This document shows, in pieces, positions 1-64,000 of a stretch of DNA of 64,000 nt. This DNA is from Hesseltinella vesiculosa (lineage: Eukaryota > Mucoromycota > Mucoromycetes > Mucorales > Cunninghamellaceae). Position numbers and translations under genes: made by a program. How positions within the stretch are numbered: position 1 is the stretch's first letter; each line of letters begins with the position of its first letter. The notes under the pieces were generated by a model, which saw only the letters and a program-made list of their open reading frames with translations, was not told the origin of the DNA and did no database searches. The stretch covers positions 248,001 to 312,000 of the forward strand of contig MCGT01000026.1 of the NCBI GenBank assembly GCA_002104935.1, in the 5' to 3' direction.

Positions 1-25
1 GAAAAGGCAGGCTTGCTGCTCCTAC

Positions 26-895
26 CTCGTCAAACAATTCAGGCTTTTCTTGGAAGAGACCAAACGCCTCGTTGCCTTCGGTTGTGTAGAGCTTTTCGTT
101 CAACCACCGGAATCGTGCACCCGACAGTTTTTCCTTCATCTTCATTTGAAGTTTGGTCAAGCCCGCTGCCTTGCCAGAAGGCACCTTGGGCTCTTCGACT
201 TTGGGCTGTTCTTTGGGTGTGCTGCGCTTTTCCTGCTGCTTGGGCTGGGGCTGTTTCTTCTCGACTTTGTTGCCTTTTTGCTTCGCCAGGAGCTGTAGTG
301 CAAAACATAAATAATAGCAAAAAAAAAAAAAAAAAAAACCAGCGTGAGTGACGCTGCCGCGCTTGTCGTTTCCTCATACCGCTTTCAATTGGTCTTTCTT
401 GCTGGCATCAGGCTTTGCTTTTTTGGCCGTGGGTTGCTGCTTCACAGGCTGCTTGCTGTTTGGCTGTTTCTGATTGTTGGGCAACACGTCATTCTTTTTC
501 GACGTCTGCTGTTGTTGTTTCTCTTTGGGCTGGTCCTTTTTCTTGTTCGATTGCTTGGGCCGATCGTCCTGCTTCTTGGGTGGGGTGGCTTGCTTGGGTG
601 TGGCCATCGGTTGCTGCTTTTCAGAAGGCTGATCCTTCTTGATCTTCTTGTTCTTGGATGCATTGTCTTTGTCCAAGGTTCGCTTTCTGTTGCTCTTCTT
701 GTCACCATCCTGTTGCCGCTGCTTCTTACTCTGTTTGGGCGTGATCTGTTGAAGCTGAGCTTGCAGTTTGTCGGCTTCTTTGGTGGCCTGGGCGGCAGAA
801 ACATCGTCAGACGCAGGCTTACGTTTCTTTGTAGTAGACTCGGCAGCAACGTGGGTAGGTAATGACCATCCTGGTGTTTGGAATAGCGGCTGCAT
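26..895 (-). CDS. RRP8: Ribosomal RNA-processing protein 8 (rRNA m1A methyltransferase), 5' part, cut by window edge
   Basis: Two coding exons are visible, 895-380 and 292-26. The second ends at a GTAGGA donor, so the gene continues leftward out of the window. The start at 895 gives MQPLFQTPGWSLP, close to the 'LFxxxGWS' opening of Rrp8. A long Lys/Gln-rich disordered stretch follows. Exon 2 ends in GARFRWLNEKLYTTEGNEA, the conserved block that precedes the Rossmann methyltransferase domain. The catalytic domain itself lies outside the window. Rrp8 is a nucleolar enzyme that makes N1-methyladenosine in large-subunit rRNA. An upstream in-frame ATG at 985 would add only Lys/Phe homopolymer and was rejected. 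The identification rests on the N-terminal motif and the FRWLNE block. Confidence 0.85.
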
Positions 896-1018
896 GGTAG
901 TGAAGATCAAAACTAGCAAGCGAAATGAGGAAAAGAAAAAAAAAAAAAAGAAAAAAAAATCAGCCTTTTTTTTTTTTTTCTTCACCTAATTCTTCTTTTT
1001 CTTTCCCCGTTAAAGATC
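896..1018. promoter_or_regulatory. Divergent promoter between RRP8 and the CCDC43-like gene
   Basis: Only 123 bp separate two divergent start codons (895 on minus, 1019 on plus). The spacer holds poly-A then poly-T tracts around 930-985 and a pyrimidine-rich leader before the plus start. It must carry both promoters. No TATA or named factor site was recognised. Confidence 0.5.
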
Positions 1019-1966
1019 ATGTCTGATCTTGTCGATCAAGTTGCTGAAGCATTGAAGGCCATTCAACTCAAAGGTAAATCATGAAGATCATTCACACAGC
1101 CCGAGATGCATCACCTATAAAAAAATGTCACGCCCTTCTCACCCTCAACATGCTACTGCTCCCGGTCCTCGGTGTCCATCATAGACGATGATATTGCTGA
1201 ATACATTGCTGGCATTGTAGAAGACAGCACTATGGATGACGATGAAAAACGAGACGTCATTCGAGAATTCCTATCGGAAACGACAGTAAGGGTCAACCCT
1301 CTAGACTAGCCCCGCTTTGCTCACGACCTATTTTTTTTATGGCACCCTCTAGGACCGGCCAACGGACGATCTGATCGAATCCATTCTGATCAAATCAAAG
1401 GAGCTGCAACAAAAAGAGCTGAAGGAGGCACAAGAGCGCAAGGGGAAAGAATTGCAAAAGGCCCATGGTAAGAAATGCACCCTGAAGCTGCCTGAAACCT
1501 GAGTTGGCATGGCAACGCGAGACTGACGGAGATCGCCTCGCACTCTTTGATTAGAGCTGGAAAAGCAGCGCCTGCTGGAATCTGAGAAAGAACGTGAAGC
1601 ACTTGCCAAGGAGGCTGCTGATCGAGTGGCTGCCAAAGAGCTCTCTGCCGAGGATCGCCGCCGACGCGAACAACTAAGGAAGCAATACGAGAACGTCGAT
1701 GACCGTGGCCACGATGGCAAGTGTCGTCTTTCTTTACGTACCTAGCTAACAACCCATGTCATTCTGCCACAGGCGACCTGGAACAAAATCTAAACGCTTC
1801 AAAGGTCAAGGAAAAGGAACGGCTGCGACTAGCAGAGTCGAAACAAAAGAGCGAAATGGAAAAGGAACGCAACAAGATGCTTCTAGAAAAGCAGCGCCAA
1901 CAGAAAACCGACAAGGATGCCGAGAACAAGAAGAAAACAGCCAAGAAGGAGCGCAGACGTGTTTAG
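1019..1966 (+). CDS. CCDC43-like coiled-coil protein
   Basis: Five exons (1019-1073, 1185-1285, 1353-1467, 1555-1716, 1773-1966) give 208 codons in one frame. The N-terminus contains an acidic helical segment (DDDIAEYIAGIVED). The C-terminal half is highly charged coiled coil (KEKERLRLAESKQKSEMEKE) ending in KKERRRV. Length, order of parts and the '(K/R)QYENVDD' linker match the CCDC43 family, which is conserved in eukaryotes but poorly understood. Intron 4 has a GC donor (GCAAGT at 1717), and only that choice keeps the frame. The function is unknown. The gene is divergent from RRP8. Confidence 0.75.
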
Positions 1967-2028
1967 ACGTTAGAATATCATAAAACTCACCAAGACCTAT
2001 TAAACTGCCTGGACCTTTGAGAAATTTA

Positions 2029-3010
2029 TTACACGTGCTTTTCTTTGATCATTGAATAGAAAAAGTAGTGGAATGCGTCGCCCATGGTGGTGGTCTTGAT
2101 TTCCCAGCAGTCGCGATTTAGTAGAGGTTTTCGGAAGTGAGGCTGGCCAAACGTGATATACAGAAACAGGCCGCCCATCTTCAGGACACGCGCCACTTCA
2201 TCCACTTCCTTTTTGACCTCAGACACCACTTCTTCTCCAGGATTCCACTGATCCTTAACGCCTCTATATAAAAAAAAAATAAACTGGGTGAGTCACGGTT
2301 AAAATCTACAACAGGGAACGTTGAACGTTTACGTGAGAAGCGCATCCATCGTTCCTGAAAGAGAGAGGGGGGGGGGAGATCAATCGGCCAGTGAGTGAGT
2401 GACAACTCCTCTATTTTCAGTTTTTACAGTGAGCTTTTACCTTTGTCAATGACCACATCGAAAGATTCCGTATCAAACTTCAAGTCTCGGATGTCCATTT
2501 CCAGCCCTGTAGAAGAAAGAGGGAGGTTCAGTGGATGTCTTGCTTGGGACAGTCTTACAAGTCATTTCAGGCATATCAGCACATCGATCCTTCATGTTGT
2601 CAACGACTGTCTTGGAATAGTCGATGTTGGTGATGTTTTTGTAGCCATCACGATACATGTCTTCGCCTAGAGCTAAGAAAATCAGGCAATGGACCACAGT
2701 TAGCTGGCGGTCAAAGAACGATCGTTTCTACAGCGGTGCGCAGCATCACCTACTTGAGTTACCACAGCCCAGAATCAAAATCGAGGCATCCTTGTTAGGA
2801 ATGTGTTGATCGAATAACACTTTTAACTCATCGTAAGTCTTGAACCAATCAAAGGTGGTATTGAGATCTTCTCTGTAGCGAGAGGTAAGTTGCCTGGATC
2901 ACGATTGTTTAACTGAACACCTACTGTTTATAGCGTTCCTCCCAATACTCCTGTGTTCTGTAGGCAGTGGGATCTTCGGGAACGACTTCCAATGATGTTG
3001 ATGCAACCAT
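2029..3010 (-). CDS. EEF1AKMT4-type protein methyltransferase
   Basis: Six exons (3010-2925, 2872-2754, 2672-2559, 2506-2441, 2354-2333, 2263-2029) give 213 codons. It opens with EYWEERYK and DWFKTYDEL. The SAM-binding motif I is ILILGCGNS, followed by NITNIDYS (motif II), SFDVVIDKGTMDALL (motif IV region) and VARVLKMGGLFLYITFGQP. This order is diagnostic of the eEF1A lysine methyltransferase 4 / METTL13-like group. The expected role is cytosolic methylation of a Lys on translation elongation factor 1A. Exon 5 is only 22 nt. The substrate is inferred from family membership. Confidence 0.82.
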
Positions 3011-3637
3011 AATTAATTTATCTACCTTTAATGAGGATCAACACTAGAAAGACAAAAAAAAAAAAAAATAAGAAAAAAAATCCCAATCCAATTTCATGTC
3101 CGACTTGACCTGCTTGAAACTGACATTCCCTTTCTGCGCCGATCAACCACTTGGGGCAAAAGACATCTGATGTTCGTTGCTATGAAACAGAGCAGGGTTG
3201 GCGGTGAGACTCTCAGCCGAGCATGACAAACGGTTGGATAACGAAATTCTGACAGAATTCTCTCCGAGCTGGGCTGAAGCTGTCAGACGCTCTTTTTTTT
3301 GCCAAGTTGTGTTTAGACGCAAGTCCTAAGCAACCCGCTTTGTCTTATTTGTTGTCTGATGGACATTCCATCTTCAAAAGATATGCTGAAAAGACGTCAA
3401 GGAGTACTGTACGCGCCGGAGTAGCTGAGAGCTGGGCGGGAAGGTTTTCGTCGCCGTCTCGTATTGTTTTACATGGTTACCATCTTTCTTTTTATTTTCT
3501 GTCATGAATGCAGACCGCACTGCCCGGTTCTCATACCCGTGATCAAGGTAAACATGTTTCATTCACTCGTGAGGGTTTGTTTATTTTCAGTGCTAGAGGT
3601 ACAAGCATGGAAAAAAAAAATTAAAAAGGTATCAAAT

Positions 3638-5433
3638 CTAAGAGCTGGCTGGATGAAGTTTTTGTTGCTGTTCCTCGGAAAGAGAGTAGCCACCATCGAC
3701 CAGCAACATGGGGGTAGACTCTGCAGTGAACGAGAAAGAGTAGGGTAGGTTCTGTCCTTCGCTTTGGGCATCCGGCGATGTTTCGTCCTGATCCAGGAAG
3801 GTGTCGAATTCGTTTTCCAGATCAATGTCGTTGTCATCGAGTCGTTGATGAACCTTGTGTGACGCATCAATGTCTTCGAGCTGCAAGGATTCTCGCTGCT
3901 CCAACTCCAATTCTCGCCGCGTTCGTACCGACACAGCATGGATCTTGAGCCAATTATACAAGCCAATGCCAAACAAGGTCACGCACAGACCAACAATGTT
4001 GACGACAGTCAGTCGATCGCCGAACACGAGAGTCGATATAAAGATCGTTGCCACTTCCTAAGAAGGACATGGTTAATGTGCCCTCGCTTTACTCCGTGCT
4101 TGATTTTACCTTGAAAATACCACACACGCTCAGCGTCATCACTGAGGTCCGTTTGATCAAAAAGAACTCAGACATGATCATGCAAAACGCTAAAGCACCA
4201 CCAGCTAAAACAATTCCGATCTGAAAGAAACAAGACAGTCGTTCAGCGCTTTTTCTAGCCTCCCGTCATGGCTCCGAGCTTACCGTGTGCAACCCTTCAG
4301 AAACGGTGACAAAAAAGACGCTGTGGAAGATGGTGCCATAACCTTCGACGATGCTGGAGATGATGATCAGAATGATGGCCTGGGCTGGTGCTAAGAAAAA
4401 GATAGAGGCGAACGGGTTCGTCAAGCCCATGTCTTCCTTGCGCAAAAGCACCTCGGTCAATGCCCATCGCAAGCCGCCAAATACAGAAGCAAACATCACT
4501 TGCAGGAACCTACATACAACCCAAACATCAGTCGCGGTTACCAGGATGTCATTTTCTTTTCCTTACCCAGCCCAAGCAAATTCCGTTTCATCAGACACCA
4601 TCAGTACGACGCCAGAAGTAATAATGACAATGATGCCTACAAGGCGGAAGCTTGGCCGTTCCAATTTGAACGCAAACGCGAAAAGAAGAACAAAGGCTAG
4701 CGTGGACGATTTACACATGGCTACAATAAAAAAAAAAGGTTAAGTCGTCGGTATCGTTGTTGTCCCATGGCATTTACTATAAAAGGACAAGGTGATGGTT
4801 TTCAGGGACAGATTCGAGAGACCAATATCCAAACTGGTTGCCAGCGCGCAGGGAAGCACTTTGAAGCTGCAAATGAACAAAACAACGATCAGACCAGGCT
4901 AGAAGAAATGGGTTACTTGCATGTAGTTGTTGACGGTGGGGCGAGACTTTGGTCGTAATGACGGGACAAAAAATAAAAAGGTGCCGGCAAAGCAAAACTG
5001 GACAATCATATGAACACTGGTGACAAAGAGAGGGTATTGGAAGTTGTAGTGCTCGGCTGAAAACATCCATTTGTTGTACACTGATAGGAACGTAGCAAAC
5101 TGAAAGAAAGAGAGCACGAGTAAAAAAAAAATATATATCTATACTGTCAAGGCAGGAAGCTTACTATGTACCTATAGACATAAAATAAAAATGAATAGGG
5201 ATGGTAATGGTAGGTACAATGGCTTACCAAGTGAGAATCCAAAGGACATTGATGGCACCGGATTTCAACAGGGCATTGCGTCGTTGGTGTTTTAACTGGT
5301 TGGATACTGACGGCGGTAAGGGGAGCAGCTGATCCCTGTCACTGTGTGTATGCGGGTCCAGGGGCTCCATTTGAACATCATCGTTAGACTCTAGATGGTC
5401 TGTCGAATTGGAAGAAGTTGATAATCGGCCCAT
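3638..5433 (-). CDS. SLC35C2-like nucleotide-sugar/triose-phosphate family transporter
   Basis: Eight exons (5433-5228, 5171-5165, 5099-4921, 4866-4778, 4720-4567, 4509-4284, 4220-4110, 4057-3638) give 463 codons. A roughly 60-residue Ser-rich cytosolic N-terminus precedes about ten hydrophobic segments. Landmarks are WYIFATFLSVYNKWMF, ATSLDIGLSNLSLKTITLSF, MCKSSTLAFVLLFAFAFKLE and LRWALTEVLL, typical of the drug/metabolite superfamily member SLC35C2 (yeast relative YMD8). A Golgi or ER membrane location is expected. Substrate is unknown. Exon 2 is only 7 nt and intron 3 is GC-AG (donor GCAAGT). Both are required to keep the conserved motifs in frame. An acidic C-terminal tail follows the last membrane segment. 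Confidence 0.85.
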
Positions 5434-5600
5434 GTCACGCCCTCTCGGTTCATACAAATAGAGGAAGGAGAAAAGCAAGAAAATTCTCCAGACAAGCTGA
5501 AATCCCGCCGAAAAAAAAAACAAAAACGCCGCCTCCACTTTTTCCTCTTCTCTACATCCCACTTGCTCATTTTCTTTACTCCTTCATCAATCACCCTTTC
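5434..5600. promoter_or_regulatory. Divergent promoter between SLC35C2-like and NUP84
   Basis: A 167-bp spacer lies between two head-to-head start codons. It is purine-rich on the left and pyrimidine-rich just before the plus start. It presumably drives both genes. No specific factor site was recognised. Confidence 0.45.
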
Positions 5601-8149
5601 ATGGTAAGGATATAGTGAAAGCATCCACGACCGATTAGCTAATACTGCATTTGTGTTCATCGTAGCACATAACGTCGCTTTATCAGCATTGTCAATGTGA
5701 TCTGGACAGGGCTTGCACCAGCCTCGTTGATCGCGTCCCAGCAGACATCTCCTTGAGTCATGCTCTGACACAGGTCTTGGACCAATGGTAATAAAGCTGA
5801 ACTGCACATACCATCAAAACATTGACACCTTCTGCTTATTAGCCTAGATCATACAGACACTTCCAACAAAGCCGTTCTCCGGTTTTTACGATGCGAACGG
5901 CGTACTTGGGAACTCTTTGACATGCTTCGGTAAGAATTCAACCTCAATAAAGACGAGATCCTCACCGGCCTATTTTTCCAGTAAGAAGAAAGATGGAAGC
6001 GCACGATACCAGGTACGGCTGTAAAGCGAGAGGGAAGCCTGAACTGAGCAACTTTTGCTGCGTAGGCAATTTTAGATTGGGCAACCCCAGCAGCGGCCAA
6101 GAAACAAATCAAACCCAAGATCCCTCCACCTTCTTCAACATCGTCCAAGAAAACCGATGGCTATTCATTTGATCTCGATTCCGACGAAGAGAGAGACGAC
6201 ACTATGAGCGAAGAATGGCATCAACGAGAGCTGCACCACGAACGTATTTTCCACTACCTGCGCAAAAACAACTGGGACGCCTTGACTGACTATGTCGCCA
6301 AAAAGGAACAACCCTGGCGCGCCCTCCTCTTCAAGTCATACGTACAAAAGTGTAAAAAGATAGCTGGTAAGCACCCCTCCTTTTTTTTTTTTTTTTTTTT
6401 TTTTTTGCTCACACCCTCTTGCTTTCTTCAGAAAATGGAACGTGTTTGGAAGAGGATATGAAGAAAACCTGGTCACTAGCCTGTGAGCGATTAGTGGCAG
6501 ATGTAAGCCCAAGTCACCCTCTGTCGCTTTTTTTTTTTTTAACTTATGCGTCAATAACTCGTCTTTCTACTTCATAGGCATCCTTGGGCGAGTATGGAAA
6601 AGCAGTATACGGGCTCATGATGGGCGATGTCAATTATGTCCTACCCGTGTGTGACAGCTGGGAATCGGTCGTATGGGCCTACTATCATACCGAAATGCAT
6701 GGCAACACAACCCGTTCTCTGGAGGAATGTCTAGCCGTGGCCAAGGAAAAGGACATGTCGGTTGCACAAAGGTAGTCACCATGAACAAAAAAAAAAAAAA
6801 AGCGTACCCTAGCATTTTGTTTACCGTGCAATCGCTTCTATTTGCCAACCAAGCGACCCCACACTCGCTTTTTCCCATGATATCCAAACTCTGGCTCTGA
6901 TAGGACGGCTGGACCTTCTTTGCCATGACCCAGACTATCTCCAAAAGTACACATGGAACGACAAGCAAGAACGGCAGCTGCTACGACGATTCTTGGCCTT
7001 GGTGGTGATATATGCGAGAACCTGCTTAGCTCTGGACACCGAAAGACACAGTGCTGGGGATGCTTTAGTTGCTGACTATGCTGATTTGTTTCGACAAGCA
7101 TCCTTCCAGGTACCATTTAAAAAAAAATGCCTTGGGTCTGCAGTTCTGACTTTTTTTTATTTTTGTTGACACTTTCCCCAGCCTGCGTTTGTGGCACTGT
7201 ATGCCTCATTCCTACGCCACGATAAGCAAATAGAATACTTTGCCCAATTTTTATTCGGTAAGTTTTTAATTTCGGCACCATGGCCCTCGACTGACACCCT
7301 CTTTTCATTTCAGATTTTGATGGCGATGAAGAAGAGACAAGGATCCTTGTAGATTTAGGGTATCAACATCAATTGGATATGCCCAATGTCCTGCGCCGTG
7401 TATTCAAAAAAACCATGGGACCCCAGGTGGGTGCATTTGGCATATTTGTAAAATGAACTCAGCCTCATCGCTATTTTTTTTTTTCCATTTAGGCCACTGA
7501 GGGTGAAGATCAAGTGGCTCGCTACCAACAAGGTCTCAGCTGGCTATTGATGGAAGATCAGCTGTTGGGAGACGTGATTAAGACAAGCAACAAACTGATT
7601 CGGCAATTGCTGCAACAAGACGCCTTCGACCTCGTCGACAAAGTGCTTGCCATGCTGACAACCCTGGCTGATACAGATCTTCCCAGTTACCCTGGTGGCA
7701 ACGAGCATCTCGGCCACATCCGCCTTGCTCAGAGTCACCGACTATATACCAGCTGGGAGCCCTTGCTTCAGCAGGAGCCAACACCTATCAACGAGCAAGA
7801 CCTGGATGGCTACAAACGGCTATCGCAGTGGAAAAGCTCCCTCTCAGCAAAAACAGATCAGCTAGAGCAAGTGCTGCTCTCGTTCCTCCGGTCACCTTGG
7901 TTACCCACAACAGACCCAGCCGCCAAGGATTACCAAGCCATCCACTGCCTCCGGACAAAATATCGACCGTCTCTATTTCTTCAGCTACATCACATCCTGT
8001 ATGAAACCAGAAGCTTGGCATCGGATTACGACGAAAAGTGCGCTCTGCTGATCAATCTCCTGGCCAATAGCAAGTATCAGTTGTACCAAGACTTGGTGGA
8101 CACTGGGCGGCTGTCGGAATGCTTGAGCATACTTTGTAAAAATAAATGA
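5601..8149 (+). CDS. NUP84: Nuclear pore protein Nup84/Nup107
   Basis: Eleven exons (5601-5603, 5666-5787, 5843-5929, 5982-6012, 6066-6366, 6432-6502, 6578-6771, 6854-7109, 7182-7257, 7314-7426, 7493-8149) give 636 codons. The first coding exon is only ATG. Diagnostic Nup107 features are ERIFHYLRKNNWDAL, GKAVYGLMMGDVNYVLPVCDSWESVVWAYY, the HDIQTLALIGR helix and VALYASFLR. The protein should be all-alpha-helical and part of the Y-shaped Nup84 scaffold complex. It is a little shorter than yeast Nup84 (726 residues). The 5' end is the least certain part, because the ATG exon was chosen by frame and splice sites only. The acceptor of exon 8 is AAG. Confidence 0.8.
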
Positions 8150-8384
8150 TGATCAGCCTTCTCATTGTTCTTTTTCCAATTATTTTGGTCAAAACGGAGA
8201 TATAAATTTATTCTTCGTTTTTGGTGCTTTTTTTTTTTTAGGAAAGGCTTTGCCTTGGTCGCTGGCGTAGAAAATCAAATCCCGGGAATCATGGATATGT
8301 CGCCTAGCCTTATTTTGGTTCCATTTCTTTCTTTCTTTCTCTCTCTCTTTTTTTCTACAATTTATTTTCTTTCAGCTATTGGAC

Positions 8385-10351
8385 ATGATGGAATCCTCCA
8401 CCCTTACTGCCAAAGCCAGCGACCTCGACAGTCAAAAAATACTACAACCAAGCACTGACTTGGAATCGCACACTGCCAGCACCACCAACGTCGATCACAG
8501 TGAGCAGCAGAGCGATGAGAAAAAATGGCCAGAACCGACCATTCGCGAGGGCCTCCTGGCGATCGTCAAATCATCTTGGATCAATCCACTGGTGATATTT
8601 ATTCCCTTTGGCATTGCCTCCCACTTTGTATGGAGCCCCACCGTTACGTTTGTGCTCAATTTCATTGCCATCATCCCCTTGGCCAAATTGCTTGGTTTTG
8701 CCACCGAAGATATTGCCCTGCGAACTGGAGAGGTAAGACGAAAAATAAAAACGAGGGCTCTTTGCATGCCAAGAGAGGAACTTATTGACACTCGCCACAC
8801 CGGAGCATGATCACAGTCCCCTTTTTTAGAAGTTTTCTGAGCGTTTGGGTTGCTGTGCAACGTCGGCAATGAACTCATTCGAAGCTTCTTCATTTTCTTT
8901 TTGCAGGTCATTGGCGGGCTCCTAAATGCTTCCTTTGGTAATGCCGTCGAGCTCATCATCTCCATCATCAGTCTCACGCAAAACCTGGTCATTGTTGTGG
9001 TATGTCCCTCGCAAAGACAACCCCCCCCAACTTCTCACGCGCGTCTCTTTATTTTTATCCAGCAAGCAAGCATGCTGGGCTCCATTCTGTCCAATTTATT
9101 GCTTGTCCTCGGCATGTGTTTCTGGTTTGGTGGTTACAAATTCAAGGAGCAATCCTTCAATGTCACAGCAGCACAGACTTCGGCGTCCCTGTTGTTTATA
9201 GCCACCGCCTCCTTGCTCCTGCCAGCCGCCTTTTATGGATCCACTCACAACGAGACAAACATTGCCACTGTCTCCTACGATATTCTCGTCATCTCCCGAT
9301 CAACAGCCGTCATTCTCTTGGTCATTTATATGTCCTATATTTGGTTCCAAGTAAGTCAATGACATATGAGTCTTGCCACGTACTTATTTTTTTATTTATT
9401 TTTGCACCAGCTTCGCACACACAAGCACCTGGTAAGAACCACCACCACAGAAAAATAGCCGAGCGCATCGACTGACACCGACGTATTTTTTAGTTTATTT
9501 CTCAAGAAGCAGCTATGGAGGAACGCAAGCACATGCGTAGCTACTCCTTTTTGAGCATTCCTAATGTTGATGCTGAGCAAGCTTCTGAGGAAGACGAGGA
9601 AGAAGAACGCCCTCAAATGCCCTTTTGGATGGCTTTGGCTTTGTAAGTTTGGGCCACGCCTTTTATTTTTTTTCATTTCTGACTGGCGCCTTCCTCTGCC
9701 ACTCCAGGCTGCTTGTGATCACTGCCTTGGTCGCTGTCTGTGCTGAATTCTTGGTCAGTGCCATTGAGGCTGTTGTGCAACAATGGGGTATCACTGAAAC
9801 GTTTGTGGGTCTCATTTTGTTGCCAATTGTCGGGTAAAAAAAATACGGATGTCACAACAGTAAGCAGATGACCAAAATGCCTCTTTTTTTTTTCCTATTG
9901 CTGTAGTAACGCTGCTGAACATGTGACCGCAGTTACTGTTGCTTGGAAGAACAAGATGGATTTAGCCCTCGGTGTGGCTGTGGGAAGTAGCATGCAAATC
10001 GCCTTGTTGGTGACCCCCTTGATGGTCATCATTGGCTGGGGCATTGGTGTGGAAATGAGCCTCTACTTTAACATGTATGAAACCGCCGTTCTTTTCATTG
10101 CTGTGATCATGGTCAACTATCTCATTATGGACGGCAAGAGCAATTGGCTGGAAGGTAAAAAAAAATCAGGCACAAGGAAGATCCCGACTGACAAGGATGG
10201 TTTCTCCTCGTTAGGCTTCATGCTCGTTGCTATGTATATCACAATTGCTATCAGCTTTTATTATTACCCCGACAGTGCCTCGGATGGTTTGCCTGGCACT
10301 GCCACCAACGCAACTTCTCACATTGTCACTGGGCCACTTGGCGCCCAGTGA
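8385..10351 (+). CDS. VCX1: Vacuolar Ca2+/H+ exchanger (CAX family)
   Basis: Eight exons (8385-8732, 8907-8999, 9063-9350, 9411-9431, 9494-9642, 9708-9833, 9907-10154, 10215-10351) give 469 codons. The two inverted alpha-repeats that form the ion site are intact: [18 protein letters not shown] (first) and [16 protein letters not shown] (second). An acidic cytosolic loop ([10 protein letters not shown]) separates the halves. About eleven hydrophobic segments fit a vacuolar antiporter exchanging cytosolic Ca2+ for protons. A splice acceptor (TTTCAG at 8371-8375) sits just before the ATG, suggesting a 5'-UTR intron. The last intron (10155-10214) is 60 nt with no in-frame stop, so its retention would only add 20 residues. 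Confidence 0.9.
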
Positions 10352-10744
10352 TGCCATCCTCATAATAGACACCACGTTAAAAATAACCCCTGGGCCGTTT
10401 GAGCGGCCTCTCTCTTTTTTGACGATCTTGTTGGGAACCTCCAATCGTCAGCTTGTATTATTATATTTACCTGTTGGGTCGGATTCGCATATTTATTTAA
10501 CAAACATCAAAAATTAAAAAAAAAACCTCCGCCTTTGCATTTGACATTGAGACGCCTGGACTCCCCCACTGCCTGCATTAACGGCTAATCTCCTCATACC
10601 GCAGTGGTTCATACCACTCTGTATCGTCTATTCTACTATTGCTCTTCTATCTTGAAAACATAAAAAGTCAAGACTTGGAGTTTAATGATTTTTGAAGCAG
10701 ACCACTGCGGGGCGACGTGATCTTTTCACCATCCTCATTCACAT

Positions 10745-10890
10745 CAAATCGGACTTTGGATTTTTGAATGATTGCATCGATGTGAAATGTTGAGCGACTG
10801 CGCTGAATACATGTTTGATGACGATACTGGTTGGTGAAGGTTGCTCAGCCAACGTTTGATCCGTTTCGTTTTGACACCTCCAAAACATGC
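10745..10890 (-). repeat. Dispersed repeat family R1, copy C (partial)
   Basis: Read on the minus strand, the core 'GTTGGCTGAGCAACCTTCACC' region is preceded by GGTGTCAAAAC, as in copies near 18.2 and 30.3 kb. Only the middle part is alignable by eye. Confidence 0.6.
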
Positions 10891-11310
10891 TTTTTTTTAA
10901 TCCAGATCCATGTCCGCTACACCATTGGCCCAAGCCAAACTGTCAAGTTGTCTTTGAACGTGCTGCACCTGAACGCTACCTCTGCATCCATCAGTTACCC
11001 GCCACCACCCACCAAGTAAAAGAAATAGGTTTATTTTGTGACATCTTCAAGATGATGTCTGTTCGTTTATTTTAATACAGGCTATTCAAGTTGTTGTGTG
11101 GTACGTGTGTGTATATGATGCGAGTGTCTGCCATGGTAAAAGGAAGGCGCCAAGAGAAAGCAATGCCATTGGAGTCGGAGGAGAGGGGCTGGTGATTTTG
11201 ATTTGCTGCCAGCAGCTGAGGGCAAGTTATTATGCCACGCGATTTTGAATGATGGTTTTTTTTTTCTATTTTTTTTTCTTTTTTTTTTTTTTTATCGCAT
11301 ACTTTTTGCA

Positions 11311-11391
11311 GAATTGCGCTTTTTGCAGGATTGCGCTTTTTGGAGGATTGTGCGTTTTGCAGGATTGTGCTTTTGTAGGATTGCGCAGTTG
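11311..11391. repeat. Minisatellite, about 17 bp x 5
   Basis: Five degenerate units of about 16-18 bp follow each other. Each starts GATTG(C/T)GC followed by TTTT, and most end GCAG, GGAG or GTAG. They lie directly after a T-rich tract. No coding role was seen. Confidence 0.75.
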
Positions 11392-11445
11392 TTCGAGTTT
11401 GAGTCATCCTCAGTCAAATTTCAAGATAATTGCATCGCCATTTGC

Positions 11446-13500
11446 TCAGCGAAGAGCCAACCGCGTGTCACAGTTTTGTTCGCGCTCCCCATCCAGATGA
11501 AGCTTGAATGCGCGTACCAACGTTTTCTTGTCCTGGGTCAAATTGGGATTCCTTAAGTCGAATCGTGGCCAATTTTTACCAGACAGAACACCAATGCATT
11601 CATACACACACACTACCACACCAGGCAAAATGCCAAAAGCCGCTTGTATCGCCATGTAAACTTGAATAAAATCTTGATGTATTAAAAAAAAAAGTGAGCA
11701 TCAACCGCCTTGCATCCATTTGTATCCCATCAACGTAACCTTATTTATCGCGGCACCCAGAGGATTTACTTGAGCCAGAGACTTGCTTCGAGTATGCCAT
11801 CATAAAAGTGTGCTGCCATTTAATTCCGCCAATGAGATGTCAACTGTTCCACCACACTAAAAAAATCATCTCGTTAAGCCTGAGCTCTAGCAGACTTTAC
11901 CATAACCACACCTTCATAAAAACTTACCTACCACCAAATGCAACCGAGGTTTTGCTTGAAAAAGATCCACTGACCCAACCAGGTAATGCCAGAGGTGCGT
12001 TTTGATAGATGCTTTCAAGTAGAGAATGCTTCCAAAGTAGACCCCTACCATGAAAATAAAAAGTGTCAGTGCTTAAGAAGATGGCTTCTATAATGCAGCT
12101 CCCTTTCACAAACATGCTTACTTGCGCCCAAAGATGCCAATGGTTTCTTCCCTTGCCTTGCCTCGTGTATGACGACCGGTTCAATAATGCCACCATACAA
12201 ATTACCACCAACGAGAGTGTAAAGTGCCTTCATAATCGAGTATTCCGAGATGATAGCCAATTCCACCAAAGTCTTGTGTCCCAAGAGAGTACTATGTTTG
12301 CCAGAGGTTTACAGCACCAACATCCACCAACAACCCAACGCGTTGCTTCCCACAAAGTTCCCTTTTTGTTCATGCATTGTGCTTGACCATTGACGACGTT
12401 GTAACCAAAGAAATGAAAAATCCAACCCAAAGTGGACAATGGCGTGCTGTGAGAGTGACCTAGCAGCCAGGTTTCCCAAAAAAAAAAAAATATGCTTCCC
12501 ACTATAAAAAAAGAGAGGTGTAAGCTTTAGCCTATTTCCTTGCCCAGTCATGCAACCAAAACTTACCATATCACCAAAATGCGACCAACGCTTGCTTGAT
12601 AACATTGCTCCACCATGACTGATTTGTGTTGAGAGTGACAAAGAGAAATGTCTTGAACGTTGACAATCATGTGTAATGGTTGCCAAAGAGGACTGGCATG
12701 ACTCAAATGGACTAAGAGTCAAAGGCAGTTGGCCAGCAATATCGAGAGTCTGATGTTACTGCTTGATAAGGCAGAGGATGTGACATCTTCACGTACCTGA
12801 CACGTTGCTGATCTGTCATTGATTTGGCCAGGTACACTGGTGCATCTATCGTCCATCCATTGATTTCAGGGCATTAGCCACCATTGCCTGTGGCAAAAAA
12901 AAAAAAAAAGACCATAGCTTGATTGATATGTTGACCAAAGGGTAACTTGAAGCCAGTCATGCCAAGGGGTGCAGCCTTGACAGGCCCATAGATCAAAACG
13001 AGAGGGCCATCACAGGTACTTCAGCGCATGGCCAATAATAGACGATCTTGGCAAATACGTACGCGCTAGCCATAGGTATAAACGACCAAGGCTTGGATGG
13101 GCTTGTACCATCATGATACAACAACACCTGTGTTGACATAGTTGGCTTGATACCAGAGCCGCCCGTCTTGGTGGGCGGTAGTTTGGGCTCAGAGTTGCGA
13201 GGCTGGAGGTCTGGGCTTGTTTAAGATGACTGCCAGTAGGGTGCTACGACGACAGTTGGGCCTCCACTGTCCCCGGGATCCCAGCGGGCAGTGTCACCAG
13301 CAACTGAACTTTTTTTTGATAGCACGGAGCAACAATACCCGTACATTCCCTCATGATCCCAAAGCCTAGAGGCAAAAAGAAGCCATGCCACATAGCCCAT
13401 CATATGTCAATGGTTTGATCGTTTAGAGTCAAAGCCAAGACGCCGTGCTAGAGGAGGCCTAGCCAGCCACCTGGTTTTCTGTCTCTCGCGAAAAAAGAAA
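11446..13500 (-). other. Unresolved coding-like tract (possible decayed or intron-rich membrane-protein gene)
   Basis: The minus strand has hydrophobic, protein-like fragments in shifting frames, for example DGPLVLIYGPVKAAPLGMTGF (about 13.0-12.9 kb), TLGWIFHFFGYNVVNGQ (about 12.4 kb), YSIMKALYTLVGGNLYGG (about 12.2 kb) and MAIQAAFGILPGVVVCVYE (11.6 kb). Good donor and acceptor pairs exist (donor near 12564, acceptor near 12502; donor 12119, acceptor near 12048). However, no choice of introns gave one continuous frame, and stops interrupt the best readings. Short words such as GGGAAGCA and TGGTGGAA recur. It may be a pseudogene or a gene with many small exons. I do not recognise the family. 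Confidence 0.3.
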
Positions 13501-13718
13501 TAGGTCAGTGCATCTGATCAGCAAAGCATTTCAGCGTTTTTTTTCCAGCTCTGACGTACCATTCAGTCCCAAACATAAATAAAGGTATTGTTGCTTTGAC
13601 GAGTGCTTTTTCTTTGCATGCGTTTTTTTTTCGTTCTTTCGTTGCTTTTGGTGAACGCTGCCCTGTGGACCCCACTGGGAACAGGGGAAGCGTCGTCATA
13701 GCATTGCCTACCAACAAG

Positions 13719-16551
13719 TCATCCAAGCGCCGGAGAAGACAACCAGCCAGAGTTTGGAGCCAGAGCCAGACCAAGACAGGACACCAGAGAGACCAGCGAG
13801 TGGTGGCCCCAGGTGTGGCCACCTCGCGAGAACACGTTCTTGATAACTATAAGAAGAAGAAAAAAGTAAGATCACTATCAGAACGAAATAAAATGTTTAG
13901 GTGAAAGAGGGATAACTTACGCAGCATGTTCTCGCGAGAAAGATGGGGTGGAGGTGGCTCCACCCCAGAACCAAATTCAGCACCAAAGTTAGTGCCAGGA
14001 AGCACACGATGTACTTCCTGGCACAGAGCAGCATTGGCCAGGGTGCGGCTGGTCTGCCACCCAGCACCCGAAGAGCCGGCCATCGCCTTTACCGCCCTCT
14101 TGGCTGCTATTGCCGCCTTTGTGGTGGAGCGGCGAGGGCGGAAAGAGAGAGGCTTGGGCTTGGGCTTGGGCTCTGCTGGGCGGCGTTGACGGGCCAGCTT
14201 GCCTAAGACCAGGAAAAAAATAATGACAGGTCAACAACATGTAACATTTTTTTTATGACTTACCACGAATGCCCTTTTTGCTTAGATTGCGAAGGGCAGG
14301 GTGAGAAGCTGACACGGCGGCATAGCTAGCCGAGTACGGGCCCGTCGCCCGGCGAACAGGGCCCGGAACCAAAACAACGCCAGGGAGAACGGGCAAAACT
14401 GGGCTAAAGCCAAGGCCAAGGGAGCACCATGGCCAGACGGCCGGAACAGTGACAGATGCGCCCGCGGCCGACGAGCGGGCAACTAAGAATATATAAACCG
14501 TGCGTTACATCAATTTCGCTTGGCCATCACTCCGTCTTTTTTTTTTTTTTTTGAACAACTTACACTTCAAACTACGACGGCCTACAAGAATAATATGGGG
14601 TAGCAATAAATGTAAGGGTCAGATAGAAAGCGCCTTTTTCTTTAAATTAATGGTGCTTACCAGAAAAGCGTTGAGTGTCGTCTCCGTACTCGCGTCGCTT
14701 TTTGCCTGCGACGCGAGCAGGGACAGGAGCAGAAGCAGCAACAGGGCCAGCAGGAGCAGCAGGGCCAGCAACAGGGCCAGCAACAGGGCCAGCAACAGGG
14801 CCAGCAGGACCAGCAGGAACGGAGACAGCAGCAGGAGCACCAGAAGCAACGGGAGCAGCGGCGGCAGCAGAAAAAGCGGCGCCGGGAACAACGGCGGCAG
14901 AAACAGCGGCGGCAACAAGACGGGCAGCAGCATCACGAGTGACAGCTGCAGGAACAGCTGCCAGAACTACAGCAGCGGTGGCTGCAGCTACCGAGAGAAG
15001 TGGAACCACAGAAGCAGGAACACCGACGACGGAGGCAGCAACAGCAGCGGGATCGACAGCAGCTGCAGCTGCAGGAACAGCAGCAGAAAAGTCACCAGCA
15101 CCAGGGAGAGCAGCAGTGGCGGTGACGGCAGCCGCAGCGGCTGCACCTGCGGCTGCAATAAGTCGAATTGCCGCATCGTTGGCAGAGGCAATGTTGACTT
15201 CATAGCCAGGCACAACGGGGCTTGATGCCTGGGCAGCGTGGCATGCGCCTAAAATAAAAAAAGGGTGATACTTAGAGACTATGATCTTGACATCTTTTTT
15301 TTTTTTGTTTACTCTTAGGGCCGCGACGGGCTATAGAAAAAAATGAGAAGTGAGTTTCATTGGGCTCTGGTGTTTCCTAACCGACAAAGGGGAATGAACT
15401 TACCAGCAAAACGGGTTTCATCATTGCCACTTGTGCAACGCTTGGCGGTGTTTGAAGGAGAGACAGGGGCAGAAGACAAAGAAGCAGTGACAGGCATATT
15501 GGTGGTGGCATAGGGCATAGTAATGGGAGAATTGGGCATAGAGGAGGGGGCATAGGACATAGAAGGGGCATAAGGCATAGAGGGGGCATAAGGCAAAGAA
15601 GAAGAGGCATAAGGCATAGAAGAAGAGGGCATAGGGGTGGATAATTCATATGTATTTTTTGGGTTTTCTACTGCATTTTCTATATGTAAATACAAAGAAA
15701 AAACTTTAGTTGAATTATTCACGATCTTATTTGACTCCTCCTGATGGTAGGTTCAACTTACTTTTGGTGGTTTTTTCTACGGTCGGCAAAGATTAAAAAA
15801 AGAAATAGGTGAATCCTCTTTCTGGAAACGCTTTACAGCCAGCCTCAAACTTACGGGTGTTTTCTAGTCGAGTCAAACACAGGAAGCAGATTAAGAGAGA
15901 TGTTAGTTAGTCCGACTCGTTTCGTAACAGTCAGATCCAAATTCTTACCATTTTTTTCTATGCGGAGAAGAAGAAATCAAAAAAGTCAGCGATCTTTGCA
16001 TGAAAGATAATTCTTGGAGATTGGTTGACTTTTCTTTTTTTTTAACCCATTTTTTTTTTTTTCATTTTGTGAATGTCACTTACTGGTTTTTTTGTCTAGA
16101 GTAGCAATGGAATAATAAAAATAATAAAAAACCAGTTAAAAACATGCAGTTGCTTCGTTCTTGTTTTTCGAAGCACTTACCATTATCGTCGGCGGGAACT
16201 GAACCGGAAAAAGCATCTTGAAAAAAAAAAAAAAAAGCAATGTGAGTAAACAAACATTGCACTAAGCAATGGCAATGCCCAGCAAGTAGCCAACGGAGTC
16301 TATAACCAAAACTTACAAATGGAGGCACTAAGGCCAGAAGCACGGGAAGATGGAACGGTGGAAGCACCGGAAGTAGCAGTAGCAGAAGCACGGGAAGCAG
16401 CACGAACGTCGTCTATTGAGTAAAATGGGACAAAATCAAATCAAAAAATAAAAAAAGCAGATGATATGATTAGCACAAATGCATCTACCAACTTGTATCC
16501 ATCTAATCTATTAGATTTAGGTAGATGGCAATGTTTCTTACCGGTAGTCAT
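13719..16551 (-). CDS. Micro-exon gene: low-complexity protein of 14 symmetric exons
   Basis: Exons on the minus strand are 16551-16542, 16412-16317, 16216-16181, 16095-16084, 15957-15949, 15863-15855, 15776-15762, 15679-15404, 15330-15313, 15248-14661, 14581-14564, 14482-14264, 14202-13921 and 13846-13719. They give 571 codons. All 13 introns are GT-AG and phase 1. Every internal exon length is a multiple of three (96, 36, 12, 9, 9, 15, 276, 18, 588, 18, 219, 282), so any internal exon could be skipped without a frameshift. Exon 8 encodes MPYA/SSS-type repeats, exon 10 a long Ala/Val/Pro tract, and exon 13 a basic PKPKPKP region. No signal peptide or known domain was seen. Exon pairs 8-9 and 10-11 end in related sequences. 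The function is unknown, and the exact 3' exon is the least sure. Confidence 0.65.
13823..13938. repeat. 12-bp perfect inverted repeat flanking the last intron of the micro-exon gene
   Basis: CTCGCGAGAACA at 13823-13834 is the exact reverse complement of TGTTCTCGCGAG at 13927-13938. The arms lie in exons 14 and 13 and could pair to loop out the 74-nt intron between them (13847-13920). Confidence 0.7.
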
Positions 16552-17467
16552 CTTGTCAATCAGGGAAAGAAAAGAAAAAGAAACAAACTTCCTCGACCTT
16601 TTTACTGACAACTTTCAGTTACAGCCAATCAGATACCAGCATTCGATCCCTTTTCTTTGCGTTATCCTGAGGTGCCATGTATGATCATGGCCACCATTGA
16701 AGTACATTTATTTGACAGCACTTGAAAATATTCAAAGGAAATGAAAAGAGAGGTCCAGTTAGGTGCTTCCGTGGTGGAAGCTTGTAATGCTCGGCTTGAT
16801 TGAATCGAAGAAACAGCCGCAGCTTCTTTTGAAAGTAGACGAAGATCCACTACGCAAAAAGCTGCAAGACACTCCCACACAAAAACGCGAAGAGTGAGAG
16901 AAGGAACGGCTTATCTTCACTCCAATGTTCTACATTCTCTAGCTCCTCACCATAATTTCAGACAGGACAGGTTTTATGAGGGAAAAAACGAAGAGTTTGA
17001 TAAAATAAAAAAACCTACGACATAACGGCAGACGATGATGATGATGATGAGGTGGGACAGGCATGCTTTACGGCGGTGTTGGTGGGAGCAGCAGAAGGGA
17101 TAGAGGAACGCAAGCCAACGGCAGACGATGATGATGACGATGTACGATCCCAGAAATCTGTGACCATCTTCTGGTCCTGGTTGTATTTAATTTTTTGCCT
17201 ATGACGATGGATAAACGACCAACGTCACACCACCAAAAGACAGGTTCTTTTTTTATACAAATTGCTGGCAGCAAAGCGCGAACGCAAATGTAAGTACGCC
17301 TATCTACAAGTAAAAAAAAAAGGGTAAAGAGAATGCCCATTTGTTTGATTTATTTTACCTCTCTGTGGTCATTTTCACCACATGAATAGCGTCGCAAAGT
17401 TGGAGATCCAGCAGTGACATTTACTAAGCAATCATGCTGAATTTTGACATGATTTTCAATATAAAAA

Positions 17468-17673
17468 TACTGTAGTTTATGGGATAAGTTATAAAAAGAA
17501 AACGGTTTTTTCAAAATTAGTACTACTTTATAACTTACGCTTAGTTCCCATATTTGTAAAACTGTGTTACTATTTATGGTCATTCGTGCAACTTGGTTTA
17601 TGTAGTTGGAAGGGAAAAAATAAAACTTAGAACCAAACAACCTAGTTCAAAACTTATCCCATAAACTACAGTA
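17468..17673. mobile_element. MITE-like element, Tc1/mariner type
   Basis: Perfect 21-bp terminal inverted repeats lie at 17470-17490 and 17651-17671, starting CTGTAGTTTATGGG. They bound a 202-bp A/T-rich element flanked on both sides by the dinucleotide TA (17468-17469, 17672-17673), the target duplication typical of Tc1/mariner elements. There is no transposase inside, so it is non-autonomous. The perfect arms suggest recent movement. Confidence 0.7.
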
Positions 17674-17719
17674 TCACAATCAGCCCAGCAGATAAATTGG
17701 CACGCTTTTATCAGCCCAC

Positions 17720-17893
17720 ATGCAAACAGAAACGCCTAAAACAAAGTTGTTCCTCGAAGTTTTAAGCAATGCTGGAATCGAATACGCTGCGCCAGATACT
17801 GCAAAAATTGAACAGGTTAAAAATTGTTTGGTCGAAGTCTACAAAAAAAAATTAAGGATTTGTATTGCCATAGTGAAGCTTTTTTTTTAAGAT
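17720..17893 (+). CDS. Small open reading frame, 57 codons, unknown
   Basis: An ATG-started frame beginning MQTETPKTKLFLEVLSNAGI has protein-like composition. It runs into the poly-T that precedes the tandem repeat. It may be a relic of a gene or transposon, and no family was recognised. It may not be expressed. Confidence 0.2.
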
Positions 17894-17894
17894 G

Positions 17895-18027
17895 TGATAA
17901 AAAATAAAACACAGGATTCTTTTGGCATTCACTGACAGGTGATAAAAATAAACCACAGGTTTTTTTTGGTGTTCACTAGTAGGTGATAAAAAATAAACCA
18001 CAGGATTTTTTTGGCATACACTGGTCA
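17895..18027. repeat. Tandem repeat, about 45 bp x 3
   Basis: Units start at 17895, 17940 and 17984. Each begins TGATAAAAA(A)TAAA(A/C)CACAGG, continues with a T run and GG(C/T)(A/G)T, and ends near CACTG or CACTAG. They differ at only a few positions. Confidence 0.8.
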
Positions 18028-18159
18028 ATGACATCAATTTTCGTTACAACCCAAGACAGGTCGTAAGGTAACGACGTCCCAAAACAGGTCTGAATCAGGA
18101 GGTGCTTGGCGGAGGCTGAATAGGGCGATGTTTTTTTTTTTCATTTGAAAAAAAAAAAT

Positions 18160-18391
18160 CAAGTGCTGCACAGCACTTTTGAGTGGTCAGATCGACCTTA
18201 AATTTTGTAAGGGAACGCAAATGCATGAATAATGATGGTGCTGAAAAACTCAAGTCAATTGGTGAAAGTTGCCCAGCCAACTTTCGATCTGTTTTATTTT
18301 GACACTTCCGATTCCCCAGCTTAAAAAAAATGAAAAATCCGTCATTTTCGCCAGGGGTCCCCCAAGGCGATCTGATTAAAAATCACAGTGC
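18160..18391 (-). repeat. Dispersed repeat family R1, copy A
   Basis: Read on minus, this copy aligns by eye over about 220 bp with copy B (30243-30460). Shared blocks include CGGATTTTTCATTTTTTTT, AGCTGGGGAATCGGA, GTTGGCTGGGCAACTTTCACC and CTCAAAAGTGCTGTGCAGC. Its start also matches the partial copy at 63674-63733. No transposase or reverse transcriptase was seen. Confidence 0.75.
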
Positions 18392-19153
18392 AAATTTGCT
18401 CTAAATCAATATACATCAAATTTTGCATACGAGTATAAAGTGATGACAGATGGACATGGCCAAAACTGCAACCCTCTCTGGCAGAAGAGGCAAGAGCTAG
18501 AAGGCTGGCAAACATAAGGATGGTTTTATGCGCGCTCGATTTACCTTGAGAATGATCTAGCAGTTCGTCCGTTTGGTCACCCGCGAAAAAATATCTATTC
18601 ACAGGTCAAAGAGATACCTGGCTGCCGAAATGATGGGAAATCACATACTGTAGCATTAATAATCAAACAGAAGTCCCCCTTGCATTCAATTATTGATAGA
18701 ATTCCAAAAGCAGGATTTCTAGAGGGCCTCGTCTTTTTTTGATTCAAGTGATTTTGCTGTGACATTGACAAATCCAACCAGATCTCGCCCGATTGGGTTG
18801 AAACTTGGAAGAGTCATTGAAAGTATCACAGCCTGGCATGGGTGTGACAGGGCCAAGTCAGGGATCAGCCTTCAGGTTTGGGTGAGAAACATTACGCCAA
18901 AAATCCTATCGTCGCCTTCAGACCTTGCAGACTCTGCATGAGGTAAATGGTAACAAACGCAGCTTGGACGGTCATGCCGCTAGGCTGGCGCTGCACCAGC
19001 AAACCTGACAACGGTGACTATTGTTTTTCTGCATTGATTAGCAATCAGCTGATTATTCATGCCTGAACCCCGCGGAGACTCGGAAAATGATAAGACCGTC
19101 CATTTTTTTCACACTCATCGTTTTCTGTCTTTTTTTTAATTTTTTAACAAACA

Positions 19154-20296
19154 ATGGCGTGGACACAAACCAGTTTTACAAGAGCTCTGAACATCAAATA
19201 CCCACTGATTGCTGGACCAACGGCAGGACATACCACCAGTGCCTTAGCATCGCAAGTCAGCAACGCCGGCGGTTTGGGATCGCTTGGTGCAGCAATGCTG
19301 GCACCCGATGCTTTGCGTCGGGCCATCCGCGAAATGAAGTCGCTGACAAGCCAGCCATTTGCCGTCAACCTGTTCTGCCGCATGCAGCCACCTCCTACGC
19401 AAGAGCAACTGGATCAAACATACCCTAGTGACCAACTGTTGGCCGCCGTACGATCGAAGCTTGGCCTGCATGCTCCTGAGAAGGTGACATTGCGCTCGCC
19501 GCCATTGCAAGACCAAGTGCAGGTCATTTTGGAAGAAGGCGTACCTGTGGTGTCCTTCACATTTGGGTACTTGCCAGATGAGATGGTGCGCTCGCTCAAG
19601 GCTAAGGGGATCTATCTGATGGGCACCGCAACCACGGTGGCCGAAGCCCTGGTGCTGGCTGGCGACTCACCGGAGGAACGCAAGGTCGACTGTGTGATTG
19701 CCCAGGGCTTGGAGGCAGGTGGCCACCGAGGCAGCTTCTTACCGACAACAACAACAGATCCACAAGGCGACCTTCACCAACGACAGCAGCCGGCGCTGGC
19801 CTTGGCTCAGTCGTTACGCCAGGCTTTACAGCACCGCAAAGACATTGCGATTGTGGCTGCAGGCGGGATCAGCAATGGCCAGGATGCCGCTCGTTATTTG
19901 GTGGACCAGCCTCCAGTAGCCGACGGGGTCGTCATGGGGACCCTGTTCATGTTGTCCTCAGCTTCCTCCACCCCTCCGGCTCACCGTGAAGCCTTGCTGA
20001 ATGACACCCAGCACACGCAACTCTCGAACCGCATGACCGGCCGTTTTGCTCGAGGGATCCCCAATGCCCTGATGAAGACCATGGAAGAGGCCGACACGGT
20101 GCCGAGCTACGATATCCACAGCGCAAAGACAAAGGACATTGTCACCTATGCTACCGAGCACAGCAACGCCGATTACATGCTGCTGCTCACTGGCGAACGC
20201 CACTTGGAAGCTGCAAAGTATACCGAGCGAGGCACCATGAGCCCAGGTGACATTGTGAACAAGCTGGTTAAGGACATCACTGCATTGCAAGCTTAA
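19154..20296 (+). CDS. Nitronate monooxygenase (2-nitropropane dioxygenase family)
   Basis: One uninterrupted exon of 380 codons. Family motifs are IKYPLIAGPTAG near the N-terminus, NAGGLGSLGAAML, the QGLEAGGHRGSF loop (about residue 185-195) carrying the conserved His, and AAGGISNGQDAARYL that binds the FMN phosphate. The enzyme should be an FMN-dependent TIM barrel that oxidises alkyl nitronates such as propionate-3-nitronate, probably for detoxification. It has no introns, unlike almost all neighbours, and a more G/C-rich coding style than the surrounding A/T-rich DNA. Bacterial ancestry is possible but not shown. No organelle signal is evident. Confidence 0.9.
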   Translation: MAWTQTSFTRALNIKYPLIAGPTAGHTTSALASQVSNAGGLGSLGAAMLAPDALRRAIREMKSLTSQPFAVNLFCRMQPPPTQEQLDQTYPSDQLLAAVRSKLGLHAPEKVTLRSPPLQDQVQVILEEGVPVVSFTFGYLPDEMVRSLKAKGIYLMGTATTVAEALVLAGDSPEERKVDCVIAQGLEAGGHRGSFLPTTTTDPQGDLHQRQQPALALAQSLRQALQHRKDIAIVAAGGISNGQDAARYLVDQPPVADGVVMGTLFMLSSASSTPPAHREALLNDTQHTQLSNRMTGRFARGIPNALMKTMEEADTVPSYDIHSAKTKDIVTYATEHSNADYMLLLTGERHLEAAKYTERGTMSPGDIVNKLVKDITALQA

Positions 20297-20828
20297 CCTC
20301 TTTATCTATCAAGCGCTGCTCTTGCAATAAACGCGTTAAATGGCGAAATGAGAAGTTTAAGATAAAGGGTGGGAGTTGGTATTTTTTTTTTTAAAAAAAA
20401 AAAAAGGCAGATGTCATCCAGCGTGGATTTTGCATCATTTTTTTGCCAAAGATGAGTTTCATGGGCAATCTAAAAAAGGGGACTTCTACCTTTTTTGCCC
20501 ACGGAGTCGCTCCTTGCAGCAAAGTTGGGCCGATCCTCGGTGTAAATCAAATTGCGCTCGCCACGGACATTTCATTTCCTAGCAAATCGAAGAAGGAACA
20601 GGAGGTTGACTAGTTTTCTTTTGGACTGCTAACAGACTTGGATGTTACAGATAAACAATGCAAAAAATGATACGCATTGTGTTGTATGACCACGCTTGGA
20701 AATGCAAGAAAGGTAATAAAAAAAATAGTGTGTGACAATGGCAAACCGGGGGAGATTTAAAATCGCCAAAAAAGTGCAGAACACCTTTTTCTTCTCTTGC
20801 TCTTTTTGTTGTTGTTTTTTTAATTGCC
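20297..20828. other. Intergenic region
   Basis: A 532-bp spacer with long T/A runs (20380-20405) and a T-rich leader before the next ATG. No gene or repeat was recognised in it. Confidence 0.4.
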
Positions 20829-23800
20829 ATGGCGACGGGAAAACAGCAGCAATATCAAACCATTCCCGATTATGAAAGAGGTGGCAGTGGGCCATCACTC
20901 ACGCCATCCTCCAACCAAAGCTGGCTGAGACGAGCAAAGCGCCCTGCCCTGTACCTGTTCTTGGGCTTGGTGGTCGTTGCCTTGGTGGTGACTGTCTCGC
21001 TCGGCTTCTTTGTCCCTCATCCCAAACACCCTACCCCTTGGCAGCGCCAGCCTGTCAAGGCTGGTATTACTGTTCAAGCTCAACAAGAAGGCATTGCCAA
21101 ATGTGAAGCCATTCAAGCTCCCCGTGTGGACAATGTCCCTCGTCCCGATCGTGTCAACCCAAGAGGCCTAGGCGTCCAGCCCGTGTTGCTGACCAATGCC
21201 AACGTATGGGATGGCGAAGGTGGTGTTCTTGAGCAAGTCCAAGTCCTCTTGGTCGATGGTGTCGTCAGCAACGTCGCCAAATCCATCCACTCCTACCCCA
21301 AGCACACCAAAGTCATTGACGTCAAGGGCCATATCGTGTCTCCAGGTTTGGTCGACATGCACTCGTGAGTGACTCAAACAAAAAAAAAAAAGTGCATTGT
21401 TTGATTTTTTTTTTCCTTTCCCAGGCACATTGGCGTTGATTCATGGCCTGGATTGTGGGCTACCGACGATACCAATGAAATGACCAGTCCCATCACGCCA
21501 TTTGTCCGCTCCATCGACGGTTTCAACCCCTCGGACAAAGCCATCCGAATTGTTGCCTCTGGAGGCGTCACATCCGTCCTGGTTCTCCCTGGCAGCGGCA
21601 ACTTGATTGGCGGTGAGGCTTTTGCCTTCAAGCTGCGTCATGTGAACACCACTAGCAATGAAGACATGCTCGTGCAGGCTCATATTGACCAAACCCAAGA
21701 ACGCCGCTGGCGCTACGAAAAACATGCCTGTGGCGAGAACGCAAAGGTACGAGAAAAAAAAAAGCAACAGCTTTTTAGAATTGACCACCCTCCTTTCTCT
21801 CTACCATAGCGTGTTTACGGTGAACTTGGCCAAATTCCCTCTACTCGTTTGGGTGAAGGGTTCTTGTTCCGCAAAGCCTATGATCAAGCTACCAAATTGC
21901 GCCAAGCCCAAGACGACTGGTGCGCTGCTGCACAACGAAGCCCTGCTCGCTTGGAATCACGCTTCCCTGAAGTCTTGGAATTGGAAGCGTTGGTGGCTAT
22001 TCTGCGTGGTGATGTGCGTTTGAATGTGCATTGCTATGAAACACATGACCTGGAAGCTTTCCTCCGTCACTCCTTTGAGTACAACTTCACTGTTGCCGCT
22101 TTCCACCATGCCCTTGATGCTTACCGTGTGCCTGATATCCTCAAGCGAGCCCCCAACAACATCACCATTGCCACCTTTGCTGACCACTGGTAGGTATAAA
22201 AGAGAGCGAAAAAAAATCTCGCCCCCACAGACTCTGACCTTCTCTATCAGGGGTTACAAGAAGGAAGCTTTCCAAGGCTCACCCAAGGCACCAAGAATCC
22301 TCTTGGACGCCGGGATCCCTGTTGCTCTGAAGAGTGACCACCCTGTGCTGAACTCGCAGCATCTGCTGTTTGAAGCTGCCAAAGCCCACCATTATGGCTT
22401 GACTGAACAAGAAGCCTTCCAGGCTGTGACCTCGGTGCCAGCTCGTGCCATGGGTCTTGACCACCGTGTGGGTTCACTCAAGATCGGTTATGATGCTGAT
22501 GTTGTGATCTGGGACCGCTCTCCTTTGGAACTGGGTGCTGCTCCTTTGCAAGTGTTTGTTGATGGCGTCCCCTTGTTTGACGAACCTGTCATTGAATCCC
22601 CTGAACAAAAAGTTGCTGCTACACCTGCCACCGAATCTCTTGTCAAGGATCCATCCAACAACGGTGTTAACTCCTTCGTGCTCACCAACATTGGCCGCAA
22701 CTTTTTGGACGGCGATGCCTCGACCATTGTGGTGGAGCAAGGCAAGATCGTGTGCCAAGGCGAGTGCGCCCAAGCTCTGACTGGTGACCTTCCTTCCATT
22801 AATCTCCAAGGCGGCTATGTCGTTCCCGTAAGCTGCCCCGATTCCATCACCAGCCATTGTTACTTATTTTACACATCATGCTAGGGTTTTGTTGCTGTCG
22901 GTTCATCTTTGGGTCTTGTTGAAATCTCCAGTGAAGACTCTACCGGTGATGGCGTCATTGCCGCTAGCACTTCACAAGATCCCAAGCAAATTGTTGAAGC
23001 TGTGGACGGTATCAAATTGGGCACACGTCATTTGGAAGAAGCCTACAAGGGCGGTATCTTGTCTGCCATCACGGCCCCCATGTCCTCTAACGTGGTCCTT
23101 GGCGTCAGTGCTGCCTTCAAGACAGGTGGTTCTTCCGGTAAAAAAAAAAAAAACAAGTGAACGTGATGGGTGGGCATTGACTCTTTCTTCTTAGTGCTGA
23201 CGGACGGTACACTGATCAACCCTCACGTGGCTTTGCATGTGCAAATCGGAAATGCTGCCAAGTCTGCCAGCTTCCCATCGGTGTCGACGCAAATCCAATT
23301 TTTGCGCCGCATCTTGCAGGAAAACAAGGAAGCCGAAAATGCTTATGGCGAAGCTGCTCGCGGCGACATCCCCACCATTGTTCAAGTGAATGGCAAGGAC
23401 GAAATTGCCACGTTGCTGCGCCTGAAGCAACAGATTCCTTCGTGGCAGCCCGTGATCCTAGGTGGCACTGAAGCCTATCTGTTGGCTGAACATCTGGCCA
23501 AGGCGAAGATCCCTGTCATCCTGTCGCCTGCCCTGTGCACTCCCGGTGACTATGAACAACAACACTGCTTGACGGGTGCTCCTCTGACCAACGAAACCGC
23601 TGCCCACGTGCTTCACCGTCATGGCGTCAAGATCGGTCTTGGTGTGGTTGACGATGGCTTGGCCCGCAATCTGGTGTGGGATGCCGGCTGGCTTGCCTCG
23701 ACGTCCAAGGACCACCAGCTCACCGAAGACGATGCCATCCGCTTTGTGTCCACTAACCTCCAGGAAATCTTCTACGGCACGCGTCTCGGCCAAGCCGCCT

Positions 23801-23910
23801 TGCAAAATGACTTCACTGTGTATTCTGGCCATCCTTTCGATATGACCAGCCAGCTGGTTCTTGTCCATACCCAAGAAAATGGCCTCGAATGGGTCTCGTC
23901 TGTGGTGTAA
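20829..23910 (+). CDS. Membrane-anchored tandem amidohydrolase-like protein
   Basis: Six exons (20829-21364, 21425-21746, 21810-22189, 22251-22827, 22885-23137, 23195-23910) give 927 codons. A cytosolic tail of about 36 residues is followed by one hydrophobic helix (YLFLGLVVVALVVTVSLGFF), predicting a type II membrane protein. The first amidohydrolase domain keeps the metal site: GLVDMHSHIG, then FHHALDAY and SDHPVLNS, ending GYDADVVIWD. A second, related domain starts at about residue 600 (VLTNIGRNFLDGD) but reads GFVAVGSSLGL where the HxH should be, so it looks catalytically dead. Substrate is unknown; the family hydrolyses amides of imidazolonepropionase type. It could be vacuolar or secretory-pathway located. 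Confidence 0.8.
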
Positions 23911-24136
23911 TAAATAATCCTGTTTCATATGTGGAAAATGTGGAACGACTACGTAAAGGGTGAACATGAACTTGCAGATGTTTTATTACAACATGAGAAA
24001 AAACAAAGATTTTTTTGAAAGGTCACCAAAAATGAACGGTAGGGCTAAGCAAAGGGGTAAAAACTGAAATGACTTGATGATCAAAACAGGCCAAAAAAAA
24101 AAAAAAAAAAGGCGATTTGGGAAGGAAAGAGGTGGG

Positions 24137-24595
24137 CTACTGCTGGGGCTGTTGGAGCACAAGGGATGGAGCCTTTTTGCTAACCTGCACAAACGAGTCG
24201 AACATGCCATAGAGCGCAGGCATGCCTTGATCCATGTATTGCTGGCCCACGTACAGACAAAGAATGATCATCAGGGCTATAATGCTGAATCGAACAAAAT
24301 TGTAGACTAGGCGGAAGATACCTCGGACGGTGGCCATGATGATGGAGAAAAGGATATATAACACGACCAGCGCCAAAAAGACAGGGATGATATTGGATTG
24401 CACAGGCAAGGACACAAACTTGTCATAGTACAGTTGGATGCCGTCAGGGCAAAGCTGGTAGATGGTGGCGCCGGCAGCTGTCAAGGAAGTTGCCACAGCG
24501 GCTGGCGTAGGTAGCAATGTGATGTTGAATGCTAAGGCTTGGTTGTACAGCAAAGAGTAGAATTGATTCACTGTTTGAGCAATGACGACGTCCAT
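24137..24595 (-). CDS. Apq12-like nuclear-envelope/ER membrane protein
   Basis: A single exon of 152 codons. A hydrophobic stretch at about residues 68-112 (PVFLALVVLYILFSIIMATV then FSIIALMIILCLYVG) makes two closely spaced membrane passes. It is preceded by an amphipathic, lumenal-looking N-terminus with one NIT glycosylation site. Length and layout resemble fungal Apq12, which acts in nuclear pore assembly and membrane fluidity at the ER/nuclear envelope. The match is on architecture more than on residues, so the name is tentative. An in-frame upstream ATG at 24715 reads through a poly-Phe tract and was rejected. It is divergent from TOM20. Confidence 0.5.
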   Translation of the reverse strand: MDVVIAQTVNQFYSLLYNQALAFNITLLPTPAAVATSLTAAGATIYQLCPDGIQLYYDKFVSLPVQSNIIPVFLALVVLYILFSIIMATVRGIFRLVYNFVRFSIIALMIILCLYVGQQYMDQGMPALYGMFDSFVQVSKKAPSLVLQQPQQ

Positions 24596-24651
24596 GTTTG
24601 GAAAGTGAGAAGAGAAAGGGAAAACACGACTTGGTTTATTGTTCAACAACG

Positions 24652-24682
<31 letters not shown>

Positions 24683-24773
24683 CCTCGGGCGGAGTAGAAA
24701 ATTTTTTTTGGACAAGAAAAAAAAAAGTAGCCAGGGCCTTTTTTTTTATTTTTCCTTTGCATTCTGTCACAAT
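24596..24773. promoter_or_regulatory. Divergent promoter between APQ12-like and TOM20
   Basis: A 178-bp spacer between head-to-head start codons, with a 26-nt A run followed by shorter T runs. No factor site was recognised. Confidence 0.4.
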
Positions 24774-25502
24774 ATGAACAATCGATCTGTTGCTCTGTAT
24801 GCAGCTGGTGCTGCTGCCGTTGTAGGCGTCTCTTTTCTCTTTTACTTTGATTACAAAAGACGCAACAATCCCGATTTCCGTCGTAAACTGAGTAAGTTGC
24901 TCGGGATTTTAGGTTTCTTTTTTTTTTTTTTTTGGCAGACTTCATGTTAATCACTAGCCTCGTCATTGCTGAATGACTTGCATCCCTGTGCTCTGCTGAC
25001 CGACTTTTCTTTCTTTGTAGAACGCGATCGTAAGAAGGCTGCCAAGCTTGCCAAGCAAACTGAAGAAGACGACAAGCAGACCATGATCAAACTGATTGAA
25101 CATGTCATTGTGTCGGCTGCCCGAGAACAATATCCCAAAACACCCGAAGAAATGGAAAAGTTCTTTATGACCCAAGTGGCTGAAGGTGAAAGCCTGTGCG
25201 CTCAAGGTAAGCTTATTCTTGTTCATTCTTTCTGGGAAGCTCACTCCTTATTTTTGCAGGCGAAGCTCACTACAATGATGCCGTCCTTCCCTTCTACAAG
25301 GCTCTCAAGGTGTACCCTGCTCCCGAAGAATTGCTTCAAATCTATCAAAAGACGCTTCCCGAAGCTGTGTTTAGCATTGTCATGAACATCTTGGCTATCG
25401 AGGTAATACTAGAGATAAATCGGCCGAGCGCCGCTGACGCCTTTGTTTCTGTAGCAACAAGCCCGTGAAGCCCAAGGCGGTGCGGACATTCCTATTGAAT
25501 AA
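24774..25502 (+). CDS. TOM20: Mitochondrial import receptor Tom20
   Basis: Four exons (24774-24891, 25021-25206, 25260-25402, 25455-25502) give 164 codons. An N-terminal membrane anchor (ALYAAGAAAVVGVSFLFYFDY) is followed by a basic region, then a charged helix (KKAAKLAKQTEEDDK). The TPR-like receptor domain contains FFMTQVAEGESLCAQG and EAHYNDAVLPFYKALKVYP, with the closing YQKTLPEAVF. This matches fungal Tom20, the outer-membrane receptor for presequences. The C-terminus is acidic and Gly-rich (EAQGGADIPIE), as in relatives. Confidence 0.93.
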
Positions 25503-25800
25503 ACCCGCCCACCCATACAACCGGAGCACCTTCTCCTTTGCGCCTCCCATTTCACATAGATTGTATCAGTTTAGAAACCTACCACCCTACCACCATCCTC
25601 CCGTTGCATCAAAGTGTATATGTTTTTTAGTCGACGAGGAATGAAGCCAACAATAAAACCACCTTTTTATATAATCGATGGCGTGTATTTACAGTACTGC
25701 AGGCAAAAAAAAAAAGGGGGGGTAATTAAATAGCTTAATTATATGTATTCACAAAAATTATTCACAAGAGGAGGAGGTTGGGGCAAAATAAGAAAGGGAA

Positions 25801-26912
25801 TCAAGGACGACGGCGGGAAGATTTGGATCGTTTCTTGCGCCGAGGCAGAGGTTTTGAGGTTGGGTCATCGTGTTTTGTAAGACTGGATGCTCGATCTTGC
25901 TGTTTCCTGGGTCGTAATCGTTGTTGCCAGGAAGAGCCCCAGTCATCATCACTATGCCTTGGCGATAATGGTGTGACATTCCGACTCGGTGTAGAAGGGT
26001 GTGAGCTTTCTTTGATGGACTCTATGAAAAAGCTGTCAGGACATTTGCGGCCAGGCTGGTAGACGCCTTTGTGTTTTACCTTTGTCGGTGATGTGGTAGT
26101 CGCATGGGGAGGATTCGGGTGATGAGGCGACAGGGGAAGGGAGTGGTGATGAGATGGATTTTTCAGATGTCGGCGTGGGAGAGTGGCAAGGCGAGGTTTG
26201 GTCTTGGTCGTCCCAGAACAAATGCAAAGGAGGCACCTCTCTCTGGAGAAGTTGCTGCAACTGCTCTTGGAAATGATCCGATGATGGTGGATTGTAGGCC
26301 GTTTGTGGGTTGAAGCTGGGAGAAGCTGGTAAGGAATCTGCTGAGGCTTCACTTGAATGGGAGCGTTCCCCTCTGTCTTTCAAGCGCTAAAAAAAAAAAA
26401 AAAAAAAAGGAGTGGTCAAACCAGGGATTTCAGTCTTCTAAAACCTTTGGGCTGAGTGAGACCCTGGTCACCGTCTTTTACCTGCTCAAACGATCTAGGT
26501 TTGCTGAAGGTGATGAAATAGAAAATAAAAAGGTTCTGAGCTGACTGCCAAGGCTGTGGATTTGGTCCCTCTTATCAGTGGGGAAACTTACTAGGACGCA
26601 GGTATACTATCAAGTAGAAAAAAGAACAAGACATGTCAGTGGTTGCGGTTTACATGCGGGATGTTGAGAATGTCCCACTTACTTGACAGGTCTGAAGCGC
26701 TGCTGATGGGGTGCGGGAGGGGGACTTCTTAGAGACGATGTGGTTCTTCGGCTGGAGTGCAATGGACTTTGTGTCGGTGAGGTAGATGCAGATGTTGATA
26801 ATGGCGAAGGAGTGGGGTTGGATGATGAAGCGCTATCAGAAATGGAGTTTGTCGATTCATCGCTATCTTCGTCATCAGATGTGGTTGGATGATTATGTTT
26901 CCTTTGTCCCAT
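25801..26912 (-). CDS. Disordered Ser/Pro-rich protein with basic C-terminus, unknown
   Basis: Five exons (26912-26683, 26606-26592, 26503-26482, 26386-26080, 26021-25801) give 264 codons. The N-terminus is acidic and Ser-rich (TSDDEDSDESTNSISDSASS). The middle is Ser/Pro/Gln-rich (HFQEQLQQLLQREVPPLHLF), and the C-terminus ends in a bipartite basic cluster (RRKKRSKSSRRRP) that could be a nuclear localisation signal. Many SP and TP pairs suggest proline-directed phosphorylation. Exons 2 and 3 are only 15 and 22 nt. I recognise no family. A regulatory or cell-cycle role is conceivable but not shown. Confidence 0.6.
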
Positions 26913-27334
26913 TCAAACATGCATTAAAATAAAGATAGCAAAGTGTCAATGTTTGCAATGCAAGACGACAACTCGAAGCAGAAAGAGGAAGGTATTTTTA
27001 TTTTTTTTAGTTTTTTTAATTTTTCACACTCCTTCGAAGCGTCGATGGCACTAAAAAAAACGGGTCCGTTTCCGCTCTTGTGTCTCCATGATTTTACGCC
27101 AACGCAAGAATGCAGGTACCACCCCTTGGAACAAGTGGTTGCCCTTTTACTTGCCTTTGTGGATGTCTTGATTTGATTGAAATCGAAACAGCGGACGTTA
27201 CACCGGTATTTCCGCTAGGCGATGAATTATGCCGCTTTTTTTTTATTTAGCGTAGGATGAAATGCGAATGAAAAAAAAAATGTTTCATAAAAAAAAAGAG
27301 TATCTATGGGTAGAGATTGTTTGTTTCTGGTTTT
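26913..27334. other. Intergenic region
   Basis: A/T-rich spacer between two minus-strand genes, with several A and T runs at 27000-27300. It should hold the promoter of the Ser/Pro-rich gene and the 3' end of the permease gene. No other feature was seen. Confidence 0.4.
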
Positions 27335-29633
27335 TTAAGGGCGGGTGGGCGAAGGAGGGATGCTAGAAGGCAGGGTTTCGGAGATGGAGTGGTCATTGTC
27401 CATATCGCTCTTGACAAAGCCATTCCGAACACGATCCAGTTCGTCACGGATTTCCTGTTCTTCTTCGGCCAAGCTGGTGGTGCCCCATTCTTGAGGCACC
27501 ACCAAATTCAGAAAGATGGCCATGATCGAGCCAATGCAGTAGCAGGTGCTGACCAGCGTCTTGATGGCACTCAGGAAGCCAGCCCACGCTCCGTTCGTGC
27601 CCGAGTAGGTCAGCACATAGTTGAACCAGCCTGTACAAAGAGAGAAAGGTCAGCAAGGACACCCGACTCTTCTGTTTTCTTACGAGGCGTCAATAGCACA
27701 CCCAAGCCCAGAGCCAAGGAGCATGAAACGATGAAGCGATCGCGGCGTGTCCATTTCAAGTAGGCCAGGATGCGGATACCTGACACAGTGACGGAAGCAA
27801 ACAAAAAGGCATTCATGCCACCCAACACCGAGGCAGGGATGGTCAAGAACACGGCAGACACTTTGCCAAAAATACCGTAGAGCAACACAAACAGGCAGCA
27901 GAAATAGCCAGCCACTCGGTTAGCACATCTAGGTAAGAGCAAAGGGGAAAAAAGCCATTCAGCACCGCCTGGTTCTTGTAACCTTGATGGCTCTTTTTTT
28001 CTCTTTACCTAGAGGCAGCAATGATGGTGTTGTTTTGAGCAAAACACACTTGAGGCGTAATGGTCATACAGGCAGCAAGCAGGGAGCAGAAGCCGTCGGC
28101 CAGCAAACCACCTTGCAGGCGGCCTTCAAAAGCCGGCCCTTCCACTTCAACCCCCGATACATCGCAAGTGGCCGTGATGTCACCTATAAAGTTGGAGGGT
28201 GAGCATGCTAAAAAATGATCAAAAACGTGTAGCGTTTACCAATGCTTTCCAGGAGATTGTCCAAGTACACAATTAAGAAGGGGATGATGGATGGACCATA
28301 GACAGAGATGGGGAAGGTTTTCACCCAAACAAACGTGATTGGAGGTGCCATAGTAATGGAGCTTGAGTCAACATAGCCGGTAGCAGCAGCAATGATCGTG
28401 CCTACAATCAAACCAATGACGATCTATATAGGGAGAAGTCAGGGTCCGTTGTCTGTGGTGCGGGCCAGTGGATGTTTACCTGGCAGTTTTTCATAAAGGC
28501 CGAGCCAAAGAATTCAATGAGAATGATGGTGGCAAACACCGAAAGACCCTGCGCAAAAAAAAAAAAAAAAAAAAGTGGAAAGTGAGCCAAAAAAAAAAAA
28601 AAAAAAACGTCGGCAGAGTCTTACCAGACCAAGGTATTCGGGGCTTCCCCAAGGCAGAGCGTGAGGAGCGTCGATGTTGGGACATTTGCTGAAAAAGCCG
28701 GAAGCAGGGCGGGCACTGCAAGGACCGGCGCCACCAGCCCAGTCTTGAAGAGCTGTGCTGATGACTGAGCAGCCAATGAGCAGAATGGTGGTACCCGACA
28801 CGATAGGAGGGAACAGGCGCCGGATGGTCTTGGGAGGCAAAAAGGAAATCCCAATTTCAAATAGACTGCACACCATCGAGGTGCCAAGGATGGCGCCCCA
28901 GGCCTGGCGACAGGGCAAATAGTTGACAGAGCCGTCAGGAAGCATTTCGGTAGGGCAGTAGCCAGTGTTGTACATGTTGGAGATCACAGCTTGGGTGGCG
29001 GCAATCGAGGCAAAGTTGGGCCCGATCACACTAAGCAAGCCGGTGCCCAGGTAATACCGAGACCTGAACAGTCTGAAGCGAGTGATTTGGATGGCGGACA
29101 TGATGGCAGATGTGATCAAAGCGGCCGAAAGCAAGTACTGTTTGTCGTCAGCCTCCAGGTTCAACGAGCCGGATCCGGTACCTGACATCAGCAAAATAGG
29201 CGAGACGATACCGCTGATCTGTTAAAAAAAAAAAAATAAAGGTTGGTGTCCCTGGGATCAAAAGAGAGAGCGAGGGGGTATACCATGGCCAAGCTGGAGA
29301 AAAAATAAGAGTCAGAGATACTAAATCTTTCATGAGTGTGGTGTACCTGTGCTGGAAACCAAGGACAATGGCCAGAGTCAAGGGCAAACGGCTATTCAGG
29401 CCCCAGAATGGAGCGTCTTTTTTTGATTTGTCCTTGATAAAGATACTTGGGAGACAGAGACCAGCCCAGTCCATGGTGCCAAACCAGCCTTCCTTGGTGG
29501 TGACCTGGCCAGCAACAACACGCCACAGTGCTGGCTCGGGTACTGGTTCGTAAGCTGTGAATTCTCGTTTGGTAGAGGCCGATGCATCTTCAGCAGCCAA
29601 TGTCGATGTCGGCGTCGTTTTGCTAGTTTCCAT
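27335..29633 (-). CDS. Uric acid-xanthine permease (NAT/NCS2 family, UapA-like)
   Basis: Eight exons (29633-29347, 29293-29284, 29218-28625, 28548-28480, 28423-28240, 28183-28009, 27928-27684, 27630-27335) give 619 codons and about 12-14 membrane segments. The QHSLAM motif at the end of the first segment, the GSGSLNLEADDKQYL loop, and QNNTIIAASRCANR late in the protein are hallmarks of UapA-type purine/H+ symporters of the plasma membrane. The usual NAT signature reads QNxGxxxxT(R/K/G). Here the Gly is replaced by Thr and the last Thr by Ser, which could change specificity. Exon 2 is only 10 nt. A Ser/Pro-rich C-terminal tail is present. Confidence 0.9.
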
Positions 29634-31421
29634 GAGGAATGTTCAATGGGCTTCCAAGCAAACAAGAAAAAAAAAAGGTGGGGAAGAAAAAAAATTTTTT
29701 TTTCATTCCCGTCATTTTTTTCTTCCCGCCACAAAATTTGCATGACCCATCTTCCTGGGTTTCTAAAAATGGAAATAAAAAGGCACATGATTTTTACTGT
29801 ACCAGCTTCCTTTGGCGCGAGCCAAATTTTTGTTGAAGCCGTGAAAAAAAATTAGCAGGCAAACAACTCGGACGAACTGACAAATTATTTTCGAGTGCGC
29901 GCGAAATTAATATCAAGTGTGTGGGAGAGTCATAGTAAATCAGGTGCGAGAACATGTTTTAATGACCGTGGTATACAGTCAAAGTAAAACCAATCTTGAC
30001 AAAACAAAAAAAAAGAAAAAGAAATCATGTTCCCCTCCCATCACCCGCAGTAATGATCACCTCTTTATTCAGATGCAGATCAAAGAAGCGTTCAGGGTGG
30101 CGAATAAAGCCTTATGTCGTGTGAAATGAGTGGCGTTTCATTACATAAATCAGGTTGAAGCCTTGGACTTTCGACGCTTGGGTTGCATGTGACATGGACA
30201 CTGTTTCTAAGGCGGAATGAACTTTGTGATACTGTATTATTAGGTTGCCTGGGGATTCCCTGTGGAAAATGGCCGATTTTTCATTTTTTTTAGCTGGGAA
30301 TCGGAGATGTCAAAACCAGAGTGGCAGAAACGTTGGCTGGGCAACCTTCACCAATCGACCTGGTTTTTTCAGAACCGTCATCATTCAAGTATGTGCATAC
30401 CCTTACAAAATTTCACATCAATCCAATCTCTCAAAAGTGCTGTGCAGCGCCTGGTTATTTTATCCATTTTGGGGGAAAAATGGTTTGGCTTCATTCAGTC
30501 TCCGCACCATCGATACCACGCCTGTGTACACTGCGAATTTGGCATCAGCGGTCTATCATCTCTTCCTTAGATGCCTGTTGGTATCGAATCCTGGCTTCAA
30601 TGATGCACGCATCAGTTTGGCTTAACAAGAGCAGCTCAAGAGGTTGGTCATTTGAAAAACTGCCGCCTCTTTTTTTTTTTTTTTCTTTTGACTTGCGTGA
30701 ACGAGACGTGGTTTCGCGTGCACTTGGGCTTACTTTTGAGCGCACTAGAAAATAATTTAGCTGCACGTCCGATTGGTTTGCCTGCTAATAAAATCATTCA
30801 CGGCTAGAATAAACCCTGGTTTGCGCCAAATGAAGGGTGGAGATCCGATAGCGATCTGAAAGATTCAACAGACATGCATGTTGACCACGTCACGCATGAT
30901 TGGAGCTGCTTTCATATCTTCGCGTCAGAAACAGTGGCATCTCGTTTGATCCTGGCGAGAACCGCCGTCCATTGCTAATTTCCAATCTCACTTGCCATAC
31001 TTGGCGCCGATCGGGCAAAAGACCTGCTCCAATTTTGGGCTGAGAGATGGGAGGAGGATGAAAAGGCTGGCTGGGTGACTTTCGCCAGAGAGATCTTTGC
31101 ACCCTCCTCATGTTTCACAAGTCACTGCACCCATGCTTGTCTATTCGTTCCATGGTGCTACAGAGCAGCCTTTTTTTTCAACAGTCCCCGGCCTGGCCAA
31201 AACGCCAGCTCACCTCAAACCGCGTGCGAATAGAATACAGTGAGATGCAGGCTAAAGATCCTACATCGCTGTTGTAAAAAAGAAGCATGCCAGGGCGACG
31301 CCGCCAGCCAGGCTTGCTATTGTTTTGTGCCTGCCTGTTAAAAATAGAAAAAGGTGGAGCGGGGTCAACAAGGTTTTCGCTTTCTTTCTCGACAAAATCT
31401 TTTATTTCCATTCACTGAACC
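29634..31421. other. Repeat-bearing intergenic region
   Basis: About 1.8 kb without a convincing gene. It holds R1 copy B at 30243-30460 and a weaker R1-like stretch near 31030-31100. T runs near 29690-29705 mark the permease leader. Short open frames here are part of the repeat. Confidence 0.5.
30243..30460 (+). repeat. Dispersed repeat family R1, copy B
   Basis: Near full-length copy in the opposite orientation to copy A. Shared blocks include GCCTGGGGATTCCCTGTGG, CGATTTTTCATTTTTTTTAG, CGTTGGCTGGGCAACCTTCA and CTCAAAAGTGCTGTGCAGCG. The inserts and substitutions relative to copy A suggest old divergence. Confidence 0.75.
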
Positions 31422-32771
31422 ATGCCCCCACTTGGCACTGATGAAAAACCAGCAGACACGGCCTACTATGAATGGCTAGGTGTGGATGTAGCAGCTGAAG
31501 AGAATGAATTGAAAAAAGCCTACAGGTAAATAGACTATGTGGACAATGCTTGCCCTGGGCGCCTTTACTGACTATTCTTTCATTGATTAGAAAGCTTGCT
31601 ATTGTAATGTATCAGCAGGGGTTCCTGCTGTATCATCGCTGACGAATAAGTGAGTTATTGACCCGAGATGTTCGTTTTGATCGTTTGTAGAAATACCATC
31701 CTGACAAGAATCCTTCGCCGGAAGCTGAGGAAAAGGTACAAGGTCTTCCAAGTTGTCACTTGACTCACTGTTGGTTATTTATAGTTCAAAGAAATAGCTG
31801 AAGCCTACCAAGTGCTGTCGGATCCGCAGTTGCGCGCTCATTACAACAAATATGGCAAGGACAAGGACTTGGCACCTGCCAACATTGATCCTAAGCAAAT
31901 GTTCCAAGAGACCTTTGGCGGGGATGCTTTTCGAAGTAGGTAAAGGAGCGGGAAAAAAGTAGCCCAGGGCATTGATAGATCTATTTTGAAGGTTTGATTG
32001 GCGACCTTGCGATGGGAGATCTGTTTTCAGAAAGCATGGAGGAATCTACGGCGGAAGCGACGGAGGAAGGCAAGAAGCAGCTGAGCAAGGAACAGATGGA
32101 AAAGATGAAGCTTGCGCAACAGGAACGAGTCAAGAAGCTGGCGGATATCTTGGTGCACAAGCTGACGGTGTACACAAGCGGGACGGGCGATGAAGCTGCC
32201 ACCAGTACCTTCCAGGAACAGATCATGGTGGAGGCCGAAAAGCTCAAGTCCGAGAGCTATGGACTGGAGCTGCTGCACACCATTGGTTATGTGTACAGCA
32301 GCAAAGCAAAGCACTACTTGGGCCTCAAGGGTGGCGAGCTGCCTAGCATTTTCTTGGGCTTCAAGCAAAAGAAGCACATTGTCAAGGAGCTGTGGACCAC
32401 GTTGAAATCAGCCATGGAGATCCAACAAGCAGCGGAAATGATGGCGCGCGCGGAGGAAGCTGGGCTGGATGATGCTGGCAAGATGAAACTGGAAGAGGAA
32501 GTCAGCACAAAAGCTTACAAGGCTCTGTGGCAAACGTCCAAATTTGAGATTGAAGCAACTCTGCGCCAAGTGTGTGATGCTGTGCTGGAAGACAAGGTCA
32601 GATGCAGGAAGACAAAACGGACATTCATTTTTTTTTTTTTTTTCCTAGGCGGTGCCCAGCAAGATTCGATACAAACGAGCCGAAGCCCTGCGGATGGTAG
32701 GCAACATCTACAAGAACGTGCAAGAAGACAAGCCGGTTTCGGAGGTGTTGGCGGCTATGAAAAAGAACTAG
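31422..32771 (+). CDS. DnaJ/Hsp40 co-chaperone with DnaJ-X domain (Caj1/Djp1 group)
   Basis: Six exons (31422-31525, 31591-31603, 31691-31735, 31785-31935, 31992-32596, 32649-32771) give 346 codons. The J domain is at about residues 12-75 with the KYHPDKN motif that stimulates Hsp70 ATPase. The DnaJ-X region starts at [15 protein letters not shown] and carries helical segments through [17 protein letters not shown]. There is no Gly/Phe-rich or zinc domain, as in Caj1/Djp1, which act in protein targeting to peroxisomes or mitochondria. Exon 2 is only 13 nt. Intron 4 uses an AAG acceptor and intron 5 a weak GTCAGA donor. Both were chosen by frame and family alignment. Confidence 0.85.
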
Positions 32772-32884
32772 CCTCGCGCAAACCCTACCGCATAAAGATA
32801 GATTCCCTCTTTCCTTTCCAGTCATTAAATTTTATAGGGAAAAATCCAAGAAGAGATTGGGTTATTTATTATGGTCAAATCCAT

Positions 32885-33349
32885 CTAGATTTCAGCCAAT
32901 TCACGGAGACGACGGACGGTGGATCGGACGGTGGCAGCAGCAGTAGTACTATAAGAAATATTAGAGTGAGTGTGTTTCTAGAAAAAAAAAAAAAAAAAAA
33001 AAGTGGACTTACGAGACGGTGTAAGCACCACCGGCCAAGACCTTGGAGCAGCCCTTGCACTTCCAGATACCAACGGCGGTACGCTTGACGGCGTCCTAAT
33101 AAACGGTTGATCAGTTTCGCGATTAGGTGAAAGATGGTATTGACTGGGATTTACCTTGCCACAGAAGGTACAGGTGTACTTGGAGTGTTGAGTGATTTCC
33201 ATCTTCTTCACTTGCTTACGAAGAGAAGCACCATAACGGGTACCGTATTTACCGGTGATACCGACCTTCTTTGTACGTTTGGCCTAATCAGATGATACGA
33301 TGGATGGGTTAGATGGAGCGGTTGGATGGATGGATGCAAAAGTTACCAT
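32885..33349 (-). CDS. RPL43: 60S ribosomal protein L43 (eL43)
   Basis: Four exons (33349-33347, 33283-33155, 33095-33013, 32948-32885) give 92 codons, the exact family length. The first coding exon is only ATG. The protein begins [20 protein letters not shown] and has the zinc ribbon as two CxxC pairs (CTFC and CKGC), as in eL43. It is a structural component of the large ribosomal subunit. Confidence 0.97.
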
Positions 33350-33530
33350 TGGGATAAATTGATGGAAAAAAAGAGAAGGAAGAAAAAGAAAAAAAAAAAA
33401 ATACACAGCGCCGCCCAAGGAAGGAAAAAAAAAAAAAAAACACTAGGCGGGTCCGACTCCCTTTGTTCCGAAAAACAGCTCTCTTTTTTTTGATTTTCTT
33501 TTATTCGCGCCTTTTTTTTGCCATTGTTTG
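33350..33530. promoter_or_regulatory. Divergent promoter between RPL43 and the kelch/BTB gene
   Basis: A 181-bp head-to-head spacer with several A runs and a T-rich stretch. A strong ribosomal-protein promoter must lie here; no factor site was recognised. Confidence 0.4.
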
Positions 33531-35258
33531 ATGCATCAATCACCTCTTGGAACACCTCCTCCAACAAATACGCCTCCTGATGCTGGCCATTCATTAGACA
33601 CCAATAGCGGGAGAAAAAACTTAGTGCATGGCACAAAGCCATGCTTGTATCAGCCCTGCCTTCAGCCTACGTCGGGCGAAGCGCTGGGGGCACTGGTGGG
33701 AGCTACCCTGACTGTCATTGATAATGTGATTTACACGTTTGCTGGGTTTGATCAATTCACAGACGAACTATACCATTCATTACATCAATTGTCGCTGACC
33801 GACTATGAATGGAAACGAGTCGTGTATCTCAAAGGCCGGCCGCCTGATAAGCGCAACGACCATTCCACCTCGTACTGGCCACAAGAAAACAAGCTAGTGA
33901 TCTTTGGAGGCAGCTCGGAAGAGGATGGCGTGTACTACAACAATGTTGCGCTGCTTGACCTGACCACCATGACATGGGAACATCCAACGCCATGCGGCGC
34001 CATTCCCCAAGGCCGCTGTCGCCATGCCGCCACCATCCACGACAAGTACCTGTACATCTCAGGCGGGTTGACTGCCGGCGGTCAGCTGTCAGATGCGCTG
34101 CACATCCTGGACTTGGCCTCCTGGACCTGGATGGATCCCATCGATTTTGTGGCACGCTCACAGCACACCTTAGCGGTGCACGACCAACGCCTGTTTTTAT
34201 TCGGCGGCATGCACGAAGACCTCACGCGGTCCAACCAGCTGTCCTACCTAGACCTCAACACCGGCGCTACCACCCACCTGATCCTCCAGTCCGACGTGTC
34301 ACCTCCTTTACATGCCCAGCGGTATGTGCAAGTGTGCGACCATCGGCTGGTGGTCCTGGCAACACCTTCCATGACAGATAACGAAGCAAGCGGCATCTGG
34401 ACCTTGGATCTCAACCGCATGCAGTGGAAGTGCCATGCTCTCAACATCCTTGCCGGTGGCCGCCAGCCTCATGGTGATGGTGCGGACGACCCAAGCCATC
34501 CTGGGTGTACTTGGCACGGCATTGCCATGCAAGAAAACGACCGCCGGGTCTATTTATTCGGCACCCCCGATGACGACGAAGAACATGCCGACCAGTATTA
34601 TGCACAGGTGCTTCCGCTGGACCTTTATGAATACGGTATCATCTACCAGCCTCCTTCCACCCTCTCGCACGATCTGTCCTCGTCTGTCAGCCAGCCGCCA
34701 TCCGTCAACAGCCTCATCAGCCTCCTCTCCACCACCGAGGAACCTCAGGACCGGGTCGCCCAGGTGCCGCTCTGGCTTCTGGAAACCCGCTGGCCGCTAT
34801 GCCTGCCGTCTCTTCAGCAGAACACCCTGGTCTTGCCTTACTCCCTTGCCAGCATTGATGCCATCGTTTTCTTCTTATACCATGATACCCTGCCTGCCTT
34901 GCCTGTCCACACCCTTGCTTCCCTCTTGGTCATGGCCCATACGTATGGGTTCCGCCGGCTAGAGGCTTTGTGTTTGGATGCAGCTTGGTCAGCACTGCAA
35001 GTCGATACGGTCAGTTTCCTCTATGAAGCATCTTGCATTGCCAATCAACTCTGTCTACAGGTAAGTCCATGACAGGTTCTCACCAACCACTCACTCTCTT
35101 TCCCGCAGCATCACACCTTGCACTTCATCTTTGATCACTTTGGCCCTGTCTCTCATTCGACATCTTTCAGACAATTATCTCAGCCTTGCTTATTAGGATT
35201 ATTAGCTTCCATGCCTAGAAGTGCTTCGTTGATTTACGAAGAGTCGTTTCAGCCATAA
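33531..35258 (+). CDS. Kelch-repeat protein with C-terminal BTB/BACK-like region
   Basis: Two exons (33531-35060, 35109-35258) give 559 codons. Kelch blades are visible at about residues 60-330, for example KLVIFGGSSEEDGVYYNNV, KYLYISGGLTAGGQLSDAL and RLFLFGGMHEDLTRSNQLSYL. They predict a beta-propeller. The C-terminus has a BTB-like half (VLPYSLASIDAIVFFLYHD then LLVMAHTYGFRRLEALC) followed by a BACK-like helical part. Fungal proteins of this LZTR1/leucine-zipper-like type are candidate substrate adaptors of Cul3 ubiquitin ligases; that role is inferred. A disordered, Ser-rich linker separates the halves. Confidence 0.8.
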
Positions 35259-35393
35259 AAAAAAAGCAGGGCAAAAATGGCATCAAGCCTCGGTTTGAAT
35301 CGCCGCCACTGCCGGTTTTTTTTTTTTTTTCGCCTGCCACTTTTTTATTTTTTTCTCTTCTTCCTCTTACCAACTTAATTGAAATGGTAATGC

Positions 35394-35905
35394 ATCCATC
35401 CAACACATCCATCCAACGACAGCATCCATCGATGCTTTTACGAAGACGACCCATTCACGATTGACTTATTTTGTAGGCACCTATCAAGGCTTCTGAACTT
35501 CGCAACAAGAACAAGGCTGAACTCGTCAAGGCTCTTGATGAAGCCAAGCAAGAATTGGCCTCTCTCCGTGTCCAAAAGGTTGCCGGTGCCTCTTCCGCCA
35601 AGCTCCAAGAAATGTACGCTTCACCATTCTTATCACGAGATCGACACTCACCTTTTTTTTTTTATTTCAATAGTGGTGTTGCCCGCCGCAACATTGCCCG
35701 TATCTTGACCGTCATCAACCAAACCCAACGTGAACAATTGCGTCTCTTCTACCAAAAGAAGAAGTACACTCCCTTGGATCTCCGTGTCAAGAAGACCCGT
35801 GCCATGCGTCGTGCCTTGACTCCCTTCGAACGTAGCTTGAAGACCTTGAAGCAACACAAGAAGGAACAAGCCTTCCCTCAACGCAAGTATGCTGTCAAGG
35901 CTTAA
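35394..35905 (+). CDS. RPL35: 60S ribosomal protein L35 (uL29)
   Basis: Three exons (35394-35396, 35477-35613, 35674-35905) give 123 codons, as expected for uL29. The first coding exon is again just ATG. Motifs are [20 protein letters not shown], the [18 protein letters not shown] helix and [13 protein letters not shown]. It sits near the ribosomal exit tunnel and helps dock SRP and chaperones. Confidence 0.97.
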
Positions 35906-36214
35906 ACTCCTTTTCTTCCCGCCTCTCCCTTTCTCCTTTGATCCATGATACTTTTCCCATGTTGTGTATTCCTCATCCCCCCTTTTTTTTTGTTCTTGCA
36001 CTTAAATAAAGTCAGAGAATAATCATTCATACAAAAAACCAGGTTGTAAAAAAATGCGTCCAAACGGGATCTCACATGGAGCAAAAAAAGTGCGGTCCAG
36101 CACCGGGCAAGAAGGAAGTCACCCCCGCTGATTTTGGATTTTCACCCAAAACAAAAATAAGCCTTGTTTTTTTTTCTTTTTTTTTTTTTCTTTCCTCTCT
36201 TCATTCATACAACC

Positions 36215-36778
36215 ATGCTTGCTCGTATCGCTACTCGTTCTACTGCCATCAAGGTAACGTTCTCCTACCGTAGTGTGTTAATACACTAGTAACTCGTCCA
36301 TGACTTGGACATGTCAGTTAACAGTGCAAAGACTCACTTTTCTTTTTTTTTTTTTGATTGATGGTGGTTTTTTTAGGCTCGCTCCATGGCCGTTCGCAGC
36401 TTCTCTGTTGCCTCTGTTCAACAAAAGGGTAATAAGCTTTATCGACATCGAGTGAAAATACATGAAATACAGCTCTCGCCATTGCATATGTACGATCAAC
36501 ACCACGCTGACCTCTCATTTTGTTTCTTGGGGCGAATTTAGATGTTGTTCAAGAATTGTACCTCAAGGAATTGAAGGGTTACAAGCCCACTGCCGTAAGT
36601 GCACCAACAGAAGCATGGCCAACTCACACTCATGCTTCACTTCTTGCAGACCAAGGTCGATGAATCCCAAGTCAAGGATTTGAAGCTCCCTGCCGCTCCT
36701 GCCGTCCCTGAAGTCGACGCTGACCTTGCCCAACAATTGGCTGCCTACGACAAGGAACCCGAAGAAGTCTCCCAATAG
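36215..36778 (+). CDS. ATP14: Mitochondrial ATP synthase subunit h
   Basis: Four exons (36215-36253, 36377-36428, 36542-36594, 36650-36778) give 90 codons. The N-terminus (MLARIATRSTAIKARSMAVR) is a typical basic presequence. The mature part contains DVVQELYLKELKGYKPT, the conserved core of fungal F1Fo subunit h, and an acidic C-terminus. It belongs to the peripheral stalk. It is somewhat shorter than yeast Atp14. Confidence 0.88.
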
Positions 36779-37080
36779 ATCCTTTTTTTTTCTCATTACC
36801 CCATCGCCAACTCTCCCACCAGATAAAATCATTTATTTTTTTGTGTGTTTTTGGTTGACCACGGCCATTCAACAGAGCCAATGCCCACCTGCTCATTTTT
36901 GCATCTCCCCGGGTACAAATGAGACGTAAGCCATGAAGAGAGGCGGATGGCTACTGTAGCTGTAACGAATCCAGAGTGTAAGAGGGTTGGTCAAAAACGC
37001 CTTGGAGGAAGCTAGTCAATGGTGGTCTTTTTCTTCTATTTTTTTTTTTTTTCTGTCGCTCTTGTTCCATTTTTTAAAGA

Positions 37081-38431
37081 ATGCCACCATTGAAAACGCT
37101 TCTGTCACTGCTACTGGCTCCTCTGATCATTGGCCTACTTTATTTATATGCTTACCGTGATGACACTCCTTGGGCTGCCCCACTCAAGCCTGCCCGTCCT
37201 CGACAACAACATGTCCTGGCTGGTTATTTTATTAATTGGGGAATCTATGACCGTGGCTACAATGTCATTGATGTCCCGGCCGAGATGTTGTCACACATCC
37301 TGTACGCTTTTGCAAAACTCGATGCCGATGGCTCTGTTCTTCTAAGTGTAATCCCATCCACAACGACCTTGCTGGCTTCGCTTACCCCCATTCTCTCTAG
37401 GACCCCTGGGCTGACAAGGACATCCCTCTTGGCAACGGTAATCATCCTTACTGTAGTGCCTACGTACCAAGAACCCTAACCTCCCTGTTCTCTTCTCTTG
37501 CATTCTAGGTGTCCACGGCAATCTGGGCCAATTCGCTCGACTGAAAGAGCAGCACCCGGGCCTCAAAGTGAGCTTGTCTGTCGGCGGATGGGGCTCCGGT
37601 GCCAACTTCTCAGCGATGGCTTCTGATCATGAAAAACGTTCAAGGTTTGCTTCTACAGCTCAAGACCTGATCCATCAGTATGGTTTAGACGGCCTTGGTA
37701 AGCACTGAAAAAAAAAAAAAAAAAAAAAAAAAAAACTGGATGGACACTGCCATGACCAACGTTGATGCACAGATGTGGACTGGGAATTTCCGACAAACGA
37801 CGACCAGGGCAGTCATATGGTGGACTTACTTAAGGAAGTGCGTACACACCTGGGCGACAATGCCATTCTGAGCGTAGCCGTTAGCTGCGGGCCAGATGGC
37901 TATGGTCACTTGGATCTGGCGGGCATGAACCAGTATGTCGATCTGTTCTACTTGATGGCCTATGACTTCTCCGGCCCTTGGGAACCTGTGGCTGGTCACC
38001 AAGCTCCACTGTACCCTCACATCAATGACGCTGTACAATACTATGCTGGATTTGTGCCTCGCAATAAGTTAGTCCTCGGCCTGCCGGCCTATGGCCGTGC
38101 CTTCACCAACACCAACGGTCTGCAATCTGAGTTTGAAGGGGATGCCACCTACGACGTCCGCACCCTGCCTCGCCCTTCCGCTACGGAACATTACGACCGC
38201 CAGATGGGTGCCTCCTGGTCGTACGACCCTGCGTCTCGCGAGTTTGTGTCCTACGACAACCCCCAGGTGATTCAACAGAAAGCCCTGTACGCTCTTAACC
38301 AGGGCCTGGCTGGCTGCATGTTTTGGGAACTCAGCGGGGATGCTGCTCCCTCGGCCACAGATCCCACCCACCGGTCGCTCATGAAAACCGTGTATGATAC
38401 CTTTTTTGCCATCGCCGTGAATAAAGCCTAG
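37081..38431 (+). CDS. GH18 chitinase-like protein
   Basis: Four exons (37081-37347, 37401-37437, 37509-37697, 37773-38431) give 383 codons. A hydrophobic N-terminus (LLSLLLAPLIIGLLYLYAY) acts as signal peptide or signal anchor. The TIM barrel carries GYFINWGIYDRGY, SVGGW and the catalytic DGLDVDWE with the Glu proton donor intact. YLMAYDFSGPW and GCMFWELSGD complete the substrate cleft. It should hydrolyse chitin in cell-wall remodelling or nutrition. There is no chitin-binding module. An uncleaved anchor is possible because no clear cleavage site follows the helix. Confidence 0.92.
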
Positions 38432-38831
38432 GCTATAGCATTTTCCTTTTTATATTTATTTTTCAAAAGGGCCAGGCCCCTATTTTAATCCAGATGCGTG
38501 GCTGCAGTAGGCAGGCGGTTAGGCGGGGAGAAATGGGTTTTGCCAAGATCTTTCAAAATGCCGTGCCGTTTCTAGTCAAGCGAGAAGGCTAGGTTATGGC
38601 TAGCAATGGTAGCCCAGTATAGAAACGAGGTGCCACTTACGTTCATCAATCCTAAGCGTCAGGAACCCCATAAAGAAGAAAAAAGGAATGGCTCAGAACA
38701 GGGCAGATTCGGGCCAGCCTTTTTTGGATTTTTTCGCCACCCGAAGCTCAGCTGCCTTGGGTTCCCCTGGCAAAAATGGCCAGTTTCATCTTTTTTTTTT
38801 TTTTTACCCCGATTGGTGTTTCGATGGTGTA

Positions 38832-40059
38832 ATGGATTTGCAAGAGTGGATGCATGCAGTACTTTTAAAGCATCTCGACCAAGATCCTGATACTCATGAA
38901 CTTATCCAAACACTGCTGAAGGACAAGGACGAGCCACTGGTAACCATCTCAAACTAAGACTTCAGGGGCAACCAAGCTTCATTTTTTTTTCTTCTCTTCT
39001 CCAGCAAGACAACATTATTGTGGATGGTACATGCTTGGCATCAGTCCAATTGCAATGTGAGGAGCACATGGAAGCCCATGGTCGACTGTCCATGGGTGCA
39101 GTGCAGCGCCCATTCTACCTGGCCGTTGCTGCGACACTTTCTTCTTGCTGGCAAGATGGCGGGCGTTTACCCAGTCCATTGCTCAACGACCCTCTGCACC
39201 TTCTGACGTCGATCAACAGACCAAGGTAAGTCATTGGAATGGAAAATACATGTTCGCAGGGTTGAGACTCTCATTTTCTTGCTGTTGGCTACGAGGCGCG
39301 CTTAGGCTTTTGGCTCTGCAGGACAGGCTGATGAGGTGCGTCGAAGAGCAAGATTTGACGCTCCTGGAAAAGCTTTTATTTGAAGTAAGGCATACCGTCA
39401 TGGTGACTCTTTTACAAACGGGTCCTCTTATTCCTAGGATATGGCACCGCATGAATGGCGAATCTGGCTTTTAATGAGAACGACGGTGGGCAGCCAAACA
39501 GTGGTATGCCCTCCCAGCTTGGAGGAATGCTTAGCCTCGTTTGCCAGAATTCACCAAAAAGTCAAGACAGGCACATCCCCACAAAAACTGGCCAAACCTA
39601 CCAGTGCGCATGTCCTGACGGTTGGCGCAAAGGCCCTGAGCAAGCATTGGCATCGCGACCGTCAAGTAGGATTTTGGGGCTCGTTCAGCGGAAGTAAGTC
39701 TTTGCAAAGAAGGGGCAGCTGCGCCAAGGAAAGTCCTCATCTCCTTTTCAATGTCACTTGCATAGCCGAGCCTGCCAAAAACAAGCATGCTATCGACATC
39801 TTATTCAAAATCATGTCTCGAGCCGTTTGGATCAATTTGCACTCGCTTCCGGTAAGTTTCTTTCATTGGCTTCCTACTCTCGGCGAACGCCCTCACCATT
39901 TATTTGGATGTGTAGCATGACCAGATGGTTTATGAGGTCCGAGAAGCACAAGGATATGGACTAAGGTGGACCACGGCACGACAGCTCAGGGCATGGCAAT
40001 TTCGTGGATTTTTAGAACCGCAACAAGAAGATGGTCATGAACAAGGCTGGGTCCATTAA
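38832..40059 (+). CDS. Conserved fungal protein of unknown function
   Basis: Seven exons (38832-38939, 39005-39056, 39107-39225, 39322-39384, 39438-39693, 39766-39851, 39916-40059) give 275 codons. The C-terminus reads VREAQGYGLRWT, FRGFLEPQQEDGHEQGWVH, a block I recall as conserved in uncharacterised fungal proteins. No catalytic motif was recognised. The 50-nt intron at 39057-39106 was needed to switch from the first reading frame to the one that continues downstream. That junction is the least certain. Location is probably cytosolic or nuclear. Confidence 0.65.
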
Positions 40060-40560
40060 CTTTGAGGCATTTTAATTTTGAAGAAGGACTTTATTTTATA
40101 TCGTACCAAATTGGCATCCATGTCTCTTTAGTGAGAGGGGAAAGAGAGTGGGAAAGAAAATAGACACAGGGGAGAAAGAGAGAGCCGGCAGTTCTAACGA
40201 AAAATACACGGTCCCGGGCAAAGAATATGTATAAGAAAAAGAGAGAGAGGATATATGATTGTGGGAGAAGGTAAAGAAAAAGAAGAGGTAGAAAGAGACG
40301 AGTGCAAACGCTGGCCGATCTAAAGAGGGGGAAGAACCAAGGCGGTATGACAGACGTCCAGGGGGTGGTCGGATTAAATACGAAAAAAAAAAAAAAAAAA
40401 GATATCTACTCCAGGGACACAAAGGGGGAAGGGGAGGGGGAATCATTTCCAATCAAGAGAAAAAAAAAAGTGAAGACTATATGTGGGGAAGAATACAAAG
40501 AGTAAAAGGATACAAGAAGAAGAAAAAAAAAGCCGGGGAGTGACGAGGGACACCGAGGTC

Positions 40561-42268
40561 TTATCGGCATTGCCACACTTTGACGGTTTGGTCGACGCTG
40601 CCGGTTGCAACCACAGGAGATGTGAGGCAGTAGCTAGGGAAAGAGAAGTATAAGCCACATGTTTTGTGTGTGTGATGATGTTTACCTAATGCATGTAACA
40701 AAGTGAGAGTGGGCTTCTAAAGTTTTTGTGCATCGGCCAGTTTTCAGGTCCCACATCTTGACTGATTTGTCGTCGGAGGCACTCAACAAGTACTTGCCGC
40801 TGGGATGGACAACCAAGCCACGCACCCAGTTGTCATGGCCCACAAAGGTATGCAGTAATTGGCCGCTGCCAGCGTCCCATAACTTGATGGTTTTATCGCG
40901 AGAGCCTGTGATAACATACTGACCAGGTACACCTTGATCCTTTGCCTTGTTCTGAAGAGACGGAGACGCAAAAAAAAAAAAAAAAAAAAAAGAGTGAGCG
41001 GCCATGTTTGCAGTGACAAAAAAAAAATACCTCTAAACCGACAAGCTCCTGAATAAAAGGATATGCCTTGATAGGAGCGAAAATGGCCCATTCAATAACG
41101 TGTTCATGACCACGGAAATCCATCTTGGTTTCACCAGTTTGCATGTCCCAGAGCCGAGCGGTCTGCAAAATAAGAGGAGCGGGGTCAGCGATTTTTTTTT
41201 TTTGATTGTGGCACCGTACCTGATCGTTTGAGGCGGTGACAAGCCATCTGCCGTCTTCACTTGTTTCAACGGACCGCACCCATTCAGTATGGCCGACCAA
41301 GGTTTTTTCACAATAGCCAGATGCAACGTCCCACACCTTGATTGTTTTGTCACGAGATGCTGATACAATTTTGTCCCCTGAAGGTAAGAAGCGTACGGAT
41401 GAAACGCTATGATCATGTCCAAACAAGGTTTTGATGCACTTGTAATCGTTGTTGACATCCCATACTTTGATGGATAGATCGGCCGAGCATGAAACTGAAA
41501 ATAGATAAATATATAAAAATCAGTCACCTTCCCTCTTCCTCTTTTCTAGAAAAAAAAAATGAAAAAAAGGCGTTATCTTACCGAGGTACTGGCCCTTGGC
41601 ATCAAAAGCGATATCTTGCACAGCCTTGGTATGGCCTTTCAAGGTGCATTCAAAGTCACCAGACTCGTAATCCCAAATCTTCACAGTGGTGTCTTCGGAG
41701 GCCGAGGCAAGGAGTTGGTAGACAGGATGAAATGCCACACTGGAGATAGGATTGCGATGGCCGGTCAGGTTGTGCTGTTCAGGGGCTCGAGGCAGCCAAT
41801 CCACCGAGCTGGTTTGTCTTCGCATGGGTGCATTATTGAGTTCTTCTTGCATTTGTGCGGTTTTTGTCTCCAATTCGATAATCTACGCTTCCCCCACACA
41901 AGAAGAGATGGGTCAGACCCACTAGCGGCGGGTGTGCCGGGAAGAATATACCTTTTTCTGCAAGCGAATGACGGACGTCCACTTCTTCTCCAGCAGTCCA
42001 GCATATTTTTGCTTGGGATCCGGAACAAAATCATCAATTTGGGTTTCGTTTTTGAGGATGGCATATGATTCATTGAACCCACTGGCATTCAAATAGTCCA
42101 AAATGGCTTTGTGGCTGTAGGAAAAGAATGTCAACCGTGTTTTTTTAATATCATCTCGTTGGATGTCTGATGACGTTCCCATGACCTGTTTTCTCTGATT
42201 CTTTTTCCATAGATTTATCTTGCCACTTACAGTTCTTCCTTTTGGCGGTCAGAAAGAATACTCGTCAT
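40561..42268 (-). CDS. PAC1: Nuclear distribution protein PAC1 (LIS1)
   Basis: Seven exons (42268-42231, 42114-41952, 41882-41582, 41494-41220, 41162-41031, 40951-40686, 40633-40561) give 415 codons. It has a LisH motif ([13 protein letters not shown], residues about 14-26), a short coiled coil ([15 protein letters not shown]) and seven WD40 repeats with canonical ends such as [30 protein letters not shown] and [10 protein letters not shown]. The protein should regulate dynein and nuclear migration at microtubule plus ends. It is divergent from CRC1, with 408 bp between starts. Confidence 0.95.
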
Positions 42269-42676
42269 GTTGAAGTAAAAAGATGCTGCTTGATGGAAAG
42301 AAGAAAAAAATTGAAAAAAAAAAAAAAAAAAAAAAAAAAGGAAAAAAGGGGGGAAAAGCTTGACCGGTGTTTTTGAGTTTCTGGTCTGACACAATTTTGG
42401 CAACAGGAACACTTTGCTCTCTAGTGACGCAACGTCAAAGAGGCTCGCTCTTCTTCCACCTTTTCATCTGGGAGAGGATTGGATCATCACGTGCAATGAA
42501 ACCCTGCAAAAATTGACCGCTTGAGAGATATTGTTGATTATAAACCCCGAATGCACGCCATTCGATCATCGTGAGGGGGAAAAGGTACAGCACCAAAAAA
42601 AGACTTAAACTTTCTTTTTTTTTTTTTTTTTTTTGCTTTCTTTCTCTCCATTTTACTCCATTTTACGCCTATTACA
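42269..42676. promoter_or_regulatory. Divergent promoter region between PAC1 and CRC1
   Basis: 408 bp between head-to-head genes. It contains a roughly 23-nt A run at 42317-42339 and a similar T run at 42609-42634 followed by a pyrimidine-rich leader. Both probably lie in the leaders of the two mRNAs. Confidence 0.4.
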
Positions 42677-43715
42677 ATGTCTGCTGAATTGAAAGAAGCT
42701 CCCGCTGTTCCCAATGTCGAAAAGAAGGCAGCCTCTGCTGCTCAGTCTGCAAAGTCGTTCTTGTCTGGTGGTTTCGGTGGCATGGCCGCCGTCCTGGTCG
42801 GGTAAGTCCTTTTGACATTGGACAAAAGATGGTTCGGAAGGATGAAAGTCTTAACGATCTTTTTGTAGTCAACCTTTTGATCTCGTCAAGGTGCGCATGC
42901 AAACCACCGAAGGTGTCTACAGCGGCACCTTGGACTGCTTCAAGCAGATTATCAAAAAGGATGGTGTCACTGGTCTGTACCGTGGTATGTCTGCTCCTTT
43001 GGCCAGTATCACTCCCATCTTTGCCGTCAGTTTCTTCGTAAGTACAGTTTGGTCATTGGAACGCGCAGAAAACTGATTTCTCTTTCTTGGATAGTCCTAT
43101 GATCTTGGCAAGAAGATGGCTTTGGCCATGCGATCCGACAAGACCGAACGCCCCTTGTCGTTGGGCGAAGTGACCTTTGCCGGTGCTTTCTCGGCTGTGC
43201 CCACCACGTTGCTGATGGGCCCCTCGGAACGTGTCAAGGTGGTTCTGCAAACACAAGGCGACAAATTCAAAGGACCTGGCGAGGTGCTGAAGCACTTGTA
43301 CAAGGAAGGTGGTATGGCCTCGATCTTCAGAGGCACCGGCGCTACTCTGTTGCGTGACTCGCCCGGTTCGGCTGCCTACTTTGTGGCCTACGAATTGATC
43401 AAAAAGGGCCTGACGCCTGAAGGTGCCAAGCCTAACGATTTAAGCCTCGGCTCGGTTATGTTTGCCGGTGGCATGGCTGGTGTGGCTATGTGGTCCATTG
43501 CCATCCCCCCTGATGTCATCAAGTCCCGCCTTCAATCTGCCCCTGCTGGTACTTACAGTGGCATGTTGGACTGTCTGCAAAAGACTGTGCGCGCTGACGG
43601 TACAAAGGCTCTGTTCAAGGGTCTTGGCCCTGCCATTCTGCGTGCTTTCCCCGCCAATGCTGCTACCTTTGTCGGCGTGGAATATTCTTTGAAGGCCATG
43701 AACATGCTCTTCTAA
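42677..43715 (+). CDS. CRC1: Mitochondrial carnitine/acylcarnitine carrier
   Basis: Three exons (42677-42801, 42869-43037, 43095-43715) give 304 codons. Three SLC25 repeats are present with QPFDLVKVRMQ, GPSERVKVVLQTQ and IPPDVIKSRLQ at the P-x-(D/E)-x-(I/V)-K-x-(R/K) positions. The second repeat has SER instead of a Pro signature, typical of the carnitine carrier (SLC25A20, yeast Crc1). It exchanges acylcarnitine for carnitine across the inner membrane. The next gene downstream on the same strand is CAT2, which makes acetylcarnitine. Confidence 0.92.
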
Positions 43716-44115
43716 GTTTATTTATTCTTGTTTGTATTATACGTTTTGTTTTTTTGTTTTTTTTTTGTAACACATGACCATGACTTTTTTTCCCTTTTTC
43801 TCGATCCCTGATTGTTTTAGACGCATAAAATAAAAAAGACTTATAAATTCCAAAATGAAGAAATGTTTAAGACGTTCCATGCTGCCTCGAAAATTTAAGG
43901 TTTTTTCTTGTTTTGGACAGGACAATGGCTTGACAATTGGCCACCCTCTTTTTTTATTCAGTCTTCCCGACGCCATGACTGGTCACTCCTCCGATTTCAT
44001 TTTCCGCCCGTCATTTTTTTTTTTTTGGTTAAAAACTGCTCTCCCCCTTTTTTGCTCTTTCTATTTTTTTTTCTTTTTTTTTTTATAATCATATCCATTC
44101 TCTTCTTCTACTGCA

Positions 44116-46374
44116 ATGGCTTTCCGCTTGCTGAACCGTAAGGCTATGATGCCTCTCACCCCTAGAACCTCGGGCCTGTTGTCTCGTGTAAGTGGTTGAA
44201 ACATGACCAAAAACTTGGCGTTTCACTGCAGGCTTACCTCCTTTATGATGATAGTCCATTAGCAACATGCCTCCAAGACGCATGGCCACAGCAGCTCAGA
44301 CCAAGACCGATGCCAACGTCGGCCCCATGTTGCGCTTCCAAAACAGCATGCCCAAGTTACCTGTGCCTGCGCTTCAAGCTACCATGCAAAAATACCTGAA
44401 ATCCGTTCGCCCCCTCCTGAACGATGAGGATTATAAGCAAACCGAGCAATGGACCAAGGAATTCGAATCAGGTATTGGCGGCAAGTTGCAAGAGCGCCTG
44501 CTGGCCCGCGCCAACGACCCTTCTGTCGTCAACTGGTTGGAGGACTGGTGGTTGGACCAAGCCTACATGGGATACCGTGACCCCACCCCTGTCTATGTCA
44601 GTTACTTTTTCTATTACAAGAACGACAAGCTTCGCAAGTTGCCTGCCCAACGTGCTGCTGCTATCACCACTGCTGCATTGGAATTCAAGCAACAGGTTGT
44701 CAGGTAATCCTAGGAAAAAAAAAACACAGATGTGGAGCCAAGTCGCAGAGGAAGGTGGGACTCATCTAGTGTTCTGTCCTTAGCCAAACGCTCGAACCCG
44801 AATCGGCAAAGGGCGAACCTATGTGCATGGACTCTTACAAATACATGTTCAACAACTGCCGTATTCCCAAGAAGCCTTCCGACTATGAAGCCATCTTTGA
44901 TCCCACCAAGCACAACCACGTCATTGCCGTGCGCAAGAACAAGTTCTATGTGATCGAAACCTACCACAACGGCCAACAGCTCTCCACCAACGAACTGCAA
45001 CAGCAATTCGAACGAGTGATTGCTCAAGCCGGCGACCAAAAGGGTCCTGCCATTGGTGCTCTGACCGCGGAGAATCGAGACGCATGGACGGAAGTAAGTT
45101 TACAAATTTGGGGTTGCACCAGAGAGGACAGGAAGAAAACTTTTTGTCAGCACAAAAACGTGGAGCTGGGGGGATACCTTTTTTGGTTCCCTAAACGTTC
45201 CTGTGATCTCTGCCTTTCCCCATATTGGTGACCAATCTTCAACCCTCCATCTCACCCATCTCCCTTTTTTTTTTAGGCTCGTGACTTGCTATTGGCTGCC
45301 AACCCCAACAACAAAGACTTGTTGAACAAAATCGAAACCTCTGACTTTGTTGTGTGCCTGGACGACCAAGGCCCAGGCTTCCGGGACGAAGCCGTTCGCC
45401 AATGCTGGCACGGCGATGGCCGCAACCGCTTCTTCGACAAGCCCTTGCAATTCTTGGTCTTTGAAAACGGCAAGGCCGGTTTCTTGGGTGAACACTCCTG
45501 CATGGACGGCACAGCCACCTGCCGCTTGAACGAATATGTCTGCGAAGGCTTGCGCAACGAAACCATCAACCACGGCGCCGAACAAATCCGTCACGAACTG
45601 CCTGCCCCCACCGAGCTCAAGTTCGCCCTCAACGACGCTGTCCACCAAGCCATCCAATCGGCCGAAACCAACTTTGATGCCTTGATCAACAAGAACGACA
45701 TGACCGTCCTGGCCTTCCAAGGCTACGGCAAGGGCTTGATCAAGAAATTCAAGGCCTCTCCCGACGGCTACACCCAAATGGTCATCCAGCTCGCCTACTA
45801 CAAGATGTTTGGTGCCAGCCGCCCCACCTACGAATCGGCCCAAACCCGCAAGTACCAACGTGGCCGCACCGAAACCGCCCGCTCGGTCACCGAAGAATCC
45901 GTTGCCTTTGTCAAAGCCATGGAAAACCCTGCTCTCGGCAACGAAGCCAAGATCGCTGCTTTCCGCACCGCCCTCAAGGCCCAAGGCGCCTACATGTCCG
46001 ACTGTGTCAAGGGCCATGGTGTCGACCGCCACTTGTTCGGTCTCAAGAACTGCCTGCAACCTGGTGAAGAAAGTGCCTTCTTCAAAGACCCTGCCTACAG
46101 CTACTCCTCCCACTGGTTCATCAGTTCCTCCCAGCTGTCTTCGGAAAACTTTGACGGTTACGGCTGGGGCCCTGTTGCCGCCGACGGTTTCGGCTGTGCC
46201 TACATGATCAAGAAGGATGCCCTTCAATTCAACATTGCTGCCCTTAAGGACCTCGTCGTCGAAGGAAAGTCTTTCCCTAACGGTGTCCACCAATTCAAGC
46301 AAGCCTTGGAAGATGCTGCCAACGATCTCCGTGACCTTTTGGAAACCGAAACCGCTGCTGAAGCCAAGCTCTAG
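44116..46374 (+). CDS. CAT2: Carnitine O-acetyltransferase, mitochondrial and peroxisomal
   Basis: Four exons (44116-44187, 44255-44703, 44784-45093, 45277-46374) give 642 codons. The N-terminus (MAFRLLNRKAMMPLTPRTSG) is a likely mitochondrial presequence. The catalytic histidine lies in GEHSCMDGTATCRLNEYV. FALNDAVHQAIQSAE and LAYYKMFGASRPTYESAQTR complete the active site, and SSEN binds substrate. The last three residues are AKL, a peroxisomal targeting signal, as in yeast Cat2. A second ATG at 44267, just after the first intron, could give a form without presequence. The enzyme transfers acetyl groups between CoA and carnitine. Confidence 0.95.
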
Positions 46375-47644
46375 ATCTCCTTTTTACCCCCCCCCTTTTT
46401 TTTGCCTGCCCTTTTTATTGTGGCTCACCAAATGTATATAATGTCTATGCTATTTGCTATTTTTATGTTCTCCTTTGAATTAAATTTCTTTTTTCTTGCC
46501 TTGTGATCCTCGCCACCTGTCCTCAGCTCAGGCCCTTCCGCCTTTCCTTTACGCTGTGTCAAAACACGTGTGGCTTTGTTTATCAAAGAGAATTGAGACC
46601 TGCGCGGTAGGTGACAACTCAACTCCAGGGTTCTCTTGTGCGGTAAAAAGCACCCGCAAATAAAAAAAGCCTTGCAGACCTTCTTCCCTTTGTCAGTTCA
46701 TACCAGGCTACCGTATGTTTTTCATTTTCCAGAACTAGGTTGCCTCTATCAAAAAGTCCTTGACAGTGCGCTAGTCAGTCAACCTATTAAAGCAACCATA
46801 GCTTGTATAAAGCAAATACGGCCAATGGTGAATCATCTAATGAGGCGTGATTTTCATGGGAGAGCCTTTCTTCCATCTCCTTTCCAAAAACGGAAGGAGA
46901 AAATGGAACACCGTCTTGCGTCTCGCACTGCACCTTGCAACATCCAAGGACCTTTGAATGATGCGTGCCAACACTTTTCACTCTACTTACTTTACTGTAA
47001 GGGATGAAGTCGGTCAGATCGCGCCATGTATATGTCTTGACATGCAGCTGCCGGTTAAATAAAGTGCCAAAGATACTCTTTTTCTTCAAAGAGCCTATTT
47101 TATTTCATGCCTTCGAAAACTTTCAAAAGTTTTACACATTGCAAATCATCAAGTACTTTCTGACTGTACGGTACGATACACTACTATCCAAATAAAGTAT
47201 CCTTGACCGCTTGCCATCGCCCTGAAATATAACCATCAGCCAACCCTTCTTGCCGACCAAAACAACAATATGCGCTGCAGCTTCGTTGTCATGCCCTTCC
47301 CGTCTTTTTGAAACACTTCGACGGCCCCTCCCATGGTGCGATGGTTGATCTATATAAAACAGCTGTGTCTGTTCTACTCTCGCTTCATTCGTATGTTTAT
47401 CAAAGTTGCATAGTTTTACGCTCTCATTGGCTCAGCTACTTTCATTTTCAAAGGAAGCAGCGTGGTCACGAGTCAGAAATAAATTTTTTTGTGCCATGTT
47501 TTTTTTTTTGTCACTGTGTCTTCCTCCTTGCTTTTTGTTTTTTCCTAACGATACTCTTTTTACTATCCTTGCTTCTTCGTAAACGTTTTTTGCAACTCCC
47601 TCTTTACCTCTTCTCTTATATTTTGTGTGCTGTGTGAGTGGCTT
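46375..47644. other. Intergenic region
   Basis: About 1.27 kb between CAT2 and CDC20. Small open frames exist but lack splice partners or family motifs. T-rich tracts precede CDC20 (47490-47560). No tRNA box pattern or repeat was recognised. Confidence 0.4.
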
Positions 47645-49389
47645 ATGGAGACCGTGTCCAAAGTCCCTGCTGGATCATCGACAGATGCTTCAGGCAGCTC
47701 AACCAAAGAGAGAGCCTTGTCGGATATTTTGAACAGAACAGCCTCACCAAAGCCATCCGTCTCGAAGAAAGATGGTCGGCAGCAGCAAAGCATGCTTAGC
47801 TACCTTTTGAAAGGCCCATCGACCCCATCCAGCTCCCATGCCGCCCAAAAAATCACCAAACCCAAGCCTGTGAAGGTCGCCTCGTCATCGAACAACACCA
47901 ATCGCCCATCATCCCTGTTTGTCCAGACCATGCTCAAACGTTCTCACTCGGCTCATTCCACCCTTGATATCATTGGTAAAGACTGGCTCAACTCTCCTCG
48001 TCCTACCAAAACCCTCAAACGAAAAGAAAGCGTAAGTCTTTGCTTGGACCACTTTTTTCCCTGAGCACCAGCTGACCTATTATTATTTTTTCCCCCTCCT
48101 CTCCCTTTCCCTCTTTCCAGTATGATCGCTTCATTCCTCATCGCCAAAGCATGAATCTTGCCTCCAGCCAATTCAATCTCGCCAACAAAAAAGAAACCGT
48201 GCACCTCGGCCAAGACTCAAAAGATTACAACGAGCAGGTGGCCAAAGCCTGTGGCCTGGCTACCGACGCCCGTATCCTAGCTTTCCAACCTCGACCGCCC
48301 CAGGACGGAAACAAGACCGATGCCGTGACCCGCAAGAGTCAAGATACCACCCGCCTTGTCCGTCAACGCAGCAATGTCGAGGATGACACGCCTCGTCGCC
48401 ATATTGTCAGCACACCAGAAAAAATCTTGGATGCCCCCTACATGACCGACGATTATTATCTCAACTTGCTGGATTGGTCGTGCCAGAATGTTGTGGCCGT
48501 GGCTCTCGACCGCGTCGTGTACCTGTGGAATGCAGACAATGGCGAAATCCAATCTTTGAACTACCAAGATCAAGACCTGGTCACCTCGCTGTCTTGGTCG
48601 GCGGACGGCGCGTACTTGGCCCTTGGGGTTGAAACCGGGAATGTGCAGATCTGGGACGTCAAGCAGAACAGCAAGCTGCGTACCATGAAGGGCCGGTCGT
48701 CTCTTGTTGGTGCGATGTCGTGGAACAAGTTTTTGGTGTCTTCTGGCGCCAAGGACGGTTCGATCTGGCATCACGATGTGCGCATTGCCAAGCACAAGAC
48801 AGCCGAGCTTCTCGGCCACGAAGACCGCGTTTGTGGCATGCGCTGGCGTTCCGATGGCCAACTCCTAGCCAGTGGTGGCAACGACAACACCGTCAACATC
48901 TGGGACATTCGCTCCAGCAAGCCAAAGTTCAGCAAACGCAACCATGTCGGCGCTATCAAGGCATTGGCATGGTGCCCCTGGAACCTGAACCTCCTGGCCA
49001 CCGGTGGCGGGCGCGAAGACAAGCACATTCACTTTTGGAACACCACCACCACCGGCCGTGTCAACAGCATCTTCACCGGTGCCCAAGTCACCTCCCTGCA
49101 CTGGTCCAAGCATTACAAGGAAATTGTTTCGACCCATGGTTACCCCAAGAATCAGCTGTCAGTATGGTCGTATCCTCAATTGAACAAGCTCGCCGATATC
49201 CCTGGCCATGATTCCCGCATTCTCCATTCTGCCCTGAGCCCCGACGGCCAAGTGGTGGCCACCGCCGCAGCCGACGAAAATCTCAAATTCTGGCGCATCT
49301 TTGAACATGACGGCTCCAAAGAACTCTTATTACCTCGTCAGCGCACTGACCAAACCGCACTTTTGCGGCGAACCACTAGTCTCCGATGA
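47645..49389 (+). CDS. CDC20: Anaphase-promoting complex activator Cdc20
   Basis: Two exons (47645-48031, 48121-49389) give 551 codons. The C-box reads DRFIPHR (residue about 131), right after the intron. A KTLKRKES segment precedes it, and SPRP-type sites suggest CDK control. Seven WD40 blades follow, with YYLNLLDWSCQNVVAVALD, LVTSLSWSADGAYLALG, LSWSADG and HEDRVCGMRWRSDGQLLASGG, characteristic of Cdc20/Fizzy rather than Cdh1. Cdc20 selects securin and cyclin B for ubiquitination at anaphase onset. The C-terminus ends in SLR rather than the usual Ile-Arg tail. Confidence 0.93.
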
Positions 49390-49664
49390 AGTCAAGCCTC
49401 ACGCTTTCCCCCCTCTTTTTCTGCAATCCCCTTTTTTTTTTCGCTCTCCCCATCCTCTTAATAAAAATGCCCAGCGTGGGTTTGTTTTCAATTTTTTATC
49501 GTTTTGTATTATCTTAAAATATCCGTGGTCATCAGAAGAAAAGGGGAAAAGAGAGGAAGCTGGAGTAATGGGGGGGAGTGTATGCCATGAAGTTAGAGTG
49601 GAAAATATAAAGTGATCAATGATTGGCAGTGGGGAAGAGGGAAGGAAAGTATGTTTTTATGAAA

Positions 49665-52600
49665 TCAGATGTGATATCGTTCTTGAAGGGCAGCACGGAC
49701 AGGTGGTTGGAGAGAGGCAAGGCCTTGCTGCCATTGCTGCTCGCCAAACATGTTTTTATAGCCCATGAGAATCTAAAGAGGCAAAAAGGGTCAGATGACT
49801 GGGCCCCTCCAAAAAGTCGTCACTTACGTTGCCAAAGGATTCGTTCAAAGCAGGAGGTACCAAGTGATAGTCTGCGATGGCCACACACAAATGTGGGAAT
49901 GCCTGTGGAAAAGGAAGAGGGCGTCAGCAAACCCAGCACCAGTCACTTTCCTCCCTTTTTTTTTTTTTATGATCTTACCTTGACAGCCCCTTCAGGGTTG
50001 GCCTTGATCATTTCACACAACCCACTGAAAGCCGAGGCCTTTTCTTCATTATCACGGACAGGAGACATGTGTTCCAACCAAGGATGGACAAAATTTTCCA
50101 AGTGAGGGGCAACCATGCCAGGGCACACCAAGCCGATGCGACCGATGGTGATGGCCACGTTTTCGCCCAAGGTGCGTTGGAGTTGAGGGGTGACCATCAA
50201 TGGGAATAATCGTTGTAACATGTGTTCAACATAGGGCTGGATTTCCGACCCGAGCTTGAGGGTGATTTCACCCGCAGCCCAAGTGGCGTTGTTGCAGACA
50301 GACACAAATGTGGCACTGGGGTCGATTTGTTGAATAAGGTGAGGCATGAAGTTGGGAAGGACGGCACGGATGTGTTCGAAGCAGGAGATGGCAAGATCAC
50401 CCAACAAAGCATAGGCAGACTGACGTACTTCAGGCACGTCATCCTAACCACAGAATAAATAAATAAATAAAAAAAGCCTTCCCGTCACCCTCGTGTCTCC
50501 GGTCACTTACATTGATACACATGGGCAGGAATTGGACAACAGGAGGGTTGGTGTTGGCCACTAATGGTTCAGCATCGGTGTTGAGGGCTTGTACAATGCC
50601 AGACAACAAATCCAAGGCGACGACCATGTAATCCTTGTCGGGTTCCTCAGCGCCAGGTTGATGAGCTTCTTCCAGAGTCTTGCACACCAAGGAGACACAT
50701 CGGTTGTACACAGGCTCAGCAAATGGCTTGAAAGCCTTGCCGAGGGCAGAAGTGACGGATGACAGGCACTACAAAAAGATAATACCGAGGAGGGGGTCAG
50801 GTATGTTTTTTTTTTTTGCTATGGCCACGAATAAACTTACCTCCAACAATGGGAAAATATCGGGATCATCGTCAGGAGTAGATTGCCATTTAGCAATTAA
50901 TGGGGTGATGACAAGTTGGATGTATTCGGGCGTGTTCAAGGCTTCGCCAACAACATCAGCCAACGTACCCAAGGTGTCGTAGAGCAAAAGCAAGTTGCGG
51001 TGCTGATACTTTTCAAAAGCAGTCGACAGGGTGACCAGGATGGGTTGCAAGTAAGGCACCAAGTCTTTGTCGGCTTCTTCTTCGAGCAAAGAGAACGAGG
51101 AGCAGGCGGCTTCTTGCACACGTTTGTTGTTGTCCAGAATGCGTTGCAACATCAATTGCACCAATGGTTCTAAAAAGGCTTTGCGAGCTTCTGGACTTTG
51201 GCGGCTGGCCTTGACAATGAATTCGGCATAGCGGCCCAGGGTCCAACAAGTGATCGAGCGCACCAAAGGCTAAACAAAATCCGTGTGAGCCCCTCCATCC
51301 TCATCTCCATCTTTTTCCAATGTCACCTACCTTGTTGTGGCTCAGTTTGCTGAAGAGATAAGGGATCAATTCAGGAAGGTGAGGAGCAATGTGAGCCGAG
51401 CCACCTTCAGCAGCAGCACCAAGGGCCAAGATGCCACATTCTTGATGCATCCAGTCTTGGCTTTCTAATTCAACTTTGAGCATGGGCATCAACACATTGA
51501 TGGCTTCTCCTTCAAAGGCAGTGCACATGACGTCCAAAGCGGCAGCACTGCACTTGCGCAAGTTCCAGTCGCCGTAAAAGTCGTCGTCATCCAGGCCAAA
51601 GTCATCGTCGTCTTCGTCTTCGTCGTCCTCATAGTCATAGTCACCGCCTGCCTTCTTGGTGTTTTCATCCAAGTCGTTCTTGTCCGCACGTTCCACTTCG
51701 ACCACAGCGGCCTTGTGGAAGCGAGGCTTGATATCTTGTTCGCTGTCGGCCACGTGCGCATCGTCATCCATGGCGCTGATTAACAAGGGGTCGGTTTCGG
51801 AGTACACCATGCACTTGAGCAAGACAGGGATCACCTTGGACAGATAAGGCGACAGCTGAGGACGCAGAGCATCTTGTTCGGCAAACACCAGCCAGAATTC
51901 ACAAGCTTCCAGTGCAAGGTCTTCGTCGTCGGATTGGGTGGAGAAGAGCATGTATTCAGCGAGATTGTTCATGTGAGGCAGGATGTGTTCAGGGCAAGTT
52001 TCCAAGATGCTGACAAGGGCCTGGCACACAGCCTTGCGCACCTCCACATTGTCGTCCGTTGCGCGGTTGAACACACCGCTCAAAAAGTCGTTGATTCGTC
52101 GCATCAAAGGTTCTGAGCGCAGAGTGATGAATTGTTGTACAGCGTTGATGGCATCCAGGCGCAAGTGAGGGTTGGGATGTTCGAAGAAGACGAGGAATTT
52201 GGGGATCATGAATTCCAAGGGTTGAACGCCATTGATGGTGCTATCCAATTCATGGCTACAGTCTTCACAAATTCGTTTCAGCGTACCGAGAGCTTGCTAC
52301 ACATTGTTATTTTTTTTTTAAAAAAAAAGTGGGTGGGTATTCACACTGATTGACAAAGCAAGCGTGGGTCTTACAGTGACGACAGAGGGCGAAGGATCGT
52401 CCAATTTTTCTAACAACACTTGAAGGCCTTGGGGCCAGTTGTGAACTTGACCACGAGCCATGATAGCAGTGATGACCAAGCTGACAGCGCGACCAATGGT
52501 TTCATCGCCAATGTGCTGCAAGCAGCATTCCTTGATATGATCCATGATTTGAGGAGGGATTTCGGGATAGTAGGATCGAATGTTGTTTTTCAATGTCAAG

Positions 52601-52941
52601 CCAGCCACCGACCGAATATAAGGTTCTTCGTTCGGCATTTGGGTCAGAATATACACAAGATATGAGTTGTAATCAGGGATCTTGTTAAAATATTCTAGTC
52701 GCTACTCACCATCCAAAAATAATCATGTCAGTCATGTAAAGTTATGAAGCCAAAATCAAACCAAAAAAAAAAAAAACCCCCCTTCATCTCCTCTGGCCAA
52801 GCCTTTATTTCTCATTTTCTATCTCTTTCTTAACGCAGACGTTACCTCTTGTACATTGGAATTGTTGGTGGGATTAACAGCTTCACGCAAAAGTTGCAAA
52901 AGGTCGGATAATCCTTGCTCCGAAGGCTGCCAGGTACTCAT
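49665..52941 (-). CDS. KAP104: Transportin (karyopherin beta-2)
   Basis: Eight exons (52941-52846, 52701-52375, 52296-51331, 51269-50841, 50768-50511, 50443-49979, 49902-49828, 49772-49665) give 907 codons, near the family length of about 900. HEAT-repeat landmarks match transportin-1: an acidic H8 loop ([20 protein letters not shown]), [60 protein letters not shown] and [14 protein letters not shown]. It imports PY-NLS cargoes such as hnRNPs through the nuclear pore. The junction of exons 1 and 2 seems to lack a few residues relative to relatives, so a tiny exon may be missed there. Confidence 0.93.
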
Positions 52942-53788
52942 GATGGCTTGTTCAAAAACTAAGGTAGTAAAGAAAAAGTGACAAGAAAAAAAAATTGTTG
53001 GAGGCGTCGCTTGAAGTCACAAGGATTTGCATCTCCGTGCCAATCACAACACATTGATCGACTGGCCAAATCCGTTTTTTTTCTTCATGTCATTTTGCAC
53101 AAAGTGGACGTGGCAAGCCTGCTAAGCGATCCTCTATAAACACAATATGTAGTCACTTGATATATGCATAGGCTATGGTAACTTTGAATAGGCGGGAAAA
53201 GTAGATGAATAAAGGAGCGACAGAGGGGTGACAATGAAAAAAATTGAGGCGCCCAAAAAAAAAGACCCTTTTTTTTTCGCCCTCTCTTTTTCCACTTTTT
53301 TTTTTGTTCTTGAATGTTTCTTGGTTCTTGCAACATTTACGACATTGCTTGCTATTGCAGGTTCATAATGTTATTTTATAGAATGCGTTTCCTTCCGTAG
53401 CTATGGTATTTATTTAATGATCGCTAGGCAGTGCATTCACGCTCTGAAATAGACTCTTTTATGCCGATAATCGCTACGCTCAATGGTTTTGCCTACTGCT
53501 CTGACCTCCATCACCGTAGCTATGTTGCAAAAGGTAATAATACGCAAGTCAAGATTCGAAAATTAGCTCACCGTCAACGTTCTTATTCCATCCTCTTTTT
53601 TTTTTAAAGTTGCCCAAGGGCCAGCTTCTGTGTCACAAGATGTAAACAAGCATGGCGAACCCCGTTGACAAAAGTGTCGTTGATGTTGTTGTTTCCCTTT
53701 TTTTCTCTTTCCTTCCACTGCCCTCGTCCCCTGCACTTTTTTATTATTATTATTATTGTATCTATCGAACAGTCTATTTTTATATTGT
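52942..53788. promoter_or_regulatory. Divergent promoter region between KAP104 and the reader-methyltransferase gene
   Basis: 847 bp between two head-to-head genes with A/T runs (53250-53310) and a TTATTATTATTATT stretch just before the plus start. No other gene was recognised. Open frames near 53563-53940 on minus overlap the next gene and are shadows. Confidence 0.4.
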
Positions 53789-56700
53789 ATGCCACCCGAC
53801 TCGATAGATCCACCTCCAGTCATCAGGGACACTCGCTGCGACGCGTCCAAGAAGTTTGGCTCCTTCAATGGTGGCTTGCTGCTGAAACGAATCACAAAGC
53901 CTGCCACCGACCTAGCCAACCTTTTCCAATCTAGGCGCAAAACTTCTGAAACACAAATCCTCTCCCGTCAGCCACCACCCTGGCTTACTAAAGCCCCTTC
54001 CCATCTGGATGCTGCTCCTCTCAAATACCGCAAGCTACAAAACGGAACACGTACCCGCTGGGATGTCCATGACGAACAGGACAAGTCGCCTATTGATACC
54101 GCCTCAACCCGCAACACGTCCATCCCTCGCTTTGTATATTCTGACGACATTTGCCTATCTTGCTACCACGCTTCTCTGGATCGCTCGCCCTTGGACCCGG
54201 TTGATTTGTGCTTGGCTTGCCAAACACCTTGGCAAGTGTGGCCCAGGATTTTTTTCTCCAGCCTTCAAGAGCATGGCAGTCCCATTTCACCTGTTGTCCA
54301 GCCAGCCCCTGCCACCACCCCCACCTCCACCCGCAAGGAAAAGGTTGTGCCACCCACGCAATCCCGTCAAGCAATCGCCATTGCCAAAGACCAAACGCCA
54401 TCCAAAACACACCAGCCGCCTGCCTCTGATCACAGCTACACCTTTGGCCAAGCTGTCCAAGTTTTAAACATCAATGGTCACTGGTATCCAGCCTCGCTTG
54501 TGAATATCGATGGCCACAAGGTCAAGGTCCATTACCAAGACTGGGACGATCAGGATGAATGGATCATCATCGGGAGCCAACGTCTTCGGCCCGCCCCTGT
54601 CACCGATACCCCAGCCAAACCCAACGACCTGGAATCGCCTTCTCGTGCTGTACAAGCGCCTGATCTTTCCGACGACGACGATGGCCTCTCGGACTTTTTG
54701 GACGAACAAGGTTTGCTATTTTTTTTTTTTTTTTTTTGTCTGTGTGATGACGTTTGTACACCGACGCTGACTTTTTTTTATTTTTTTTTTTTACCTTTCC
54801 TCTTTTGTAGACTCCTTTGTAGCAGGCAACCCAACTCCATTGATTCCCGAGGCAAGAAAGTCGGATTATGTTAGCTCGACACTCGACACCGATCCCACTC
54901 AAATCCTCAATGCTACCGATGTGCTGATGACTCGCCGCATGGTCAAGCAGATGGTCGATGAGCATGGTTTCCGACCCAACTCGTTTGGTTATCATTATGG
55001 CCGTGGCGTGGCTGTAACCTATGATACCATTGGCCAGGATGTACAAGGAGGAGCAAAGAAACGGCAGCAGATGGAATGGATCGGCTACCTACGAGAAATG
55101 AAGCAAGATCAGGTCCGTGTGTGGTTCCCCGACTCGAAGCAAACGGATTGGGTCCGGTGTGGCAGTCGTCGTATTCGTGTCCTGACAGACAAGGAGCACA
55201 CCGACTATTGTGCTCTCGGCTATGATATCCACGGCGACGTTGACCTGAAGCGAGCTTCTAAAAAAAAGCCAAGACCAACAAAGCAAGCCTCTGTGCCCAA
55301 AAAGCCCAAGTCGAAGCAGCCGGCAAACTCCGAAGAAAAGGAAAGTCAGGCGCCAGCCTCCTCTGCGATCGACGCTGATGGTCACCTGCACGCAGCCGAT
55401 GGGCAACCTCAGCAATCCTCTCCTGCACCAACAGCTACATCAGCTGCAGCAGCACCCGACGACTCAGCCTACCAAACAGCCCCGCCTGCACCGACGTTGA
55501 AAAAGCGCCCCGACAAGAAGAAGCGAGCGCCCAAAAAGAAGACAGACTCCTCTGTCTCGCCTGCGCCAAGCACACAGAATGCCCCTTCAATCAAACCCGC
55601 CAGGGCCAAGCCTGTTTCCGAGCCCGCCCCTATACCTGCCTACACAACCACTGGCGCCTTTGCCACTCGTCGTGCAATGCGCCAATTACAGGACGAGCAT
55701 GGTTTTGTTCCCAACCCCTATGGCTACGAATACAACCATCCAGTTGAAATCCTCAATACTCGCTCATCCAAGCACGAGTACTTTTGGGAACGCGGTCACT
55801 TGGTGGCCATGAAGCCCGGCAAGGTCTGCGTGCGCTACGATGGCTGGGCTGTCGAGTACGACGAATGGTTCATGGTCGGCAGTCGCCGGATCCGTCTTGC
55901 CAGTCACCAGCCAGCCGGCGAAGTCTTGGACACCAACACACCCAACCCTGACCCTGACCCACCGCTTCTATCTCAGTCTTTGTCAACCGCACCTGCGCCT
56001 GAGAACGCCAGTGCATCGGCCGAGGCCAGCCAAGAGCTCTTTTTGCTGACGGAGCTCAACGCCGAGGTCAAGGACGAAATCCGACACCAGCGCAAACGTA
56101 GGATCCTTGGTCCCGAAGATTACCACCGCCTGGGCATGGTCGTGTCTGTGGAAGAGCTACAAGCCAAAGAAGAAGCTCGCCTGCGTCGCAAACGTAAACA
56201 CTTGCCCGACCAACCCAGCAGTCCCAACCTGGCCGCCGCCGACCCGACCCAAATGGCCCTCACGAAAAAAAGGAGCCGCGCCAATCCGTCAGACGAAGCC
56301 CGAAAAAACATCAAGCGAAAAAGGCAACCTCGAGCACCTTGGGAGCAGCATGACTCCGACAACGCGTCTACCACCGACCCGTCGTCTGAAGAAGAGCTGG
56401 AGGATGAAGACCAAGGTTGTGACGAAGACCAAGATGCTGAGATCAAGCATGGATTTGTTGCCAATGTATATGGCTATGACTACATGCAGCATGTGCAGGT
56501 CCTCCATCTTGACAAGAAATGGTACGAAGCTCGCCTTCTGCTGCTGGATCGTAACCGTGTCAAGATCCATTACTGTGGCTGGCCTGATCTCTTTGACGAA
56601 TATGTAGCCATTGGCAGCCGGCGCCTGCAAGTCATCGAAAACGACCACGAAGTAGAGTGTGCCGAGTCTCATTTCCAGCAACGTTACGAGGATTTGGTGC

Positions 56701-59209
56701 GCAACAAGAAGCACAATGACCCAACCAAGATTGCCAAGAAGCCAGCCAGGACCCCAAGGCCATTCAAACTTCGCCGCTGGACCCTCAACGATGTGAATGA
56801 AGGCGATTCTGATGAAGAAGAAGAAATCACAAAAGGTACAGCAGAGACTGAGTAAGAGTCAGCCACGGAAGGATGACGTTTTTTTTTTTCAATTTCCCAG
56901 TGGTATGTCAAGAATGCCATGTGACAATCAAGCAGTTCCGATATTACTGCACGTACTGCGAAGCAACATCTGAAGCTGACGAAGACGATGTCCATAACCA
57001 GGACTGCAAAAAGAGCTTTGACTTGTGCCTTCAGTAAGGCGTAAATTCCAGCCCTCCAAAACGCTGACTGACTTTTTTTTTCTTTTTTTTTTTCCCTGGG
57101 GTTTAGGTGCTTTGATCAAAACTTCCCATTCTGGCATGAACATCCTCGTTCAAGTTTTGCCGTGCAGCCAGTGATCAATACCGATATTGGTCCACGACCG
57201 ATCAAAGGCGAACTTGTGACAGTGTGGGAAGAAGACGTGGTCGAGCAAGACAGCCTGCAGACCCAAAACCCATCGGAATCGGTGCCTGCAGCTTCAGATT
57301 CCGAGCCTGTTGAGGATGAGGATCGTAAATCCAGCAAGAACCAGCTCGAGGCTAGTCAAATATTCACAGGTGGTGATGCTGTCGACCGTGGCCAAGGCTA
57401 CCGCTTCCTCAAGCAATGGCATCGACGAAAAGTGTGTGCCTTTTGCAACGACGACGACGACACCTCCGAAGATCTGGGCAAATTCATTGGCCCGTTTGTC
57501 ATTACGGTGGTCAACAAGAATGGTGTTATGATCAAACGTACTTTTTGGACTCACGATGCTTGTGCACGGTATTCACCTGAAGTCTTTTGCACCCCTGACG
57601 GCAAATGGTACAATGTCACATTGGCATTACGCCGTGGCCGCAAAGTCGTAAGTGAACCAACTGCCTGCAGTGACCAAGGAAAAAATCCTACATGCCAACT
57701 CAACTTTACCGCCCTTCGGTAGAGATGCACTGGTTGCAAGGAAAAGGGTGCCACGATTGGATGCTTTGAATCAAAATGCCACAAAAGTTTCCATCTCCCC
57801 TGCGCCCAGAAACCCGTCAACTATTTTAAGAACGGTGTGATCTTTTGGTGCCCTACCCATGAAGCCTATTACAACAAGATCGGTAGTGTTCCAACCGTCG
57901 ACAAAATGATCTCATATCGAACTATTTTTTTTTTCGATAGACACGTATGTCAATGTCTTCCACTGTGATGGCTGTAACAAGAACATGGAAAATGAATCGT
58001 GGTACTCCTGTGTTCCTTGTGCAACCAGCTACTTTTCATCCTTTGACTTGTGTGCCGAGGTAAGCGTCAGAAAGAACGAGCAGGCAATTCTGGGCTCACT
58101 TTTTCTTATTTGCTAGTGCTTTGATAACTTTCCTGAACACCATGCGCACGACAAGGACCATTTTGAAGAGACTTGCAAGTGCCAACGACATCCAACCTTC
58201 TAGCAAATGACCTTACTTTCCATCTTCTCCTAGCTCTTGAAATCATCAAGGAAATGGAAGCCCAAAAAGCCACTGAAGCGGCGCGTGCCAAGGAAGAAAT
58301 CCGCGAAAACAGTAAGTGGATCTGAAAAAGACGCTAGGTTGTGCCGAGCCTCCAATTTTTCTTTCCTGTTTTCCCGTTCAGATGCCAAAGCCCGCATTCG
58401 ACCGAAATTCCTCAAGCGTCGTCGTCGCCGTGCTGATGGAACACTACCTGTCAGCTGCTGCTATTGTGGGACGCAAACGGCTGACGAATGGCGCAAAGGC
58501 TACGACGGCGGCGTTCTGATGTGTGCACCTTGCTACGACCTTGCCCTGCTAGTGGACAATGATGGCAAAAAGAATCATGATGCGGTTGATGATGACGAGG
58601 AAGACCAGCCTGGCGACAGCAGCAACTATTTTATTTACCCACCACCTTCCAAGGATGTCTACGGAATGGACCTCCAAGACCAGTATGTGTCCTCGATCGA
58701 TGACTACACTCACAAACCTTATTTAACACGAGACGCCTTGTCTGCCACCAAGTTCAGTGATTCCATGACCGGTCCTCGACTAGCCACTTACGAGCCTCAG
58801 CCAAGCCAATACTTTTCGTTACTCTTTGATTCCACTTACTACGACATCCCAGGTCGAGCTCCTCGATGGGCGTCTCATTCCGGAACGGACTACCATGGAA
58901 CGTGGCTACCTCAAACAGTTAGGAGGTAAGGCTGAAAGGATGTGGTGTATGCCATTGTTAGGGCTGTGGGTCACCGCCTCACGATATTTTTTTAGGGCAC
59001 TTTTGCTATACACTCGTGAAAATGAACGAGTCTTATCTAATTTCCTTGGCCGGGGTACCAGCGCTTATTCGATGTGTAGAGCTATGAATTGATGTATTTA
59101 TTCATCTTGCATAGGTACCGATGCCATTGAATGCTTCCTGCTGAAAAGACGGTACGACGTCCAAGATCCAGAGTGCACCCGACCTACAGGCTAGCGAGCA
59201 CCTACTCAC

Positions 59210-59243
<34 letters not shown>

Positions 59244-61215
59244 AGCTGTTGCGGTATTGATATCAATCCGGTAAGACATTCATCATCAGTATCAGAGAGC
59301 CATCAGAAAACAAGGTGCTCAACATGATTATTTCAGGCGGCTGTGGCGCTCTCGCAAAGAAATTGCTGCTTTGAACTGCCAGTGGGGATATCTGAGGCTA
59401 AGTATAGACCGATTGTTGCCCAGGCAGATGCAAGACGCCTGTCCGGCTCTCTCTTCGCCGACGAATCCTTCCATCACATTCTATCACATCCTCCCTACAA
59501 GGATTGTGTCGCCTACTCTTCTCATCTGGAAGGTGATTTGTCCCGGTGAGTTTCCGGCAGTGGAAAAAAAAAAGTTGGTGACCAATTTTTCTCGCTGACA
59601 CTCGATTCTCTTTCCTCTTTACATTTATTTGATTCAGATTTACCAACATTGATGATTTTAAAGAAGAATACGAAAATGTAGTCAAAGAAAGCTGGAGGTA
59701 ATCAGACGACACACCTTACCAAAGCACGGCTTACCCCCCCTTTTTTTTGTGCAAAGGCTTCTGAAAATGGGGCGTCGTGTGACCTTGGGCATTGGTGATA
59801 ACCGAGAGCATTGCTATTATATACCGGTGTCCTTCAGCCTGATGCGTCAATACATTGATGAAGGCTTTGAATTGGAAGAATTGGTAGGTCGTATGCGGCT
59901 GTCTCACCGTCAGGCCATCTTATTTCTTCTCAAATTAGATCGTCAAAAGACAGCGCTACTGTTCTGCATTTGGACTGGGAACCTACCTTTGTGTGCAGTT
60001 TGATTTCCTCGTGTTCACACATGAATTCATTGCAACATTCCGCAAGATCCCAAAGGAAAACGTCGACCGTATGGTGGATATAACGCGTAAGCTCCTCATG
60101 TCAAAACTGTGAACCCCGCTAACTTTTTTCGTCCTTCTGTCTAGCCACCACAGAAGAAAAAGTTGCCGAAAAAGTAATGATCAAGCAAACGATGCATGGG
60201 ATCCCTCCTTCAGCCATTTCTCGCAAGAGCGTTGTCATGGGCACAGTGTGGATCTTCAAACCAAACGACAAGTATTCCTTCTCGAAGCTCTGCATCTCTC
60301 GCATGGTTGAGCGCTTTGGAAGGGATGACAGCAACTGGCTGCACTTGGACATGGACTTCCTATCCGCTGACGAGGTAAATCCATGGATTTTTTTTCATGA
60401 ACACATCCAACGCAAACTTTCTCTTTTTCAAGGCGGAACCACCTCAACCAAGCCATACCCTAACCGAAGTGACTGCAATGGATGACGAAAATGATGAACG
60501 TAAGCGTCAGGTGTTACGATCAAAGAGAAGCTGACGGCTCTGCTCCTTTGTTAGAACCAACCATTTCAAACTATGAAATGGATCGCCTAAAACGCATCGA
60601 AGAAAACAACCGCACACTGCTCCAATTGGTAAAATGCGCCCGTTCCCCTAATTTTTTTTTCTGACATCTACTTTGCTGCTTGTATTCAAGGGCCTGATCT
60701 CCGAGCTCAGCGAGGAATCTGACGATGTGATCCATTACGACACGATGATGAGCAAGCCTGTGATTGCAGATGCGCCGTTGTGGATGATGGTCTGCCCGCA
60801 CCAAACGTTAAAAATCAGCCAGATCAAAGTCTACCGTGAATCCGTTGTGAGCATGGCCAAGGAAGCTTGTCAGCGACTGTCCCCCAAAGGCTTGTTTGTG
60901 GTGGGCGCGCAAGACATCCGGGACCCCGATACCGGCAAACTGTGGCCACTGACAATGCTGGTACTCGAGGATATTGAACGTGCTGTAGACCGCTCGGTGA
61001 TGAAGCTGAAAGAACTGGTGGTGGCTGTGCCTGACGGATATTCTCGCGATCGCAAGCTAACCATTGCGGACGCCACTACCTTATATCACCAGCAAAATGA
61101 CTTTGAAAACATGCCAGTCCTTGTTGACGATGATGCCAACGCTGTCAACGCCAAGCAGCTGCATGACCATCTGCCCATCGTGCATGCGATCTACCTTATC
61201 TTCCAACGGTTGTAA
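53789..61215 (+). CDS. Giant chromatin-reader / DNA methyltransferase fusion
   Basis: Twenty exons start at 53789, 54811, 56901, 57107, 57723, 57941, 58117, 58234, 58382, 58996, 59115, 59246, 59337, 59638, 59757, 59939, 60145, 60433, 60555 and 60691. They stay in one frame for 2046 codons. Four chromo-barrel/Tudor-knot-like repeats lie at about residues 217-270, 361-431, 604-670 and 856-916, each ending like DEW(I/F)..GS(R/Q)R(I/L)R. Next come a ZZ-like finger (983-1050), an extended PHD (1137-1260), a second ZZ finger (1261-1320) and a GATA-like finger (about 1371, CCYCG..WRKG..CAPCY). The methylase follows: RWASHSGTDYHGTWLPQ, FLGRGTDAIECFLLKRR (motif I), GIDINP, LSHPPY (motif IV, about 1618), RLLKMGRRVTLGIGDNRE. 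It matches bacterial site-specific N4/N6 DNA methylases. A C-terminal part (LSPKGLFVVGAQDIRDP) resembles a second methylase half. Intron 7 is GC-AG. Location is presumably nuclear. Confidence 0.85.
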
Positions 61216-61561
61216 ACGAGGATTCTCCTCTGTATTCCAATAAAAAATGTATGTGGTGTTTGTTTGCATTTTCTTTTAACCTTCTTGTATCAACCCCATC
61301 TTCATCTTGCATTGCTATGCAGCAGCCAGCTGAGAGAGAGTAGTCTTCTGGTCTTTAGCCAAGTGCAGGATGCCTTCCTCTTTTTCCGCAGCCTTTCTTT
61401 TTTTATTTTTATTTTGCACGCAGGTAAAACTTGCACAGCCGAGCGACCATGAAAATGGCGAATGTAAGATAAAAATGTAGCTCTAGGAAGTTGTTGGTAA
61501 ACTCAACTGATCAAAAAGAGGTTACAAACAGAACAAAGCTGGGACAAGTTTTTTTATTTTT

Positions 61562-63215
61562 TTATTTTTCAAAGCGGATGGTGCAATCAGCGGAGGAGCA
61601 TTTTGAGCTTGAGATTAGTTCATACAGGGTTGGGTGGGTGGGGATCATGCGCGAGGAGATGGTGGAGGGGTCACGGGCAGGCCGACAAAGGCGCCAAAAA
61701 GCATCACTGACGTGGAGAAGGGTGTTGAGTGTCGACAGATTGACGAATGTTGGCAGTTCATTGATGGATCTTGGGAAGACCAGGTGTCCAATTTCTACCA
61801 TTGTGTAGATTTGCTGGTGAAGAAGCTGTGTAATGTAGAATGTAACCCCGAATCCTAAAATAAATCTTGTCAGCGAGTTGTCCTGGTCTCATCTCTCCAG
61901 AAAGCTTACCATGAATTTGGAATAAAAAACACCCATCAAGAGAGTTCATGTCGATACATTCCTTCGAAAACAGGGCTAGTCGAAGAAGGTCGTGGCAGAG
62001 ATCGTACTTGGAAGCATTCTGAATCTTTGCCTCCCCAAAGCCCAAGGATGATCCATACGCAAGCTGATTGATTTGGCTGATTATCGCATCGGGACGACGC
62101 TTTGGTGTTTCCGGTGCCATTGTATCCGACCACCGCAAATGGACTTTGTTCAGGGGATTTGCAATGATACGTGAAAAGATCGGATCAAAAAATGTTCCAG
62201 TCAGTTCATTTTCCCCAAGTGTGTTCTCGTCTTTGAGGTCGTCCATTGGCAGCTTGGCAATCCTAGTCGTTATGAAATAAATAGCTTTAGCAAGCGAAAC
62301 AACTTTTACTTCTTCTTCTCATTACATGCTGATGATCCCTTTCACAATAGCCTTTTTGAGCAAGGGGAGCTCGCTTGATAATTGGTGCAGTTGCAGCTCA
62401 GCAGTGTCCATTGCTGTATCCCGCTTTACACAGTCCAAGTTTTTTACGTCTTTGCTCAAGGTGTTTACTATTCTGGCCAGCTTGAGAAACTCACAATCTT
62501 GCCAGTCAAGAGCGGTGTCGAGGGTGCTGGACAATAGGGTGTCCGTAAGTTTATCAAGGTTGTCATTGCCAAACACAGAAGAGAGCCGTTTTCCGTGTTG
62601 ATTTCGACTGAGAAGCAGGATCCCAGTGACAGAGAGGATGTCATGCAATGAGCAGCCAATATCGAGAGGGGTACTGTCACCATGTTCAATGGATTGACCC
62701 TTGTACTTAGCAAATAGCTTGGCCACGTCCATTCCAGATACAATCCAAGGCGAGCAGGTTGAAACAATAGGTGAGGCATTGGGTGGTGTGGTTGGTGAGC
62801 TGGTGCCGCTTCCGTCTGATTGTTCATTGTTACTTGCGACTTCATCTTCCCCTGTTAGTGCTGACGTTTCAACGCGAAGCACAGTCTGGCTGAAGTTTAG
62901 ACAACTTTGGCGAGTTTCAAGCCGAGCAAGTTGGATTTGCTTTTTCATCCAAAATTCAGACCAATCAGCAGTTTGCTTCCAGGATTTCAGTTCACTTTTG
63001 AGTTGGCCAGACATGTCAGGTAGGTACCTCTTGATAATGTTATGGTAACGTTGGAGTGCTTTCGTTTTTACAAGAATACCATGATGCTCAACAAAACGCT
63101 TGCATGTGAGGCGGTCCTTATTGTCCACGCACCACTGTGCATCAGAAGGGAAGGATCGTCTACGTCTTTTGCGGGGTATTTCAGACAGGCTTATGCTTTG
63201 TTGAGAATCAGACAT
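61562..63215 (-). CDS. Uncharacterised protein with PD-(D/E)xK-like motif
   Basis: Three exons (63215-62326, 62262-61910, 61854-61562) give 511 codons. The N-terminus is basic (IPRKRRRRSFPSDAQWCVDN) and could be a nuclear signal. The C-terminal third reads RRPDAIISQ, then LGFGEAKIQNASKYDLCHD: an Asp, about 20 residues, then Glu-x-Lys, as in PD-(D/E)xK nuclease folds. It continues FQIHGFGVTFYITQLL and MVEIGHLVFP. I recall similar proteins as a repeated family in Mucoromycota, but this was not checked. Nuclease activity is an inference from the motif spacing only. It converges on the methyltransferase gene. Confidence 0.6.
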
Positions 63216-64000
63216 TGGATGACAGGGTAAAAAAAAAACAAGGAAAAAGAAAAACAACGCTAGGCAAACAGCTCTTCTTTTTTTTTTTTTTTGGTCATGA
63301 GCTTGGCTGACCAATGAATTCCAAGAATTTCTTTATCTATTTTGCCCCCCCCCCCTCCCCAAGTCTCAGTGGCGACATGTTTGCGAATTGTGACGTTTAG
63401 TTTTGGCAATGGAACGCAAACGGATTAACCCAAGAAGCCACTCACATGCTGTAAACTAGGGCAATATGGTTTTAGAAAGCTCACCGAGGAGGGATTCCTT
63501 CAATGAGACAGGCTGCGCCGCAACCACGTCAATTTCCCTCCCAGCAATCTCAGCATGCTAATGCGCGTTTGTCACCCTTCAAACTCTTCTTCTTCTGCCT
63601 GAGAGATATGTAATTTCAATCAAGCTCATTTATCATCGTTCTGTACGGATGTGAATTTATTTAGGGCAGCTTGCACTGTGGTTTTTGGTCAGTTCGCCTG
63701 GGAGTCCCCTGGGGAAATGGTATTTTTTAGGTGACTAGCGAAGCATCTGAGTCACCGCCAGATAGGTCCTCCGTCTTCGGCTCCGAAGTGGTAATCCATC
63801 ACTTTGGATGGCCAAGAATAAGGAATTGCACTAGAGTGGTAAGAGCCACATCAGAGCTTCAAGTGCATTGCTCTTAGAATGTCTTGCTGCATCACGTGTG
63901 TATAGGCCAAACATAAAAAATATTCCAAGCGAAGAGATACCGTAGGCTGTGTTTTGCTTCAAGTTCAAAATATTATCGGATGACAGTGGGTTCTAGTTGA
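63216..64000. other. Intergenic region at window end
   Basis: Contains a poly-C run (about 63344-63360), the leader of the minus-strand gene, and a 5' fragment of the R1 repeat. No gene was recognised. Confidence 0.4.
63674..63733 (+). repeat. Dispersed repeat family R1, copy E (5' fragment)
   Basis: CACTGTGGTTTTTGGTCAG followed by TTCGCCTGGGAGTCCCCTGG aligns with the start of copies A and B. The match ends after about 60 bp. Confidence 0.6.

Follow-up and report, generated by a model that had tools for sequence, protein, structure and literature searches.

A single gene in the analysed window, a 64,000-nucleotide stretch of the Hesseltinella vesiculosa genome, encodes a protein in which chromatin-reader modules are joined to an amino-methyltransferase, and this fusion is real and conserved in early-branching fungi. 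The protein carries, in order, four Tudor-type repeats, a ZZ finger, an extended PHD finger (ePHD), another ZZ finger, a GATA-like finger, the amino-methyltransferase, and a second, degenerate methylase-like unit (Table 1). Judged from its sequence, it is a candidate enzyme for placing DNA marks at selected chromatin. No account of a fungal protein of this kind turned up in the literature searched, in agreement with the original prediction that a reader-writer of this composition was undescribed; Iyer 2016, Mondo 2017, Bujnicki 2002, and Wang 2019 lay outside that search. The first of these (in BioEssays) is said to be a survey of adenine methylases in eukaryotes; it may already include the fusion family, and we therefore discount the claim of novelty.

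Table 1 Features of the fusion gene, with nucleotide positions counted along the window
Feature	Residues	Position	Strand	Basis
Whole gene, 20 exons, 2046 codons		53789..61215	+	Spliced model, identical to P0001 (DM01DRAFT_1409486)
Tudor-type repeat 1	217-268	54437..54592	+	Tudor_4, MBT, and PHF20L1 matches; aromatic-cage positions present
Tudor-type repeat 2, degenerate	about 380-439	55026..55205	+	Cross-match by other repeat profiles
Tudor-type repeat 3	about 597-677	55677..55919	+	Family profiles, sequence
Tudor-type repeat 4	about 849-923	56433..56657	+	Family profiles, sequence
ZZ-type finger 1, across introns 2 and 3	980-1046	56826..57164	+	Family profile
Extended PHD finger, across intron 4	1128-1256	57408..57869	+	Pfam; KMT2D and PHF6 chains
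ZZ-type finger 2, across introns 5-7	1260-1320	57879..58235	+	Family profile
Intron 7 (GC-AG)		58175..58233	+	Spliced model
GATA-like finger	1366-1402	58441..58551	+	Family profile
Amino-methyltransferase domain, across introns 9-15	1490-1742	58813..60067	+	PF01555, PADLOC PDLC03376, model
SAM motif I SNFLGRGTD, across intron 10	1541-1549	59036..59122	+	Relatives' alignment
Catalytic motif IV SHPPY	1617-1621	59484..59498	+	LSHPPY in 119/120 relatives
Degenerate second methylase-like unit	about 1779-2046	60234..61215	+	Profile comparisons, tandem prokaryotic relatives, model and fold comparison

The spliced model contains 6141 coding bases (2046 codons plus a stop) without internal stops, its introns comprise 18 of the GT-AG type and one GC-AG, and its product agrees letter for letter with the deposited model. 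Twenty exons give scope for wrong joins, and the gene is known here from sequence and the deposited model, so that two or three adjoining genes might have been falsely merged. However, the deposited model is identical, and among the 227 proteins collected all 116 relatives of at least 1300 amino acids arrange the Tudor, ePHD, methylase, and C-terminal parts as the Hesseltinella protein does; the queries behind this collection used methylase and C-terminal residues, and so did not select for Tudor or ePHD. A Rozellomycota protein (P0226) also already has ZZ-ePHD-ZZ-methylase in one chain. The probability of a misjoin is negligible and we rule it out, which upholds the prediction of one gene. 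A methylase-domain protein query found the fusion gene as the sole matching locus in the 27.05 Mb genome; searching the entire genome with PF01555 yielded nothing, presumably owing to the short exons. Across the window, Rfam gave no match at gathering scores, and of three flanking open reading frames scanned within it, with a possible cognate restriction enzyme in mind, one had an importin-beta N-terminal match and two had no match.

Among the reader modules, Pfam detected the first Tudor-type repeat (about residues 220-268; Tudor_4, E 4.3e-10; MBT, E 4.6e-7) and the ePHD (zf-HC5HC2H, residues 1176-1253, E 3.2e-9), and the first repeat also matched the PHF20L1 Tudor domain (E 1.9e-6). The ZZ and GATA-like fingers and Tudor repeats 2-4 were not found by Pfam in the Hesseltinella protein and were recovered with profiles made from 15 relatives. 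The ZZ1 family profile also matches ZZ2, one relative (P0071) has a Pfam ZZ match below the cut-off (E 0.0064), and PF00320 is precomputed for the GATA-like finger in two others (P0073 and P0120). Positions 249, 252, 258, and 233, which we take to be those of the aromatic cage, are aromatic in 97, 75, 96, and 64% of cases, respectively (388 repeats, 123 of 227 proteins). The repeats combine Tudor/MBT sequence with aromatic residues at these presumed cage positions, as expected of the Royal family. The predicted complement of four Tudor-like repeats, ZZ, ePHD, and GATA-like finger was thus confirmed, by Pfam for repeat 1 and the ePHD and by family profiles for the rest.

The methylase traces back to Type II restriction-modification systems. 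An amino-methylase had been predicted at residues 1490-1830; the Pfam N6_N4_Mtase family (PF01555) supports one (E 1.8e-12), but the methylase proper ends at residue 1742, beyond which the interval runs into the degenerate unit. The PADLOC Type II methyltransferase profile PDLC03376 is covered from position 14 to 249 of 249 (E 1.5e-40), and NCBIfam gave weak matches only (best E 6.8e-5). Profile comparison of the fungal methylase with 80 prokaryotic relatives gave a probability of 100, with an E-value of 1.8e-94 and 39% identity. We looked for six families around the best 80 of 568 prokaryotic loci, and found a D12 N6-adenine methylase in 50 and a DpnII endonuclease in 37, in 30 of the 80 no more than 300 bases from the methyltransferase; in 23 of the 80 all six were absent. 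Next to the tandem prokaryotic forms described below, DpnII was not found; most of their loci have a flank of about 1.5 kb or less, and a locus from a tandem-bearing phylum with 5 kb flanks (L050) has D12 and no DpnII. Among the plasmid and phage matches listed for P0151, one relative has 66% identity and the others 26-32%, and some are named DNA adenine methylase. The Pfam family of MetB, PF02384, matches a prokaryotic relative (P0150, E 5.5e-6).

As in prokaryotic members, SAM motif I lies ahead of the catalytic HPPY in the alignment. HPPY, which departs from the usual D/N/S-PP-Y and was absent as a word among the literature matches listed, occurs in 83 of 88 prokaryotic sequences. In motif I, all 25 of the prokaryotic sequences compared have an aspartate where all 14 fungal ones have serine, and the fungal loop differs at three more positions; the ability to bind SAM could thus be changed or absent. 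This replacement, and the fact that one tandem unit is already degenerate, would fit a methylase that has lost catalysis and persists as a scaffold or DNA-binding module, in a protein that reads chromatin without writing, like inactive MT-A70 partners. We consider this unlikely, however, given the retention of LSHPPY (119), DINP (118), and GIGDNR (120) among 120 relatives; even in its altered form motif I is conserved (111 of the 120 have SNFLGRGTD), and so resembles a re-tuned site rather than decay.

Structure prediction gave Rossmann methylase models for the methylase domain, as originally expected, and for the second unit. The closest solved folds to the former are the tRNA methylases Trm11 and TrmN. 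The substrate could accordingly be RNA, and the protein might be an RNA methyltransferase guided to chromatin and acting on nascent RNA. This seems distinctly improbable, since fold likeness alone does not fix the substrate, both PADLOC profiles spanning nearly the whole domain are Type II methylases, and the single-unit prokaryotic relatives often lie near restriction enzymes. The likeness to Trm11 and TrmN is one of fold only: Pfam matches of the Hesseltinella protein include no THUMP or other RNA-binding domain bar a weak PUA_4 (E 0.11) in the Tudor region.

The C-terminal part, which the first reading of the sequence had left uninterpreted, is a degenerate second methylase unit lacking the SAM and catalytic motifs. 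Comparison of the fungal second unit with the methylase gave a probability of 78.9 (E 1.6e-5), and with the prokaryotic profile 77.3, against at most 1.02 in eight shuffles; when the two units of the prokaryotic tandems were compared with each other, the probability was 97.7 (E 1.7e-12, 162 columns), against at most 1.61 in ten shuffles. The fungal unit-2 profile matches prokaryotic tandems including P0224 (iE 1.2e-16), L093 (2.1e-12), and L125-L127 (4.2e-7 to 5e-5), matches L096 weakly (0.033), and missed L097 and L110, two of nine tandem loci. Conversely, the prokaryotic unit-2 profile matches residues 1875-2008 of the Hesseltinella protein (E 1.7e-8). The second unit is already present in tandem prokaryotic proteins.

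All named eukaryotic relatives among the matches listed are fungi outside Dikarya, Rozellomycota included. Tudor-type repeats occur in all 116 long relatives but were not found in the shorter proteins of Rozellomycota and Hyaloraphidium, and may therefore have been added later, after the ZZ-ePHD-ZZ fusion. Two trees grouped fungi with tandem prokaryotes (support 100/100), as sister to all those sampled (P0223, P0224, L089, L093-L097, L108-L110, and L125-L127, from the phyla of Thorarchaeota, Anaerolineae, and Planctomycetes); the tandems mix across phyla, and fungi were not seen nested inside any one prokaryotic phylum. With the methylase domain alone, an AU test did not reject branching of fungi with Clostridial single-unit forms (p 0.08). 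Tandem genomes numbered 6 of 227 in the phylum of Thorarchaeota (L050), two full-length and one partial (L110) of 400 in that of Anaerolineae (L062), and, at E 1e-90, 3 of 392 in that of Planctomycetes (L014). At the same threshold there were none among 398 in the phylum of Clostridia (L003), where all five matches were single-unit, and none among 398 in that of Bathyarchaeota (L053), a search that had no positive control and so shows little. The seed records are metagenome-assembled, and misbinning is possible.

From the computed architecture, conservation, fold, methylase ancestry, and second-unit degeneracy, we infer that the protein is probably a chromatin-directed DNA amino-methyltransferase, derived from a prokaryotic tandem and fused to readers. 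Its catalytic half would stem from a Type II restriction-modification-type methylase that already had a complete and a degenerate unit, and that would have joined ZZ-ePHD-ZZ fingers no later than the base of fungi. The Tudor repeats, through their aromatic cages, would hold methyl-lysine on histones, the ePHD, ZZ, and GATA-like fingers would supply histone-tail and DNA contacts, and the degenerate unit may serve as a built-in pseudo-partner holding DNA, the role that METTL14 plays for METTL3. The active unit would then flip out a base and methylate its exocyclic amino group, with adenine a more likely target than cytosine. The chances seem about even that the family is a further DNA-methylation writer of early-diverging fungi apart from MTA1 and MetB, of tandem restriction-modification type, acquired by the time of the fungal root and coupled directly to methyl-lysine readers. 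If so, one polypeptide would translate a histone mark into a mark on DNA, possibly on a base (4mC included) or at sites missed by bulk 6mA surveys. A conserved protein with reader and writer parts makes the chromatin aiming of fungal 6mA directly testable; members occur in Phycomyces (P0197) and Mucor lusitanicus (P0031), and Mucor has already been used for deletion of adenine-methylase genes (PMC11258239). The family would also exemplify very early fungal uptake of a restriction-type methylase whose degenerate half can be followed back to prokaryotic tandems.

In sequence, repeat 1 resembles the Tudor domains of PHF20L1 and PHF20 and the MBT repeats of L3MBTL, and these chromatin readers are not known to be fused to a DNA methylase. 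The other fungal DNA adenine writers, MetB (PF02384), also traced to bacteria, and the MTA1 complex, belong to Pfam families different from that of the fusion methylase; in the excerpts of the Mucor study used here, PF01555 is not among the families of the candidates metA, metB, metC, and Mta1, which are PF05175, PF02384, PF05063, and an MTA-70 enzyme (PMC11258239). Neither PF05063 (MT-A70) nor PF02384 matched the Hesseltinella protein at E up to 1. The same excerpts report a fall in 6mA of 70-75% on deletion of metB in Mucor, with symmetric 6mA undetected when Mta1 is lacking (PMC11258239), so little bulk 6mA would be left there for the fusion enzyme. The original prediction took as its parallel the bdelloid rotifer N4CMT, which likewise unites a prokaryotic amino-methylase with a Royal-family reader (PMC8885841). 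The reader-writer idea is shared, but motif order, motif, and reader rule out kinship: N4CMT, as described in the excerpts of that source, is a separate acquisition of a permuted class with SPPY and a single C-terminal chromodomain (PMC8885841), whereas in the fungal protein motif I precedes motif IV, the catalytic motif is SHPPY, and neither an HP1-type chromodomain nor any other chromo family was found in the C-terminal part at Pfam E up to 1. A weak MORC2 chromo-like Pfam match lies at residues 219-267. The original interpretation is supported in part: the predicted reader-methylase architecture stands, and N4CMT is a parallel to it rather than a relative. The fusion instead resembles the Type II restriction-modification amino-methyltransferases of PDLC03376, many of them in DpnII-type systems, in whole-domain match, motif order, and HPPY; unlike it, these are about 200-550 amino acids long, lack chromatin readers, and retain the motif I aspartate. 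With its sister group, the tandem prokaryotic methylases, it shares a complete unit followed by a degenerate one, although on sequence inspection the tandems carry a short N-terminal finger or HTH-like leader in place of eukaryotic readers.

The original prediction of one continuous reading frame through 20 exons was borne out: splicing yields 6141 bases in a single frame, encoding 2046 residues identical to P0001 (Hesseltinella vesiculosa hypothetical protein DM01DRAFT_1409486). Eighteen introns are GT-AG and one is GC-AG. The only match of the methylase-domain query in the 27.05 Mb assembly is the gene's own locus; MT-A70, PF02384 and PF00145 matches are also present in this genome.

Coordinates of the gene, its surroundings and genes at prokaryotic methylase loci
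Feature	Sequence	Position	Strand	Remark
Gene encoding P0001	window	53789-61215	plus	20 exons
Intron 7	window	58175-58233		GC donor (GCAAGT), sole non-GT donor among 19
CxxC...CxxC pair, residues 122-146	window	54152-54226		outside all Pfam hits; not conserved in 15-sequence alignment
Importin-beta N-terminal domain (IBN_N) ORF	window	52318-52701	minus	Pfam E 6.8e-14; upstream, diverges from gene
Two downstream ORFs	window	61758-63332	minus	no Pfam match at E 0.01
368-384 aa neighbour	L089	3107-4231		similar by inspection
368-384 aa neighbour	L095	1985-3136		similar by inspection
368-384 aa neighbour	L096	359-1504		similar by inspection
368-384 aa neighbour	L061	6381-7484		similar by inspection
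450 aa neighbour	L093	3080-4429		similar by inspection
450 aa neighbour	L094	3080-4429		similar by inspection
450 aa neighbour	L108	3088-4437		similar by inspection
Single-unit methylase gene	L094	377-1291	minus	divergent from tandem gene, same genome
Tandem methylase gene	L094	1468-3075	plus

Pfam placed a Tudor/MBT repeat at residues ~220-268 and an ePHD at 1176-1253, and profiles from 15 relatives cross-detected four Tudor-type repeats and two ZZ fingers and also detected a GATA-like finger, recovering the full set of reader domains that had been proposed. Tudor repeat 1 is closest in sequence to the PHF20L1 Tudor (E 1.9e-6) and the L3MBTL MBT, repeat 2 is degenerate, and the ePHD is similar to KMT2D (E 4.1e-10) and PHF6. 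We collected 227 distinct relatives, prokaryotic included, from a first search (157 proteins, 120 listed) and two further searches (76 and 42), many from the latter being environmental sequences. Across 388 Tudor repeats in 123 of these 227 proteins, positions 233, 249, 252 and 258, which we take to be the cage positions, are aromatic in 64%, 97%, 75% and 96%; 59 proteins carry four copies, and three copies occur in 34, two in 20 and a single copy in 10.

This architecture is deeply conserved. In all 116 relatives of at least 1300 aa, the Tudor, ePHD, methylase and C-terminal parts follow one another in an identical order and ZZ is present as well; 115 also have the GATA-like finger. Among the matches listed (120 of 157 for the first search), all named eukaryotes are fungi outside Dikarya, and no Dikarya member appears; these fungi include Mucoromycota, Mortierellomycota, Glomeromycota, Coemansia, Dimargaris, Syncephalis, Smittium, Basidiobolus, Massospora, chytrids, Hyaloraphidium and Paramicrosporidium. 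The last is a member of Rozellomycota by its lineage record. The proteins of Paramicrosporidium (P0226, 798 aa) and of Hyaloraphidium (P0217, 1194 aa) both contain ZZ, ePHD and methylase, and the family profiles detected a Tudor in neither; P0226 likewise gave no hit for the C-terminal part at E 1e-3.

The proposed bacterial-type methylase was likewise supported, as a PADLOC Type II methylase profile spans the domain end to end. SAM motif I precedes motif IV, and among 120 relatives LSHPPY is found in 119, SNFLGRGTD in 111, GIGDNR in 120 and KRQRYC in 115; eight of the nine sequences missing SNFLGRGTD divide into two that differ from it by one letter and six with a gap, a truncation or unrelated letters. 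Identity with the best prokaryotic relatives is ~35-40%. In a tree with 88 prokaryotic sequences, a long stem of 1.22 substitutions per site leads to a single clade (support 1.0) that holds all 19 eukaryotic-type sequences tested, fragments among them.

In profile comparison the C-terminal part (best over residues 1887-1983) lined up in register with the methylase's second half at probability 78.9 (E 1.6e-5) and also matched the prokaryotic methylase profile (probability 77.3; eight shuffles ≤1.02, four other domains of the protein ≤0.30). The metagenomic prokaryotic-type proteins P0223 and P0224 contain a methylase plus a tail, that of P0224 clearly resembling the fungal C-terminal part, and genome searches recovered more such tandem proteins. 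In 11 of these, unit 2 (the tail) matched unit 1 (the methylase) with probability 97.7 (E 1.7e-12), in an alignment running end to end, from TTTVW to HEYL-IF, with gaps over the stretch that holds motifs I to IV. The fungal unit-2 profile reached 1.2e-16 on P0224 and was weaker on the other tandems, with only 0.033 on unit 2 of locus L096 and no match in L097 or L110. By inspection, the N-terminal stretches of P0223 and P0224 are CxxC-H-H finger-like and HTH-like, and may perhaps be a DNA-recognition part of their own.

Phylogenies grouped fungi with the tandem prokaryotes, both in a 68-taxon methylase tree (100/100; fungi alone 83/98) and in a 39-taxon tree of both units (100/100; fungi 99.8/100), where the tandem prokaryotes (87.2/93) are sister to fungi. 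For the methylase alone, an AU test gave 0.92, against 0.08 when fungi were constrained to branch with the Clostridial single-unit forms (a fast-search tree), and so is indecisive by itself. Arginine 1703 occurs in 13/14 fungi and 13/14 tandems; in 11 single-unit proteins, the four residues most often seen at this position, which account for 9 sequences, do not include it.

In the best 80 of 568 prokaryotic loci, D12 adenine methylase was found in 50, DpnII in 37 (within 300 bases in 30), an additional PF01555 methylase in 10, a PD-(D/E)XK family in seven, a MutH-like protein in six and another restriction-enzyme family in four, with none of the families looked for in 23. The similar neighbours of 368-384 aa are a candidate partner nuclease, with a NucS_C match that is weak (best E 0.0017, short of the Pfam cut-off) and absent in L095. 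A 450 aa neighbour recurs at loci whose phyla are those of the Thorarchaeota and Anaerolineae records; its Pfam matches are all sub-cut-off, and the two copies scanned with PADLOC (L093, L108) gave no match.

Judged from sequence, the protein is most likely a chromatin-directed DNA amino-methyltransferase. Restriction-modification ancestry, the kept HPPY, the kept reader cages and deep conservation count for a writer function; against it counts the loss of the motif I aspartate, as 14/14 fungal sequences compared have serine there and 25/25 prokaryotic ones keep the aspartate. Adenine is the favoured predicted target, because many single-unit relatives lie close to DpnII and a D12 adenine methylase, but no DpnII was seen beside the tandem forms within the short flanks covered.

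In the literature covered, which took in PMC8885841, PMC12695648, PMC13297926, PMC8298701, PMC11065753 and PMC11258239, each in part, but not key surveys, no description of such a fungal protein was found. According to PMC11258239, whose main text does not contain PF01555, metB deletion in Mucor lowered 6mA by 70-75%, and symmetric 6mA sites were not detected without Mta1. The parallel originally drawn with N4CMT, the chromodomain-bearing methylase of bdelloid rotifers, stands as an analogy and falls as a relationship within one class.
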